NCBI GenBank assembly: GCA_017601395.1
Contig: JAFNIQ010000005.1
Coordinates: forward strand, 1 to 56,090
Direction of reading: 5' to 3'
Length of the DNA stretch: 56,090 bases
From: Candidatus Brockarchaeota archaeon
Lineage (GTDB): Archaea; Thermoproteota; EX4484-205; JAAOZP01
Shown here: piece after piece, positions 1 to 56,090 of the stretch
How the letters are laid out: every line of letters starts with the position of its first letter
Position numbering within the stretch: the stretch's first letter is position 1
The notes under the pieces: generated by a model
What the model saw: the letters and a program-made list of their open reading frames with translations, nothing else
The model's database searches: none
Told to the model about the DNA's origin: nothing
Program-made: the position numbers and the translations under genes

Positions 1-1
1 G

Positions 2-871
2 AAGGGAACTATCGTCGCGGCGGAGCACGATCCGTTGATAAACGAGGCTAAGAAAACAATCATGCTTGAAATACTTCTGCAGCTTGGGGGGAGCCCACCT
101 GACTACGTGGTTCTCCCAATGGGTGAGGGAGGCCTCGTCTACGCAACCTATAAAATGATGAGAGAGCTGAGGGAGCTTGGCGTCGCTAAGGGCAGCGTAG
201 GAATAGTCGGAGCCCAGCCGGAGGACTGTAAGCCTATAGTGAAGGCTTTTGAAAAAGGCTTCGACACTGTCGAGGCTGAAGCTGAGCCGAGAAGCAGAAT
301 ATTCGACCTGAACGTGGCCAATCCCAGGTTTGGAAACGCTGCCCTAAGAGCAATAAGACAGACGGATGGGCTGGCAGTATCCGTCAGCGAAAAAGAGATA
401 TTTGAAGCCCTAAGCCTACTAGCTGAGAAAGAAGGTATACTTGCAGAACCGGCTGGAAGTCTTCCTCTAGCAGGCTTGATGAAGCTGGTTGAAAGCAGAG
501 AGGTGGGGAGAGACGCCAGAGTGGTTTGTGTCGTGACTGGAAGCGGCCTCAAGGATCCTAGGGTTATGAAGGAAATAGCCTACAGTAAGTCTAACCTAGG
601 CGTGTTGATAGAGGAGTTGAGCGGAGGTGTTAGACTTGGTTCTACTAAGACAGCCATCCTGAGGCTGCTGTCTGAAAAAAACATGTACGGCTACGAAGTT
701 TGGAGAGGGTTGATGGAGAAATACGGTATGAACGTGAGGATTCCAACTGTTTACCAGCATCTTTCCGATCTCGTTGAAAAAGGGTATGTTAAAAGAGTGG
801 AGGCCAAGAGGGTCATGGGTAGGAAGAGAGAGTATTACTCCCTAACCGAAAGGGGGGAAGCTATCGTCTAA
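2..871 (+). CDS. thrC: Threonine synthase (C-terminal part) fused to a PadR-like winged helix; 5' end outside window
   Basis: The frame is open from base 2 (reading KGTIVAAEHDPL), so the gene starts before the window and the TTG at 35 is not its real start. The first two thirds match the PLP-fold type II C-terminal half of threonine synthase, which makes threonine from O-phosphohomoserine; glycine-rich PLP contacts such as GEGG and VTGSGLKDP are visible, and the PLP lysine would lie upstream. The last ~80 residues (from about GSTKTAILRLL) are a PadR-type winged helix: YGYEVWRGL, TVYQHLSDLVEKGYV and the wing GRKREYYSLTERG. A biosynthetic enzyme carrying its own DNA-binding domain suggests product-sensing regulation, which is inference. 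The stop is 3 bases from the convergent dys stop. Confidence 0.8.
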   Translation, partial: KGTIVAAEHDPLINEAKKTIMLEILLQLGGSPPDYVVLPMGEGGLVYATYKMMRELRELGVAKGSVGIVGAQPEDCKPIVKAFEKGFDTVEAEAEPRSRIFDLNVANPRFGNAALRAIRQTDGLAVSVSEKEIFEALSLLAEKEGILAEPAGSLPLAGLMKLVESREVGRDARVVCVVTGSGLKDPRVMKEIAYSKSNLGVLIEELSGGVRLGSTKTAILRLLSEKNMYGYEVWRGLMEKYGMNVRIPTVYQHLSDLVEKGYVKRVEAKRVMGRKREYYSLTERGEAIV

Positions 872-874
872 TGT

Positions 875-1963
875 CTAAAGCTTCATCCTCTCATAAGTTA
901 TCTTCAAATCACTACCCTTCCATTCGAAAATCGGGACGTCTCTTCTAAGCCTCTTGAACTTTTCGCTTAAAGAATGAACTACGAGAGGAAGCACTATGGT
1001 GGCGTCAGCGTAGCACTGCACCCTCTGTGCTCGGAACCCGATTTTCCCCCAGCTTTGACCCTCCTCGAACGTGCATCCCGATAAGCCCCCCCACTGCGGC
1101 ACGTCCGTGGAGATCTGTATCGCAAAACCATGGCTTCTGTCATGCCTAGTCTGGTAGCTCGCTATCACGGCGGTTTGCTGAATAAAATTCTTGGGCACGC
1201 CTCCACCTATGTATATCACCCCCGTCTGCTTCGCTTTCTCAGTTATTCTAGAGCTCTCGTCGACATCCTTTAGGTAGTCGACGATTATCCTCTTCTTCTT
1301 AAGGACAACCTTCTTCCCGTTGATGCTTGTAACTCTCTCCCTCCTGTTAGAGAACATTATTGAGAAACCCAGGGAGCTGTCTCCGAACGCGGGGCAGAAT
1401 ATCGGGACGCCGCTCCTGTAGGCGCTTACAAGAATGGAGTCTTTATCCTTAGCATGCTTGCTTAAAAGCTTCCCAAGAAGATAGAGTAATTCACGGGAGG
1501 AATATGGGTAATCGTCCCTAAGCGTCCTAGCGAAAACCTTTTCTATCCAGAGATCAGTCTCGTAGAACTTATTCTCGTCTGCGAAAACGTCGTAAATCCT
1601 GTCAACCCTCTCCCTCCTCAGCTTGACATCATCTACCAGGTGGGTTCCAACATAATGTTTCCCGCCTAGGGCTTCAAAAAGATCGTGGTAAAGGTTTGCG
1701 CCAGTCGAGACAACTACGTCGACCATTCTCCTTTCAATCAGGTATGAGATTAGCCTCCTCATCCCTGCTGGAACCATGGCGCCGGCCAAGCCGAACCATA
1801 TTACGATATCCCTTTTCTTAAGCATTCTCGACCATACTTGAACAACCTCAGCAACCTTCCTACCCTGAAAGCCTGTAAACAGCATTTCATCAGTCAGCTG
1901 ACTAATCTTTTTATCCGGGTTGACGTCAATTGGATCTGTGGGGAGTTTAAGAAACTTCCTCAT
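875..1963 (-). CDS. dys: Deoxyhypusine synthase
   Basis: Transfers the aminobutyl group of spermidine to one lysine of aIF5A, the first step of hypusine formation. The 362-residue protein has the family landmarks in order: WFGLAGAMVPAGMR, VVSTGANLYHD, FCPAFGDSSLG, IYIGGGVPKNF, and near the C terminus EEGQSWGKI, which holds the catalytic lysine. The start is supported by a TATA element at 1980-1990 on the minus strand (AATTTAAACGG), about 22 bases upstream of the ATG, so the mRNA is probably leaderless. It is convergent with the threonine synthase fusion. Confidence 0.95.
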   Translation of the reverse strand: MRKFLKLPTDPIDVNPDKKISQLTDEMLFTGFQGRKVAEVVQVWSRMLKKRDIVIWFGLAGAMVPAGMRRLISYLIERRMVDVVVSTGANLYHDLFEALGGKHYVGTHLVDDVKLRRERVDRIYDVFADENKFYETDLWIEKVFARTLRDDYPYSSRELLYLLGKLLSKHAKDKDSILVSAYRSGVPIFCPAFGDSSLGFSIMFSNRRERVTSINGKKVVLKKKRIIVDYLKDVDESSRITEKAKQTGVIYIGGGVPKNFIQQTAVIASYQTRHDRSHGFAIQISTDVPQWGGLSGCTFEEGQSWGKIGFRAQRVQCYADATIVLPLVVHSLSEKFKRLRRDVPIFEWKGSDLKITYERMKL

Positions 1964-2002
1964 CTTTTACCGGTTTGAACCGTTTAAATTTTAATTTAAA
2001 CT

Positions 2003-2592
2003 TTGCTGGAACAGACTGGGCTCCGAGTAAGCAGAACTATTGTCCTCCAGCGCGACCCCTACTTCCACGCTCGTCGCATCCTCGGTTGGAAGCGGAACCA
2101 CTTCGCCGTGAACATGTTTACTATTCACCTTGACAAAACCCTCTTACCCTTTCCAACACGTTTAACGAAAATATCGTACGTCACTCCTAAGACCCTTCAG
2201 GCCTTGAAGCCGCTCCGGGATCCCGGGTAGGAAGATATTTTTAATCCTTCGAAGGTGGAGCGTATGCCAAGAATCCATTGTTCGCAGAAACGTAAACCAA
2301 TGGGGCTGTGCTGTTGAGCATGAGTTTCTGCACACCCATACTCAGGATGCTAGCGCGTGCTCAACCCTAATGATGTTTTCATCATCACCCCTAACGACAA
2401 ATGTTTCAAGCATCCTGACTGCAACACCCTTTTTCACGAATGCTATTTGAAGAAGTATAAGAAAACCAGTAATTTTCTCAGAACCCCGGGACCCAAAGCG
2501 CCGCCTCACCCATAAACATATCGCAGTAGGAAAATCCTGTGCAAGATATAAACTGCACCCGGCCCCCGGTTTCGAGTTTTAAAGCGTCATGT
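2003..2592. other. Gene-poor gap between dys and the aldo/keto reductase
   Basis: No intact gene is convincing here. A 75-codon TTG-initiated frame at 2003-2230 (+) has no promoter, no SD sequence and no recognisable family. The minus strand carries the frameshifted remnant at 2241-2480 and further coding-like pieces down to about 2005 interrupted by stops. The stretch is best read as decayed DNA. Confidence 0.4.
2241..2480 (-). pseudogene. Decayed coding remnant, family uncertain
   Basis: On the minus strand one frame reads a coding-like stretch ending RVEHALAS then a stop (about 2346-2480). The adjacent frame continues with LSMGVQKLMLNSTAP and VSANNGFLAYAPPSKD to a stop at 2241. Together they look like the C-terminal part of one protein with a frameshift near 2345. 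The final segment faintly resembles the ANGYLGYxP part of neutral ceramidases, but the match is too short to name a family. No start codon or promoter could be assigned. Confidence 0.3.
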
Positions 2593-3732
2593 TCAAGGCG
2601 GCTGGAATCTCAATTCCTTATCAATCCTCTGCATCCATTCGCTGATCGGAATCCTCTGAGGGCATTTCTCCTCGCAGGTCCTGCAGCCCACGCATGCGCT
2701 CGCCCGCTTCTCAGCAGAAATATTATTATTGTACGTCCATCTGGCTGAGCCAATCGAGTTATAGGCGACACCATTATTGTAAACCTCAAAGTTCCAAGGT
2801 ATATCAACACCATTCGGGCACGGCATGCAGTAGCCGCATTTCGTGCATGGAATTGGGCGGAGCTCCTTATACTTAACGTGAACCCTAGCTATAAGCTTAA
2901 GATCCTCCTCAGTAAGCAGCCCAACACCCGATCTTGAGGCGAACTCAATGTTTCGCTTAACCTGCTCCATCGTGCTCATGCCGCTTAGGACCACTGAGAC
3001 CTCAGGCTTGTTCCAAAGCCATTGTAGAGCCATTTCCACAGGATCCTTACCAGCCTCATCCCAGATCTGCTTCACAGCCGGAGGCGGGTTGGCTAAAGCC
3101 CCTCCTAAAAGAGGCTCCATTATAACCACGGCAAGCCCTTTCCCAGCAGCGTATTTCAACCCTCTTGTCCCGGCTTGAACCTCTTCATTCTCATAGTTAT
3201 ACTGTATTTGACAGAGAGTCCACTTGTCATACGCGTCTATAATCTCCTTGAAAACCTCATAGTCGTCGTGGAAGCTGAAACCTAAATATTTTATCCTATC
3301 CTCGGAAACAACCCTTTCAGCCCAGTCGAAAACATTCAGGTTTTTAATCTTAAGCCAGCTGTTTTTATTCAGCGCGTGAAGAAGGTAGAAATCCACGTAT
3401 TCTGTCTGAAGCTTCTTAAGCTGCTCCTCGAAAATCCTATCCATATCCTCCCTAGAATTAATGTTCCAGATGGGCATCTTGGTTGCCAGCCTAACCCGCT
3501 CCCTGTAGCCGTCTCTTAAAGCCTTTCCAACAACGATCTCACCATTTCCACCGTGATAAGGGTAAGCGGTATCCACGTAGTTGACGCCATGGTCTATGGC
3601 GTACCTTATCATCCTGATGGCCTCAGGCTCATCAACCTTAGAATGGTCGTTACCTATTACCGGGAGCCTCATGCATCCGAAGCCGAGGGCAGACACCTGC
3701 CAGTCCAGCTTCCCAAACCGCCTATACTTCAT
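2593..3732 (-). CDS. Aldo/keto reductase with C-terminal Fe-S domain
   Basis: An NAD(P)H-dependent carbonyl reductase of the subgroup carrying a ferredoxin-like tail. Numbered from the chosen start, the catalytic tetrad is visible: Asp54 and Tyr59 in YVDTAYPYHGG, Lys85 in LATKMP and His119 in YLLHAL. The C terminus has two cysteine clusters, CTKCGYCMPCP and CVGCRTCEEKCP, typical of 4Fe-4S binding. A longer frame reaches 3807, but the ATG at 3732 is preferred: it begins the standard MKYRRFGKLDWQVS and has a TATA element at 3757-3765, 25-30 bases upstream (leaderless). The physiological substrate cannot be told from sequence. Confidence 0.88.
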   Translation of the reverse strand: MKYRRFGKLDWQVSALGFGCMRLPVIGNDHSKVDEPEAIRMIRYAIDHGVNYVDTAYPYHGGNGEIVVGKALRDGYRERVRLATKMPIWNINSREDMDRIFEEQLKKLQTEYVDFYLLHALNKNSWLKIKNLNVFDWAERVVSEDRIKYLGFSFHDDYEVFKEIIDAYDKWTLCQIQYNYENEEVQAGTRGLKYAAGKGLAVVIMEPLLGGALANPPPAVKQIWDEAGKDPVEMALQWLWNKPEVSVVLSGMSTMEQVKRNIEFASRSGVGLLTEEDLKLIARVHVKYKELRPIPCTKCGYCMPCPNGVDIPWNFEVYNNGVAYNSIGSARWTYNNNISAEKRASACVGCRTCEEKCPQRIPISEWMQRIDKELRFQPP

Positions 3733-3865
3733 GCCTTCACGGATAGAAGGGTAAACCTTATAAATTTTGTTTAGAACGCTTTGGAACCGTTTCCCGACCG
3801 AGGCCACAAGTGGAACAACAGCCTTATATCGCGCTGAGACTGAAATGAAAAATACGACTTGAAAA

Positions 3866-4288
3866 ATGAAGGATCTAGAGACAGCTAAGAGAATACTGAA
3901 AGACCATGGTTTTAGCCTAGTTATAGTTAAACCCGGAACGCTTTTTCACGCTACTAGGAAGTACGGCGTCATAGGGCTTGTTGAAGCCATTGAAAACTAT
4001 GGTTCGGAACTATCCGGGGCGGCTGTGGCCGACAGGGTCGTTGGCAGGGCAGCGGCGATGCTCTGCCTGTATGCCAATATTGCTGAAGTATATGCTGAAG
4101 TAGTAAGTAGGAAGGGTTTAGAAGCCTTGAGAGAGAAAAACGTAAGCGTTGAATATGAGGAACTGGTTCCTGAAATCCTGAACAGAAACAGGAATGACGT
4201 TTGCCCGTTTGAAAAGCTCGCCGCCGACTGCCATGGTGAGGAAGAACTTTTTAGGAAAATAGTGTCTCTTAAAGACAGGTTTTCATAG
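3866..4288 (+). CDS. DUF1893 (TM1506-like) family protein
   Basis: A 140-residue protein matching the DUF1893 family, whose known members adopt a cytidine-deaminase-like fold without an established reaction. Visible features are LVIVKPGTLFHATRKYG at the N terminus and the conserved LSGAAVADRVVGRAAAML segment with a later CPFEKL cysteine. The ATG is preceded by a TATA-like TTATAT about 40 bases upstream. It stands alone between genes on the opposite strand. Function unknown. Confidence 0.75.
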   Translation: MKDLETAKRILKDHGFSLVIVKPGTLFHATRKYGVIGLVEAIENYGSELSGAAVADRVVGRAAAMLCLYANIAEVYAEVVSRKGLEALREKNVSVEYEELVPEILNRNRNDVCPFEKLAADCHGEEELFRKIVSLKDRFS

Positions 4289-4382
4289 ATGCTTCGCATT
4301 CGCGTGAAATCAAAAAGCGATAAGCCTTTCAAAGTCTAAACGAGGAGGCTAGCCTACTGCACGCTGCAGATTAATGTTTCAA

Positions 4383-4784
4383 TCAGGATGAAGACTTACC
4401 GGAGAGATTAGACATTACGTTTACATGAATCCTAGCCACGTCCCCCAGCTTATCCATTGCTTCCGCAAGCCTCCCACTCCAAACCTCTTTCAGACCCCCC
4501 TTCTCCTCCTGAACCACGTGGAACACGGAGTCATCTATTTTCGCCACGTAAACCCCATTAGCATCCTTATTGAAAGTAAGAGTAACCACTACTCTCTGCT
4601 CCTTTGAGAACCTGCCCAGCTTCACTAGGTAGGTTGCTGAAAGCTCGCAAACCTTCCGTTCTTTATCTGGGAAGGTGACGAGAGCCCCACCGGTCTTAAC
4701 GTTTTTACTGGTTTCAACATTCTTAAGAGCCTCCTCGTAATATCTGCCGAGCGAATCAACCTCTCTAAACATTATCGTGTCCAT
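4383..4784 (-). CDS. Hypothetical protein, 133 residues
   Basis: Not recognised. The protein is soluble, with an N-terminal helical part and a central alternating beta pattern (RVVVTLTFNKDANGVYVAKI) followed by a C-terminal helix and a serine-rich tail. There is no signal peptide, membrane segment or cysteine cluster. Codon use resembles neighbouring genes, which supports it being real. The ATG at 4784 was taken because it is the first in frame. It is convergent with the DUF1893 gene. Confidence 0.5.
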   Translation of the reverse strand: MDTIMFREVDSLGRYYEEALKNVETSKNVKTGGALVTFPDKERKVCELSATYLVKLGRFSKEQRVVVTLTFNKDANGVYVAKIDDSVFHVVQEEKGGLKEVWSGRLAEAMDKLGDVARIHVNVMSNLSGKSSS

Positions 4785-5088
4785 TTTTTTCTCTAGACCC
4801 CTACTTTCAGTATCCTCATCCGCTAAAAGGGAGAATATTAAGGTTACGCTTTTTAGAAAACCCTTTTAAACGGGAACTGCTGCGGCTGGCTCCTATGGGC
4901 ACAGCGGGGCCAGTAAACCGTAAGCCTAGGAAAACCATGAGAAAGAAGCACTCTTCAAAGGCTCTAATGATCTCTTAGCGCTCGTCAAAACGGGCTTAAA
5001 CGCATCAGCATCATTAAACTAAAGGAGAATTCTTAAACAATAAGGAAAAATGAATTATGTTTATAAGACGCGTTGAACACAAGGACCC
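4785..5088. other. Intergenic region with divergent promoters
   Basis: A 304-base gap between divergent genes. At 5060-5067 the element TTTATAAG lies 25 bases upstream of the ATG at 5089 and is the promoter of the dehydrogenase. AT-rich segments near 4840-4870 could serve the minus-strand hypothetical gene. No RNA gene or conserved repeat was seen. Confidence 0.5.
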
Positions 5089-6303
5089 ATGGGAGAAAGC
5101 GGGACGGTTAAACTCGCAATAGCTGGCTGCGGAGGAATAGCCCGTGCACACCTTACGGCTTATGCGAGAATCAACGAGAAAGAACCCGGGAAACTTAGGC
5201 TTGTCGCTTTAAACGATGTCTCGAAAGAGTCTGCTGAAGCCTTTGCAGATGAAGCTGAAAAACTGCTGGGCTACAGGCCCCCTGTTTTCCAAGACACTAG
5301 GGAAATGCTGAGGAAGGCTAAGCCTAAAGCAGTCGACATATGTACACCGCATTCTGAACACCATAGGGTTGCGTTGGAATGCATCAGGTCTGGGGCGGAC
5401 ATTATGGTTGAGAAACCCTTCGGGGTGACGCTGAGGGCTAGCAAGACGATAATAGCTGCAGGGAAGAAACACGGGAGGATTGTTGCGACTGCGGAAAACA
5501 TACGCCGCGGGGTGAACCAGAGGACTATGCACTGGCTGGTTAACGAGGCTAAGCTGATCGGCAAGCCAAGAATGTTCTACGCGATCCACGCTTCCTGGAA
5601 CGACCCGTTGAAGCCTAGGAGGTGGCATTGGAGGATTGAGAAGAACCTGAGCGGGGGAGGCCTGGTTCTGGATAGTGGAGCACATTTCTGCGATTCGATG
5701 AGGTACTTCTTCGGAGAGGTCGATAGGGTTTACGCTTTCGTAGGGCAGTTTGAAAAATGGCCTCACGATAAGAATGGGGAAACCGTTTACAGCGAAGTGG
5801 AGGATAGCTGGGTTGCGCTAATAAGCTTTGAAAACGGTCTCGTCGGAACATGGAGCTGGACGATGGCTGCGCCGGGCCATTCTTTCACTAAGGTTGTTTA
5901 CTATGGGTCTGAGGGATGTCTCCTTGACTCGGGCGATGTCTTCCACGGTCCCTTCGACAACGCGGTGCTCATTCTAAAAGATGGGACACAGCGCAACATG
6001 TCTGAGCTTCGAGAAGAATTCCTTAGAAGCATAGGTGAGGAGGGCAGGAACAGGCTTTTCCCACATGGTTTTACTGACGGGATTACTTTAGAGTGTTACG
6101 ATTTTCTCGAAGCCGTTCAGAAAAGGAGGAGGCCTGAGGTCGACGGCGAAGACGGGATGAGGGCCAAGGCGATAGCCGAAGCCATATATGAGTCGGCTAA
6201 GCTCCGTGCAGCCGTAAGGTATAGGGATGTTCTCAACGGGAGGATTTCAAAATACCAGGATCCAATCGACAGGGCGAACGGGCTCTTAAAGGGGAAACGT
6301 TAG
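5089..6303 (+). CDS. Gfo/Idh/MocA family oxidoreductase
   Basis: An NAD(P)-dependent dehydrogenase of sugars or sugar derivatives, 404 residues. The Rossmann motif is at the N terminus (LAIAGCGGIARAH), followed by DICTPHSEHH and the family signature EKPFGVT, whose lysine contacts cofactor and substrate. The C-terminal half shows the GGGLVLDSGAHFCD segment of the substrate domain. It is transcribed from a TATA element at 5060-5067, giving a leaderless message. A second, shorter family member lies at 19.5-20.6 kb, and the alcohol dehydrogenase next door runs convergently, so a role in sugar or polyol catabolism is likely; the exact substrate is unknown. Confidence 0.87.
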   Translation: MGESGTVKLAIAGCGGIARAHLTAYARINEKEPGKLRLVALNDVSKESAEAFADEAEKLLGYRPPVFQDTREMLRKAKPKAVDICTPHSEHHRVALECIRSGADIMVEKPFGVTLRASKTIIAAGKKHGRIVATAENIRRGVNQRTMHWLVNEAKLIGKPRMFYAIHASWNDPLKPRRWHWRIEKNLSGGGLVLDSGAHFCDSMRYFFGEVDRVYAFVGQFEKWPHDKNGETVYSEVEDSWVALISFENGLVGTWSWTMAAPGHSFTKVVYYGSEGCLLDSGDVFHGPFDNAVLILKDGTQRNMSELREEFLRSIGEEGRNRLFPHGFTDGITLECYDFLEAVQKRRRPEVDGEDGMRAKAIAEAIYESAKLRAAVRYRDVLNGRISKYQDPIDRANGLLKGKR

Positions 6304-6308
6304 TCGAA

Positions 6309-7481
6309 CTATCCTCTGGCGTTTCTCAGAATACTCAGGACATCCTCCTTACCCAGCTTTACGAAGCTCCCTATTTTAGAGCCGCCTGAGTCAGTGCACC
6401 GGAGCGCCATCTCCTCCAGCCTGTCTTCAGGAACACCCAGTTCCCTGAGCGTCGTCGGAAGCCCTATCCGCTTGAAGAAAGATTTCAGCATCTCTATGCC
6501 TTCAAGAGCCGTTTTCTCAGGATCCTGGAAATCAGGCTCAACACCCCAGACTCTAACGGCGAACTGCACGAATATGTCTACGCGATGCTTATACACGTGT
6601 CTCATCCAGCTTGGAAACAATACTGCCAGCCCAGCGCCGTGCGGCACATCGTATAGGCCGCTGAGCTCATGCTCTATTACGTGCGTAGCCCAATCCCCTA
6701 TCCGGCCTGTTCCAAGAAGATCATTGTGCGCAACAGTGCTGGCCCACATTATTTCAGCCCGAGCATCATAGTTCTCAGGCTCCCTTAAGGCGATTGGAAC
6801 ATTCCTGATCACTGTTTTTAAAGTAGCTTCGCAAAGCCTATCCGTCAGATCAGTATGCCGCACGTTGGTGAAGTACCGCTCCATGACGTGAGACATTATG
6901 TCGGCTGCTCCGCAAGCAGTATGGTAGGGCGGCACTGAAAAAGTAACCTCAGGATTCATCAAAGCGAACCTGGGGCGTAAGAGCTCGGTTGTTAGTGAAA
7001 GCTTACGCCAATCCTCCTCGTTCGTAATAACGGAGCTGCTGCTCGCCTCGCTCCCCGCCCCAGGTATAGTTAAAACCACCCCGACGGGCAAAGCCTCCGC
7101 TGGCTCAGCCCTGTCAACGTAGAAATCCCACACGTCACCCTTATACGGGACGCCCACGCTTATGGCTTTAGCAGAGTCTATGACGCTCCCGCCCCCAACC
7201 GCCAGTATGAAATCTACACCACTACTCCTGCAGACCTCTATTCCCTTTCTAACAAGGCTTAAACGAGGATTAGGCTTAACACCCGGAAGCTCGATAAACC
7301 TGACGCCCACACTCTTCAAGGATTCGACAACCCTGTCGTAGAGACCTATTCTCTTTATGCTTCCACCACCATAGTGTAAAAGAACCTTATCGCTGTATTT
7401 CTTCACCTCTTCCCCAACCAGGTTTTCAACACCCCTGCCGAAAACGATTCTAGTGGGACATTGAAACTGGAAGTTTTCCAT
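6309..7481 (-). CDS. Iron-containing alcohol dehydrogenase
   Basis: Group III Fe-dependent alcohol dehydrogenase, similar in layout to the NADPH-type butanol dehydrogenases. Visible are the dinucleotide motif VGGGSVIDSAK, the TIPGAGSEASSSSVIT segment, and metal ligands in GAADIMSHVME (Asp, His), ATHVIEHELS (His) and YDVPHGAGLA (His). The open frame extends to 7535, but the ATG at 7481 starts the usual core (MENFQFQCPTRIVFG) and has an AT-rich TATA-like element about 27 bases upstream, so it is chosen. It probably interconverts an alcohol and an aldehyde or ketone in the surrounding catabolic cluster; the substrate is unknown. Confidence 0.87.
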   Translation of the reverse strand: MENFQFQCPTRIVFGRGVENLVGEEVKKYSDKVLLHYGGGSIKRIGLYDRVVESLKSVGVRFIELPGVKPNPRLSLVRKGIEVCRSSGVDFILAVGGGSVIDSAKAISVGVPYKGDVWDFYVDRAEPAEALPVGVVLTIPGAGSEASSSSVITNEEDWRKLSLTTELLRPRFALMNPEVTFSVPPYHTACGAADIMSHVMERYFTNVRHTDLTDRLCEATLKTVIRNVPIALREPENYDARAEIMWASTVAHNDLLGTGRIGDWATHVIEHELSGLYDVPHGAGLAVLFPSWMRHVYKHRVDIFVQFAVRVWGVEPDFQDPEKTALEGIEMLKSFFKRIGLPTTLRELGVPEDRLEEMALRCTDSGGSKIGSFVKLGKEDVLSILRNARG

Positions 7482-7615
7482 GATAAAGGACTGCTTCAGC
7501 CACCTTTTAACCTTTATTTCCACCATTTCTGGCAATCCAAAAGTTCAGCATAAACGCTTTCACAGTAAAATATTTTCATTAGGATTGGAGGGTTAACAGC
7601 AGGAGGCTTGGGAAC

Positions 7616-8091
7616 ATGGTTAGAGTCTTAATACTTTACTATTCTCGAGGAGGGAACGTTGAAGCCTTAGCTAAGGCGGTTGCCCAAGGCGTGGAGAAGG
7701 TTGAAGGAGCCACTACCGAGCTGAAACGCGTAGACTACGCTACTGTTGAAGACCTTATATCGTGCGACGCTGTAGCATTCGGCTCACCCAACTATTTCGG
7801 CTACATGGCGGGATTGTTGAAGGATTTCTTCGACAGAGCCTGGAGCATAAGGGAGAAGATCGCGGGGAAACCGGCGGCAGCATTCACATGCGGTGGTAGT
7901 TCAAGCGACTCCGTTGCTGAGCATAGAGAGGATTTTCTCAGCTTTCAAAATGGAGAAGGCTGCTGTAGGCGTTGTCTGGGGTCTGGGAGAAGGGGACTCC
8001 TTTTGGAAAAGACTTGTCTGAGTTGAAGAGGCTTGGAGAGACTCTGGCTAAAGCAGCCGTTGAAAGAAAAACAAGGATGCCAGAGGACTGA
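7616..8091 (+). pseudogene. Flavodoxin/NADPH-FMN-reductase-like gene with two frameshifts
   Basis: The first ~100 residues match the WrbA/flavodoxin fold: VLILYYSRGGNVEALAKA binds the FMN phosphate, and FGSPNYFGYMAG is the second FMN loop. Around 7915-7922 the coding jumps frame (continuing IERIFSAFKMEKAAV, then VWGLGEG). Around 7990-8005 it jumps again to GKDLSELKRLGETLAKA and ends at the TGA of 8089-8091. Restoring both shifts gives a normal-length protein of about 158 residues, so the gene is either freshly broken or contains two sequence errors. As written, the first frame stops at 8026. Confidence 0.75.
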
Positions 8092-8800
8092 CGGAATGAA
8101 ACCCTTTTAGAGAACAAATATTTTTATCCTGCAAAACATTTACTCATGCTTTCCCCTGATTCCACTATGGTTAAGTCTTCACGTATTCTGTGTAAGTAAC
8201 CCGCCGCGGTCAGAGCAGTGTGAAAGGAAGAAGTGCAACCCATCCCGCAAATATTCTTTGTCTGGAAACTACAGCGTCTTCACCCAGTCGCCCTCTGTCC
8301 CTGTAATGTTCTTTCGCGAAATAGAAAGGATCATGAGTCCTTTATATTAAGCATGCCTGCTCTAGCATTACTGGTTTTGCTCAAACACTCATGCAGGTAA
8401 GCGGGTTTCCACCCTCTTTAACCGCTCAAGGTTCACCGCTATCACCCACTATTGTCAACCCGCGTGCCGTAACCTTTAGATTTCAGATAGTCTTGGTAAA
8501 GCCTGCATGCCCCTAGAGGCTTCTCCAACTATTAGTTTAAATTTACCGGTACCGTCTCATCCGTTCCACCTCTTACTCAGCCGCAGTTCTTTTGCTTCGA
8601 AAGCACTGGTACCATTAAAAGAAGCTTCTTTCCTTTCGACCGCCCTTCTTTCTACAATTTCACGTCTAATTCTGCCCCCGATAATACATAAGTGATTTAA
8701 GTATGGAGAACCATATGCAAAAAGGTGAAATCAGTCTTAAGCAGAAAGGGTTTGATCTACGCATGAAAAGTTGAACAATACTTGGCGGTGTGGAGAAAAC
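8092..8800. other. Long gap with coding-like fragments
   Basis: About 700 bases without an intact gene. The minus strand contains short coding-like runs, for example IIGGRIRREIVERRA near 8.65 kb and AVNLERLKRVETRLPA near 8.4 kb, all interrupted by stops and in different frames. I do not recognise a family. No RNA gene was found. Confidence 0.35.
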
Positions 8801-8834
8801 AGATATATAGGCTTAAGTGAAAACACGAATACGC

Positions 8835-10562
8835 ATGGGACCAGCAAGAACAGGCTGTTTGGCGTTGATTGTTTTAGCCGCTGTTTTCCTTACTGGAACA
8901 GCTGCCGCGTTCATCATAAACAATGACTTCGGAAGGCTTAAAGTAAAAACCGTCGAAATACCGGACGGCGAACATTACATAAGCGGGGTACTGTATCGTC
9001 CGCGTGCAGCCGCCGAGGAAAACCCTTTGCCGGCTGTAGTCCTTGTGCACGGTATCAGCAGTGCTAAAGAATCCATGAGCAGCATAGCTTTGGAGCTCGC
9101 TAGAAGGGGTTTCGTCGCTTTATCGATAGATGTTGTGGGTCATGGTGATTCCGGCGGGCGGCTCGGCGCAACTAAGGATCCCAGCCTCGGTGCTCTTGCA
9201 GCCTTAAGATACGTTGAAACGCTGCCGTATGTTGACGCTTCTTCACTCGGCCTAGTTGGGCACAGCTTGGGGGCTGGAGCGGTCAGGGCTGCTGCCGCCG
9301 CCCACCGGCGGGTTAAAGCAACCGTGCTCATAGCGGGAGGCTTAGGCGGAATGGCTTCCAGCCCGTTGGAATACGGGGTTCTCAACACTACTTTCCCAAA
9401 GAACCTGCTGGTAGCCATAGGCAGACAGGACGTGCTTTTCAACCTTAATCAGGTTACTGGGGAATGGCTACCCCCGGTTTTCGGGGTTCATCAGGTCTCT
9501 CCTGGAAAACTATACGGCGATTTCAACTCTGGGACTGCGAGGAAGCTAGTAGCACCGGCTACAACCCATCTGCTTGAACCCCTTGACCCGACTATTGTTT
9601 CCGAAACAGTCGTCTGGATGGGCAGCGCTCTCAAGCCTAGCGAAGCCAGTCAAATCAGGCGGCTGGAAGAAGGCTTAGCATACCCCTACCGTGAAACAGT
9701 GATGCTCCTGAGCGTTTTCTCACTGGTGGGTTTAACATTCCCGGTTTCCATGCTAATCTTGCCGCGCAAGCCTTCGAATAAGATTAGTATAGAGTATGGT
9801 TCTCTCAAAGACTGGAAGATTATGGTTATTTGGGGAACCCTGAGCATAGTGCTGCTCCTACCAACGTTCATACTGGGCTTCAGCCTATCCTTCCCACCGG
9901 TTTTATTCGGCTCGTCTATCGCCTGGTGGCTGCTCATGGTTGCTATAGCCGGTGTTTTCCTCATCCTGCTCGTCATGCCTAAGTTCTCAGGCGTTAGGCT
10001 GAGAATTAGAAGATTGACGTCTGAATCCTTCACATGGAGGGAAACCTGTGTCGCGATAAGCCTGTTCCTCATGCTGTATATAATTGTTTACCTTATAGAT
10101 CTCTTGTTAGGCATGAACCTCTGGATTTTCGTGCCTATTTTCAAAGTTCTCAGCATTCCGGCGAGAATCACCCTGTTTCTGACCTTCATACCGTTCTTCC
10201 TAGTCTTCTTTTACGTAGAAGGAATTTACCTCCATGTTCTGCGTAGGGGAAGTGGGAAAAACGGGTTCCTCCCGGGAGCCTTAGAGATGGGTAGAACCAT
10301 CGGGATCAAGATTACACCATACATTCTCGTAATGGGAATACAGTACATCCCGATGTTCTTGTTCGAATTTAAGCCGCTCACCTCTTTCCTCGGCTTCCTG
10401 ATAGAGTTCCTTCCACTCATAACAGTACAGTTCATCATCTCAACAGCTTGCTCATGGTGGTTTCACCGGCTTACCTCATCCATAGGCACGGGCACAGTTT
10501 TCAACGCGCTCCTATTCGCCTGGATTTCAGCAGGTGTTTTCCCATTCGGAGCATTCGGTTGA
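8835..10562 (+). CDS. Membrane-anchored alpha/beta hydrolase with polytopic C-terminal domain
   Basis: An N-terminal hydrophobic segment (residues ~8-30) is followed by an alpha/beta hydrolase domain: oxyanion region VLVHGISSAKES, GHGDSGG, and the nucleophile elbow GLVGHSLGAGA with its serine; a late THLLEPLD histidine may complete the triad. The last ~270 residues form about seven membrane helices. The hydrolase domain is probably outside the cell. A GTG at 8817 is in frame, but the TATA element GATATATA at 8801-8808 lies about 30 bases before the ATG at 8835, so that start is preferred (575 residues). Substrate unknown; esterase or peptidase activity is plausible. Confidence 0.8.
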   Translation: MGPARTGCLALIVLAAVFLTGTAAAFIINNDFGRLKVKTVEIPDGEHYISGVLYRPRAAAEENPLPAVVLVHGISSAKESMSSIALELARRGFVALSIDVVGHGDSGGRLGATKDPSLGALAALRYVETLPYVDASSLGLVGHSLGAGAVRAAAAAHRRVKATVLIAGGLGGMASSPLEYGVLNTTFPKNLLVAIGRQDVLFNLNQVTGEWLPPVFGVHQVSPGKLYGDFNSGTARKLVAPATTHLLEPLDPTIVSETVVWMGSALKPSEASQIRRLEEGLAYPYRETVMLLSVFSLVGLTFPVSMLILPRKPSNKISIEYGSLKDWKIMVIWGTLSIVLLLPTFILGFSLSFPPVLFGSSIAWWLLMVAIAGVFLILLVMPKFSGVRLRIRRLTSESFTWRETCVAISLFLMLYIIVYLIDLLLGMNLWIFVPIFKVLSIPARITLFLTFIPFFLVFFYVEGIYLHVLRRGSGKNGFLPGALEMGRTIGIKITPYILVMGIQYIPMFLFEFKPLTSFLGFLIEFLPLITVQFIISTACSWWFHRLTSSIGTGTVFNALLFAWISAGVFPFGAFG

Positions 10563-10959
10563 CAACCCGCCTATATACTTCTTCAAGACGCGAAGCCTTT
10601 AACAGTTTTATCTTAATCTATACATTACAAACAGTTGTTAAAAAGTTTATATTAGTAGAGCGCGCGCTACAGCTCGGAAGGAAGTTGAAAGAATGAAAAT
10701 GTATATAAGTTAACCATCACAATGATGTAGGTGACTATAAGGAACGGGAGAAGAACGGATGGCACCTACACACATATCAAGCGGTAGGCACACTAAATAT
10801 GGTGAACGATTACTTGCTGATTGAAAGAGAAACAGGTTCTTAAAAACTAGGGATTAACTTTTGACGGTTCATTCAATTCAAGCGAAAACCTAGAAGGCAT
10901 AATATAATTATGATAGAGATAGCGTTAAATGCAGAAGATATAGTGTAATGATTTATTAC
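10563..10959. other. Gap containing a promoter-like element and palindrome
   Basis: Roughly 400 bases between the hydrolase and the esterase remnant. A TATA-like run (GTTTATATTAG) near 10645-10655 is followed by a GC palindrome at 10659-10668, but only a six-codon frame follows it, so the gene it once served may be lost. The rest is AT-rich and shows no coding pattern. Confidence 0.4.
10659..10668. promoter_or_regulatory. Palindromic operator AGCGCGCGCT (site 1)
   Basis: A perfect 10-base palindrome just downstream of a TATA-like element. The identical sequence occurs at 13362-13371 in the same position relative to the TATA of the GH5 pseudogene, which suggests a shared repressor site overlapping the transcription start. 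Confidence 0.4.
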
Positions 10960-11853
10960 TCAAAAATCTTTAAAGCCGTTTGCCCAGAATGTGAATACAC
11001 ATTGTCCATAGCCCCTAAATATTTCTCGATAATCATGTCCCGCTCCCTTTACCGTGACAAATTCGTGTTCAACATTCAGCTTTTTTAACCACTCATGATA
11101 CTCGTGCAAAGCAGGTAGTAAACGTGAATCATATTCACCGCATAATATTCTCAGCTTTGTTTTCTCCCAATTCAGAACCCTGGCGTTCAGTTTGGCCAAG
11201 TGCCATGGACCGATTTCTTCGTAGTAATTTTGATCACAATTAAAAGTGTAGTATGTACGGTATGTAGGTTCCTCGCTTAAATCACGTAATATACTTGGGG
11301 CTATCGCGGAGATGGCGCCAAATAAGTTTGAATGCTTGAGCCCCAGATGTAGAGCTCCAAATCCGCCCATTGAATGACCTTCTATGTCGCGCCCCTCTTT
11401 TCGAGCTATTGTATGATAAGTAGCATCAATGTGTGGAATCAGATTTTTAATGATAACTTGTTCTATGGGTAGCTTTCCATCTTTAGAATTCACATACCAT
11501 CCTACAGGCAGTGCTTGAGGGAGAACGATAATTACTTCGGGCATTACCTTCGCCTTTATGGCAGCATCATATTTTTGAACTGCCCATGCTCCTTGCCTCG
11601 CGCTTTCAAAACCTGCATGAAGCCAATAGATCACGGGGAAATGCTTGGAAATATTTTGTTCATAGCTCGGTGGCAAATAAATCAGATAGCTGCCTTAAGT
11701 ATTAGATCCTCGAGCTGGTGTTGGGTAAAGACGATATCTTGTGCCCGGCGGCTCTTCAGTAATCGGGTCTATCCATTGAGCCAGCAGCTCTGCAATAGTT
11801 TCTGGCGAAGGAGGCTCTGATGCTGGAGACTTCTCCCGTACATAGGACTTATT
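10960..11853 (-). pseudogene. Esterase (feruloyl-esterase/esterase-D like) with in-frame stop
   Basis: The uninterrupted 3' part (10960-11676) is an alpha/beta hydrolase with FPVIYWLHAG, the nucleophile elbow IEGHSMGGFGALH and a C-terminal histidine in VKGAGHDYREIF. Upstream in the same frame is LIYLPPSYEQ, the usual lead-in of this family, then a TAA at 11695-11697, then more coding sequence (TEEPPGTRYRLYPTPARG, and before it ASEPPSPETIAELLAQW) to about 11853. The reading is continuous across the stop, so one nonsense change interrupts the gene. No in-frame start codon remains at the 5' end, so a second lesion is likely. It probably removed acyl groups from plant-type polysaccharides. Confidence 0.72.
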
Positions 11854-11856
11854 CTA

Positions 11857-12355
11857 TTTAAAACACCTATATAATTTTCGTTAGCTGGTTAAGAGCTTTT
11901 AGTATATGCTATCGCTGATCTTCAGTTTTATGATTAATTTAGGAGATCTCTTACCCAGTATCTAGTCTATCTGACGCATCTGGTCTTTTCTCGAAGGCTC
12001 GAAATCCATTGCCCAATCTTCTCCTCAACCCGCACCACTGTTTTAAACCCTGGATAGGCGTTGTTCTTTCGCTTCTTGCCCATATCCATGCTGGAGCACC
12101 CTGGCGCGAATATGGCTTTTTCTAGTCAATATTTCACGCATAGGACTCTTTCCCAAGCCATTCTGGGCTTGGCTTCCCATCCTTAAAATACTTCATCCAG
12201 TCTGGCTCCTTGCCTCTTACATCATCTAGTGCAGACGCGAATCCGAGTGAACTTGCCAGTTGGAAAACCCATTGTGGAAACGAGCCTACTATAGCCCCTG
12301 TCTTGGGTACATTGCACTAACATTAATACTCAATCTTCTCAGTCTTCTCGAGAAA
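11857..12355. other. Gap with a short coding remnant (minus strand 12134-12310)
   Basis: Minus-strand frame 12134-12310 reads VPKTGAIVGSFPQWVFQLAS, then ASALDDVRGKEPDWMKYF and ends SPEWLGKESYA. It looks like real protein sequence but has no start and no family I can name. The remainder (11.86-12.13 kb) has no open frame. It appears to be the tail of another lost gene. Confidence 0.3.
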
Positions 12356-13354
12356 CTAGCCATTTTTCAACCTACTCCTGTTTTCCGCCGATGGTATGAG
12401 CGCGTTTAAAACTGGTTCTACCCATCTGTTGTTGGGAATATCGTAAAGTATGAAGTCGCTGTCAAACTGCCAGTAGGCCCAGCTCCAGCCCATTTCCTCA
12501 GCCAGCCTGGCTACGAAGCCGAGGTATCTTACCCTAGAATCCATGTCGGCTTTGTCATATACTCCGAACTCTCCCAGGAAAATAGGCCTGTTGTGGTTTT
12601 CCGACCATGCTTAAGCCTTCTCGAAATCGCTCCGAATCGCTCTCTTCTCCTCTGGGGAGCCTACCCATTTTATCCCAACCTTGCCCTCGCGGCCAGCCCA
12701 TTTAGCACCCTGATGCGTGAAATCCATAGGCTTATAGTAGTGCACAGTCACAATTATATTCCTGTCTTCCTCAGGCAGAACCAGCTTGTCGAGGCCCGTT
12801 ATGCTGTTCCAGAGGGCTGGGCCTATTATCACAGTCCTATCCGGGTTAGTCCTGCGCACCGTTCTAAGAACATCGATGAGAAGACGGTTCCTGAGCTCAG
12901 GCGTAAGCTCCCCGTTTGGCTCGTTTAGAAGCTCGAAAACCAAGCTGTCAGGATAATTACTGTAGAGCTTCCCGATTTGATCCCAGAAGGCGAGGAGCCT
13001 CCCCCTGTTTTCAAACGGATCCCTACCCATGATTATGAACTCGTGGAAATCGATTATCGGCATCAGCCAGTTGCCTAAAGCCTGTTCAACCGCCCAATCC
13101 AAGGTTTCAAGCCATTCCTCCGAAAGCCGGTTTCCCTTAACCATAGCCTCGTCGCGGAAAGGATGGAGAGCGATGCGTACATTGTTGAAGCCGACACTTG
13201 CTATCAGCCTGAAATGTTCACTCCTCATCCTTCCCATAGACCTGTTTCTCCAAACCTGGTCGTAACCCAGAATGTTAACACCCCTGCCAAGCCGCTCATT
13301 CTGGTTAAACATATCCATTTCAATCAACCCCAGTACTCCACGCTCGCCATCCAA
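12356..13354 (-). pseudogene. GH5 endoglucanase-like gene with in-frame TAA
   Basis: Clear paralogue of the intact GH5 gene at 14673-16070. The frame starts at a TTG (13354) placed about 25 bases after a TATA-like TATAAGTATA and contains VRIALHPFRDE, the acid/base region FELLNEPNGEL and FTHQGAKW. A TAA at 12611-12613 interrupts it; the same frame continues with AWSENHNRPIFLGEFGVYD, holding the nucleophile glutamate, and ends at 12356. Removing the stop gives ~332 residues without a signal peptide, unlike the intact paralogue. As written, the product would lack the nucleophile and be inactive unless the stop is read through. Confidence 0.85.
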
Positions 13355-13361
13355 CCTTAAA

Positions 13362-13371
13362 AGCGCGCGCT
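13362..13371. promoter_or_regulatory. Palindromic operator AGCGCGCGCT (site 2)
   Basis: The same 10-base palindrome as at 10659-10668, lying between the TATA element and the TTG start of the GH5 pseudogene (minus strand). In both places the order is TATA then palindrome with near-identical spacing. Confidence 0.45.
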
Positions 13372-13469
13372 ATACTTATACTTTATTTCAGTTAACAAGA
13401 AACTGTTCAAAAGGCTTTAGGGAAAAGCCTTATAAGAATTTTCCGACTCGAAGAGGAACAGTAGGAAAA

Positions 13470-14636
13470 GTGGGGAGGAAGTCTTCGTTCAAAAACATAG
13501 CAACATCAACCCAAATACTGCTGGCTCTAATTATAATATTGCCAATAGTCGTAAGCCTATGGTTAGTCCTCACATATCCTCCTAGCCTGTTCAAACTGTT
13601 TCCTGGAATTGAGGGAGACGGAGCAATACCGATCACGCTGGGAGAAGAATCCTATGAAACATTGATTGTTAAAGTCTATTATCCTTCCGAGTTAGCAGGT
13701 GTAATGGTGGATAGGGTGTGGAGTGAAGCCCGCGGTAATCTGTCGACGACAATAATAGGAGAATTTCTTAGGATAAGGTGGCAAGGTGAAACAGTTAGAG
13801 TAGGCATGATTAATGATACAGAGCATGTTTTTAATATGAAGGAGTTGAAAAGAGAAGAAAAACAGTTAAAACTTTCTGCAGGCGATTCACTCATAGACTT
13901 AACGATCAGGTTTTTAAACTTGTCCTATCCTAGGCTGCCCGAAGACTTTAAGAAAAGGATGGTCATGATCTTGGAAAACCAGTCTTTTATAAAATGGCTT
14001 AAGGAAGAGGGCCTCACATACAGTGTTGAAAGCATCAGGCCAGCGGGAGCATTGGGAGGATGGGACTGGATTATTACTTCGAATATGGAAATAGAACTGC
14101 TGGTTGATGGGATTGAAGCATCATGCATCTTAACTCTCAGAGAAACCTATAAGTTGGTGTCTAATTCTAACGCATCAAGGGAGCTGCAGTTATTCCTCAG
14201 GGAGGGCAATAAGACTAATGGAGTTTGCGCATATATTTATAAATATGGTGATGGGTTTATAGTGGGTACGATAGTTGGAACTAAAAACCCGTATGACCCA
14301 GGATATACTTACAGTACGGGTGAAGCATGGTTAAAGAATAGCTCGTCAAATATTTGGATATCGCCAAATATATATGTAAGGGTTTCGATTATTAACGCGA
14401 CGAGCGAGCTGGGGCAGAGAATCATACAGGTATTAAGCAGCAACAGGCTTACAGGCAGACTTATAGAATACGGATTCAAGGTAGACCTGGTCATGACGGA
14501 GAAATATCCTTTCGATGAAACAAGCCGATACTTCTATGCATATTTTTACTATGCAGAAAAAGAAGTGGTGGTGAATGTGAATATTAATCCGGATGCTGGA
14601 AGGATTGAGAAAATATCTTTCATTGCTCGAGAATAA
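13470..14636 (+). CDS. Membrane-anchored extracellular protein, unknown function
   Basis: From a GTG at 13470 the product has a basic N terminus (VGRKSSFKNIATST), one strong membrane helix (ILLALIIILPIVVSLWLVLT), and ~350 residues rich in beta structure and Asn-X-Ser/Thr sequons, as expected for a glycosylated surface protein. No enzyme motif was recognised. The open frame begins at 13272, but a TTATAAG element at 13428-13434 places transcription start near 13457, so the GTG is chosen. It lies just upstream of the GH5 gene in the same direction; a surface sugar-binding or scaffold role is inference. Confidence 0.6.
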   Translation: MGRKSSFKNIATSTQILLALIIILPIVVSLWLVLTYPPSLFKLFPGIEGDGAIPITLGEESYETLIVKVYYPSELAGVMVDRVWSEARGNLSTTIIGEFLRIRWQGETVRVGMINDTEHVFNMKELKREEKQLKLSAGDSLIDLTIRFLNLSYPRLPEDFKKRMVMILENQSFIKWLKEEGLTYSVESIRPAGALGGWDWIITSNMEIELLVDGIEASCILTLRETYKLVSNSNASRELQLFLREGNKTNGVCAYIYKYGDGFIVGTIVGTKNPYDPGYTYSTGEAWLKNSSSNIWISPNIYVRVSIINATSELGQRIIQVLSSNRLTGRLIEYGFKVDLVMTEKYPFDETSRYFYAYFYYAEKEVVVNVNINPDAGRIEKISFIARE

Positions 14637-14672
14637 GATTTTTAAAGATTTTCGGCAGAGAAAGGTCTAGAA

Positions 14673-16070
14673 ATGGCTTTACTTGAAAAGAGGCTTGAAT
14701 CATACGTCTTATTGTTTAGTCTACTTTTCTCAACAATATTCTACCCTGTTAGCACGAGAGGAGATGGTGAGCAAACGCAGCCAGCTTACGATTATCGGTT
14801 TGAAGAGGCAGTTGCAGAATCCAGGATGCACAGGGGAATAAACATTGGGAATGCTTTGGAAGCACCCAGGGAGGGTGAATGGGGAGTTTACATTAGGGAC
14901 GAGTATTTCAGGATAATAAGGGAAGCCGGCTTCGACACTGTTCGAATACCAATAAGATGGTCGGCTCACGCTGAGAACAACCCGCCTTATAGGATCGATG
15001 AAGACTTCTTCAACAGGGTGGATAGGGTTGTGAACAAGTCCCTGGAACAGGGTCTTATCACCATAATAAACATTCACCACTATGAGGAGATAATGCAAGA
15101 CCCCTTGGGCCACAGAGACCGTTTCAAAGCCTTGTGGAGCCAGATATCTGAACACTATAAGGATTATCCTGAAACGCTTTTCTTCGAGCTTCTAAACGAG
15201 CCTTACGGTGAGCTGACTGATGAGAGGTGGAACATGCTTATCAGGGAGACTGCCGAAATAATAAGAAGAAATAACCCTACGAGAAAAATAATCGTAGGTC
15301 CAACAGGGTGGAACAGCGTTTACAATCTTAAGGGATTAGTGATTCCTGAGGACGAGAACATTATCGTCACCTTCCACTTTTACACCCCCTTCGAATTCAC
15401 CCATCAGGGGGCGGAATGGGTCAGCCCCTCTCCCACCGTCGGCAGGAAATGGCTTGGAACCCAGGGTGAAAAGAAACAGATTACGGATGAGTTGAACATG
15501 GCTGTCGAATGGGCGATGCAGCACGGCAACGTCTCCCTTTTAATGGGCGAGTTCGGAGCATACAGTAAAGCAGACATGGATTCAAGAGTGAGATGGACAC
15601 GTTTCGTTGCGAGAGAGGCGGAGAAGAGGGGAATAGCCTGGTGCTACTGGGAGTTCTGCGCAGGCTTCGGAGCCTACGACCCAGATAAGGGAGAGTGGAG
15701 AACAGAGCTTTTGAACGCGTTGATCTCTGAGAAGCACTATGTTACTGTGGAGACTGAATATGGAAACGCTTTCGGCGCAGGCTGGTATGACGAGGGTACT
15801 TATGCACCTGTAGGGATTAATATTACAAGCTGGGGCTTCTATGTTTTCGACCATTTCGAAGGACTGGGTCCTAAGGACAGGATTATAGACGAGAGGACTG
15901 TTGAAATCTACGTCGACGAGTCTAGGATGATAAAGGCTATTTGGAGAATAGATTATGTTAAACTATTGATAATAGCCTTAATATGTTTCACCGCATGCGC
16001 AGCAGCAATCCTGTATAAAAAGCGAGCTTTAAGATCCAGTTTAATTCAGAAGATTAAGCATTCTCCCTGA
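14673..16070 (+). CDS. GH5-family endoglucanase, secreted and membrane-tethered
   Basis: Hydrolyses beta-1,4-glucan-type or related polysaccharides outside the cell. Residues ~10-30 form a signal peptide or anchor. The GH5 barrel follows: GINIGNALEAP, VRIPIRWS, acid/base Glu176 in FELLNEPYGEL, HFYTPFEFTHQG, and nucleophile Glu293 in LMGEFGAYSKADMDSRVRW. After the barrel there are ~90 further residues and a C-terminal membrane helix (LLIIALICFTACAAAILYK) with a basic tail. The ATG has a TTTTTAAAG TATA element about 30 bases upstream. Its paralogue at 12.4-13.4 kb is broken. Archaeal GH5 enzymes are uncommon, so horizontal origin is plausible. Confidence 0.9.
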   Translation: MALLEKRLESYVLLFSLLFSTIFYPVSTRGDGEQTQPAYDYRFEEAVAESRMHRGINIGNALEAPREGEWGVYIRDEYFRIIREAGFDTVRIPIRWSAHAENNPPYRIDEDFFNRVDRVVNKSLEQGLITIINIHHYEEIMQDPLGHRDRFKALWSQISEHYKDYPETLFFELLNEPYGELTDERWNMLIRETAEIIRRNNPTRKIIVGPTGWNSVYNLKGLVIPEDENIIVTFHFYTPFEFTHQGAEWVSPSPTVGRKWLGTQGEKKQITDELNMAVEWAMQHGNVSLLMGEFGAYSKADMDSRVRWTRFVAREAEKRGIAWCYWEFCAGFGAYDPDKGEWRTELLNALISEKHYVTVETEYGNAFGAGWYDEGTYAPVGINITSWGFYVFDHFEGLGPKDRIIDERTVEIYVDESRMIKAIWRIDYVKLLIIALICFTACAAAILYKKRALRSSLIQKIKHSP

Positions 16071-16160
16071 GTTTTAACTCATGCTGACAGTTGGCTTAAA
16101 TTTTCATCCAGCCTCGCAAACCCTTAAATGCTTCGAAAAACATTATAATTGGTGGTTTAT

Positions 16161-16961
16161 ATGAAGGTTTACGTTCTGGCCGACATGGAGGGCGCCAGCT
16201 ACGTGGTCCGCGAGCAGCAGACCGAGCCCGGGAGCAGAGAGTACGAGGAGGCATGCCTCCTTCTAACTAGAGACGTGAACGCTGCTGTTGAAGGAGCCCT
16301 GGAGGGAGGTGCTTCAGAAGTCCTTGTTAACGACCTGCATGGGGCGCGAAACGGTTTCAACCTTGTGCCGGAGGAGCTGCACGAGGAGGCGAAATACGTT
16401 ACAGGAGGGCCTAGGCCGTGTAGAATGGCTGGGCTCGACAGGAGCTTTAGCCTAGCGTTCATGATAGGCTACCACGCTATGGCTGGGACAGAGGGTGCGG
16501 TTCTAGACCACACGATGGCCACTAGGATAATAGTCAACGCCTACATAAACGAGAAGCAGGTTGGTGAAATCGGGATAGACGCGGCTATACTGGGGTATTT
16601 CGAAGTGCCCGTGGGTCTGGTAAGCGGTTGCAGAACGGCAGCCCAAGAGGCTAAGACTCTATTAGGCAGGGTTGAAACCGTTGTTGTGAAAGAAGGGTTT
16701 AGTAGAAACTTTGCGGCTTGCCTGCCGCCAGCCCGGAGCAGGAAGCTTATCCGAGAAACCGCTGAGAGGGCTGTTCGAAACGCTGAAGATTTTAAGCCTT
16801 TCAGAATCAACCCGCCTGTGACTTTGAAAATCGAGTATTCACATCCGAATTACGCGGATATTCAATGCAGAACGCCGGGCATAGAACGCCTTGACGCTCG
16901 AACAATCGTTATCCGTGGAGACGACTTGCTTGAAGTGATGAAAAGAGTAGGCTGGTATTAA
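16161..16961 (+). CDS. M55-family D-aminopeptidase (DppA-like)
   Basis: Zinc peptidase of the DppA family, which releases N-terminal D-residues from short peptides. Metal and active-site motifs are visible: LADMEGASYVV at the N terminus, VNDLHGARNG, the glycine-histidine motif MIGYHAMAGT, and VLDHT. Length (266 residues) is typical. The frame extends to a TTG at 16149, but the ATG at 16161 has an SD-like GGTGG at good spacing and begins right at the first strand. It probably takes part in peptide scavenging. Confidence 0.87.
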   Translation: MKVYVLADMEGASYVVREQQTEPGSREYEEACLLLTRDVNAAVEGALEGGASEVLVNDLHGARNGFNLVPEELHEEAKYVTGGPRPCRMAGLDRSFSLAFMIGYHAMAGTEGAVLDHTMATRIIVNAYINEKQVGEIGIDAAILGYFEVPVGLVSGCRTAAQEAKTLLGRVETVVVKEGFSRNFAACLPPARSRKLIRETAERAVRNAEDFKPFRINPPVTLKIEYSHPNYADIQCRTPGIERLDARTIVIRGDDLLEVMKRVGWY

Positions 16962-17060
16962 CTTTAGTGGAGAATCATAACGCCCTAGAATGCAACCATC
17001 TTCATTCGGATCCTTGTTTCCGCTTCACCTGTTTATCACGCTGATTACCGGCTGGTTGCT

Positions 17061-18393
17061 TCACCTTCCTGCCATCCAGAAGGTGCTCCATCCGCCGATA
17101 TGCACGTCGCGTCCAGAGTCCCCCGGCAGAAGATCCATGTAGTTTTCAGCAACCTTCCTGAATGCTTGAGCATACTCTTCAATGATCTCAGGCCTGTAAT
17201 GCTTGAACCATGGGACGGTGAACACCCGCTCCTGCACGCTCTCTGAAACCGGGAGGCTACCCGGCGGCTGCCTCACGTCAACACCCGGGGGATAATTCGC
17301 TATGCGCGTCGGTCTACCCTGGTTGTAGACATCTATCTTGTTGAACAATGAGTGTAAATGCAGCGGGAGGTTGCAGCCCGGGTAGCATGGGGCTCCCTCT
17401 GCCCTTACTGCTTCGCAGAACCTTTGAACAGATAGGCCTCCCAACTCCTCCGGACGGTAGATGCCGTGGGGTGCGTACCACCCACCCTTGGTTGACCCAG
17501 AGTCTTTCGGAGGCCTATGGCTCCTGATTCCGGGGACTCCTTCAAGCAGGTTCCAGAAGTAGTTCATGGCTTTATCTATCTCAGCCATAAGCTCCGGGTA
17601 ATGCTTCAACTGGACACGCCCGACTGCCGAGGTTAACTGGTGCATCCTATACTTGTATCCTCCCCAGGGCAGCCCTGCTCCACGTTTAAGGTCTTCCACA
17701 AGGCGAACCCGTGGCGCTCGTAATGGCCGAAGGCCACAGCCCTTTCATAAACCCGCCTGTCGTTCGTAGTCATCATTCCTCCCTCGCCGCAAGGCAGTGA
17801 TTTTCCGGACATTAGTGAGAAGCCTGCAGCATCTCCATAGGTTCCAACCATTCTACCCTTGTAAAGAGCACCGTGAGCGTGAGAGCAATCCTCAATCACC
17901 ATCAAGCCGTTTCTCTCAGCTATCTTCATTATCGCATCCATATCTGCCGGCATTCCCAAGTAGTGGACAATCATTATCGCCTTAGTTCTCGGAGTAACCC
18001 AGCGTTCAATATCCTTAGGATCGATGCAGAGCGTTTCGGGATCAATGTCGGCGAAAACAACTGTTCCACCGAGCGAGTAGACCTGTAGGCAGGAGGCCCA
18101 GTAAGTGATGCTTGGACAAATGATCTCATCCCCCTTCCCTATGCCTACGCCGAACATCGCGCTGTGTAGAGCAGCGGTTCCAGTGTTATGTGCAAGCGCG
18201 TATTCCACGCCCAGCCATCGGGCGAACTCCTCATCGAATTTTTAAGTCAAATCTATGTCTGACATTTTCCCGGTGCGGAGTACTTCTAAAACAGCATCCT
18301 AACCTCGCTAGTTATAATTGGCCAAGCGAATATGTCTCCATGTTCAGACCTGACAGTCTTCGGACCCTCTAAGAGAGCTAGGCCGCTTCCCAA
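17061..18393 (-). pseudogene. DegT/DnrJ/EryC1 aminotransferase with three lesions
   Basis: A PLP-dependent sugar aminotransferase gene in pieces. From a TTG at 18393 the frame reads LALLEGPKTVRSEHGDIFAW, shifts around 18297-18304, continues VLEVLRTGKMSDIDLT, meets a TAA at 18242-18244, goes on KFDEEFARWLGVEYALAHNT through the cofactor regions VIEDCSHAHGA and SLMSGKSLPCGEGG, shifts again at about 17700-17712, and ends VEDLKRGAGLPWGGYKYRMH... to the stop at 17061. Repaired, it gives the ~440 residues normal for this family. Three independent lesions argue for real decay rather than one error. The lost function was probably aminosugar synthesis. Confidence 0.85.
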
Positions 18394-18588
18394 CCTTTAA
18401 ACAATCATTACACTGTTTCAGCAGATATTAAATATTTCCGCTACCATTTCTTTCACCCTGATCCCAATACTGAGATTCTGAAGGCGCCCAACATTCACAG
18501 GTGCCTGAAAACAATACTTAGGGATGCGCGCATCTTCTTTTGAAACTTGGCCGAATGCTTAAATAAGTTGCTTCGCCAGACTGTGAAC

Positions 18589-19485
18589 ATGATCATTGAT
18601 ATTCACGCGCACTGTTCCCCTAAACAAAGCTGGCTTACCTACGATCCGGTTAAAGACCAGTACATACCTTGGATAACAGTGTCTGAACTCGTTAAAAGGA
18701 TGGAGGAAGAGGGGATAGACATAACGGTGATCCTCCCACTGCCAAGCCCGGAAAGCACTATAGAGCCGGTGACCAACAGAGATGTTATAGAGTTCTGCAA
18801 GAAATATGGGAGTAGGCTAATCCCTTTCTGCAACCCGGATCCGAGGCTAAACGCCGGCTCAGAAAAAACCCTGAGATTCATAATTGAGGAGTATAAAAGC
18901 GAAGGGTGCAAAGGCGTTGGCGAAATAACTGCCAACATATACTTTGACGACCCGAGGGCCCTGAGCCTCTTCAGGGTTTGTGAAGAACTAGGGCTCCCCG
19001 TAATATTCCATATCGGTCCCCACCTGGGCGGCTGCTACGGGCTTGTTGACGAGCCCGGCCTGCCCAGGCTTGAGAAGTGTTTAAAAATGTTTCCAAGCCT
19101 GATATTCATAGGACACTCTCAACCATTCTGGGCGGAGATATCTGGAGACGTTAAGCCGGAAGATAGGAACAGTTACCCAGCTGGCAGGGTTGCTCCAGGC
19201 GGCAGGGTCGTCGACCTGTTCAGAAGCTATCAAAACCTTTACGGGGATCTTTCAGCTGGCAGCGGATATAACGCTATCTCGAGAGACCCGGAGTTCGGAG
19301 TCCGGTTCTTAGAGGAGTTTCAGGACAGGTTGATGTTCGGAACAGACTTAGACATGCCGGATCAAAACATACCTCAACTGAAATACCTGCGCAGCCTGAG
19401 AGAAGAAGGAAAAATATCGCGAAAAACCTATGATAAAATAATGTATAGAAACGCTGCGAGAGTCTTGAAGCTCGACTTGGAATAA
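18589..19485 (+). CDS. Amidohydrolase-2 family metal-dependent hydrolase
   Basis: TIM-barrel hydrolase or decarboxylase of the amidohydrolase-2 group, 298 residues. The metal site is seen in DIHAHCSPK (HxH) near the N terminus, a barrel histidine in PVIFHIGPH, a further histidine in FIGHSQPFW, and the final aspartate in LMFGTDLDMP. The ATG at 18589 has a TATA element (GCTTAAATAAG, 18557-18567) about 27 bases upstream and gives the standard MIIDIHAH start; the longer frame from 18547 is rejected. Substrate unknown; a sugar-derived lactone or acid would fit the neighbourhood. Confidence 0.83.
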   Translation: MIIDIHAHCSPKQSWLTYDPVKDQYIPWITVSELVKRMEEEGIDITVILPLPSPESTIEPVTNRDVIEFCKKYGSRLIPFCNPDPRLNAGSEKTLRFIIEEYKSEGCKGVGEITANIYFDDPRALSLFRVCEELGLPVIFHIGPHLGGCYGLVDEPGLPRLEKCLKMFPSLIFIGHSQPFWAEISGDVKPEDRNSYPAGRVAPGGRVVDLFRSYQNLYGDLSAGSGYNAISRDPEFGVRFLEEFQDRLMFGTDLDMPDQNIPQLKYLRSLREEGKISRKTYDKIMYRNAARVLKLDLE

Positions 19486-19510
19486 GCAGTCGAACCTAAA
19501 ACGGTTTAAA

Positions 19511-20554
19511 TCACGTCAGCGGGAGCCTCACTGCCTCGCTATTCTTACTGGACTGGTAGATGGCGTTGATGATTTCAATAGACTTTCTCCCCTCCTCGCC
19601 AGAAACCTTCGGCTCCCTGTCATCAAGGATTGCTTGGGCAAAGTCCCTTATAGATGCGGCATGGTTCAACGGGGGCGCTGCCTCCGGCCTAGCCCAGGTC
19701 TCAAGTCCTACCTTAGCCTCCTTCTCAGAATACGGTTTCTCACCCTTTATGTCTAATAGTTTAATCACCTCCCCCTCTAAGATGGCTGTGCCATTCGTCC
19801 CGTAGAACTCAAGCCCAGCCGGGAAACCGGGATAAAGGGCTGTGCTCGCCTGAACAAGTCCTAAAGCACCGTTCTTAAACCTTAGGGTGGCAACAGCCAG
19901 GTCCTCAACCTCTATGTTGTGGAAAACAGTGCTGCACTGGGCCCAAAGATATTCAACAGGACCCATGATCCAGACAAGCTGGTCTAGAGTGTGAATAGCC
20001 TGGTTTATCAGTGCTCCACCCCCCTCGGTAGCCCATCTCCCCCTCCAAGGGCTTTTATCATAGTATTCTCTCGTCCTGAACCATTTGACGGTTGCCTCGC
20101 CGTAGAAAAGCCTGCCCAGCCTACCGGTGTCCACCGCCTCCTTTATCTTGAGAACACTGGGGTCAAACCTGCCCTGAAGGTTTACACCCAGCTTCACACC
20201 AGCCCTCCTAGCCCTCCTTATCATCTCATCAGCCTCCCTGACGTTTATGGCCATGGGTTTGTCAACAAGCACGTTTACACCAGCCTCTAAGGCCTCTAAA
20301 GCCATGGGGAAATGCAGATAGTGTGGTGTTGAAATGAAAACCGCGTCAACCCTCTCCTTGACTAATAAATCCCTATAGTTGAGAAAATACTTTACCCCGA
20401 ACTCCTCAGCCGTCTTCCTAGCTAAATCCTCAACAACGTCGCATACGGCAACTGCTTTGACAATACCCTCCTTCTCCTCCAGGAGCTTCATGGCGCGGAG
20501 GGCAAAGTTGGCACCAACCCCGGCGCCAGCTACGCCGAACTTAACCTGCCTCAT
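19511..20554 (-). CDS. Gfo/Idh/MocA family oxidoreductase (second copy)
   Basis: NAD(P)-dependent sugar dehydrogenase type protein, 347 residues. The Rossmann motif is FGVAGAGVGANFALRAM, then FISTPHYLHFP, and DKPMAINVREAD where most family members have EKP; the lysine is kept. The substrate domain shows GGGALINQAIHTLDQLVWIMG with the conserved aspartate and histidine. A CTTTTTAAGCC element about 27 bases upstream supports the ATG at 20554. It differs clearly from the 404-residue member at 5.1-6.3 kb, so the two likely act on different sugars. Confidence 0.87.
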   Translation of the reverse strand: MRQVKFGVAGAGVGANFALRAMKLLEEKEGIVKAVAVCDVVEDLARKTAEEFGVKYFLNYRDLLVKERVDAVFISTPHYLHFPMALEALEAGVNVLVDKPMAINVREADEMIRRARRAGVKLGVNLQGRFDPSVLKIKEAVDTGRLGRLFYGEATVKWFRTREYYDKSPWRGRWATEGGGALINQAIHTLDQLVWIMGPVEYLWAQCSTVFHNIEVEDLAVATLRFKNGALGLVQASTALYPGFPAGLEFYGTNGTAILEGEVIKLLDIKGEKPYSEKEAKVGLETWARPEAAPPLNHAASIRDFAQAILDDREPKVSGEEGRKSIEIINAIYQSSKNSEAVRLPLT

Positions 20555-20666
20555 AGAATCTTCACTTGGAAACAGGCTTAAAAAGCTTAAACAGTTTCTC
20601 CTTGAAGCCCCTCTATGAACGTATTTAAAAAAACGCTGGGTTTCTTTACAGTCGTGTTTGCTACAA

Positions 20667-20936
20667 CTACAGGGAGGCCTTCATCTTCTCAAGGTACTCC
20701 TTTATGAACCTGAGGTTCTCAACCGTCTTAGGAATGTAATTCGCATACGCCAGGCTTCCCCGGTATCCTTCCTCCACACCCTTTATAATTTCATCAATGT
20801 TTTCCCTCGTAATGTTTTTCAACTGTTCCTTAAGATTTTCTAAGCCTTTTATAGCGCTACTGGCCTCGGAGGAAAACATCCTGTAAGGCTTCAACTCAGC
20901 TATGCACTCATCAATCTTCGCCTCAACTTCAGACAT
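20667..20936 (-). CDS. Small helical protein, unknown function
   Basis: From the ATG at 20936 (SD-like GGTGGTC just upstream) the product has about 89 residues and is almost wholly helical, with heptad-like spacing (AIKGLENLKEQLKNITREN). No known family was recognised. It is in the same direction as the small coiled-coil gene at 21.0-21.2 kb. A longer start at 21005 would add an unlikely basic extension. Confidence 0.5.
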   Translation of the reverse strand: MSEVEAKIDECIAELKPYRMFSSEASSAIKGLENLKEQLKNITRENIDEIIKGVEEGYRGSLAYANYIPKTVENLRFIKEYLEKMKASL

Positions 20937-21037
20937 TGAGACCACCATTTTGAAAAATCTTGGAAACCTATTAAATTTTACTCGGAGAGCACGTGGCAAA
21001 AGCATGGTCCTCCTTCACGTTGAAACAAAATTCAGTT

Positions 21038-21241
21038 TTAGTCAAGCATGTTTAGATAGCTTTCCAATTCCGATATGCGCTGTTTAACCTTGCTTAATAT
21101 TTCCCTCAGCTCTTCGAAGTCTCCACGCGATAAAGCAGTATTCAGGCTCTGAACGATCTTCGATAATTCTTCAGCACACTTTATTGTCTGCTCAATCCTT
21201 CCACATGCTTCTTTTTTAGCCTGAGTCGGCTCTTCCCGCAT
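21038..21241 (-). CDS. Small coiled-coil protein, 67 residues
   Basis: A short acidic helical protein (IEQTIKCAEELSKIVQSLN; LREILSKVKQRISELESYLN) with strong heptad periodicity. Its start overlaps the end of the upstream ligase-N-like gene by 26 bases, so the two are probably translated together and may interact. Family not recognised. Confidence 0.5.
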   Translation of the reverse strand: MREEPTQAKKEACGRIEQTIKCAEELSKIVQSLNTALSRGDFEELREILSKVKQRISELESYLNMLD

Positions 21242-21851
21242 TTTTAACCACCTGTAGCGCCACCTTATAAATGTCTTTCAGGCCAGCCTCCCCGCCCATC
21301 ATCCCAATGCCAGCGGCGGCTGAACCATGGAATGCTTCGCCCAAAGCCTTTAGAATAAGCTTGTCATCAACAGGCTTCTGCCTACCCATCAGCATGTTTA
21401 CGATGAGAAAAGCCTCCTCGTCTGAAGCTTTATTGAGAAGCCCCGTTAAGCTTTTAACCTTGAAGGCGATACTGCTCTTCCCACTTATCCTGCAAGCTTC
21501 AAGCATTCCCAGATAAGCCTGGTCGATGCTCAACCCTTTTTCGAGAAGTATGCTGCTCCTCCTGCTTAAAACATCCCTCAGCCTTCCGGATTGCACTAAT
21601 CCTTCAGCCTCATCCTGTTTAAGAAGAGTTATTCCGGCCAAGGCTTCTGAAACAATTCTCCTCATCAAGTATGTCCCGATAAGCCGCGAAGCCTCTCCGA
21701 AATCCATTCTCATTATCCTGAGAAGGGTTTCGAGGCAATCGGCGTCAACCTTTTTAAACAAGGCAGCCATTTCCCGGACAGCATCCTGCTCTCCCAACAC
21801 GCTTAACCGGTTTAGCACCTCAGCCACATCCCTGAACCCCCTGGCACCCAT
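21216..21851 (-). CDS. Stand-alone DNA-ligase N-terminal-domain-like protein
   Basis: A 211-residue all-helical protein. The part from about 105 to 175 (AYLGMLEACRISGKSSIAFK, then KVKSLTGLLNKASDEEAFLI and ALGEAFHG) follows the pattern of the DNA-binding N-terminal domain of ATP-dependent DNA ligases: a GK/GS turn, then LLxxAxxxEAxxI, then ALxxAF. The first half (ALFKKVDADCLETLLRIM) fits the ligase pattern too. There is no adenylation domain or KxDG motif, so it cannot be a ligase itself. It starts just after the nitroreductase stop and overlaps the coiled-coil gene. A DNA-binding role is inference. Confidence 0.5.
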   Translation of the reverse strand: MGARGFRDVAEVLNRLSVLGEQDAVREMAALFKKVDADCLETLLRIMRMDFGEASRLIGTYLMRRIVSEALAGITLLKQDEAEGLVQSGRLRDVLSRRSSILLEKGLSIDQAYLGMLEACRISGKSSIAFKVKSLTGLLNKASDEEAFLIVNMLMGRQKPVDDKLILKALGEAFHGSAAAGIGMMGGEAGLKDIYKVALQVVKNAGRADSG

Positions 21852-21852
21852 A

Positions 21853-22374
21853 TTACTGGAACCCCTCGTATAGGATCTTCATGCTTCTAGCCGGCGGCGG
21901 TCTCCCGCGGGCTGCTGAATCCGAATAACCCAAGGGGGTGAGTGAAACCGCCCTAAATCCTTTTGGAGCGTTGAGAATCTCTTCAACCCGTCTCTCGTCG
22001 AAGGCCCCAACCCAGCATGTTGACAACCCTAGACTTGTGGCCGCCAGCATAAGGTTCTCCATGGACGCGCCTACGTCCAGAATACTGTAGAGTTCAACCC
22101 CCCTCTTGCCGTATGCTGAAGCCTCCTCCAGCGAAACCAAATACACTATTACTATTGGGGCTTGAGATATGAATGTCTGGTTTAAAGCAGCCTCAGCGAT
22201 CCGCCTTATTTTACCCTCATCCGTTACGACAACTATCCTGTAAGGATGTATGTCTCCCGCTGAGGGAGCCATTAGGGCCGCTTCAAGAACCTTGTCGACC
22301 AGTTCTTTAGGAACCGGTTTCTTTAAAAACGACCTTACGCTCCTCCTTTTCAAGATGCATTCAAACGCGTCCAA
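21853..22374 (-). CDS. Nitroreductase family protein
   Basis: FMN-dependent oxidoreductase of 173 residues. Family features: ILKRRSVRSFLKKPVP at the N terminus (FMN phosphate contacts), APSAGDIHPYRIVVV, VGASMENLMLAATSLGLSTCWVG in the core, and a C-terminal PLGYSDSAARGRPP. It probably reduces quinones, nitro compounds or similar acceptors with NAD(P)H. Its stop is a base from the start of the ligase-N-like gene, so they likely share a transcript. Confidence 0.88.
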   Translation of the reverse strand: MDAFECILKRRSVRSFLKKPVPKELVDKVLEAALMAPSAGDIHPYRIVVVTDEGKIRRIAEAALNQTFISQAPIVIVYLVSLEEASAYGKRGVELYSILDVGASMENLMLAATSLGLSTCWVGAFDERRVEEILNAPKGFRAVSLTPLGYSDSAARGRPPPARSMKILYEGFQ

Positions 22375-22476
22375 CGCTTAAGAAAACTTTACTGTTGAAG
22401 ATAAGGTTTTCTATCGACAAGCCTACTCCAGTCTAAGAGAAAACCATTCTCCCCATCAGTTTAGCTTGTTCTAAGG

Positions 22477-22797
22477 CTAGAGTATTGTTATGTTTCTTTC
22501 CGAGAAGCCGTTTTTAGACAAATAGGTGTAGACCTTCTGCCTATGGTCACCCTGAAGCATTATAGCATTATTCTTAACAGTCCCGCCGCATGCACAGTAA
22601 GCCTTAAGCTTCTTAGCAAGGCTGGCTAAGTCCACCTCCTTCGGATCAATGCCTTCGATTATAGTCATCTGCTTGTTCCACCTGGTGACCTCAAGCCTTA
22701 TGGTTATTATCTGCTCCTCCTTACTTAGCTCCTCGAAAATTTCCTTGTCATCAAACGGCTTTATCCTTTCACCTAAAGTTTCCTCTATCCCTACCAT
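22477..22797 (-). CDS. Translation initiation factor aIF1 (SUI1 family)
   Basis: 106 residues with the SUI1 core: an acidic N-terminal stretch, ITIRLEVTRWNKQMTIIEGI, the zinc-independent CACGGTVKNNAIMLQGDHR loop that monitors start-codon pairing in the P site, and the final YLSKNGFSERNITIL strand. It acts on the 30S subunit during start selection. It is a single gene with its own short upstream region. Confidence 0.92.
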   Translation of the reverse strand: MVGIEETLGERIKPFDDKEIFEELSKEEQIITIRLEVTRWNKQMTIIEGIDPKEVDLASLAKKLKAYCACGGTVKNNAIMLQGDHRQKVYTYLSKNGFSERNITIL

Positions 22798-22869
22798 TTA
22801 CGTTTTATTCAGGGAAAGATTCTCTAGGATGCTTAAAAACCTTTTCCACCGTGCCGGATAAAAAGGACC

Positions 22870-23286
22870 TCAGGTTTCAACCTTGGCCTCCTCAACTTTA
22901 AACTCGAACACGATGTCTCTGAGACTATCGACAACCCCTTTTAAGCGCTCCTTCACCGGATAGTTCTTTTCAACATCCGCGATAACCTCCCACTCAGCCA
23001 GTTTACCGGGCACCAGGGTCGTTGAGCTTGTCGCTACAAGATTTATTCCTGATAGTGCAAGCGAGTTAGCAACCTTCGCCAAAGAGCCCGGCTGATCGGA
23101 TATTTTAAAAACTATCCTGACGAAGTTACCGCCCTGCCGGGCAGGCATGAGCGTGAAAACGTTTCTCTCAGAGTCATATGTTCCAACAGTCTCAGACTGG
23201 GGCCTAAGCCCCATAAGGTCTCTAACGGCTTGAGGAATCAAGATTCTACCCCTATCGTCTATTTTAAGCAGGTATGTCTTCGGCAT
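22870..23286 (-). CDS. AbrB-ACT transcriptional regulator
   Basis: 138 residues. The N terminus is a SpoVT/AbrB swapped-hairpin DNA-binding domain (LLKIDDRGRILIPQAVRDLMGL) and the C terminus an ACT domain (FVRIVFKISDQPGSLAKVAN...), the small-molecule module that commonly senses amino acids. It is transcribed away from hisC; the two genes share one TATA element (23317-23324), and each would have a leader of under ten bases. The arrangement suggests autoregulation and control of the histidine operon by an amino acid, possibly histidine; that link is inference. Confidence 0.88.
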   Translation of the reverse strand: MPKTYLLKIDDRGRILIPQAVRDLMGLRPQSETVGTYDSERNVFTLMPARQGGNFVRIVFKISDQPGSLAKVANSLALSGINLVATSSTTLVPGKLAEWEVIADVEKNYPVKERLKGVVDSLRDIVFEFKVEEAKVET

Positions 23287-23315
23287 GCTTGCCTCTCTTA
23301 GGAGTATTGGGAAAA

Positions 23316-23325
23316 GCTTATAAAC
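23316..23325. promoter_or_regulatory. Shared bidirectional TATA element, his operon / AbrB-ACT gene
   Basis: GCTTATAAAC read on the plus strand is GTTTATAAGC on the minus strand. Its centre is ~34 bases from the hisC ATG (23355) and ~35 bases from the regulator ATG (23286), so one AT element appears to serve both directions. Binding by the regulator here would affect both. Confidence 0.6.
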
Positions 23326-23354
23326 ATGTGGGTCTCCAATGGAACTTCATTCCC

Positions 23355-24344
23355 ATGATATTCCCACCTAAGCCTGTTCGTCTAGACACGAACGAAAACC
23401 CGTTCGGCCCGTCTCCTAGAGCAATAACGGCCTATTTTAAGACAGCCATGCGACTAAACAGGTATCCGGATTACGTCGAGTACAGAGAGTTCATCTCCAG
23501 CCGTCTAGCGCTGCAGCCCCAGGAGGTTCTTCCAACCCCGGGTAGCGACAGAGGACTGCAGACCCTGCTGCAATGCTTGTCGAAAAAATATGCGCGCATC
23601 GTAATACCTTCACCAGCCTTCCTGATGTACACGCGTTTCTCCAGGCTTTTCTTCAACAGGGTTGAGCAGCCTCCCTCCTGGCTGGGCAGGGGTTGGGATG
23701 CTGTATTCAGACTTTCAGGCAGCGACGCCATCCTATTATTAGGGTCACCAAACAATCCGACGGGGGAGGTTGTTGAAGAAAGCACTGTAAGAAGGTTTCT
23801 GGAGGAATTCGGAATGGTTATTATGGATGAGGCCTATGCCGAGTACTATGGTAAAAGCTTCGTCTCATTTCTACGCGGCTTCAACAACCTTGTGCTAGTC
23901 AGGACTTTTTCTAAAGCATACGGATTAGCAGGCTTAAGATCCGGGTATCTGTTAGGGGAAAGCTCTGTTTTAAGAGAAGTCGAGAGAGCAATGGGGCCTT
24001 TCGATGTTCCCACTCCGGCTGTGGAGGCTTCTAAGGCGGCTCTTGAAGACGAAGACTGGCTTAGAATGGTTGTCGAATCAACTTCCATTAACAGGGCCTA
24101 CATGGTTGACGAGTTGAACAGGCTTGACGGTGTTAAGACATTTGATTCTAAGGCGAATTACGTCCCAGTCTACGTTGAAGACGCTCAAAGAGTCTTTGAG
24201 AAGCTTCTCGCTGAAAACATAAGGGTGCGTTCAGTAACATCTGAATGGGGAGGGATCGAGGAATCGTTTCTAAGAGTCACTGTTGGAACCATGATTGAGC
24301 TGAAATGGTTTCTACAGGCCTTAAGGAGGATTCTGGCAAGTTGA
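23355..24344 (+). CDS. hisC: Histidinol-phosphate aminotransferase
   Basis: PLP enzyme converting imidazole-acetol phosphate and glutamate to histidinol phosphate. Visible: the N-terminal RLDTNENPFGPSP, the SPNNPTGEV loop, IMDEAYAEYYG, and the PLP lysine in FSKAYGLAGLRSGYLLG. The frame is open from 23274, but the ATG at 23355 gives the family start and sits ~34 bases from the shared TATA. First gene of the his operon; its TGA overlaps the TTG of hisG. Confidence 0.93.
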   Translation: MIFPPKPVRLDTNENPFGPSPRAITAYFKTAMRLNRYPDYVEYREFISSRLALQPQEVLPTPGSDRGLQTLLQCLSKKYARIVIPSPAFLMYTRFSRLFFNRVEQPPSWLGRGWDAVFRLSGSDAILLLGSPNNPTGEVVEESTVRRFLEEFGMVIMDEAYAEYYGKSFVSFLRGFNNLVLVRTFSKAYGLAGLRSGYLLGESSVLREVERAMGPFDVPTPAVEASKAALEDEDWLRMVVESTSINRAYMVDELNRLDGVKTFDSKANYVPVYVEDAQRVFEKLLAENIRVRSVTSEWGGIEESFLRVTVGTMIELKWFLQALRRILAS

Positions 24345-25219
24345 ACAGCCAAGTTTTCCTAGCTCTTCCCAGCAAGGGGAGGCTTTTCCAGCCTTCGCTT
24401 GAACTACTGGGCTCATCTGGGCTGATAACTTATTTCCCTAATGATCGGAGTTATCAAGCGCTCTCCCGTTTAAAAGGGCTTGCAGTAGTTTTCAACCGAG
24501 CTGCAGATATTCCGAGGATGGTTGAAAACGGTGTCGTAGACCTAGGTATTACTGGGAGAGATCTCGTCAAGGAATCAGGCGTAGACGTTGAGGAGGTTCT
24601 TACACTCAACTATGGTCACGCTAAGCTTGTGCTCGCGGCACCCTCCTCGAGATTCAGCGAACTTAGCGACCTGCTTAAAAAAGAGAGTTTCAAAGTGGCA
24701 ACAGAGTTTCCAAACATAGCGAGAAGCTTCTTCCAAAGCCTGAATGCTAATGCCGAAATCATAAATGTCGAGGGAGCCTCTGAAACAATGCCGAACCTCG
24801 GTTTGTCTGACTGCATAGTGTCAGTGATGAGCACCGGCACAACGCTTCTAATACACGGATTGAAGGTACTTTCAACAATCATGGATTCGCAAGCAGTTCT
24901 AATAGGAAACAGGAACAGCCTTAAAACCCCTGAAAAGCAACACATTATTGGAAGCATCATATCAATTATTCAAGCAACCCAAATGGCACAGGGAAAGAAG
25001 CTTCTAATGATGAATGTGCCTGAAGAATGCTTGAAGGAAGTTGTTAGCTGTCTGCCTTGCATGAGTGGCCCAACGATCTCTAAAGTAGAGTCTAAAGAAC
25101 CCATGTGGGAAGTCATAACCGTCGTTGATTCAGACAAGGTTTTCGAAGTAGTTTACAACGTTAAAAACAAGGGTGCACGGGATATTCTCGTTCTAAACAT
25201 AGATAAGGTGATTATTTGA
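24341..25219 (+). CDS. hisG: ATP phosphoribosyltransferase, long form
   Basis: Catalyses the first and feedback-controlled step, ATP plus PRPP to phosphoribosyl-ATP. ALPSKGRLFQPSLELL opens the protein, and the PRPP-binding region is DCIVSVMSTGTTL. At ~292 residues it is the long HisG form: the last ~80 residues are the regulatory domain that binds histidine, so no HisZ is needed. A TTG at 24341 overlaps the hisC stop (TTGA), with AAGGAGGA ten bases upstream; an ATG at 24305 is the alternative but lies inside hisC. Confidence 0.92.
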   Translation: MNSQVFLALPSKGRLFQPSLELLGSSGLITYFPNDRSYQALSRLKGLAVVFNRAADIPRMVENGVVDLGITGRDLVKESGVDVEEVLTLNYGHAKLVLAAPSSRFSELSDLLKKESFKVATEFPNIARSFFQSLNANAEIINVEGASETMPNLGLSDCIVSVMSTGTTLLIHGLKVLSTIMDSQAVLIGNRNSLKTPEKQHIIGSIISIIQATQMAQGKKLLMMNVPEECLKEVVSCLPCMSGPTISKVESKEPMWEVITVVDSDKVFEVVYNVKNKGARDILVLNIDKVII

Positions 25220-25938
25220 TGAGGATAATTCCATCGATAGACCTGATGGATTCAAAAAGGGTTGAGGTAATAGGCCACATTGTGAACAAGGCTCTTGAAG
25301 ACTCCGACCCTGTTAAAATAGCAGCATACTGGGAGAAGGCGGGTGCAAGCATGGTTCACGTGGTCGATATAGATGCTGCGTTGAACACTGGGAGAAGTAA
25401 CGATAGCATTATTAAGAGGATTATACGCTCAGTCCGGATACCGGTTCAAGTCGCGGGCGGAATCAGGAGTAGGAAGCAGGTTGAAGACTATCTTTCAAAC
25501 GGCGCTTCAAGGATTGTTGTGAGACTAAGGCCCTGCTCGACTAATGCCCTAAACGATTTTTCAGGATTGGATAAAATCGTTCTAGGAATAGACTACCTGG
25601 GGAGAAACATGTTTAGAGACATCGGTAAGGAAAGCATCGTCATCGGTGAGGAGAAGGCTGCCAGCTGGGTCTTAAAGGTTGACGACGCAATAGGTTTGAA
25701 GGGAATACTTCTAACCGATGTTGGAAGAGAGGGCTCGCTAGCAGGGTTGCGCCGTGAAACGCTTTCACTATTATCAATACTTAGGGAAACAGGCTTGGAG
25801 CTAATGTACGCCGGAGGAGTCTCTTCACTAGAAGACATCTTGGCTTTGAAAGAGACTGGTGTGAAGGGCGTGATCATCGGGAAAGCTTTATACAATGGGC
25901 TGCTAAGCCTAGAGGGTTTAAGGAGGGTTGAGGATTGA
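25219..25938 (+). CDS. hisA: ProFAR isomerase
   Basis: (beta/alpha)8 isomerase converting ProFAR to PRFAR. The catalytic aspartates are in IIPSIDLMDSKRV and VLGIDYLG; phosphate-binding loops include VAGGIRS and AGGVSS. The threonine-aspartate loop LLTDVGREGSLAG replaces the more usual TDIDRDGTLAG. The ATG shares one base with the hisG TGA. At 239 residues it is of normal length. Confidence 0.9.
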   Translation: MRIIPSIDLMDSKRVEVIGHIVNKALEDSDPVKIAAYWEKAGASMVHVVDIDAALNTGRSNDSIIKRIIRSVRIPVQVAGGIRSRKQVEDYLSNGASRIVVRLRPCSTNALNDFSGLDKIVLGIDYLGRNMFRDIGKESIVIGEEKAASWVLKVDDAIGLKGILLTDVGREGSLAGLRRETLSLLSILRETGLELMYAGGVSSLEDILALKETGVKGVIIGKALYNGLLSLEGLRRVED

Positions 25939-26516
25939 CTAGAACAACCATGGTTCGTAGAGAGACTGTTGAAACAGTAGCTGAGCTGGAGCTCACCTTG
26001 GACGGTGAAGGTGCACACACTATAGAGACACCCTACCCTGTGTTCAACCATCTGCTCGGAAGCATGATCAGGTTCTCAGGCTTCAACCTTAGGCTCAACG
26101 CTAGAAACACGGTTGAATGCGATGAGCACCATTTAATCGAGGATGTTGCAATAGCTTTAGGCGAGGCCTTAAGGAGGGCTCTTGGCGAAAAAAGGGGGGT
26201 GAACAGGTTCGGCTATTCCATCGTTCCTATGGACGAGGTGCTCGCTTGCGTTTCACTAGACTTGAGCGGAAGACCGTTCTTCTCCCACAACATGCGGTTT
26301 AAACAGACAACCATCGGGAACATGGGGACCAGCATGATTCCACACTTCTTCCGAAGCCTTTCAAACTCATCCGGTGTTACGCTTCACGTCCTGATCTTTA
26401 GAAATGGTGATCCGCACCACTTGGCTGAAGCCGTTTTTAAAGCCGCGGGCCTTGCTTTCAAACAGGCGGTTGCAGTAACAGGTTCAACGATCCCTAGCGA
26501 AAAGGGGGTTTTGTGA
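25935..26516 (+). CDS. hisB: Imidazoleglycerol-phosphate dehydratase
   Basis: Dehydrates IGP to imidazole-acetol phosphate at a di-manganese site. Metal-binding motifs are both present: [17 protein letters not shown] and [14 protein letters not shown]. It is the stand-alone dehydratase, without the phosphatase domain of enterobacterial HisB, so histidinol phosphatase must come from another gene. The TTG start overlaps the hisA stop as TTGA and has AGGAGGG seven bases upstream. Confidence 0.92.
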
Positions 26517-27280
26517 AAGAAATGGGCTTAACCAAGAGAATAATCCCTTGTCTTGATGTTTACGACGGCGTTGTGGTTAAAGGCGTTAAGTTTTCAAACC
26601 TTAAGAGGATAGGGGATCCTGCAGAGCTCGCTGTTAAATACATGGAGCAGTGTGCTGACGAAATAGTTTTCCTCGATATCTCTGCCACGCCAAAGGGAAG
26701 GGAAACCATGGTGGAAGTGGTTAAGAGAACCGCTGAAAACCTTTTCATCCCTCTGACCGTCGGGGGAGGGGTTAGAAGCGTAGAGGATTTTGGGAAGCTT
26801 CTTAGAGCAGGTGCAGACAAGGTTTCAGTCAATACTGCAGCCGTCAGGGACAGGAGCCTGATTAGAAGGGCTAGCAGTATTTTCGGGCATCAATGCGTCG
26901 TTGTTGCTGTCGACGCTAAAAGAGTTGAGAAAGGGTGGGAGGTGTATGTTAAAGCTGGAAAGGAGCCAACTGGACTGGACGCACTTGAATGGATTAAAAC
27001 GTGTGAATACGAGGGTGCTGGTGAAATACTTTTAACAAGCATAGATGCGGACGGCACCAGGCTAGGCTACGATGTTGAACTTTTGCACGCGGCGAGAAGA
27101 AGCGTCGACATCCCTATAATAGCCTCGGGTGGAGCCGGCTCGCTGCAACACGTTTACGAGGCCCTTACGAGAGGGGGTGCTGACGCTGCACTCATAGCTT
27201 CACTCCTACACTATGAACAGTACAGTGTCTTACAAATTAAGAAATGGTTGAAGGAGAGGGGGGTTGAGGTAAGGCTTTGA
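26513..27280 (+). CDS. hisF: Imidazole glycerol phosphate synthase, cyclase subunit
   Basis: Combines PRFAR with ammonia delivered from HisH to give IGP and AICAR. The two catalytic aspartates are seen in [10 protein letters not shown] and [16 protein letters not shown] and ASGGAGS bind the two phosphates. The GTG overlaps the hisB stop as GTGA; an ATG at 26522 is an alternative. Separated from its partner hisH by hisE only. Confidence 0.94.
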
Positions 27281-27558
27281 CCCTAGAGTACTTGGCTGAA
27301 CTGTTTGAAGTCGTGAAAAACAGGGTGCGCGAGAAACCAAAGGGGTCTTACGTAGCGAGCATCGTCGAAGGAGGAATGGACAGGGTTCTCGGAAAATTCG
27401 GGGAGGAAGCTTTCGAATTCGCCTCAGCGGTCCAGGGTAATGGTGACAAGGTTGCGGAGGCAGCCGATGTCCTCTTCCACTACCTCATAGTGCTGGCAGC
27501 ATCCGGAGTGGAGCTTGAGGAAGTCACAAGGGAGCTTGAGAGAAGGCGCAGACACTGA
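27277..27558 (+). CDS. hisE: Phosphoribosyl-ATP pyrophosphatase
   Basis: Small all-helical MazG-like enzyme (93 residues) that removes pyrophosphate from PR-ATP. The metal motif is [13 protein letters not shown] plus [13 protein letters not shown]. It begins at a TTG overlapping the hisF stop (TTGA). HisE and HisI are separate proteins here. Confidence 0.92.
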
Positions 27559-28178
27559 TGAGGATAATGATTCTTGATTGCGGAGTCGGAAACCTTGCAA
27601 GTATATGCGCGTCCCTGAAAAAAGTAGGAGCCGAACCTAGAATAGTCTCGTCAATAGTCTTGGAGGAGGGTTTCGACGGCCTAGTTATTCCAGGAGTCGG
27701 AAGCTATTCCGCCGCTTTCAAGAAGGTCGATGAGGAAAGGCGAAGAATCATGAGTATCGTGGAGGAGGGTCGCCCAGTGCTTGGAATATGCTTAGGCCTG
27801 CAACTCATGTTCAATGGAAGCCAAGAGGGGAAGCAGGGTGAAGAGGGCCTCGGGTTTTTCAGAGGATTTGTTAAAAAGATTCCTGTTAAACGGCTTCCAC
27901 ACATAGGCTGGAACAGCATAGAAATAGCCGGTAAATCCGTTATTCTCAAAGGTTTAGAGAACAACTCTTACATGTATTTTGCACACTCCTACGCTCCCTT
28001 GGATTACGCTGAGGATGATGCCGCCGCCTACGCCAGATACGGAGGCATAAGGTTCCCAGTTGTGTTCGAGAAGGAAAACGTTATCGGCGTGCAGTTCCAT
28101 CCTGAAAAAAGCTGGCAACCCGGGCTAAGAATCCTCAGAAACTTCTTAAGCCTCTGCGGAGGTGGGACAATTGTTTAA
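27558..28178 (+). CDS. hisH: Imidazole glycerol phosphate synthase, glutaminase subunit
   Basis: Class I glutamine amidotransferase supplying ammonia to HisF. The nucleophile cysteine is in VLGICLGLQLMF and the His-Glu pair in VQFHPEKSW; the oxyanion strand is PGVGSYSAAF. 206 residues, normal. The ATG shares one base with the hisE TGA. Confidence 0.94.
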   Translation: MRIMILDCGVGNLASICASLKKVGAEPRIVSSIVLEEGFDGLVIPGVGSYSAAFKKVDEERRRIMSIVEEGRPVLGICLGLQLMFNGSQEGKQGEEGLGFFRGFVKKIPVKRLPHIGWNSIEIAGKSVILKGLENNSYMYFAHSYAPLDYAEDDAAAYARYGGIRFPVVFEKENVIGVQFHPEKSWQPGLRILRNFLSLCGGGTIV

Positions 28179-28584
28179 AACAAGCGTTGAGAAAGCCAGG
28201 AGGATTATTTCCCAACTCAATTTTGAAAAAGGCCTGATCCCCGTGGTGGCGAGGAATGTTGACGGGGAAGTCCTGATGGTCGCGTTCATGAATAGGAATG
28301 CTCTTTCAAAAACTCTTTCAACAGGCTTCATGCACTACTATTCGAGGAGAAGGAGGAAAATATGGATGAAGGGAGAAGCATCAGGCTTCGTGCAGAGGGT
28401 TCTGGAGGTCAGGGTTAACTGCGAAAACAACTCTCTACTCTTCACAGTTAAGCAGGATGGCCCTGGTGCGTGTCACATGGGCTATAAAACATGTTTCTAC
28501 AGGAAGATTGTTAAAAGCGGCCACTTTAAAACGGTTGGCGAAAAGGTTTTCGACCCTAGAAAAGTCTACAGCGGTCGCTTTTAA
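28171..28584 (+). CDS. hisI: Phosphoribosyl-AMP cyclohydrolase
   Basis: Opens the purine ring of PR-AMP (third step). Zinc cysteines are seen in GACHMGYKTCFYR. Where the family usually has an acidic DCDGD motif (magnesium ligands), this protein reads NCENN, so the three aspartates are Asn, Glu and Asn. A GTG at 28162 lies within the SD-like GGAGGTG (28158-28164); the TTG at 28171, six bases after it, is therefore the better start. Last gene of the operon; hisD and a histidinol phosphatase are not in the window. Confidence 0.88.
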   Translation: MFKTSVEKARRIISQLNFEKGLIPVVARNVDGEVLMVAFMNRNALSKTLSTGFMHYYSRRRRKIWMKGEASGFVQRVLEVRVNCENNSLLFTVKQDGPGACHMGYKTCFYRKIVKSGHFKTVGEKVFDPRKVYSGRF

Positions 28585-28851
28585 CCGTTGAGTCGGCATA
28601 TGCTTCACCCCACCTTTTAAAAAATGATGATAGCAGAACTTGGAAGACGATATGTTTTGATATTTTTTCAATATAAAATGAGCAGGCAAAAGAAAACCCG
28701 CTTAGAGGGAGGATGAGGGTCTAGCACGCACTCAATAAACTGGCGCCACCTCGGCGAACTTTCGTTTTCAAAGATGGTCTAGGAGAACCGTCTTTGGTTG
28801 GATAAGCAGTAAAGGCTTAAGTATCGGCTAAAGTTAATTCCTGTCTCGACT
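28585..28851. other. Gap between the his operon and the XRE-type regulator
   Basis: AT-rich with no credible frame. A TATA-like GGCTTAAGTATC near 28815-28825 precedes the regulator start. An AATGATGA motif near 28622 resembles a C box but has no D box at suitable distance. Confidence 0.4.
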
Positions 28852-29589
28852 ATGAGCGATGAACTTGTTCCCTACCTCAGCGAACTGCTTACAGTAGCCA
28901 AGCAAGTGTCTATGAAGAAGATTATCAGCGACGTTGTCCTGGCCGAGCAACCCTTCATGGTCCTGAGGAACTGGCGTGAGAAGTTCGGGGTGTCTCAGAA
29001 AACCCTAGCCAGCAGAATGGGTATTTCAGCCTCAGTGATAAGCGACTATGAGACAGGCAGGAGGAGAAACCCTGGAATAGGCTTTCTCAGACACTATGTT
29101 CAGAACCTTGTTGAAAGCGATGCTGAAAGAGGAGGGGCACATCTGATAGACCTGTTGAAGACAGAGCCCATTCTCAAAGGGATAATTCTAGACATGAAAG
29201 AGTATTCCAAGCCTGTTTCAATGCGTAAGGTTGTTGAGGCTGTTGCGGGCAAGGTGGAAACATTTCCAGACATGCTTGACGACTTTGTTTTCGGCCACAC
29301 GGTGCTCGACAGCGTTAAAGCAATACTTTACTTCAAATGGTACGACTTGGTTAATGTTTTCGGATACACGAACATAAGGACGCTTGTCTTCACGAATGTT
29401 CAACACGGTAGAAGCCCCTTGGTCGGGATACACCTCTACCCGTTTAAGCCTAAGATGATCGTTCTCCACGGCCCCAAGGAGCTTGACCCGGTTGCTATGG
29501 AGATAGCTAAGGTTGACGGGATAGTTGTAGCACTGTCAAACCTCGGCTCAACGAGAGAGCTTATAGAAAGGCTTACTTCACTAGGCTAA
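28852..29589 (+). CDS. HTH-XRE transcriptional regulator (archaeal COG1709-type)
   Basis: 245 residues. A helix-turn-helix of the Cro/XRE type lies at about residues 40-70 (WREKFGVSQKTLASRMGISA, then SVISDYETGRR). The ~150-residue C-terminal part (from ~KAILYFKWYDLVNVFGYTN) is the archaeal-specific domain seen with this HTH. Targets are unknown. It stands alone, with its own promoter. Confidence 0.85.
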   Translation: MSDELVPYLSELLTVAKQVSMKKIISDVVLAEQPFMVLRNWREKFGVSQKTLASRMGISASVISDYETGRRRNPGIGFLRHYVQNLVESDAERGGAHLIDLLKTEPILKGIILDMKEYSKPVSMRKVVEAVAGKVETFPDMLDDFVFGHTVLDSVKAILYFKWYDLVNVFGYTNIRTLVFTNVQHGRSPLVGIHLYPFKPKMIVLHGPKELDPVAMEIAKVDGIVVALSNLGSTRELIERLTSLG

Positions 29590-29627
29590 GCTTAAATAGC
29601 CCTTTAAGAAGAATCATCCAGCTTTTG

Positions 29628-30458
29628 ATGATTGCCGAAACCCTGGTTAAAACGCTCGCGATAGTCATGCTGGCGGTAGCAACATATGTCTCGCGCTCCC
29701 TAAGCTTTTCCGGGGTCCTAGCCTCTATTTTCCTAGGAGTAATAGTGCTCTTCCTAGGAGGCTGGGATTGCTTCATAATAATGCTGGCGTTCCTAGTCTT
29801 GGGGGTCGCCTCCACGAAGTATAGGCGTAAAGACAAGGAGCTGGATGCTTTGGCCCAGGAGAAGAGTGGGGTTAGAAGCTGGGTTAACGTTCTCGCAAAC
29901 GGTGGGCCCGCGGCAATGTCAATCATGCTTGAGCATTTTTTCAGGATGGAAATATTTCTCGTCTTCTTCACCACCACAGTTTGCTCAGCTGCGGCAGACA
30001 CGCTGGCCACTGAACTAGGACTGTTAAGCAGCTCTAAGCCTAGGCTTATAACAAACATTAGGAGGAGTGTTGAGAAAGGGGTTTCGGGAGGAGTCACCCT
30101 GCTGGGCACTTTCGCAGGGCTTTCAGGAGCAATAGCGATAGCGCTGGTCTCAGTGGCACTCCGGCAGGCTAATGCTCCAGGCATCATTTCCGGGGTCGGT
30201 GATGCTCAAAGCCTATTTGTAGCGTGCTCAACCGGCGGTTTCCTAGGGATGGTTGTAGACAGCCTGCTTGGAGCAACCGTTCAGGAGGCATACGTGTCTA
30301 AGACTGACGGCAGGCTTTGTGAAAAGCCCGGGAAGCAGGGGGAATACGTTTTAGTGAAAGGGTTTAAGGGCTTTGACAACCATGTTGTAAACCTTGTCTC
30401 AAACCTTATAGCGGGCATTCTGGGCATCATGATATATGTTTTCACCGCAGCATTATAA
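29628..30458 (+). CDS. DUF92 integral membrane protein
   Basis: About seven membrane helices with the family signatures GVLASIFLGVIVLFLGG, VLANGGPAAMS, SAAADTLATELGLLS and GGVTLLGTFAGLSGA. Plant members (VTE6) phosphorylate phytyl phosphate, so a role in isoprenoid-phosphate metabolism is possible in archaea; that is inference from the family. The ATG at 29628 is preferred to the TTG three bases earlier; a GCTTAAATAGCC TATA element lies ~30 bases upstream. Confidence 0.85.
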   Translation: MIAETLVKTLAIVMLAVATYVSRSLSFSGVLASIFLGVIVLFLGGWDCFIIMLAFLVLGVASTKYRRKDKELDALAQEKSGVRSWVNVLANGGPAAMSIMLEHFFRMEIFLVFFTTTVCSAAADTLATELGLLSSSKPRLITNIRRSVEKGVSGGVTLLGTFAGLSGAIAIALVSVALRQANAPGIISGVGDAQSLFVACSTGGFLGMVVDSLLGATVQEAYVSKTDGRLCEKPGKQGEYVLVKGFKGFDNHVVNLVSNLIAGILGIMIYVFTAAL

Positions 30459-30494
30459 ACAGGCTAATATTTATCTACTCATCCGGCTGCACGA

Positions 30495-31661
30495 ATGAAG
30501 ATGATCACTCTCCTATACTTGACGCGCTACGCGCTCAGGGATATCGCGAGTAAAAAGCTTAGAGCAGGCCTTACTGTACTAGGTATTTCGATAGGCATAG
30601 CCTCGCTCGTCTCGCTCTTCATAGTTTCACTCGGTATGCGTGCAAGGGTTGAGAGCGAGATAAACACTTTACTAGGGTCGTCGATAATAGTGAGAACAAG
30701 GAACAGCGAGCCCATGTCGATCTACGTTGTCCACCTGATAAGCAATATCACCGGCGTTGAAAGGGCTGTTCCAGTCATAATCGGCTCAGGCCTAGTGGAG
30801 TCGAGCAACGCGTTCATACTAGCTGTGCCGGTGGAGGAGATAAAAGCATTCCAGACGATCGTAAGCGGCTCAGGAGTTTCCTCTCCAAAAGCTAGAGAAT
30901 GCTTAATGCCCGAGGAGTCGGCTAAGAAACTAGGCGTTTCGGTCAACTCGACTGTGAGGATCGTGACTTCATACGTGCAGGAAGGAGTGTCCTTCAAGGT
31001 TACGGGGCTTTCGGAGATTGGTGGGCTCTTCCAGGCTGCGCTGGCGGGTCCAGCCTCGGTTGTAGTAATGAGCCTTGAGCAGGGGGAGAGGATTCTGAAC
31101 AAGAGGGGGCTTGCAGACATGATCCTCGTTAGAGTTTATAATTCAAGCGTCATGAGCAGCGTTGTCAACGCTATAAGGTCTACTTACCCTAGCCTCTCAG
31201 TCTCAACCGAGGAGGATGTTCTGAAGCAGAGCCAGGCTATTCTGGACACGATAGACGCAGTAATATTCACTATAAGCGCCATAAGCATAATCGTGGCAGG
31301 CGTTGGAACCATGAACACCATCACGATGAGCATAAGGGAGAAGATAAGGGAGATAGGGGTTTTGAAGTCTATAGGCGCGTCACCCCTGCAGGTTCTCTAT
31401 ATTTTTCTGGTCGAGGGGATACTGCTCGGCATTTCAGGAGGATTATTCGGGTCAGCCCTCGGCATGGGCTTGGGCTACGTTATTGTTACTTACCTGCTCC
31501 CCAGGGTCTTCAGGTTCCAGATAAGCCTGCCTTTCATAATCAGCTACGAGCCTGTTTTAAACGGTCTTGTGATCGCGGTTGCGGCGAGCTTCCTGAGCAG
31601 CCTGCTCCCTTCTTGGAATGCTTCCAGGATAAGGCCCGTGGAGGCTTTAAGATATGAGTAG
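30495..31661 (+). CDS. ABC transporter permease, MacB/FtsX type
   Basis: 388 residues with the MacB plan: one N-terminal membrane helix (LTVLGISIGIASLVSLFIVSL), a ~200-residue extracytoplasmic domain, then three C-terminal helices including the FtsX segment TMSIREKIREIGVLKSIGAS. Such permeases transmit force to outside substrates rather than conduct them. It overlaps the ATPase gene by eight bases; an ATATTTATC box ~29 bases before the ATG starts the three-gene operon. Confidence 0.88.
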   Translation: MKMITLLYLTRYALRDIASKKLRAGLTVLGISIGIASLVSLFIVSLGMRARVESEINTLLGSSIIVRTRNSEPMSIYVVHLISNITGVERAVPVIIGSGLVESSNAFILAVPVEEIKAFQTIVSGSGVSSPKARECLMPEESAKKLGVSVNSTVRIVTSYVQEGVSFKVTGLSEIGGLFQAALAGPASVVVMSLEQGERILNKRGLADMILVRVYNSSVMSSVVNAIRSTYPSLSVSTEEDVLKQSQAILDTIDAVIFTISAISIIVAGVGTMNTITMSIREKIREIGVLKSIGASPLQVLYIFLVEGILLGISGGLFGSALGMGLGYVIVTYLLPRVFRFQISLPFIISYEPVLNGLVIAVAASFLSSLLPSWNASRIRPVEALRYE

Positions 31662-32532
31662 CCCCGCCTTAGAATGCATAGATGTTTCTAAAATCTACGT
31701 TATGGGTAGAGACATAGAGGTGAAGGCTTTGAAGAACGTTTCGCTCACAATCCGGAGGGGGGATTTCGTGTCTATCGTCGGGCCCTCTGGCTCAGGAAAG
31801 TCAACACTGCTCCACATAGCCGGAACCCTGGATAGGCCCACCTCGGGAAGGGTTCTGGTTGACGGTGTCGATGTGACTAAGCTCAGCGAGAGCCAGCTAT
31901 CCGTTTTCAGGAAGAACAAGATAGGCTTCGTCTTCCAGTTCTTCAACCTTCTCAGAAACCTTTCAGCCGTGGAGAACGTAATGCTCCCGATGCTCCTTTC
32001 TAAAAGATACTCTTTCAAGGAGGCTAGGCTTAAGGCTCTCTACTTGCTGAAGCTTGTCGGCTTCCCTGAAGACAGGTTGAGAAACCCTCCTAGCAGGCTT
32101 AGCGGAGGCCAGCAGCAGAAAGTGGCTATTGCGAGAGCCCTCGCTAATAATCCTGCCTACATTCTTGCGGACGAGCCCACTGGCAACCTGGACGTCGCTT
32201 CATCAACAGAAATAATAGCAACCTTCAGGCTCCTGAACAGTTTTGGAAACACGATTATCATTGTGACCCATAACGTGGAGCTGGCCCGGGTTACTAACAG
32301 GATCCTGTTTATGAAGGATGGCCAAGTATTCGAGGAAGCCCCCAGAAGCTTCCTGGAAGGCATTCCCATGGACGAGGAGTCGACAAGGCTTAAGAAGCGG
32401 GTTCAACTAGACCTTTTAAAACTGGAGAGGGAGAACGTTGAAAGGCTTTTCAAAAACAAGGTTATATCCGGGGAAACCTATGAAAGAGCTTTAAAATCCA
32501 TAGAGGAGAAGGAGTTTATGGTGAAACAATGA
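31654..32532 (+). CDS. ABC transporter ATPase, LolD/MacB type, with C-terminal extension
   Basis: Walker A GPSGSGKST, Q-loop region GFVFQFFNLL, signature LSGGQQQKVAIARAL, Walker B YILADEPTGNLD and H-loop VTHN are all present. After ~225 residues there is an extra ~65-residue helical tail ending VERLFKNKVISGETYERALK, which resembles a SHOCT-type helical pair and is unusual for LolD ATPases. It overlaps both neighbours (ATGA with the next gene). Confidence 0.92.
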   Translation: MSSPALECIDVSKIYVMGRDIEVKALKNVSLTIRRGDFVSIVGPSGSGKSTLLHIAGTLDRPTSGRVLVDGVDVTKLSESQLSVFRKNKIGFVFQFFNLLRNLSAVENVMLPMLLSKRYSFKEARLKALYLLKLVGFPEDRLRNPPSRLSGGQQQKVAIARALANNPAYILADEPTGNLDVASSTEIIATFRLLNSFGNTIIIVTHNVELARVTNRILFMKDGQVFEEAPRSFLEGIPMDEESTRLKKRVQLDLLKLERENVERLFKNKVISGETYERALKSIEEKEFMVKQ

Positions 32533-34733
32533 GACTCGTCCAAGCCTTTCTCCTAATAATGATGCTGATGCTGCCCTTGGTGACCCAAGCCTCCCCGGAG
32601 GAAACCCGGGTCACTGTAAGCGAAAACATCACCTATTTCCTAGATCTAAACCCGTTGAACGGGAACTCGACGACAGAATTCAAATCAACAGTGACGGTTA
32701 AAAACACAGGCCAGTCAACCATCCAGTACCGTTTCACTCAAAGGCTATCCGGAGTTGATTCTTCAAGCCTAGTATTGCCCCAGGAGGCACGTCTCCTAAG
32801 TTATTCAGGAGACTCCTGCGTTATTGAATGGAATGTTCAGGCTAAGCCGGGTACAATAATCTTCGAGCTTAGCGGCAAGCCTCTTTGGCTTCCACTCACT
32901 GTTGAAGCAAGCCTAAGGGTAAACGGAGCGGTGCCAAACTATAGTTCAGCATACGGAGTGTTCTTCGTAAAATGCAAGGAGGGCGATTCTGCAGAATGGG
33001 TGGTAAGGCTCAAGAATAATAATCCGGTTCTCCTAGACCCGTTGACGAACGCTTCTTCAAAACCCCCGGTATTCATCTCCATAACGATGAATATTCCTCA
33101 AAAATATTTTAGAAATATTGTTTTCAACCCTCCTGCAAACATGACTAGCCCCTTTGAAAAGGATTCGGTTTCATGGATGCTCATACTGAGGGGGGAGGCG
33201 GAGATCAGAGTAGAAGCAGTTGTAGACGGGTTTGACGACTGGGGCACCATCCCGTTGACCACGATATCGATCTCCTCCTCCCCGATTGGAGAATCTGTTA
33301 GAGAGTCTATACGTTCACAGTTAAACGGGTTGAACATGTCGATCAGTATGATGAATATGATTCTGACACCCATCGGCAACCTTACTGGTTTCATTAACCT
33401 GATGAAGAAAATGCTTGGAAACCTGAGCTACGGCTTGGAGACAACTGGTAATCAAACCATTATGATCGGCGAAGCATTGAAAGCAATAGGCTTCGGACTC
33501 GGCTCGGCAGCATCCCAGCTTTCCCAGGCGGCTTCACTATTCTCCGCGATCGCTGAAAACGTTTCCAAAGTGGATTTCAACATGCTTAGGAAAGGGTTGA
33601 ACTCCTCTCGACAGGCAGCCGGCCTAATCCTAAACGAAACCTATAGGATGATTGTAGACGCGAAACAGGGCCTCTTGGAGATTAACAATACTTTAACGAC
33701 GGTCAGAAACAATTTGACTAACCCTGACCAGATAAGCCTCTTGGAAAACGCCACACGGAGGATAAACAATCTGTACAGCCGCTTAAGCCTTGCTGAAAGC
33801 TATTTCGAATCAGCCGGGCTTCAACTGGACTACCTGTTCGAAAGCCTAGAATCCTTCATAAACACGCTGGAGGAATATGGCTCCAGAATTGTGGAGATGA
33901 GTTCAGGCCTAGGCTCAGCCGTCTCAGCATTGTCACAAACATCGTCAGCGCTAGCCGAGATTGGCTCAGCTTTGAAGCTTATCGGCGAGGCAAACATGAT
34001 GATGGGGAGCAACCTGACCAGTGTCACCCCGATGCTTGAAAACGTCTCCTCAGGTTTAGATAGTGTTCAAAAAAGCCTAAGCGAGAACATGACGTCCCTT
34101 ATGAACGTTTACGATGAGCTGACCCTGATCCTCCGGCTTATAGATTATAGCGAGGCCAGAAATAGCCTTCTTGCTCCAGAGGCTTTAAACGGGGAGAGTA
34201 TTATTTTCAAACCCGAGTCGGTTGAAGACGGTTTTCTAGAGTTAAACAGGGTGGTTTTAGTGAACGAAACCAGAATTGGGGTTAGACGCGTAAAGGTCAG
34301 TTACAACGGCAGTTTCGAGGGAGCCGTTTTAAACGGCTCCAGATACTCTGCAAACCTTAGCCCGATGGGGATACTGGTTTCAGGAAACAGCGTAGTCATA
34401 GAGCAGTTCAGGTTTTACGACGATGGCAATATTCTAACCCTCTGGAACGGGCAGGAAGTTAGCTTACTCTTCTCTAAAGGCTCCCAGATAAGGGTTGAAG
34501 TAGACTATTCTATAGCCAGCAGCCTTGGCGAGAGGAGCGAAGCTTTAAGCTACTCCATAGTCCAGCCGACCTTCGGAAAAGGCATTACAATCACGGTGAA
34601 ACCCGGCGGGACAACAACTCCTCTTAAAACAGGTTTGAACATGGTTGCGGTAGCACTATCCGTTGGAAGCATAGTGATTGTAGCACTGCTCTTATACAAG
34701 CTTCGTGGAAAGAAGGAAGTAATAGTAACCTGA
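32529..34733 (+). CDS. Large secreted coiled-coil protein of the ABC operon
   Basis: 734 residues: a signal peptide (LVQAFLLIMMLMLPLVTQAS), an N-terminal beta-rich domain of ~240 residues, then ~270 residues of helical, Ser/Asn/Leu-rich sequence with heptad and 14-residue-like periodicity (SSALAEIGSALKLIGEANMM, MMGSNLTSVTPMLENVSSGL), a second beta domain, and a C-terminal membrane helix (NMVAVALSVGSIVIVALLLY). Many NxS/T sequons suggest glycosylation. It is coupled to the permease and ATPase and probably acts as their outside partner. The helical region recalls Pip/YhgE-type proteins in style, not as proven homology. Confidence 0.75.
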   Translation: MRLVQAFLLIMMLMLPLVTQASPEETRVTVSENITYFLDLNPLNGNSTTEFKSTVTVKNTGQSTIQYRFTQRLSGVDSSSLVLPQEARLLSYSGDSCVIEWNVQAKPGTIIFELSGKPLWLPLTVEASLRVNGAVPNYSSAYGVFFVKCKEGDSAEWVVRLKNNNPVLLDPLTNASSKPPVFISITMNIPQKYFRNIVFNPPANMTSPFEKDSVSWMLILRGEAEIRVEAVVDGFDDWGTIPLTTISISSSPIGESVRESIRSQLNGLNMSISMMNMILTPIGNLTGFINLMKKMLGNLSYGLETTGNQTIMIGEALKAIGFGLGSAASQLSQAASLFSAIAENVSKVDFNMLRKGLNSSRQAAGLILNETYRMIVDAKQGLLEINNTLTTVRNNLTNPDQISLLENATRRINNLYSRLSLAESYFESAGLQLDYLFESLESFINTLEEYGSRIVEMSSGLGSAVSALSQTSSALAEIGSALKLIGEANMMMGSNLTSVTPMLENVSSGLDSVQKSLSENMTSLMNVYDELTLILRLIDYSEARNSLLAPEALNGESIIFKPESVEDGFLELNRVVLVNETRIGVRRVKVSYNGSFEGAVLNGSRYSANLSPMGILVSGNSVVIEQFRFYDDGNILTLWNGQEVSLLFSKGSQIRVEVDYSIASSLGERSEALSYSIVQPTFGKGITITVKPGGTTTPLKTGLNMVAVALSVGSIVIVALLLYKLRGKKEVIVT

Positions 34734-35000
34734 ATATTTTCCGCGCGCATGCCTATCAGAGATTGAAATCTGGTTAAGACCATAGAGAATCCTAAGCATA
34801 CTTGGCGGGATCGGCGAGGAATACATTGAGCAGAGGATTATGCTTGAGAAAGCGTTGGTCAAGTCAAGGTTGATCCAGACTGGGATCTACCCAATCCTGA
34901 CAAGGAGCAGGTAATTTAAAACTAACCTTGGAGTCTGAATTATCTCGAACAATCCTTTAAGACTTTCAAGATAACCACTTAACACTTTTAAAATAGAGGA
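34734..35000. other. Gap with a short coding-like fragment
   Basis: A plus-strand frame at about 34784-34916 reads ILSILGGIGEEYIEQRIMLE and ends PILTRSR; it has no start and no family. Otherwise nothing is seen. Confidence 0.3.
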
Positions 35001-35616
35001 TAAGGTTGGGGATGGCCATGGACAAGTCTCCCCGGGCCATTATTGGGTTCAGGTGATTAGCGAGGCCTTGGGAGAGAAGGTAGATGAGGGCCTTAGGATT
35101 TTGAAGCCTGAGGAAAGGCCTCTCACCTTCGAGAATGTGGAGGCGGGGAAAACTACATTCTGATTCTGAGAGACGTTAACGTGGAGAACTTCTTTGAGCG
35201 CGTTAAGATCAGGGATGCATCAGGCGAATACGAGAAGACAATTAGCGAGTGGCTTTCGGAGAAGTACGGACTTTCGGAATTCTCGTTCACGAAAGAAATT
35301 GGTGACACTTACTTAGTTATGGGCGATGAGAAAGTCGCTAAAGTGGAGGCGGGCCTTAAGGGAGGGCCCGGCTACTCTTACCTTGAATTTAAGATCGTTG
35401 ATCTTAATGGGGAGGCGCACATTTTCCATATCGGATGGAAAAATGGTGAGCCGAGTTTGCGAAACTGCGAAACTGCCATTCGAAGAAAGGATAAGAAAAC
35501 ACATGGAGCTAGAAAACAAGTATCTTAGAGCATGGGGAAACTTCCTCCTAAAAGCACTGGAGCTTCGCAGGAAATACTCAAACGTAAAATTTTGGTTTAC
35601 AATCGAAATGATTTAA
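35001..35616 (+). pseudogene. Decayed hypothetical gene, two frameshifts
   Basis: Three frames join into one protein-like reading. GDGHGQVSPGHYWVQVISEA through LTFENVEAG (to ~35150) is followed by ENYILILRDVNVENFFERVK and LVMGDEKVAKVEAGLKGGPG (to ~35450), then SRVCETAKLPFEERIRKHME to the stop at 35616. The piece 35181-35528 is open as written. No known family was recognised. Confidence 0.5.
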
Positions 35617-35884
35617 CTAAGCATTAAGATACTCCTAGCCTACCCTAGGTTAAGGCCTTGATTCACCGGTCTTTACACCGACCTACCTTTAGCGATCCTT
35701 GCATATCCTTCCTTATTAGAAGGACATCTGGTTTGGGGGGGAGACGATTATGAAGACGCGTTTTAGAGCTAAAATGCTGATTATCTGTGTTTGCTCTCTT
35801 TAACGTATCACATTATAAAAAATTAGTGCGTTAAGATAGAGTTGGAAAACGGTTAAAAACAGATGTTTAGCTTTATGGAGGAGT
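35617..35884. other. Gap upstream of the conserved unknown gene
   Basis: No frame of note. AT-rich stretches near 35810-35860 probably hold the promoter of the gene at 35885; GGAGGAG directly before its ATG could act as an SD sequence. Confidence 0.35.
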
Positions 35885-36583
35885 ATGGTTACTGCGGGAA
35901 AGATATTCAGGCTGGACGAATACTTGCCTCAGAGCGATATTGCTCAGAGGCTTAAGGGCTACAGGGTTGAAACCCCGCTTGAAGGGGTTGACCTGAGCCT
36001 GGTGACTGAGATAGCTGAGTTGAGGGCTTCTCAAAACATGCTGGAGGGGGTTATTAGCAGGGACGTGCCCTTGACGATCAGGAGGAGGGATAGGACGGAG
36101 ATAGTTGCTAAAACGGTCGACTCGGTTTTCAGCTTCGTCTTCAGGAGGAGGAGAGTCTTTCTCATAGTTTTGGAGAAGAAGCCGGTTGCAAACATGGTTG
36201 CCAACATGTTCAGCCAAGTGATCTTTCTTAAAAGCGGCAGGATTGTCGAGGCGAGGATTTCTCCCGAGGTGATGCTGAACTATCATAATGCGAACAGCGA
36301 TGCTGCTAAAGTGGTTTTCTTCGACGATGTCGACATCCCCAATGTTAAGAAGCTCTCCCTATATGGTCCCTCGCTCGCGAACACTAGCCTGTTTACAGAA
36401 TATCTTAAACATGGGAACATATGGTACATCGTAATCGCGCATAGAAAAACTGGCTTGGTGGCTGGAATAACTAGGGATGCCGTCGTAACGATCTTCAGCA
36501 GGATAGACCCCGCTTCATTCATAAGGTTCTCCGTCGAGGAGATCATTCCCCTGATTGAAGAATCCGAGACCCCTAAGTCGTAG
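35885..36583 (+). CDS. Conserved unknown protein, partly duplicated at 43.9 kb
   Basis: 232 residues, soluble, family not recognised. The middle is basic (TIRRRDRTEIVAK, SFVFRRRRVFLIV), and the C-terminal half (LFTEYLKHGNIWYIVIAHR, TGLVAGITRDAVVTIFSRI) looks like a small alpha/beta sensor fold, somewhat like roadblock or profilin-type modules, which is only an impression. The last ~75 codons occur again at 43868-44119, where an internal 121-bp part is inverted. This copy is complete and reads through normally. Confidence 0.6.
   Translation: MVTAGKIFRLDEYLPQSDIAQRLKGYRVETPLEGVDLSLVTEIAELRASQNMLEGVISRDVPLTIRRRDRTEIVAKTVDSVFSFVFRRRRVFLIVLEKKPVANMVANMFSQVIFLKSGRIVEARISPEVMLNYHNANSDAAKVVFFDDVDIPNVKKLSLYGPSLANTSLFTEYLKHGNIWYIVIAHRKTGLVAGITRDAVVTIFSRIDPASFIRFSVEEIIPLIEESETPKS
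36388..36508 (+). repeat. 121-bp segment, copy 1 (reference orientation)
   Basis: Inside the gene at 35885-36583. It begins CCTGTTTACAG and ends CAGGATAGAC. The reverse complement is found at 43912-44032 with one mismatch in 121, while the DNA on both sides of the two copies is homologous in direct orientation but only about 85% identical. Confidence 0.9.
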
Positions 36584-36637
36584 AGAGCTTATTTACGGTT
36601 ATGCTTAAATATCTTTTACTGAATAGATGAAGCGGAA

Positions 36638-37300
36638 ATGATACAGGAGTTAAGAAAAAAGTTCACGGATTCGATAGAATATCTTCGCAAGATGAGTTTC
36701 TTTCAAGATTACTCTGAATTATCCTCGGAGGAAATCTTCAACGAGATACTTAAGGGTGAAATTACATACGCATATTGGTGGGAAGAGTGGGAGCGGAGGA
36801 AACCTCGTCTCCGAGGACCTCTCCATCACATCATGGAAGGATATGAGGAGGAATTGATGAAGGCCAGCGATGCCTCCATAGACTATATCATAATTCCATT
36901 CGATACTAAGAGAACGGTGACGGAGGACTATGAGACATGGTTGGGTAAGGGGTTAGGCATAACTATGTTGAAAAGGTATGCCAAGATATCTCGAGGGGTC
37001 TTCCAGCCTAAGGACATAGAGGAGGAGTGTAGCTTTCCCAATTTCGATCCCGAGTTGGGAAAGGAATGGTTCTCCTACAAAGTTTACTTTATCTTCATGA
37101 ACGAGAGACATTACACAAAAATCATCCTATGGCACGATTTCTTCGAGGATCTCGGTCTGAAAAAGATAAATGAGTTGATAAAGGATACAGGATATCAATA
37201 TTATCGCATTGATCATGAACTAGTCATGGTTGTAGTGCTGACTGAGGAGGAGGCAAAAAAACTAATGAAGGAGAGGAACTGGAGGTTCCGCCCGGTCTAG
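36638..37300 (+). CDS. Unknown 220-residue protein abutting the giant gene
   Basis: Soluble and acidic, with an aromatic-rich segment (EITYAYWWEEWERRKPRLRG) and a beta-rich C-terminal half (WFSYKVYFIFMNERHYTKII). No family recognised. Its stop codon is directly adjacent to the stop of the convergent giant protein gene (37300/37301), and both are inside the interval bracketed by the duplicated segment. TGCTTAAATATC about 35 bases upstream is the likely TATA. An immunity or partner role for the giant protein is possible but only inferred from position. Confidence 0.55.
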   Translation: MIQELRKKFTDSIEYLRKMSFFQDYSELSSEEIFNEILKGEITYAYWWEEWERRKPRLRGPLHHIMEGYEEELMKASDASIDYIIIPFDTKRTVTEDYETWLGKGLGITMLKRYAKISRGVFQPKDIEEECSFPNFDPELGKEWFSYKVYFIFMNERHYTKIILWHDFFEDLGLKKINELIKDTGYQYYRIDHELVMVVVLTEEEAKKLMKERNWRFRPV

Positions 37301-40300
37301 CTATCCCACTGGCTTGTGATAATAGACTGTTGTTCCGCCGATTATGTCGAAGTAAACGACAACGGCCCAGTAGCCCTCGATCTCACCAGGCCCGATGATC
37401 ACGGGGTTACCGTTACCATCAGTGAATTGAAGTTTGCCTCCCTTACTGAATAATTCATTAATCGAGTTCTTATATTTTATCGCGTCTTCTGTGGCACTAT
37501 CGAGATAATCGCCGATGAGATTCGAACTCTTAGTTGATTTGATCGAAATGATTATGTACTCACCACTTAACTTTCTACGGAGTATCACATCCAGCTCTCC
37601 CGTCTCAGTTGGCACTCTCGTGCGCACGAATTCCGTATCCTCTAGCCCAGATATCTGATTGTTTATTGCTGCATTTGCAAATATTTCCTCCCCAAAGCTT
37701 CCCAATGCCTTCGGTGAGGCATCCACGATCTCTTGGAGTTGCTCCGGGACTAGCATTGAGAGTGACCTGTGCCATATTTCGACGCTCTTTAGCACCGTAA
37801 TGTCATCAGGTATTTTAACTAGAAGTTCGCTAGTACTACCCATAGCAAATTTTTTCCTACCGGAGCTGGTTTCGTAACATGCTAGTAGCAGCAACTCGCC
37901 GCTTCCAACCCTATGCCTTAGGTCCTGAACGTTATCATATCCAAAGATTTCCTCCAGCTCTTCAATTAAAGAGATACTTGATTGACCTCTCTTTAGCTGG
38001 ATATTAAGCTCATAAGCCCCCCACACGTTCCAGTCCTTGATATGAATTGGAACTTTCATCGGATGAGGCTTTCCATATTCATAGTCTATAATCAGCGTGT
38101 TCCCCTCAACTCTAAATTCAATAACAGGATGCGCCTGTCCCCCGATAAGAACAGAAACAGTCTTGTCCTCATGGAATATAAGATATGTCTCGCGTCCCCC
38201 TTGCTTTCCGATGCTCTTATTTTTGAGCTTTACCTTCACGGATGCCCTATGATTATTACTCCACGTACTCGGCTCAACTTCCCCTAGTTCTATCTTCCCC
38301 CATGAGCCGTCCGGCCTCATTATCCAGAAACCTTCAGAAAAGCTGAAACGGTAGTTATTACCTATACACTTGAAATTTAATACGTAATTATATTGGAGGA
38401 TGGTGACTTCCACGTCCTCTCCTACTAGCTCGGCCTTAAACTCTTTTGGAATGGTAGTGTGAAGCTTGCTGGCCGCATTCTTCTTATGGCTCCACTCAAA
38501 AATCTTCCCATCTTTTCTCTTCACCCTTATTAAGTAAATCCCTGGCTCTAGCGTAATGTCCGATCTGCTGATCACACCATAATCGGGCACGGTTTCACTA
38601 AACTTGGCGAGGACTACTTCGATATCGGCCTTCACCCTGAGCAATATCTCCTCAAACTTGAGTCTAAGTTCCTCGGGCGATAGCTCTGCAATCTTTGATA
38701 ACAGCTCTGCCATCGCCTTTAGCCTTTGCTCGTCGAGTTTCGGCAACATTTCCACAAGGCTTTCCACCCATGCATTGAAGGCTTCTGAGTTCTTCAAGAT
38801 TATCGTGATCAGCACGTCGGCCATGATCTTGCCATATTGCCGTATTCCAACGACCTTAACATATTTATCGAGGAAATCAAGTCCATTCTTGGAGGAGCTC
38901 ATCTTAGTCAGGACGCCCTTAAGGTCCTCAAGCCGATCCTTCTCTAGGTTCAGCTCCGCCAGTTCTAATATAGTCTCGGCCGCCTTATCCATTTCCTCCG
39001 CATCGAGCTCCTTCATCAACTCCACGATGATTTTCGCCGCGCTGCTCGATGTTGATAATATCCGAAGGTAGCCATCAAGGAGCTTAACAGTGCTCTCGGA
39101 ATTTCTGAGATTAATCAGCACCCTTCTGAAGACAGTGAGCTCGCTCTCATCAAACTCGAGAAACTTAGGGATTATCTCAGTGATTACTTTCTTCAATAGC
39201 TCTGAATCTTTAATGTTGCCTGTTAACTTCAGGAATTCTTCAGCAAGTCCCCTGTCTTTACTACTTATTTCTTGAATATCCTTGAGGAACTTCTCGAGCT
39301 TCTCATGCCCTAGGTTCTTAATTGACTCCCCATACGCCCTAATTAAGCTGAAGAAAGTTTCTTCCCTAAGCCCCAATCTCCCCGATATCTCCAGCGCCCT
39401 ATCTACATAATCTTCAGGAGATCCCATGTTATCCAGCACAGATTTGATAGATGGCTCATTCTCCACGATTGAGCCTAAGTATTTCGTAAAGCCTTCGCTT
39501 TGCTCAAAAATCGCGATCATGCATGCGAGTCTCCTTGCCACGAGTCTAGCTCTCACCTGCTTGATTAGTAAGGCTCCGAGATCCCATATCGCTGGAGTTA
39601 ACCAGTTGTAGATTCCCCTCAATACCTCCTTTATCTTTCCACCTAGGGAGAGGAGCTTTGGCCCATGGCTGAGGAACTTGTAAAAGATCACCTCGTATTC
39701 TATCAGGGAGGTCGCGGCCCCGACCAGTCTTCCTATTGCCCTCCCTTTCTCGTATTCGGTTGCATCCTCTCTGCCAAATGCTATAAATATGTCTCTCACC
39801 GTGATGTCTGCGAGGAGGTCGAGCCCGGTGTTCCCCATGACGAGTAATTGGCTCTCCTTTACCTTCTCCTTAAGCCTCTGGAAGAAAGAATAGGTCCGCA
39901 TATACCCGAAGTAGGAGGCTCTCTGTGAGAACCCTTCGAACTCCTCAGCAACTTTATCCATCACTGCATAAGTTGAGTAAGCGTCAAACAATTCCCTGAC
40001 GTTCGCTAGCGTGCCTACCATTAGACCTATGAGCACTCCTGTTGTAACTATCTTTTTTACGTAATGAAGCAGAGAGCCTCCAGCAGTCGGTATTGCCAGT
40101 ATGATCATTACTGTTGCGGTGATTATTATCCCGGGCAGTTTTTCCTGGACTCCATCCCAGAAGCCCTTCCAGAATTCTGAAACCTTACCCGCAGTACTCA
40201 CCAAGAGCGTTGAGATAATCCTGTTTCCGTATTTCAGGCGGATGAGAATTAAAGGGCTTGCGCTCTCAAGCTGAATAATGTTCATAGGGATTGAGCCATA

Positions 40301-42409
40301 GGCCGGGATGCTGAGGACACTGCTCTTCGGCAGAACTCCAACTATTGGTCCCTGGAGGACTTCGAGCTCGTAAGCCATATTCCTTGCAGCATAGTTCTTG
40401 ACTAAGACACCCTTAACCAGGTCTCCTTGGCATATGAGCGGACGGTAAATGAGCTCTATTGTTTTCCCATGCTTAACCCTTGTCGTGGCTTTGTTAAGAT
40501 CCCACTTCTTAACCCCCGTATCCTCATACTTATAGTCATAGTCTTCCCAGTTGCTATGCTTCAGTTGCTCGTAGAGATCATCGCTGACTGTTGCGATTTC
40601 AGACTGGTTGAGAACCTCCTCCTTTAACAGCTTAACCTCGTAGCCCGGTGGTATTCTGCTAGGCTCTAATCTCTCGTCTTCGTTTAAGTGAAAGAGCTTC
40701 TTAACTTCGTCCTCTCTCAAAACTCTTTCGCATAGGAAGCGGGGCTTAACGTCGAGGAGCATGTATCTCACTTCCGGAACCTTGGGGAAAATCTCCGCAA
40801 TGTTGCTCGCATTCCCTAAAGTCAGCGTGAAGCCATTGGGGGAGATGGGGATTAAGCTTAGTCCGTCGAAGAAACTCATGGATGGAGGTGCCAGACAATT
40901 CTTCATCAGGTAGAGCTTAACTTGCGTCGCACCCTGATAGCTGGGGACAAAGACCCTCTTGGTCTCCTCATAGCCTTCAACCTCTACTAAGTACGTCCTC
41001 CATTCCTCCGGAGTTACGAAGTTTGTGGTCGAGATCGTTATAAGCGCTGTGTTCGCATGCTTCCTCCCCTCAAGATCGTAGTAGACCGCTGTAACGTTAA
41101 CTTTAGCGATGGGAGTGAGAAGCTTGGTTATTACGTTTCCTTCCCAGGTGTGCCAGACCCTTCCGACGTCAAGCTGCTTCTCCTCAACATCGCCGGTTAT
41201 GAATAGCTTAACGTCTCTGGCCTCCTGCCCGCCGGTGTTCACCAAAGTTATCGTGAGGTTCGCGAACTTAGCTAAGGCCTTGGCTTCGAGCTCAACCCTC
41301 AGCTTAGGAGCCTCAGGTAAAACTGTTATGACGTAGGTTACTGTTTTCCCACCGTTCCAGAACACTACGTCCAAGCTCTTGGGCTCGACGACGGCAAAAT
41401 AGATGGTAATCTGGTAGACTCCTGGCCTCTTAGCTCTAAGGTATAGGTATGATGCTGGGCATCCCGAGCCATATGAGAAGCCAACTGGAGGGGGAGTCCA
41501 CGCTTCAAACGCTTCTTCGTCCGAAAACCTTGCTCCAAGCAGGACCCTGAAGCCTTTAGCCTCCTGAGGATTCCTTATCTGAGCACTTATCGTTATTACA
41601 TCTCCCATTTTGACCTTCGTAGATGAGATCCCCGTGTCAACGACAAGGGGATCATGTGCGGGGAGCAGGACTCTGAACTCGCATACCTGTGACTCTACTG
41701 CTTCACGCGTCTCCTCGAAGTGACCAGACACAGCAATGATAAAGCTCTCAAAGCCAAAGTTACCTTGGGTTAAGTTAGAAAAGAGCCCGATGTTCATCCT
41801 AACCGTCTTGTTGAACACCTTCCCGGTCTTCAGGTCGATGAAGGTGAGAGTGTAAGCATCGGGGTCGACGACCCTAACCAGGTAGGTTCTTCTCTTGGGA
41901 TACCTATAGAGGATGTGGAAGAGGTTGGTTCCGTTGCTCTCATACTTTATCGAGTCTGCGTCAACATCTTTTCCATGAATATCAACCACACTATAGGGAA
42001 TTTCTACGGATACGCTTCCATCGTTGCTTTGGCAAACCTGAATTTCATCATACTTGGGGATTATCGTGTAGTTCTTGAACTCGTAGCTTATCCGCGACGG
42101 TAGCTCCAGAGTGTCATTAGCGTCGATCATCGCTCTTTGTATCCCATCCTTCGAATAACCTTCCGAAACTAGTTGGGCCACAAAGAGCCAAAGCCTTTTC
42201 GCAAGATCAGTCGGAAAACCTTCTGGTATAATGAAATTAGCTTCGGTTATTGAGCCGCTGGGTATTTGTCCTCTCTCAAGTTCTTCCTCAATCTCCTTGA
42301 GAGCAGCTAATGCATTCGCCTCTCCTCCGCGAACCCTGACGTATAGCATGGTATCAAAGTGTGAGGTTAGTATGAGGATTAAGATGATTATAGCTAGTAC
42401 CCTACGCAT
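37301..42409 (-). CDS. Giant membrane/surface protein with C-terminal nuclease-like domain
   Basis: About 1,702 residues from the ATG at 42409, which overlaps the end of the upstream gene; the frame is open to 42442. Order: N-terminal hydrophobic segment (RRVLAIIILILILTSHF); ~750 residues outside with immunoglobulin-like/CARDB-like beta domains (DVITISAQIRNPQEAKGFRV, LTITLVNTGGQEARDVKLFI); two membrane helices at ~775-825 (PGIIITATVMIILAI, GVLIGLMVGTLANV); ~450 residues of helical repeats; a beta domain; and a final ~130 residues with FGEEIFANAAI, TGELDVILRR and YIIISIKST, the layout of a restriction-endonuclease-like fold, though the usual Glu before x-Lys is Ser. The combination resembles polymorphic toxins. 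Function unproven. Confidence 0.65.
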   Translation of the reverse strand: MRRVLAIIILILILTSHFDTMLYVRVRGGEANALAALKEIEEELERGQIPSGSITEANFIIPEGFPTDLAKRLWLFVAQLVSEGYSKDGIQRAMIDANDTLELPSRISYEFKNYTIIPKYDEIQVCQSNDGSVSVEIPYSVVDIHGKDVDADSIKYESNGTNLFHILYRYPKRRTYLVRVVDPDAYTLTFIDLKTGKVFNKTVRMNIGLFSNLTQGNFGFESFIIAVSGHFEETREAVESQVCEFRVLLPAHDPLVVDTGISSTKVKMGDVITISAQIRNPQEAKGFRVLLGARFSDEEAFEAWTPPPVGFSYGSGCPASYLYLRAKRPGVYQITIYFAVVEPKSLDVVFWNGGKTVTYVITVLPEAPKLRVELEAKALAKFANLTITLVNTGGQEARDVKLFITGDVEEKQLDVGRVWHTWEGNVITKLLTPIAKVNVTAVYYDLEGRKHANTALITISTTNFVTPEEWRTYLVEVEGYEETKRVFVPSYQGATQVKLYLMKNCLAPPSMSFFDGLSLIPISPNGFTLTLGNASNIAEIFPKVPEVRYMLLDVKPRFLCERVLREDEVKKLFHLNEDERLEPSRIPPGYEVKLLKEEVLNQSEIATVSDDLYEQLKHSNWEDYDYKYEDTGVKKWDLNKATTRVKHGKTIELIYRPLICQGDLVKGVLVKNYAARNMAYELEVLQGPIVGVLPKSSVLSIPAYGSIPMNIIQLESASPLILIRLKYGNRIISTLLVSTAGKVSEFWKGFWDGVQEKLPGIIITATVMIILAIPTAGGSLLHYVKKIVTTGVLIGLMVGTLANVRELFDAYSTYAVMDKVAEEFEGFSQRASYFGYMRTYSFFQRLKEKVKESQLLVMGNTGLDLLADITVRDIFIAFGREDATEYEKGRAIGRLVGAATSLIEYEVIFYKFLSHGPKLLSLGGKIKEVLRGIYNWLTPAIWDLGALLIKQVRARLVARRLACMIAIFEQSEGFTKYLGSIVENEPSIKSVLDNMGSPEDYVDRALEISGRLGLREETFFSLIRAYGESIKNLGHEKLEKFLKDIQEISSKDRGLAEEFLKLTGNIKDSELLKKVITEIIPKFLEFDESELTVFRRVLINLRNSESTVKLLDGYLRILSTSSSAAKIIVELMKELDAEEMDKAAETILELAELNLEKDRLEDLKGVLTKMSSSKNGLDFLDKYVKVVGIRQYGKIMADVLITIILKNSEAFNAWVESLVEMLPKLDEQRLKAMAELLSKIAELSPEELRLKFEEILLRVKADIEVVLAKFSETVPDYGVISRSDITLEPGIYLIRVKRKDGKIFEWSHKKNAASKLHTTIPKEFKAELVGEDVEVTILQYNYVLNFKCIGNNYRFSFSEGFWIMRPDGSWGKIELGEVEPSTWSNNHRASVKVKLKNKSIGKQGGRETYLIFHEDKTVSVLIGGQAHPVIEFRVEGNTLIIDYEYGKPHPMKVPIHIKDWNVWGAYELNIQLKRGQSSISLIEELEEIFGYDNVQDLRHRVGSGELLLLACYETSSGRKKFAMGSTSELLVKIPDDITVLKSVEIWHRSLSMLVPEQLQEIVDASPKALGSFGEEIFANAAINNQISGLEDTEFVRTRVPTETGELDVILRRKLSGEYIIISIKSTKSSNLIGDYLDSATEDAIKYKNSINELFSKGGKLQFTDGNGNPVIIGPGEIEGYWAVVVYFDIIGGTTVYYHKPVG

Positions 42410-43583
42410 CTTTTCCAAACCCCTTTTCTTTGAGGCTGGCACTACGCATTCCTTTTACAAATATGATGAACAAAGAGATTGTAAAAACTGCTAAGGAGAC
42501 CGTTAAGAACCTCATCATATTAAGTTCTTCGGCTAGCTTCTTGGCTTCCTCAACTTCATTTAGACATCTCTTTTCATAAGCCTCAAGCGAAGCTTTTAGA
42601 ACGGTTATTTCAACCTCCTTGTTGTGGAGCTTATGTCCAAAGGTTTCTCGCTCCAGCCTAGAGTTATTCAGCATCGCCTTCAGGAACTTGTTCTCATCTA
42701 TAAGCCGGAGATATTTGGAGAAGATGGTTTCGCTGAGCTTGACAGTTAGAGTTGAGGTCGAGTTTAAGGTTCTAGCGCTCAGCATAAGCCTAACTGGTTC
42801 CTTGAGACCTGAGAACATTGACCAGTTAAGCATCACATTGTAAAACCCATATTCATATGTTACTTCATGATCCTTTATTAATGAGTCAGCTTGTAGAGTT
42901 GCCTTAACTTCCGCGATATTACCTGAAGCAACTATCCTAAACGTGAGCTTAAAGCCCTCTTCTCTTACGGAAATAGAATCTACAATTATCTCAGCAAATT
43001 CGACCGCTTCCTCTCCTTCAACCCTTATCATTGCACTTCCCTCCTCATACTTCTTCAATCCTTGCCTGTAACAGTCAACAAGGAAGCTTCTTCCAGAAAT
43101 CATATCACTGTCAACTGCGACCCAAAGCTGAGTCCCATTGGGCTCAAGCATGGGGTAGACGCATACGTAGAAATTGCCATTCACGACGACGTTTGGCAAT
43201 GGGACCTTAGCCCAATCCAGGGTCGCGTTCTCAAAGTGGTTGGAGATGAGGATGGAAGACCTGAAAATCGCGTTAAAATCGCTATCCCTCACCTCTATGA
43301 TGAAAGATTTCTCGCCCTTGACCAATGCGAAGCCGTAGATGAGAAGAGCGGTTATCCTCCACCTAAGGGCGGGGGGAGTGAATTTAACGGCCATCCCGTT
43401 GGGATAGTAATCGCTCCAGAAGCATTCCGCACCCCCATCGTCATAACGCAATAGTAGACTTGAATCGGGATAGATGCATGGGGTTTGAGCCAGCATCAAT
43501 AGGGACAGAAGCGCGATCTTCATTGCTTGAGCCGCGGATTTTATCTTTCCTCCAGTCCTTGATTTATCGGCCTCGCTCCTCAT
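42402..43583 (-). CDS. Secreted, membrane-anchored protein upstream of the giant gene
   Basis: From the ATG at 43583 the product has ~393 residues: a basic N terminus and signal peptide (MKIALLSLLMLAQTPCIYPD), a beta-sandwich-like domain (LLRYDDGGAECFWSDYYPNG) resembling sugar- or ligand-binding jelly rolls, a second beta domain, a coiled coil (LRLIDENKFLKAMLNNSRLE) and a C-terminal membrane helix (FLTVSLAVFTISLFIIFVKG). The frame opens at 43751, but a TATA element (43610-43619) ~30 bases upstream favours 43583. Overlap with the next gene indicates an operon, so this protein is probably a partner of the giant protein. Confidence 0.65.
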   Translation of the reverse strand: MRSEADKSRTGGKIKSAAQAMKIALLSLLMLAQTPCIYPDSSLLLRYDDGGAECFWSDYYPNGMAVKFTPPALRWRITALLIYGFALVKGEKSFIIEVRDSDFNAIFRSSILISNHFENATLDWAKVPLPNVVVNGNFYVCVYPMLEPNGTQLWVAVDSDMISGRSFLVDCYRQGLKKYEEGSAMIRVEGEEAVEFAEIIVDSISVREEGFKLTFRIVASGNIAEVKATLQADSLIKDHEVTYEYGFYNVMLNWSMFSGLKEPVRLMLSARTLNSTSTLTVKLSETIFSKYLRLIDENKFLKAMLNNSRLERETFGHKLHNKEVEITVLKASLEAYEKRCLNEVEEAKKLAEELNMMRFLTVSLAVFTISLFIIFVKGMRSASLKEKGFGKDA

Positions 43584-43609
43584 ATCATTAGAGGAGGTTT
43601 GAGGATATG

Positions 43610-43619
43610 TTTTTATAGC
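43610..43619 (-). promoter_or_regulatory. TATA element of the surface-protein operon
   Basis: GCTATAAAAA on the minus strand, 27-36 bases upstream of the ATG at 43583. It drives the two-gene module. Confidence 0.6.
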
Positions 43620-43639
43620 ATGAGGTAAGCGAAAATTTC

Positions 43640-43654
43640 CGCTGACAGTCAGCG
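43640..43654. promoter_or_regulatory. Inverted repeat upstream of the module promoter
   Basis: CGCTGAC-A-GTCAGCG, a perfect 7-base inverted repeat around one base, ending ~21 bases upstream of the TATA element. Its position suits an activator site. Confidence 0.5.
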
Positions 43655-43867
43655 AGAATTTACCAACGGAAGATTTATATAGTAGCTTCCATCGTTGAGC
43701 CCAAAATCGCCATTTTAAACTCAGTGCATTTTGACTAAAGAAAATGCGCATCCCATATCCAGCTAGCTCCCTTGAGGACTACACGTCAAGTTCATAAACC
43801 TCTACGCTGTCAACCTTAAGCCTGAAATGCCTGTCCACCACCTACTTAAACCGTCTGGAATAGCATG

Positions 43868-44119
43868 TGCTAGAAGCTCTCGCTGTACGGGCCCTCGCTC
43901 GCTAACACTAGGTCTATCCTACTGAAGATCGTTACGACGGCATCCCTAGTTATTCCAGCCACCAAGCCAGTTTTTCTATGCGCGATTACGATGTACCATA
44001 TGTTCCCATGTTTAAGATATTCTGTAAACAGGCCTGCTTCATTCATAAGGTTCTCCGTCGAGGAGATTATTCCACTAATAGAGGAATCTGAAGCGTCCAA
44101 ACCTGAGAGGAAAGCCTAG
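43868..44119 (+). pseudogene. Partial second copy of the 35885-36583 gene with internal inversion
   Basis: Homologous to the last ~75 codons of the gene at 35.9-36.6 kb. The left flank (LSLYGPSLANT) and right flank (PASFIRFSVEEIIPLIEESE) are in the forward orientation with roughly 85% identity; the centre, 43912-44032, is inverted. If the centre is turned back, the frame becomes continuous through SLFTEYLKHGNIWYIV to a stop at 44117-44119. The N-terminal part is absent: homology ends just left of 43868. Confidence 0.85.
43912..44032 (-). repeat. 121-bp segment, copy 2 (inverted)
   Basis: The reverse complement of 36388-36508 with one mismatch (G to A at its tenth base). Junctions are sharp: CACTAG|GTCTATCC on the left and AAACAGG|CCTGCTTC on the right, and at each the flank agrees with copy 1. 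Confidence 0.9.
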
Positions 44120-44164
44120 GCACGTCCATCTTCAACGCCTCCTTTAAAATAAAAGTCTAAGGTT

Positions 44165-44755
44165 CTATATATTGGAGAGTAGAGCATCGTATTCCTCGTC
44201 GGTTAAAGCGTCGAGTTTCTTAAGGCTTCCCACCAGGCTTTTAAAATCGATCAACTCGTGCAACGTTATTCCCTTGCTTCTCAGCCTCTCCGCAGCACTC
44301 TTGCTCTGACACATTATTACGGCAGCCTGCTCAACAACCCCTCCTTCTGAAACGATTTTACTGGCCGTCCCCAGTATCTGCCTGCCTGTCACGACGGAGT
44401 CATCGATGACTAGAACCCTATCCCCCATTTTCAACGGTCCCTCCACAAGCTTCCCCCTGCCTCTTTCCCTAATGAGCAGCATAGGCTTACGTGTCTTGAC
44501 GCAGAGGAATGACGCGTAGGGTATTCCGGCCAACGGTACTCCTGCGACGAACTCGAAGCTGTTCAACCCGACTTTCTCCCTAACGACTCTGAGAAGCCCT
44601 GATGCGACCCGGAGGAAAACAGGCGGATGGCTTAGAATCGTAGTCAGGTCGAGTACGAACGGTTGTAGAACCCCTTCATCAGTTTTATCAGGCCATGTTA
44701 AGAAGCCGCCTGTTTTAACGAGGGTTTTCGCCACGAGGTCGACTAACCTGTACAA
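44165..44755 (-). CDS. pyrE: Orotate phosphoribosyltransferase
   Basis: Forms OMP from orotate and PRPP. The PRPP motif VLVIDDSVVTGRQI is clear, with FVAGVPLAGIPYASFLC and the loop MLLIRERGRGKLVEGP typical of OPRT. 196 residues, normal. The start is a TTG with an AT-rich CTTAAAG about 20 bases upstream and GCTTAAAGATA ~40 upstream. Confidence 0.88.
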   Translation of the reverse strand: MYRLVDLVAKTLVKTGGFLTWPDKTDEGVLQPFVLDLTTILSHPPVFLRVASGLLRVVREKVGLNSFEFVAGVPLAGIPYASFLCVKTRKPMLLIRERGRGKLVEGPLKMGDRVLVIDDSVVTGRQILGTASKIVSEGGVVEQAAVIMCQSKSAAERLRSKGITLHELIDFKSLVGSLKKLDALTDEEYDALLSNI

Positions 44756-44892
44756 ATGGTTTCCCGCTTTAAGTGTAGTAGCTTATCTTTAAGCCTTTCC
44801 AACCGGTTAAAACAACAACCGTAAAGAGGATACGTTGTGCATTAAGACTGTCTTTAAGCTAAATGCTCGCTCAGCATCGTTTCTAAAATGCC

Positions 44893-45591
44893 TTACTGGC
44901 CGATTCTATATATGAAAGGCTCCCCGACTTTAAGTATTACTATCCCTATTTTCAAGCCTTTCCTCTTCACGGAGCGTTGAAAAACGGCAAGGTCCTCGCC
45001 GTGGTAGGGTATAACTATTTTAGAGTTGGAGTTTTCAGCGGATTCAACCCATGAGGCGGCGTTAAGCATAGGGTTGAAGCCTACTGGTATGAACGTTATG
45101 TCAGGCTTCTCCTCCATAGTCACCTTTTTCAAAGCCTTTGACACTGGGGAGGAGCCTGTCTGGAAAATCTTACACCCGTTTTCAAGCGTAACCATGTATG
45201 TTACTGGCGTTGAAGCCTCGGAATTTTCACTCGGATATGATTTGATTATAAGCCCGTTGCTTACGAGCAGCTTGTTAGGCTTGGCTGCAATAAGCATCTC
45301 CTTAGGGATATGCGACCGGAGAATCCTGTAGCTTGTTTCATCAGCGATTATTTTCCCAGACTTCTTTAGAAGGCAGAGCTCTGTTATCAGGTTCTCGTCG
45401 AAATGCTCAGGCTGCTCGTCGGTTATCAGGGTGTAGTCTACAGGCTCGACTTCGCCGACGTTTATCTCGGAGGGGTTGAAGAGTAGTCTTTGCGTCTGGG
45501 TTGCAACGTATACGCATGAGTATTTGTTCAACCATGTTAACACTACTTCTGATTTACTGGGTCTAACAGTATTCAAGACCGTGTTTCCCAA
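44893..45591 (-). CDS. Metallo-beta-lactamase-like protein, metal motif degenerate
   Basis: 232 residues with the UlaG/MBL layout: ITDEQPEHFDENLITEL stands where active members have THxHxDH, and DITFIPVGFNPMLNAASW ... VIPYHGEDL matches the late strand and histidine. Two of the three N-terminal metal histidines are lost, so it probably does not hydrolyse in the usual way. Function unknown. It is a single gene between pyrE and the reductase. Confidence 0.6.
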   Translation of the reverse strand: MGNTVLNTVRPSKSEVVLTWLNKYSCVYVATQTQRLLFNPSEINVGEVEPVDYTLITDEQPEHFDENLITELCLLKKSGKIIADETSYRILRSHIPKEMLIAAKPNKLLVSNGLIIKSYPSENSEASTPVTYMVTLENGCKIFQTGSSPVSKALKKVTMEEKPDITFIPVGFNPMLNAASWVESAENSNSKIVIPYHGEDLAVFQRSVKRKGLKIGIVILKVGEPFIYRIGQ

Positions 45592-45678
45592 TTGGAGAAA
45601 CTTTTAGAAAAAAAGGGTAATAAGCATTTCCCCAAGCGACAATAGTTGAGAATAAGCTTCTACCGCTATAGAAACCGT

Positions 45679-47019
45679 CTAAGAAGCTCTTCCAACTTCC
45701 TCGTGAACCCTTTTGTGGAACCCCCTTACCTTTATTCTCCACTCGTCGAACCACCTATGAGGCGGGTAATCCACATAAAACTGCCTGAAATCCTCCATTA
45801 GCTTAACAGTCCTGTTAAGCTTCATAAGAAAGCCCGGTTTACCGATTCCCGCGAAAAACCTTGAAGCCTTCTCAGTAATGTTGAGCCTAAGACTCCCGCC
45901 CATGCTTGCCTCCAGAAGATCCCCGCTTTTAATAAGCCCCTGGGCCAAGCCGTAGTTTATAAGCTCATTGTTCAAGCCCTGTAGGAAAACCCTGAAAACG
46001 TCTAGAGAAGCCTGTTTAAAACCGTAGCTTCTCATATACTCCGTGTTGAAACCCCATAGGGATTCCTCGTCTACACAGCCCCTCTCCAAAGCTTCTGCAA
46101 CAACCTTGGCAGCCAGGAAGCCGCCGGTCATGGAAGACCCTATTCCCCCGCCGTGCAGAGGGTTAACCATGAAAGCCGCGTCTCCGACAGCTATAAAGCC
46201 GTTCCAAACGGCGGAGTCTATGGGCCTCCTGGCGGGAACTATTCCCCCACCCCTGTGGACAACGCCTACGATATTATCCTTAAGGCAGGGAAGCTTGTCG
46301 ACCCATTTTCTGAAGAGAAGCTTAGGATTCGCTGAACCCTTGGCGACGCCTAGGCCCGCGTTAACCCTTCCCTCCCCCTCCGGGAAAACCCAGAAGTAGC
46401 CTCCGGGAGCCTCATCCATATCTAGGTAGATGGCTGGGAGGGGAGGAGTCGTCCTCGTCTCCAAGATCTCTCGGTAGCACACCAGTGTTTCATCATCGTC
46501 AAGCTCCTGGTCAAAGCCCACTTTTTGAAGTTCTCTAGAGAGAACTCTTGAAGCACCCGTAGCATCCACAGTCACCTTCGCGTAAACATCCTGCTTAACA
46601 CCATTCTTGCCAACCAGCCTAACCCCTTTAACGCAACCCTGCTCCACGATCAGTCCCCTGGCCTGCGTCTCCGGCTTAAACTCGCATCCAGCGTCCAAGG
46701 CCAGTTTAAGGAGAAACTGGCCGAATTCAAGCCTGTTTAAAGCGTACGCGCTTAAGCCCTCGGCAACTACGCTGAGGCAAGTATGCATGTCGGGAGAGTA
46801 TATTTCTATCCCAGGGTATATGGAGAAATAGGTTTCACTGGGCAGGGTTAGCCTGAGCCTCTCCAAATGATGCGAGCCAAGAGCGTCTCCACAAACCTTG
46901 TCTCCAACCTTCTCCTGGCGCGACTTATCCACCAGGAGAACTTTCAGCCCTTTTCTGGCTGCTTCCCTGGCAAGCGTTGCGCCAGCCACGCCCGCGCCTG
47001 CTATGCACACGTCGTACAT
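45679..47019 (-). CDS. Geranylgeranyl reductase family flavoprotein
   Basis: FAD-dependent reductase saturating isoprenoid double bonds, probably of archaeal ether lipids. The N-terminal dinucleotide motif is VCIAGAGVAGATLAREAARK; the family CGDALG follows at ~45, then TVDATGASRVLSREL, VFPEGEGRVNAGLGV and AVGDAAFMVNPLHGGGIGSS binding FAD. 446 residues. A CCCTTTTATCC element ~27 bases upstream supports the ATG. It is divergent from trm1. Confidence 0.87.
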   Translation of the reverse strand: MYDVCIAGAGVAGATLAREAARKGLKVLLVDKSRQEKVGDKVCGDALGSHHLERLRLTLPSETYFSIYPGIEIYSPDMHTCLSVVAEGLSAYALNRLEFGQFLLKLALDAGCEFKPETQARGLIVEQGCVKGVRLVGKNGVKQDVYAKVTVDATGASRVLSRELQKVGFDQELDDDETLVCYREILETRTTPPLPAIYLDMDEAPGGYFWVFPEGEGRVNAGLGVAKGSANPKLLFRKWVDKLPCLKDNIVGVVHRGGGIVPARRPIDSAVWNGFIAVGDAAFMVNPLHGGGIGSSMTGGFLAAKVVAEALERGCVDEESLWGFNTEYMRSYGFKQASLDVFRVFLQGLNNELINYGLAQGLIKSGDLLEASMGGSLRLNITEKASRFFAGIGKPGFLMKLNRTVKLMEDFRQFYVDYPPHRWFDEWRIKVRGFHKRVHEEVGRAS

Positions 47020-47093
47020 TAGGCGTGCGGAGGCTTAGGAGGGATAAAAGGGTTTCTCAACAGTTTTTAAGCGGTTTAACGGATACTGGAAGC

Positions 47094-48281
47094 GTGGAGA
47101 AACCTGGGAACGGGATGGATTTCGAAACGATGAGCATCAGGGAGGGGAGGGCTGAAATAATCGTTCCCAAACCGGATTACTACAGGGTTTCGCCGAATGA
47201 ATACGTGCCTTCTAAGGCACCCGTATTCTACAATCCTTTGATGAAGGAGAATAGGGATTTCACGGTCATGGTTGCTAGTGTGATCAGGAGGAGGGTTGGA
47301 TACAGCCTCTGTTTCGGCGATTCTATGGCGGGCGTCGGAGTAAGATCGATAAGGGTTGTTACGGAGGCAGGGTGGGATGAGGCCCATGTGAACGATTCAA
47401 GCCAGAGAGCCTTTGCAACCATAGTTATGAATATTAGGCTGAACAGGCTGGAGGAGAGGCTGCACGCGTCTAAAATGGATGCGAATGTTTTCCACGTGGA
47501 ACATTCCCCTAGGGGCAGCAGGTTTGACATGCTTGAGCTGGATCCTTTCGGAACACCCGTAAGGTTTCTTGACACTTGTTTTCAAGCCGTTAAACACGGC
47601 GGCGTGCTCAGCGTAACCGCCACTGACACAGCCAACCTTTTCGGCGTGCATAAGCGGGCTGCGAGAATGCTTTACGGCGTGAATGTTTTGAAAACTGGCT
47701 TCATGCGGGAGATTGGAGTCAGGGTTCTGCTTAAAGCAGTGGCCGAGGCTGCCGCTAGGAATGAAAGAGGAATAGAACCTATTGTTTCAGTTACGAGGAG
47801 GCATTACGTTAAGGTTTTAGTAAGGGTTTTGAAGGGTAGGAAACATGCTTTCAAAAGTGTTTCGCAAATCAGGTTTCTTAAATTAAGGAGGGTTGAGAAA
47901 ATATATGTGCCACTCGGTGTGGTTGACGTTGAAGAAGGATGCGAGAAGGATTCCCTGCTGCTGGGGCCGCTCTACACTGGTCAGACATACTCTAGGGAAT
48001 GGCTTGAAAAAATGCTGCTTCTGAAAACAGAGAATACATTTGTGGATAAAGATGTTTTCAAAACCCTTGAAACCCTAGTCTCGGATGACCAGAAGATCGT
48101 GGGGGGCATTGATTTAACCGGGTTGGCTTCAAGCCTGCATGTGAACCCCCCTGGGAGAAGCCTTATTATAGAGAGGCTTGCGAGAGAAGGGTTTACAGCG
48201 TGCAGAAGCGGTTTCGATAATAATTGCGTGAGGACTGATGCTGGGCTTGACGAGCTTGTTAGAATTATTAGAAGCCTTTGA
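47094..48281 (+). CDS. trm1: tRNA (guanine-26 N2)-dimethyltransferase
   Basis: SAM enzyme that methylates G26 of tRNA. CFGDSMAGVGVRSIRVV is the SAM site, LELDPFGTPVRFLD the catalytic DPFG motif, and SVTATDTANLFGVH is also conserved. The frame opens at 46977, but the GTG at 47094, ~26 bases after a GTTTTTAAGC TATA element, is the best start; ATG 47115 is an alternative. Its 3' end overlaps that of the convergent methylase gene by 14 bases. Confidence 0.9.
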   Translation: MEKPGNGMDFETMSIREGRAEIIVPKPDYYRVSPNEYVPSKAPVFYNPLMKENRDFTVMVASVIRRRVGYSLCFGDSMAGVGVRSIRVVTEAGWDEAHVNDSSQRAFATIVMNIRLNRLEERLHASKMDANVFHVEHSPRGSRFDMLELDPFGTPVRFLDTCFQAVKHGGVLSVTATDTANLFGVHKRAARMLYGVNVLKTGFMREIGVRVLLKAVAEAAARNERGIEPIVSVTRRHYVKVLVRVLKGRKHAFKSVSQIRFLKLRRVEKIYVPLGVVDVEEGCEKDSLLLGPLYTGQTYSREWLEKMLLLKTENTFVDKDVFKTLETLVSDDQKIVGGIDLTGLASSLHVNPPGRSLIIERLAREGFTACRSGFDNNCVRTDAGLDELVRIIRSL

Positions 48282-48888
48282 AAAACCTAGCGACCAGATA
48301 AAATTCTGAACTCCCCTTGCGGGAAGCCTTAGGCTTAAATCTTTTGACAAACCTGAAGAGCCTCATAACCCTTCTGTAAACTCTATTGGAACCCTCTCCC
48401 TCGAAAACCTTAATCACCATCGACCCTCCTGTCTTCAACAGGTCCCTCGACAGTTGGAGGACCCTTTCAACCATCTCGATCTGCCTAGCGTGATCGAGCT
48501 CATAGATCCCAGACATGTTAGGCGAGAGGTCTGAAAGAATCACGTCGAACCTGCTTTTAGATTCTTTTAAAACTTTTCCAACAAAGTCCTCGTCAAAAAC
48601 GTCGAGCACGATTGTCTTAATATTCTCAGAACCCAGGTTTTCAACTTCCTTAACATCCACCCCAATAACCAGCCCGGTTTCACCGACGGCTTCAGAAGCA
48701 ACTTGAAGCCATCCTCCTGGTGCGCACCCAATATCTAGAACAATATCGCCTGTTCTGATAACCCTGTACTTATCCAGTATCTGCTTAAGCTTGTACGACG
48801 CCCTGCTACGATATCCCTCTTTTTTCGAAAGTATAAAATACGGGTCACGCTTCCTCTCTTGAAGCCACCGCCTCTTTGACTTCAGCAT
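48268..48888 (-). CDS. rlmE: FtsJ/RrmJ-type 2'-O-ribose methyltransferase
   Basis: 206-residue rRNA methylase. The K-D-K-E tetrad is visible: Lys in SRASYKLKQIL, Asp in LSDLSPNMSG, Lys in MVIKVFEGEG and Glu in SSEFYLVARF; SAM motif DIGCAPGGWLQVA. The frame opens at 48936, but the ATG at 48888 follows GGGGGAG closely and begins MLKSKRRWLQERKRDPYF, the normal family start. It overlaps the TFE-beta-like gene upstream by 44 bases. Confidence 0.9.
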   Translation of the reverse strand: MLKSKRRWLQERKRDPYFILSKKEGYRSRASYKLKQILDKYRVIRTGDIVLDIGCAPGGWLQVASEAVGETGLVIGVDVKEVENLGSENIKTIVLDVFDEDFVGKVLKESKSRFDVILSDLSPNMSGIYELDHARQIEMVERVLQLSRDLLKTGGSMVIKVFEGEGSNRVYRRVMRLFRFVKRFKPKASRKGSSEFYLVARFFKGF

Positions 48889-49258
48889 CCGCTCCCCCCA
48901 CGCCGATCGTAAGTATCCACTTATCCAGTAGTTCACAACGTTCAGGGCTTATTGCAGATCCTGGTGAACAACTCCTGTTGAAATGCTGGCATGCAAAGCA
49001 TGGTGAACCCTTCAACGAATCTATCTTTGGAACCTTGCGCGTCGAGTAGAGCTTATAGGTCCATCTCTCCTTGTGAAGAACCCTCTCCCTCTTTATCAGC
49101 CCCCATGACTCCAGTTTCAAGCAGATTCTCGACCCCTCTCTGCTCGATATGTTAAGCATCTTGTATAGGTCTGTCTGAACCACTCCGTCCTTGGAACGCA
49201 TTATGATGTTAAGGACCTTTCCCTCAAGCCTGTATCTTCTCGAGACCTTTCTGACCAC
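48845..49258 (-). CDS. TFE-beta/RPC34-like winged-helix Fe-S protein
   Basis: 137 residues: an N-terminal winged helix (KVLNIIMRSKDGVVQTDLYK, then LKLESWGLIKRERVL) and a cysteine motif CFACQHFNRSCSPGSAISPE with ERC following, matching the CxxCPxxxxCxxGxxxSPxxC Fe-S site of archaeal TFE-beta. The family takes part with TFE-alpha in opening RNA polymerase promoters. GTG start; TATA (CTTTATAG) about 40 bases upstream. Co-transcribed with the methylase gene. Confidence 0.72.
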   Translation of the reverse strand: MVRKVSRRYRLEGKVLNIIMRSKDGVVQTDLYKMLNISSREGSRICLKLESWGLIKRERVLHKERWTYKLYSTRKVPKIDSLKGSPCFACQHFNRSCSPGSAISPERCELLDKWILTIGVGGADAEVKEAVASREEA

Positions 49259-49369
49259 CGAGGCTTTATCACCACTGTTAACAGTAGCGTTTCCAAGCTA
49301 TAAAGGTTTTCCGAGCACTATGCTTTTCTGGGCTGAAAGGCGTATTTTAGAGCATAAAGGCATACTGGC

Positions 49370-50027
49370 TTATTTACGCTTTCTGAGGAGCATTAAACCA
49401 TCTTTCTCGAAGACGTATTCGAAACCCGCTTCCAGAAGCTCTTTAGCCTCCTCTATAGTCTTCGCGACTTTAACCGTAAACTCGTCATTCTCCTCACCTT
49501 AGAGAGCCTTTTCAACCTGGATGTAGAGCATTGTGTTTTCAATATCCTTATGGCCGAGCATCTCTTTAACGTGCAAGATATCCTTAGTTTTATGGTACTC
49601 CATAGTTGCTTTCCAATGCCTAAAGGTGTGGAAGGTTATTCTTAGAAGCCTAGGGTTATTAAGCTTCCTCGCCAGCCTCTTACGTTGGGCCTCGAAATTC
49701 GCCTTAAGCGCCCTATATTGCGTGGGGAAAAGCCTCTCGTTAATCTTAGGCAGCGTGTTGAGCATCCCCATGAGCCTAGGGCTTATTCTGAAGATCCTGG
49801 GGTTAGAGTTCTTCTCAGGCTCGTTCAGGATTATGACTTTCCTCTCCAGGTCTACATCTCTCCAAGTTAGCCTCAACGCTTCTCCTATCCTCATGCCGGT
49901 TTCTTTAAGCAATTGTAGAAGTATGGAGACCTTGGGACCACAGCCAGCTATCAACGCATCCAACTCGCTCTCCAAGGGTATGAAGGGCAGGGGCCCTCTT
50001 ATGAGATCTATATTGTTGCAATATTTT
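49370..50027 (-). pseudogene. Tyrosine recombinase (archaeal integrase) remnant
   Basis: The catalytic half is present: the first Arg in KETGMRIGEALRLTW, HTFRHWKATMEYHKT (HxxR), MLGHKDIENTMLYIQ (His and Tyr). A TAA at 49499-49501 ends the open frame, but the same frame goes on with ENDEFTVKVAKTIEEAKELL, then EAGFEYVFEKDG to RKRK and a stop at 49370; that tail is common in archaeal integrases. Upstream of residue LPFIPLESELDALI the frame reaches NNIDLIRGP and hits a TGA at 50028-50030, so the N-terminal core-binding domain is gone. The break coincides with the end of the ABC permease gene. Confidence 0.82.
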
Positions 50028-50032
50028 TCATC

Positions 50033-50827
50033 TTACAGCACAAGTCCCTCGCAGTATATCTTATTATACCCTTTTCTCAATATACATAGGCCTACCAAGA
50101 ATGTAGAGATAGAGGCGATTATGAAAGTAAAGTACTCCAATGATATAACTGGCAATTCTTCGAAAAGGATCTTGCGCCAAACCAGATAAGCCCATGAATA
50201 TGGTAGAAGCCACACAAATTGTTGTAATATTGGCGGCAATATTGTTAGAGGGAAGTATTGCCCTGAGAACACATATTCGAAGAACCTGAAGGCGAGGCTA
50301 ACGGGCTCGGCTTTTTTGGTAATGTAAACTACGCCGTTCTCAAGAAAGTTTAGACCGATGCTCATTGTCATCCATAACACCAGAAAGAGTAGGATTGATT
50401 CCAATCTCATACTTAAGTTTCTCAAGGACGCGATTGCTATGGCATATATGAGGACAGGATACGCATTAAATTTCACGTATATGCTAAGCCAAGTTTGTAT
50501 TAGAATTAAATATGGGGGAATTGGCCTTGAAAATGAATAATAGAACGAACTCAAGTGAAGCGGGAAGTTATATCTAAATGGATTTGCGATCTGGGAGAGT
50601 AAGAGCCCGGAGAGAATGAATCCTAGCGGCATGCTCACGCCATACTCCAAAATACCCCTCTGGTAGATTATTGAGTAGCCGAGGAAATAATACGTCAGAA
50701 AGGAACCAATAGTCCCAACTGCAGTGGTAACTATAACAGATCTGTATGCAACGATCTCATACCAATTCCCCAGTATCGAGTAATACCATAAGGACCTAAG
50801 CACCGCTTTTATGTTCACTTGCCTCAC
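50033..50827 (-). CDS. ABC-2-type transporter permease
   Basis: 264 residues with six predicted membrane helices (for example VIVTTAVGTIGSFLTYYFLG, FTFIIASISTFLVGLCIL) and no extended loop. GTG start overlapping the ATPase gene by 32 bases. With that ATPase it would form a DrrAB-like exporter, probably for a small molecule or peptide. The encoding DNA is AT-richer than its neighbours, in keeping with transfer. Confidence 0.78.
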   Translation of the reverse strand: MRQVNIKAVLRSLWYYSILGNWYEIVAYRSVIVTTAVGTIGSFLTYYFLGYSIIYQRGILEYGVSMPLGFILSGLLLSQIANPFRYNFPLHLSSFYYSFSRPIPPYLILIQTWLSIYVKFNAYPVLIYAIAIASLRNLSMRLESILLFLVLWMTMSIGLNFLENGVVYITKKAEPVSLAFRFFEYVFSGQYFPLTILPPILQQFVWLLPYSWAYLVWRKILFEELPVISLEYFTFIIASISTFLVGLCILRKGYNKIYCEGLVL

Positions 50828-51797
50828 TTCCTACTAACATTCTGAAGACATCGCTTAATGTGGGCTCCTCATATGTTAATGAAAGTATTTCCGTGCCAGA
50901 CGAGCTGGATAATTCAACTAATCTTTTGGGTTTAAGACTACCTTTAATCGCTTTCACGACGATCGTTGAATCGTCTTTGATCTCGTCGACTTCCGTTACT
51001 CCCTCAATTTTTTCTATCTCGGATCTGAATTCAGAATATCTCCCGCGAACCTTTATCATGATTCGATCATATTTTTGAACCAATCCCTTAAGATCCTTTG
51101 GACTGCCGGAGGTGATCATTTCTCTCTTCAGAAAAATTATTCGATCACAAAGGTATTCCGCTTCTTCCATATTCTGCGTAGTTAGTAATATGGTTTTTCC
51201 ATCATCTTTAAGCTTCTTTAATACTGCCCATATTTCCATGCAAGACAGCGGATCCAAGTGTATCGTTGGTTCATCGAGTACTATACATGGCTTGTCATTC
51301 ATTAGTATTTCGGCTAGCATTAATTTCCTCTGCATACCTGAGGAAAAACGAGCAGGCCATTCGTCTTTCCATGCTAGTAACCCGACGGCCCTAAGTACTT
51401 CCGTCGCTTTCTCCCTAATATTTCCTCTAATGCAATTTATAGCTGCAAGCATCTCTAAGTACTTGATTGCCGGCAAGCGAATGAAGCCTTGTTCAAGATT
51501 CATGTAGCCAGTTAGGTAGAGTGTTATGTATTTTTCACAGACCCTTCGCTTAAGTCTTCGGATGTCCTCTCCCATTATGAACACGGTGCCTCTTGATGGC
51601 TTCAATAACCCGCTTATTATCAGTGATAGAGTAGTCTTTCCAGCACCATTGGGGCCTAATATACCTAAAATCTCACCTTCACTGACATTAAAATTAATTT
51701 CCCTTAAAGCGAGGATTTCTTTTCCCCTTCCTGAATAAGACTTCCATAAATCATCGACAACGATAGGCTCCAACGGAGTCCCTTTTTTAATCAACAT
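50796..51797 (-). CDS. ABC transporter ATPase, DrrA-like
   Basis: Walker A GPNGAGKTT, signature FSSGMQRKLMLAE, Walker B CIVLDEPTIHLD; the H-loop has Gln (LTTQN) in place of His. The C-terminal ~90 residues form the regulatory domain typical of this group. It lies 52 bases after the four-cysteine peptide gene and overlaps the permease gene, so all three probably form one transcript. Confidence 0.88.
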   Translation of the reverse strand: MLIKKGTPLEPIVVDDLWKSYSGRGKEILALREINFNVSEGEILGILGPNGAGKTTLSLIISGLLKPSRGTVFIMGEDIRRLKRRVCEKYITLYLTGYMNLEQGFIRLPAIKYLEMLAAINCIRGNIREKATEVLRAVGLLAWKDEWPARFSSGMQRKLMLAEILMNDKPCIVLDEPTIHLDPLSCMEIWAVLKKLKDDGKTILLTTQNMEEAEYLCDRIIFLKREMITSGSPKDLKGLVQKYDRIMIKVRGRYSEFRSEIEKIEGVTEVDEIKDDSTIVVKAIKGSLKPKRLVELSSSSGTEILSLTYEEPTLSDVFRMLVGSEASEHKSGA

Positions 51798-51849
51798 TCC
51801 GTATACTTAAAAACTTTATTCCAATGCGTTATCATTAAGGCATCTGTTT

Positions 51850-51990
51850 TTATGTTGGACTTTTTTCTGGACCTATCTGACATTTCCAACAGGAACCATC
51901 ACAAGCGATACATAATGGTTCCACTTTATCCTTTTTAGTACTTGGATTAATGACTTTCGCAATAGGTTTCTGATATTTTTCCTTACTCAT
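51850..51990 (-). CDS. 46-residue four-cysteine peptide
   Basis: Too short for standard gene calling but well supported. It begins ATG with TTTGGAGAA just upstream, has a lysine-rich N-terminal half (MSKEKYQKPIAKVINPSTKK), and a compact C-terminal part, CIACDGSCWKCQIG, with four cysteines spaced CxxCxxxCxxC around Gly and Trp. It is the first gene before an ABC exporter. It could be the precursor of a secreted modified peptide, or a small zinc-binding regulator of the transporter; sequence alone does not decide. Confidence 0.55.
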   Translation of the reverse strand: MSKEKYQKPIAKVINPSTKKDKVEPLCIACDGSCWKCQIGPEKSPT

Positions 51991-51993
51991 ATT

Positions 51994-52014
51994 TCTCCAA
52001 AAATTTTTTGGAGA
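51994..52014. promoter_or_regulatory. Perfect 21-base palindrome at the peptide start
   Basis: TCTCCAAAAA, one central base, TTTTTGGAGA, ending four bases before the peptide ATG. On the minus-strand message it overlaps the SD-like GGAGA. It may be an operator or an RNA hairpin hiding the ribosome site. Confidence 0.6.
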
Positions 52015-52095
52015 AGGAGTGAGCATAAGCTTTTTTCTTAAAAAAAGAGTTATTGATCAATTTTATTGTACATGGATCTAACTACTAATGTTTAA

Positions 52096-52105
52096 GGAAA
52101 AAAGA
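52096..52105 (-). terminator. T-rich terminator after gar1
   Basis: On the minus strand the run CTCTTTTTTCC comes ~25 bases after the gar1 stop, as usual for archaeal T-tract termination. Confidence 0.4.
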
Positions 52106-52128
52106 GGGGGACCGGGGAGATTCCACTC

Positions 52129-52362
52129 TCAGGCCTTTCTGGGTTTAAAAAACACGACCTCGCCTTTCCCAACTTTCTTGGCGTTTCTTTTTAAAACCAC
52201 CACGGCATAGGGCTCTTTAACTGGACCTATTATGTCTGTAACGCTGCCTATCGGCCTCATTTCCCTGCTTAAGACGAGGGAGCCTAAGCCAACTAGTCCA
52301 TCCAGCCTAACTAGAGCAATCCTGTTGTTAAGAATGTTTTCAACAGTCCCTTTACGTTTCAA
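52129..52362 (-). CDS. gar1: H/ACA RNP protein Gar1
   Basis: 77-residue beta-barrel subunit of the RNA-guided pseudouridylase complex with Cbf5, Nop10 and L7Ae. Motifs: GTVENILNNRIALVRLD, then LGSLVLSREMRPIGSVTDII and GPVKEPYAVV. Its start overlaps the srp19 stop by four bases. Last gene of the rps8e operon. Confidence 0.88.
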   Translation of the reverse strand: MKRKGTVENILNNRIALVRLDGLVGLGSLVLSREMRPIGSVTDIIGPVKEPYAVVVLKRNAKKVGKGEVVFFKPRKA

Positions 52363-52655
52363 CCGGCACCACCCTTCATGGCCCTCCCGATTTTTTCAAT
52401 AATACTCTTCTTCCGCATATCCTTGCAGAAAACTACTATTCGCCCACACTTAACATTGCTCACCCTCGGATAAGCCTTGTCGGGTTCCACAATGATCTTT
52501 AAGCCAAGCTTTCGACATGCTTCCTCAACCCTAGCTAGGCTCGGAGAATCAACCGCAAGAACCTTGGGCACCCGCCTACCCATTTTTCGCGAGGCCCTGG
52601 AGTCAAAATACTGTGGGTAAACTATTACGTAGCGTTCCTTAGAAATGCTTTTCAT
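52359..52655 (-). CDS. srp19: Signal recognition particle protein SRP19
   Basis: 98 residues. YVIVYPQYFDSRASRKMGRR with RVPKVLAVDSP is the RNA-binding face for SRP RNA helices 6 and 8. Overlaps rps8e and gar1 by four bases each, indicating translational coupling. Confidence 0.92.
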   Translation of the reverse strand: MKSISKERYVIVYPQYFDSRASRKMGRRVPKVLAVDSPSLARVEEACRKLGLKIIVEPDKAYPRVSNVKCGRIVVFCKDMRKKSIIEKIGRAMKGGAG

Positions 52656-53041
52656 CTTTCAGAAACCAGTTTAGCGTTCACAACCCCGTTAGAGCCCGGT
52701 TTAGAGGTAACTACAGCATTGCCCACTTCAGTCTTTATTATAGCACCCTTAGTTATTATTTTCATCCTTCCGAACTCCCTGTTCGCAGGGTTATCAACTA
52801 CGTCTAAAACCTTGGCTTTCACAACCCTATCCTTCTCAACAGCGACGTTAGCATAAGCAGCCTGAGTAACCCTAAGCTTTAATCCTCCTCCTCTGACCCT
52901 AACCTTTTCAACAACATTATTCTCCCCGAGCCTCGTAAGGGTTGGCGGCCGCCCCATTTCATACTTTCGTTTACTCCTGTTAGGGTGACTCTTACCCCCT
53001 GTCTTCTTCCTCTTGAATATGTCTCCGTGGTATACTGACAA
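52652..53041 (-). CDS. rps8e: Ribosomal protein S8e
   Basis: 129 residues of the 30S subunit protein S8e: YHGDIFKRKKTGGKSHPNRS, KRKYEMGRPPTLTRLGEN, and a C-terminal beta part. The start is a TTG with AT-rich TATTTTAAG and TTTTTAAGC elements 20-35 bases upstream. It is divergent from smc. Confidence 0.93.
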   Translation of the reverse strand: MSVYHGDIFKRKKTGGKSHPNRSKRKYEMGRPPTLTRLGENNVVEKVRVRGGGLKLRVTQAAYANVAVEKDRVVKAKVLDVVDNPANREFGRMKIITKGAIIKTEVGNAVVTSKPGSNGVVNAKLVSER

Positions 53042-53234
53042 CCTGCCCCAGACTTCTTAAAATAATGCTTAAAAACTTATTCCTAGGCGTTTATGCTAAG
53101 CTTTATGAGGCTGTGGAGCGGCTTAACATTTAGTTTTCGAAGCGGGGAGGGTTCTAAAAGTTATATTAAAAAGAAAGACCGTGAATATTATTCTAATGCG
53201 AATAGTGTTAGCGAACTTGGAGAGGGTTTAAAGA

Positions 53235-56090
53235 TTGCATTTGACAAGGATTGAAATCAGGAATTTCAAATCGGTAGGCGGCCGACAGGTTATAAACCTG
53301 AGCAGAGGCTTAACTGTTTTAACAGGTAGAAACGGCTCTGGAAAATGCGTAGCCCCTTGGACAGTCATAGAACGGCCGTGGGGAGGACTTGCTGTAGAAT
53401 CTCTTTTCAAGGAGGCGTCTTCAGAGGGTGTTAGAATCAAGCTGGTGGACGGGGAATACGTGATTCCCCTTGAAAGGGAGCCGCTCATAAGCTACCAAAC
53501 GCTTCTAGGTAGGAGCGTTGAAGCCGGTGTTAGCGCAATTTTCAGGAGACCCTACGAGGGATTCATGTTAAAAATTGAAACAGAAAATGGCAGAAAGATT
53601 GAGGTAACCCCGGAACACAGGCTGATGGTGGCCGACGGGAAGGGGGCACACAGGTGGATTGAGGCTTCACGGCTCTCAGAAGGCGTGAAGATAATTGTTA
53701 TTGACAATGGGAAAACAAGCCTTGATGTTTTAAACAGGATTGTTAGGAATGTTTGGAGAGGAGAAGTATACGACATATATGTTGAGAACATCGGCTCATA
53801 CGTTACAGGGGACGGCGTGATAGTTCACAACAGTAATTTAATCGACGCGATACGTTTCGCACTCGGTGAAAACAATCCTAGGCTTCTCCGGATAGACAGG
53901 CTTTCCTCCCTGGTCAATGATAACGCAGGCAGGGAAGCGGAAACCTACGTGAAAATAACCATAGATAATAGTGACTCAACAATACCCGGGCAAGAGAAGC
54001 TTATAACGGTTGCTAGGAGAATGGGGAGGGACGGGGAGAGCACGTATTATCTCAATGGTAGAAGAACCTCTAAAAACGTTGTTGAAGACACCATCTCTTC
54101 AACAGGTCTTTCTGCAAGAGGCTACAACATAATACCGCAGGGAGAGATTTCACGATTGGCTGATAAAAATCCCGTGGAGAGAAGAAAGGAGATAGAACAG
54201 GCACTAGGCTTAGCACAGTACGACGAGAGGAAGTCGGAGGCGCTTAGCAACCTGCAGCAGGCCGACAATAATCTCAGAGTGGCACAGGCTAGGCTTCAAG
54301 AGATCGATAGAAGAATGCTGCAATTAGAAAGAGAGAGAAACATTCTGCTCAGAAGAAGAATGCTTGAGAAAGAAGTGGAGAAGATGCAGATGATTATCAA
54401 TTCGTTCGAGTATTGGAGGCTCGTCAGAAAACTGGAGGAAATATCGCGAAGCCTAGAGGAAAATACTGCTTTGCGAGCTAAGCTTGAAGCAGAGCTTGCC
54501 TCCAGACAGGCGGAGAAGAGAAGCATTATAGAGAGAATGGAGGAACTTTTGAAAACCGCTGCTTCAGCAACCCCTGACACTGAGAGAATTAGGCTCGAAT
54601 ACGAGTTAAAAGACCTTGAGAAAAGGCTTGGAGAAGCTTTTGAAAGGCTTGAGAGAAACAGGAGCGAGTTAAACACGATTAAAAAAGAATTGTCGAAAAC
54701 TAGGCGGAAGAGGAGTAAGAGTATTAGGAAAATGGCCAGCCTGACAGAGGATTATGGACGCATGCTTGTAAAACGCTCTTCGATCAACACCAGGATACTT
54801 CGTCTTTTAAGCGAGAAGAAGAGGCTTCAAGAGGTTGAGAAACAACAGGAGGCGGAGATTTCCAATATTATGAATAGGCTGATCTTAGTCAACAGGGATT
54901 TAGACCGGCTGATGCTTGAGGAGGAGAATTCGAAAAGAATGCTAAGAGAAGTCGCTACTTATTATGATAGTCTAAAGAGGAGAATCGGGTCTTTGAGTAG
55001 GAGGAGGAAGATGGAGACGGTTAGAAAAAGCAGGGTAGTTGAGAAACTGGCTGATCTTGACAGAGTTTTAGCGGAGAGAAGAAGGATGCTGGATGAAATA
55101 ATGAACACCGTTAAAATCTTAATGAGTAGTCTGGATTCATTCAGAATCCTTTTTGCAAAAGTTTCCGGAATAGCGGGCTACGCTATTCAGGATGAGAGAA
55201 GTAGGAGGGTTCTAGAACTTGTGAAAACTATTTCTGAGAAAAAAAGCTTAAGTATTTACGGAATTCTAAGAGAAAGCCTTTGGTTTCCAAAAGAATTGAG
55301 TAGAGCTGTTGAAAGCCTGGCTGGCGATTGGATGGACGCTGTACTCGTTAAAAGCTCTCTAGACATGCTTTTCCTAATGAACTTTCTTGGAGGTAAAGGA
55401 ATTGGGATTAAAGTGTTAACCTCCGAGGGGGAGGTAAACAGGAAAGAAATACCTCTTGAACTCAGTAAGCGTGGCAAGCATATGATGGATATAGTCAAAT
55501 ACCCTAAGAGTATTGAGAAACACGTCTTAAAACTTTTCTGGAATAGCGTTGTGGTTAACACTACCGAGGACGCCCTCGTCTTCGCTAGAAGAGGGTTCAG
55601 GGCAGCAACCATAAACGGCGAGGTTTTCATGGTCGAAGGAGGGTTGGTAAGGGAGAATATTGAGGAGAAGCTTGAAAGCGTTAGAAGCCTTGTGAAAAGC
55701 TTCTCCGAGAAAGCCGGCGAGTTAGCCAGAATACTTGAAGCCATGAATAACCATGTGAGGCCAGTTTTAAACAGTAAAATAGTTGAGGCAGCGAGTATTC
55801 GAAGCAGGCTTGCCGAGGACCTGAACACAATTGACTCTCGTATGAAGGAGTTGGAGGAACAGTTAGACACTTTGACCAGCGAGTATTTAGAAGCATCTCG
55901 AAGATTGAGTCAAGCGTTCAGAAAACGTGACGCGGGTAAAAAGCGTCTCTTGGAAAGGGAAAGGATAAGGTTAAAATCTTTAATCGTAGTTAGGGAGAAA
56001 AGTATCAGCAGGGTTCGCAGGAGAATAAGGCTGATTGAAAACGAGTTGAACGGGCTTGAGAAAAAGAGAGAGGCTTTAAAAAACAGACTA
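53235..56090 (+). CDS. smc: Chromosome segregation SMC protein with intein; 3' end outside window
   Basis: The frame is open from a TTG at 53235 (SD-like GGAGAGG upstream; TAA at 53229) to the window end, 952 codons. Start LTRIEIRNFKSV, Walker A GRNGSGK joined, after removal of the intein, to SNLIDAIRFALGENN, then the Q-loop region YNIIPQGEISRLADKNPVER. A long coiled coil follows, with the hinge at about residues 640-800 (KVSGIAGYAIQDERSRRVLE ... TEDALVFARRGFRAATINGE) and the returning coil. The C-terminal signature and Walker B are beyond the window. The protein compacts and segregates chromosomes. Confidence 0.92.
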   Translation, partial: MHLTRIEIRNFKSVGGRQVINLSRGLTVLTGRNGSGKCVAPWTVIERPWGGLAVESLFKEASSEGVRIKLVDGEYVIPLEREPLISYQTLLGRSVEAGVSAIFRRPYEGFMLKIETENGRKIEVTPEHRLMVADGKGAHRWIEASRLSEGVKIIVIDNGKTSLDVLNRIVRNVWRGEVYDIYVENIGSYVTGDGVIVHNSNLIDAIRFALGENNPRLLRIDRLSSLVNDNAGREAETYVKITIDNSDSTIPGQEKLITVARRMGRDGESTYYLNGRRTSKNVVEDTISSTGLSARGYNIIPQGEISRLADKNPVERRKEIEQALGLAQYDERKSEALSNLQQADNNLRVAQARLQEIDRRMLQLERERNILLRRRMLEKEVEKMQMIINSFEYWRLVRKLEEISRSLEENTALRAKLEAELASRQAEKRSIIERMEELLKTAASATPDTERIRLEYELKDLEKRLGEAFERLERNRSELNTIKKELSKTRRKRSKSIRKMASLTEDYGRMLVKRSSINTRILRLLSEKKRLQEVEKQQEAEISNIMNRLILVNRDLDRLMLEEENSKRMLREVATYYDSLKRRIGSLSRRRKMETVRKSRVVEKLADLDRVLAERRRMLDEIMNTVKILMSSLDSFRILFAKVSGIAGYAIQDERSRRVLELVKTISEKKSLSIYGILRESLWFPKELSRAVESLAGDWMDAVLVKSSLDMLFLMNFLGGKGIGIKVLTSEGEVNRKEIPLELSKRGKHMMDIVKYPKSIEKHVLKLFWNSVVVNTTEDALVFARRGFRAATINGEVFMVEGGLVRENIEEKLESVRSLVKSFSEKAGELARILEAMNNHVRPVLNSKIVEAASIRSRLAEDLNTIDSRMKELEEQLDTLTSEYLEASRRLSQAFRKRDAGKKRLLERERIRLKSLIVVREKSISRVRRRIRLIENELNGLEKKREALKNRL
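53346..53831 (+). other. SMC mini-intein, 162 residues
   Basis: Inserted exactly in Walker A between Lys and Ser. It starts with Cys (CVAPWTVIERPWGG), has the block-B motif TPEHRLMVADG with its Thr-x-x-His, block F EVYDIYVENIGSYVTGDG, and ends VIVHN before the +1 Ser. No homing endonuclease domain fits in 162 residues, so it is a mini-intein. SMC can bind ATP only after splicing. Confidence 0.95.

What the first reader, a model, noticed from the sequence alone, without database searches (positions are those of the whole stretch)
36388..44032. A 121-bp segment is inverted inside the second copy of a gene, almost identical while the flanks have diverged
43912-44032 is the reverse complement of 36388-36508 with one mismatch in 121. 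The flanks of the two copies are homologous in direct orientation but only about 85% identical. Turning the segment back restores a continuous frame in the second copy. Breakpoints are sharp and have no long repeats (only an imperfect CTAGCCTG/CTATCCTG pair near the ends). A recent inversion together with localised conversion, or an active invertible element, would explain the higher identity inside.
Basis: seen in the sequence. Interest (0 to 1): 0.8.

Follow-up and report, generated by a model that had tools for sequence, protein, structure and literature searches.

The report
Inverted scar beside a toxin-cassette insertion
In a hot-spring archaeon, a 7.3-kb gene cassette that looks like a toxin with its antidote was inserted at the end of a conserved gene, leaving behind a dead copy of that gene's tail in which 121 bases were flipped and made to match the living copy; this is most likely a recombination scar rather than a working genetic switch.

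Summary
In detail: 43912-44032 is the reverse complement of 36388-36508 with one mismatch, in exact register between direct flanks that are 88% identical. The "second copy" is not a gene. It is only the last ~245 bp of a conserved archaeal gene (35885-36583).

Six genus-mates (Candidatus Brockarchaeota) carry this gene once, directly abutting the phosphoribosyltransferase gene at 44165-44755. So 36584-43871 is an insertion, and the second copy is the displaced 3' end.

The insert looks like a polymorphic-toxin cassette: a large export-type protein with a modular, PD-(D/E)XK-like C-terminus, plus a linked 220-aa partner. It is multicopy in the genus and flanked by target duplications at two other loci. 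The living gene's 3' end is a foreign allele; the displaced end is native.

The inverted block shares seven non-native bases with the living copy, so its sequence came from there or from the donor. The breakpoints lack inverted repeats, no recombinase lies in the insert, and no gene visibly depends on the orientation. I favour a one-off inverted, in-register conversion during or after insertion. An active switch is unlikely. An assembly artefact (about 13%) cannot be excluded without reads.

The parts
35885..36583 (+). Conserved archaeal gene of unknown function (232 aa), copy 1, intact
   Evidence: Found in 37 of 61 genomes searched, own genome included; no Pfam or NCBIfam family
36337..36583 (+). 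3' part of copy 1 that looks like a foreign allele
   Evidence: 28 of 244 positions differ from G005, against 3 of 452 upstream
36388..36508 (+). Segment X, ancestral orientation
   Evidence: Same orientation in all six genus-mates that have the gene
36584..43871 (.). Inserted 7.3-kb cassette
   Evidence: Absent between the same two genes in G002-G007
36638..37300 (+). 220-aa candidate immunity protein
   Evidence: Multicopy in the genus; beside the same C-terminal domain at five other loci
37301..42442 (-). 1713-aa export-type protein with modular C-terminus of PD-(D/E)XK-like nuclease fold; candidate polymorphic toxin
   Evidence: N- and C-terminal parts never together in 32 other loci; motif, profile and model
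42402..43751 (-). 449-aa partner protein (probable start 43583 by comparison with L085)
   Evidence: Always upstream of the N-terminal part where both are found
43872..43911 (+). Copy 2, left flank of X (direct)
   Evidence: 35/40 identical to 36348-36387; 2/40 different from G005
43912..44032 (-). Segment X inverted, copy 2
   Evidence: 120/121 to the reverse complement of 36388-36508
44033..44119 (+). Copy 2, right flank: displaced native 3' end of the gene with its original stop
   Evidence: 0/91 different from G005 over 44033-44123
44165..44755 (-). Phosphoribosyltransferase-like gene, original neighbour of the gene
   Evidence: Adjacent and convergent to the gene in six relatives; related to PyrE models but below their cut-offs

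Best explanation
Copy 2 is the displaced, dead 3' end of a conserved gene. It arose when a 7.3-kb toxin/immunity-like cassette, carrying a foreign allele of that 3' end, was inserted: homologous on the gene side and apparently illegitimate on the other. Inside the dead fragment 121 bp were replaced, in exact register, by an inverted copy of the living copy's sequence. This happened either in one inverted template switch while the two copies were paired, or as an in-place inversion followed by conversion between the now oppositely oriented copies, which could not run past the inversion ends. Shown: the insertion, the displaced native end, the foreign 3' end of copy 1, the bases shared in X. Inferred: the order of events and the mechanism. 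It is a neutral scar, not a switch.
For: Six relatives have the empty site with a single direct copy. Copy 1 turns foreign at about 36337 while copy 2's right flank is native. All 12 mismatches in the aligned flanks are at third codon positions, so two working alleles were joined. Seven non-G005 bases in X are shared by both copies. Register is exact on both sides. Two other cassettes are flanked by target-derived direct repeats, so the duplication belongs to insertion.
Against: The 40-bp left flank of copy 2 resembles neither copy 1 nor G005 exactly. A 32-bp mismatch-free run lies just right of X, so a conversion tract made at insertion and a separate later inversion is also possible. Known template-switch inversions (PMC8604942) are far shorter and need repeat arms that are missing here. 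No donor genome was found.
Confidence: 0.55

Rival explanations
1. Two unrelated steps: a conversion or crossover tract of about 164 bp (36380-36543) was made when the cassette integrated by homology, and later 121 bp inside the dead copy were inverted by two breaks joined the wrong way round.
For: Only two mismatches across 36380-36543 once X is compared in the gene's orientation; exact register fits in-place inversion; breakpoints have only 1 bp of ambiguity.
Against: The native right flank starts exactly at the inversion border, while X carries seven non-native bases; coincidence of the two borders is then needed.
Confidence: 0.2
2. Assembly or library artefact: the strands around the repeated X were mis-joined, and X is really direct (or diverged) at 43.9 kb.
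For: Metagenome-assembled genome of 156 contigs; some of its contigs have N-runs of varying length, so it was scaffolded; X is the only long repeat here; no reads available.
Against: No N in the window; both junctions are seamless and exactly in register; copy 2's X has one private base (36499), so it is not simply a pasted copy; de Bruijn assembly needs reads across each junction (general knowledge).
Confidence: 0.13
3. Active invertible element: X flips in the population by a site-specific recombinase.
For: Inverted orientation, high identity; a tyrosine-recombinase catalytic domain is encoded at 49499-49975.
Against: No inverted repeats at the borders; the 8-mer pair is off-centre. The recombinase ORF is 5.5 kb away and outside the insert. 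Copy 2 lacks the gene's 5' end, and the upstream region shared with L085 lies inside the cassette, so flipping would control nothing obvious. No relative shows X inverted.
Confidence: 0.04
4. Attachment sites of an integrase-driven element: copy 1 and copy 2 are attL and attR, and the inverted core is part of the integration reaction.
For: 3'-end duplication with a functional replacement end supplied by the element; direct target-derived repeats at two other cassettes.
Against: No integrase in the insert. The other cassettes sit at unrelated targets with repeats of other lengths, and cassette ends share no sequence. A crossover core must be direct, and here it is inverted.
Confidence: 0.05

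Closest known systems
Homology-facilitated illegitimate recombination of effector/immunity modules (Vibrio cholerae T6SS, PMC5361080; E. coli conjugation, PMC3240628)
   Same: Toxin/immunity-type module inserted with one homologous border carrying a donor allele; older gene end displaced downstream
   Different: Archaeal, target is an unrelated housekeeping-type gene; the displaced end contains an inverted converted block, which those reports as read here do not describe
Template-switch spacer inversion and arm homogenisation (PMC8604942)
   Same: One process can both invert a segment and make two sequences identical, in place
   Different: There the inverted spacers gave 2-5 bp substitutions between arms longer than 9 bp; here 121 bp with no arms, and the two sequences are 7.4 kb apart
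Polymorphic toxin systems (PMC3482391) and the VARTIG module of Thermococcales (PMC8416519)
   Same: Large secreted-type protein with constant N-terminus and exchangeable C-terminus, linked small downstream partner, many copies
   Different: No match to Pfam, NCBIfam or PADLOC families; confined to this genus in the genomes searched; no immunoglobulin domain recognised by Pfam; activity untested
Invertons (site-specific invertible DNA)
   Same: Short segment present in the opposite orientation
   Different: No terminal inverted repeats, no recombinase in the element, no gene obviously controlled

Membership tests
Site-specific invertible element (inverton) | Inverted repeats at the two ends of the inverted segment | tested here: not met
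   No arm of 5 bp or more among pairs within about 15 bp of both borders in copy 1; imperfect 8-mer pair is off-centre
Site-specific invertible element (inverton) | Adjacent recombinase | tested here: inconclusive
   None in the insert; a tyrosine-recombinase domain ORF 5.5 kb away at 49499-49975
Site-specific invertible element (inverton) | Both orientations in the population | not testable with these tools
   No reads available
Integrase-driven integrative element | Encodes an integrase or transposase | tested here: not met
   Only three genes in the insert, none matching an integrase family
Integrase-driven integrative element | Same attachment sequence at each insertion | tested here: not met
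   Gene 3' end here, pheS/pheT junction in L067, aminotransferase start in L085
Homology-facilitated illegitimate recombination | One border homologous, carrying the donor allele | tested here: met
   Copy 1 switches from native to foreign at about 36337, within the gene and in frame
Homology-facilitated illegitimate recombination | Other border illegitimate (no or short homology) | tested here: inconclusive
   Homology to the gene starts abruptly at 43872, but the donor sequence is unknown
Polymorphic toxin system | Constant N-terminus, exchangeable C-terminus | tested here: met
   25 loci share only the N-terminal part, 7 only the C-terminal part, none both
Polymorphic toxin system | Toxin domain of known catalytic fold | tested here: inconclusive
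   PD-(D/E)XK-type motif, weak profile hits to Card1 and SfsA, Foldseek best E 6e-3
Polymorphic toxin system | Linked cognate immunity gene | tested here: met
   220-aa family directly beside the C-terminal domain in the window and five other loci; linkage only, function untested
Polymorphic toxin system | Toxicity neutralised by the partner | not testable with these tools
   Needs expression assay
Template-switch inversion between inverted repeats | Inverted-repeat arms flanking the inverted spacer | tested here: not met
   Only the imperfect off-centre 8-mer pair

The most novel reading that the evidence does not exclude
The toxin/immunity cassettes of this genus move by a transposase-independent route that duplicates 40-245 bp of the target, and inverted in-register copying between the two duplicates is a regular by-product that fixes the cassette in place by removing the direct repeats needed for its loss.
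Probability: 0.08. Interest if true: 0.75.

Novelty: new member of a known kind. Interest (0 to 1): 0.38.

Why it matters
The inversion alone is a small scar. It points to something larger: an apparently unannotated, genus-wide family of polymorphic-toxin-like cassettes in an uncultured archaeal lineage, where classical polymorphic toxins are reported as rare (PMC3482391). Empty sites in close relatives and target duplications show how the cassettes spread. The shared foreign bases inside an inverted tract also give an unusually clear record of inverted, in-register sequence transfer between repeats.

Tried and rejected
Viral contigs: no relative of the large protein and no exact match to a 23-bp piece of X. 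tRNA-based integration: no tRNA gene in the window. Inverted repeats flanking another cassette (L070): two paralogous 197-aa genes, not terminal repeats. A 17-bp inverted match in L068 was judged chance. Inverted cores at the other two duplicated sites: none, both repeats are plainly direct. Other cassettes with sequence on both sides (L065, L066, L068, L069, L071, L075, L076) show no flanking direct repeat at the sensitivity used. Assembler k-mer size from contig-end overlaps: no overlaps among the contigs held. Papers on intragenic inversions in archaea: none in the library. The fold of the 220-aa protein gave no significant structural match.

Full report
Observation. The inverted match is real and far beyond chance: 36388-36508 against the reverse complement of 43912-44032 is 120/121, E = 3e-58. 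Flanks match directly at the same offset (7524) on both sides: 35/40 on the left, 52/59 on the right. Identity inside (1/121 mismatches) and outside (12/99) differs significantly (p = 7e-4). Two details change. The frame through copy 2 is open as it stands (81 residues), so the frame argument is weak. And copy 2 is only the 3'-terminal part of a gene, starting at 43872.

Context. The gene at 35885-36583 (232 aa) is conserved: 37 of 61 genomes searched, including its own, have it, with no Pfam or NCBIfam family. In six of the seven same-genus genomes (G002-G007) it is found once, running straight into the convergent phosphoribosyltransferase-like gene that here lies at 44165-44755. The seventh, a fragmentary genome (G001), gave no match. 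Several of these relatives are labelled Candidatus Brockarchaeota. So 36584-43871 is an insertion, and copy 2 is the original 3' end of the gene pushed 7.5 kb away.

Which copy is native. Against the closest relative (G005), copy 1 differs at 3 of 452 positions before 36337 and at 28 of 244 after it. Copy 2's right part differs at 0 of 91. Copy 1 therefore carries a foreign 3' end, and copy 2 keeps the native one. All 12 mismatches in the aligned flanks between the two copies are at third codon positions, so they are two working alleles brought together, not one duplicate that drifted. Seven differences from G005 inside X are shared by both copies. The inverted block in copy 2 therefore has the ancestry of copy 1 (or of the donor), although it sits against purely native sequence.

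The insert. It encodes a 449-aa protein, a 1713-aa protein with a hydrophobic export-type N-terminus, and a convergent 220-aa protein. All three are multicopy in this genus and nearly absent outside it in the genomes searched (the 1713-aa protein was searched in the genus only). In 32 other loci the large protein's N-terminal part (25 loci) and C-terminal part (7 loci) never occur together. The C-terminal part sits directly beside the 220-aa family in the window and five other loci, and close to it in a sixth. The C-terminal domain has a PD-(D/E)XK-type motif, weak sequence similarity to Card1 and SfsA, and a confident model (mean pLDDT 87) whose best structural matches include several nucleases of that fold, though none is significant alone. 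The reading as a toxin and immunity cassette is inference from this architecture; no activity has been shown. PMC3482391 describes restriction-endonuclease-fold toxins and notes that classical polymorphic toxin systems are rare in archaea. PMC8416519 describes an analogous hypervariable module in Thermococcales.

Other insertions. G000:C53 (L085) has a cassette between 58-bp direct repeats that include an aminotransferase gene start. G004:C4 (L067) has one between 43-bp direct repeats spanning the pheS/pheT junction, which is uninterrupted in all seven other genomes of the genus set. Targets and repeat lengths differ, no integrase is present, and the cassette ends share no sequence. This argues against site-specific integration. 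It fits homology-assisted or illegitimate insertion, as proposed for effector/immunity modules in Vibrio cholerae (PMC5361080).

The inversion. Exact register on both sides makes casual insertion of a stray fragment unlikely. Copy 2 has no 5' end, and the upstream region that the cassette shares with L085 lies inside the cassette, so nothing obvious is controlled by the orientation. The best account is a single inverted, in-register copying event between the two paired copies, or an inversion followed by conversion limited to the inverted block. Template switching is known to both invert and homogenise short sequences (PMC8604942), but on a smaller scale and with repeat arms that are missing here. 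A conversion tract made at integration and a later unrelated inversion is a live alternative, because a 32-bp mismatch-free run continues to the right of X.

Limits. There are no reads, the genome is a scaffolded MAG, and no donor genome was found. An assembly artefact is possible but would have to create two precise junctions without gap or overlap.

Verdict. The active-element idea is unsupported. The more interesting object is the cassette family that caused the duplication.

Noticed in passing
36584-43871; also L065-L104: Genus-wide multicopy family of polymorphic-toxin-like cassettes (449-aa + 1713-aa proteins, 220-aa partner); N- and C-terminal parts of the large protein are exchanged between loci and unmatched 220-aa copies are frequent.
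   Followed up: partly
L085 1238-1293 and 8441-8498: 58-bp direct repeats (96.6%) flank another cassette in the same genome and include the start of an aminotransferase gene.
   Followed up: yes
L067 4236-4278 and 11334-11376: 43-bp direct repeats flank a cassette inserted between pheS and pheT in a relative; the pair is uninterrupted in seven other genomes.
   Followed up: yes
49499-49975 (-): 158-aa ORF with a tyrosine-recombinase (Phage_integrase) catalytic domain outside the insert; what it acts on is unknown.
   Followed up: no
L070 6416-7201 and 14124-14913: Two paralogous 197-aa genes in opposite orientation flank a cassette in G004; possibly another candidate immunity family.
   Followed up: partly
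L080 4983-5116, 10458-10714: Repeats of about 100 bp, up to 100% identical, one pair separated by a single N: possible assembly duplication in G007.
   Followed up: no

Follow-up and report, generated by a model that had tools for sequence, protein, structure and literature searches.

Characterised RiPP products from archaea are few. Radical SAM RiPP clusters in archaea, TACK lineages included, have already been predicted by genome mining, in a study before which only two haloarchaeal lanthipeptides had been validated (PMC12144867). Leaders of the lasso and PQQ type share the RRE-binding consensus [Y/W]xxPx[L/V/I/A/F/Y] (PMC13381572). Because such archaeal clusters have been predicted (PMC12144867), the locus described here is a variant of known systems. 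It lies in a 56,090-nucleotide stretch of DNA from a Candidatus Brockarchaeota archaeon (the window), in which a small ORF and two exporter genes form a cassette beside a broken integrase gene. The ORF probably codes for an archaeal precursor of the radical SAM RiPP type that would leave the cell through a DrrAB-like pump and that now sits, as an orphan without its maturase, on a mobile element in decay; of the steps in this reading, precursor identity has the best support.

The peptide gene and the element that carries it

On the minus strand, a four-Cys ORF of 46 codons is followed by a 52-nt gap, a DrrA-like ATPase gene, an overlapping gene for an ABC-2-type permease, and a broken tyrosine integrase gene (Table 1). 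The preliminary description, made from the letters alone, had listed the 46-codon gene with CIACDGSCWKC 52 bases ahead of an ATPase gene, and the ATPase and permease genes on one strand next to a broken integrase; all of these elements are present, and the integrase gene proves to be doubly broken. The 2.09-kb cassette has a G+C content of 39%, as compared with 47% for the window, and the neighbouring genes (SRP19, Gar1 and an FtsJ-like methyltransferase) are archaeal.

Table 1. Positions of the cassette, the element ends and associated features in the window
Feature	Position	Strand	Evidence or remark
Peptide ORF, 46 aa, YQKPIA leader motif and CIACDGSCWKC	51850..51990	-	RRE-binding consensus, profile rank
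23-bp palindrome TTCTCCAAAAAATTTTTGGAGAA	51993..52015	-	Shine-Dalgarno forms its 3' arm; candidate operator or RNA hairpin
DrrA-like ABC ATPase, 333 aa	50796..51797	-	PF00005 and PF13732 above cut-off
ABC-2-type permease, 264 aa, GTG start, overlaps ATPase end	50033..50827	-	Homology to permeases adjoining ABC ATPases
Cassette DNA missing from the G005 element at the same site	49996..52088	.	Comparison with G005
Tyrosine integrase remnant, C-terminal 158 aa, premature TAA	49499..49975	-	Homology to intact integrase extends to 49995
attL-like repeat TTTAAACCCAGAAAGGC, 3' end of gar1	52133..52149	-	Overlaps empty sites by 17 bp; G005 has a perfect 17-bp pair
attR-like repeat TTTCAGCCCAGAAAAGC	49322..49338	-	Same empty-site/G005 comparison

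The translated peptide is MSKEKYQKPIAKVINPSTKKDKVEPLCIACDGSCWKCQIGPEKSPT. An alternative in-frame ATG upstream, at 52026, would give a product of 58 aa; a Shine-Dalgarno-like GGAGAA is found just ahead of the 46-aa start only. This GGAGAA sits within the palindrome, which is perfect and has no other perfect copy in the window. As RNA, the palindrome folds over the Shine-Dalgarno and the AUG (z = -2.4; 4 of 200 shuffles were equally stable), and it is possibly an operator or a hairpin covering both signals. A sigma-70 scan was discarded as not informative for archaea. No Pfam or NCBIfam model matched the peptide at E <= 1, and hence no zinc-ribbon family, homology to which had been named beforehand as a finding that would refute the proposal.

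The ORF could instead be a chance or leader-regulatory frame, in which case the ABC transporter would act on its own, exporting for instance drugs or lipids. In codon usage the ORF does not stand out as a host-like gene, the exporter resembles generic DrrAB pairs, and a related exporter has no peptide beside it (see below). Nevertheless, we find this explanation unlikely: when the 291 nt ahead of the ATPase gene were shuffled, 0.6% of the shuffles produced a closed ATG-ORF of 46 codons or more with a Shine-Dalgarno, and the window ORF matches a precursor family and combines a leader motif with Cys residues. Since codon usage is not host-like, the motif and the relatives are the stronger evidence for a peptide gene.

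The cassette is contained in a decayed element at the 3' end of gar1. In five genomes of the same genus (G002, G003, G004, G006 and G007) the site is empty, with gar1 and an HTH gene adjacent. The closest genome, G005 (dS 0.03-0.13 over five core genes), carries at the same site an intact 5-kb element between perfect 17-bp repeats; the window shares both ends of this element, with 4.75 kb of it replaced by the 2.09-kb cassette. The G005 element (L205:1785-7161) codes for a MazE/AbrB-like protein, a 655-aa protein with no Pfam match and a 439-aa integrase. The window integrase is without about the first 225 residues of its intact relative and is interrupted by a TAA after VEKAL, past which the frame still matches the relative. 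A split integrase of the SSV type was considered and rejected, as the G005 integrase at the same site is intact and the att repeats lie outside int. Because the dS between the two integrases (about 1.4) is far above that of the core genes, the two elements would most simply represent independent integrations at one site.

A remnant of the permease gene is present at another locus in G003, where residues 88-264 are 90% identical to the window permease and the homology stops no more than about a dozen bases from the stop codon that the two share. The remnant (L175:8027-10426) adjoins a nucleotidyltransferase-like gene pair and an unknown 186-aa ORF. Relative to the remnant the permease shows a dN/dS of 0.20 and is under purifying selection. 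Permease dS between the window and G003, also 0.20, is lower than that of five core genes of the same genomes (0.27-0.53), which suggests a more recent exchange, although one short gene is no proof of it.

Relatives of the peptide and the leader motif

No close copy of the peptide was found in genomes of the same genus (missing from all seven searched), of the order or among about 400 of the phylum, nor in phages or viral contigs. In a blind search of 398 genomes a single weak match in frame was obtained, in G164. Its E value of 0.04 per genome is not significant over 398 genomes, and the weight of the match comes from where it lies, as assessed afterwards, and from another relative, in G398. 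The match is a 46-aa ORF, MEASRVGSRGRWVKPIYSVNDPCVAPDRVSPAACFVHCSSCQFGSR, directly ahead of genes for a PqqD-radical SAM-SPASM protein, an ABC ATPase and an ABC-2 permease. The third relative, KKWEKPSYGVNDPCLSPTGVSPNSCFIHCSSCQMGGK, was found in G398 (E 7e-13 to a two-row profile) at a contig end, where a maturase is not visible. When compared with the G398 sequence alone, the window peptide outscores all 3267 background ORFs (shuffle p 0.0016, or 0.009 with Cys positions fixed), and with a profile of G164 and G398 it ranks first of 3268 small ORFs (E 7.5e-4); as G398 was reached through G164, the two tests are not fully independent. Allowing for a two-residue indel, the three sequences have in common KP...V..P......V.P....C...C..CQ.G, the shared residues being KP, V, P, V, P, C, C, C, Q and G.

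The RRE-binding consensus is present in the window peptide (YQKPIA, followed by Cys) and in 6/6 other precursor-like ORFs compared. Together with at least three downstream Cys it occurs in five of 2141 small ORFs, a set drawn from loci enriched for maturase cassettes and hence no measure of a genome-wide rate; three of the five lie directly before PqqD-radical SAM genes and one is the window peptide. The peptide thus has the short length, a leader that fits the RRE-binding consensus and the Cys-containing core of a radical SAM RiPP precursor. As to the search for CxxCxxxCxxC peptides beside such exporters that had been proposed at the outset, a related ORF precedes the maturase-exporter genes of G164, and none lies beside the window-type exporter of G350.

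Several other candidates were set aside. A five-precursor profile was too diverse for use and placed the window peptide third (E 1.4), and weak matches in G366, G078, G378, G098, G333, G375, G169, G073 and G162 were inspected or judged to be chance frames. Scanning genome contigs for CxxCDGxCWxC returned 109 stretches that by inspection are unrelated frames. The pattern scan also yielded frames rich in Cys-Gly repeats (CSGCGGCDGGCWGC...) on the viral contig L063, at 493-525 and 1208-1240, which are unrelated to the peptide.

Maturase cassettes and the exporter

Cassettes with the order precursor, PqqD-radical SAM-SPASM protein, DrrA-like ATPase and ABC-2 permease are found in G164, G307, G011 (same order as the window genome), and G003 and G004 (same genus). 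G152 has a damaged form, and G338 a maturase and exporter with no clear precursor. None of the maturases comes near the cut-off of any NCBIfam family listed. In the complete cassettes of G003 (L245:6312-9800) and G004 (L246:4087-7564) the precursors end ...GHAHAHLKYVADADYDTSP(T/A), and the two genomes have almost the same His/Asp-rich core; for the G003 precursor there is no NCBIfam model, and the maturase of that cassette stays below every cut-off listed.

The preliminary description had seen no modifying enzyme in the cassette. There is none, and a PqqD-radical SAM enzyme was also not found elsewhere in the assembly, an absence that is provisional at 91% completeness. The only PqqD domain in the genome belongs to a 178-aa protein that is kept across the genus and has no adjacent radical SAM gene; it is encoded at L264:728-1264 (contig C4), beside a 302-aa protein and a membrane protein. 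Because no radical SAM/SPASM maturase with an RRE is encoded in the cluster, we do not file the locus as a radical SAM RiPP cluster. The missing enzyme would be expected if the product were an unmodified Cys peptide, disulfide-bonded or metal-binding, secreted through the adjacent transporter with no maturase ever needed, and the peptide and exporter genes are indeed adjacent, co-directional and intact while the integrase has decayed. We judge this quite unlikely, in that the leader motif and the relatives point to RRE-dependent maturation and a hydrophobic signal sequence is not apparent by inspection in the 46 aa. It seems distinctly improbable that the element is a mobile, maturase-free module which supplies only the precursor and its exporter and relies on a radical SAM maturase taken from another system of the host; if it were, peptides of one cluster family would spread independently of their enzyme.

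The window-type ATPases form a clade with those of G350, G245 and G287 (100/99), separate from the maturase-linked clade (100/99). The closest complete relative of the exporter is on contig C65 of G350 (permease 61%, ATPase 51%), where no peptide lies beside the exporter and 108 nt separate it from a divergent ABC gene; the contigs of G245 and G287 end inside the ATPase gene. The permease was not found in a search of plasmids and viral contigs, and PADLOC matches of the ATPase were taken as generic ATPase matches. Another G350 contig of 4 kb (C151; L274:186-3565) carries a broken window-type permease gene, a stop-containing paralogue, together with a second permease most like those of the G003 and G004 maturase cassettes; the pair hints at shared islands. 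A conserved unit of the peptide and this exporter is therefore not supported: the C65 exporter has no peptide, and the exporter clade differs from that of the maturase-linked exporters. What is supported of the proposed secreted or modified peptide system is its precursor-like component, which carries the RRE consensus and has kin heading radical SAM and ABC exporter cassettes, and not a conserved pairing with the exporter.

Decay is frequent around these exporters, as seen in the broken integrase, the truncated G003 permease and the stop-containing paralogue of G350, and the cassette might likewise be a relic that lost its original maturase as the element decayed and from which nothing is made now. 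This we consider very improbable, given that peptide, ATPase and permease all retain open frames. Moreover, had the DNA separating peptide and ATPase simply been deleted, an exporter of the maturase clade would remain, and the window exporter does not belong to that clade.

In the orphaned-precursor reading that we favour, the N-terminal half (KEKYQKPIAKV) would be a leader bound through YxxP by a PqqD-type RRE, and the C-terminal half (CIACDGSCWKC) a core to be cross-linked, probably by thioethers from Cys, through the action of a PqqD-fused radical SAM/SPASM maturase. With the adjacent ABC-2 exporter, the product, which could be bioactive, may be carried over the membrane or, for self-protection, expelled. 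The module may have entered the genome as cargo of, or beside, the site-specific element at the 3' end of gar1. Now without a recognisable maturase, it would be orphaned or would depend on an enzyme outside the assembled sequence.

Comparison with known systems

These comparisons bring together a small precursor family that is tied to PqqD-radical SAM-ABC cassettes and that no NCBIfam model covers, and they provide testable precursor-maturase pairs, for example in G164 and G003. That an orphan copy lies in an integrated element suggests that peptide modules of this type move and decay on mobile DNA.

With DrrAB-type exporters (TIGR01188, PF13732) the window pair shares the ATPase fold, the C-terminal DrrA domain and a separate permease gene. 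However, the ATPase scores 197 bits against the 312-bit cut-off of TIGR01188, its best NCBIfam model, which places it outside the DrrA subfamily as curated, and the permease matches no Pfam family above cut-off. As compared with the cassettes of G164, G307, G011, G003 and G004, the window is without the maturase and has an exporter from another clade, and its precursor has four Cys whereas those of G003 and G004 are His/Asp-rich; the gene order is otherwise the same, as is the leader motif, and the window peptide also shows the longer pattern of G164 and G398. Finally, although no radical SAM maturase is present in the cassette or was found in the assembly, the window has in common with the predicted archaeal radical SAM/SPASM RiPP clusters of the sactipeptide/ranthipeptide type (PMC12144867) a short precursor with a Cys core, an RRE-type leader and an ABC exporter.
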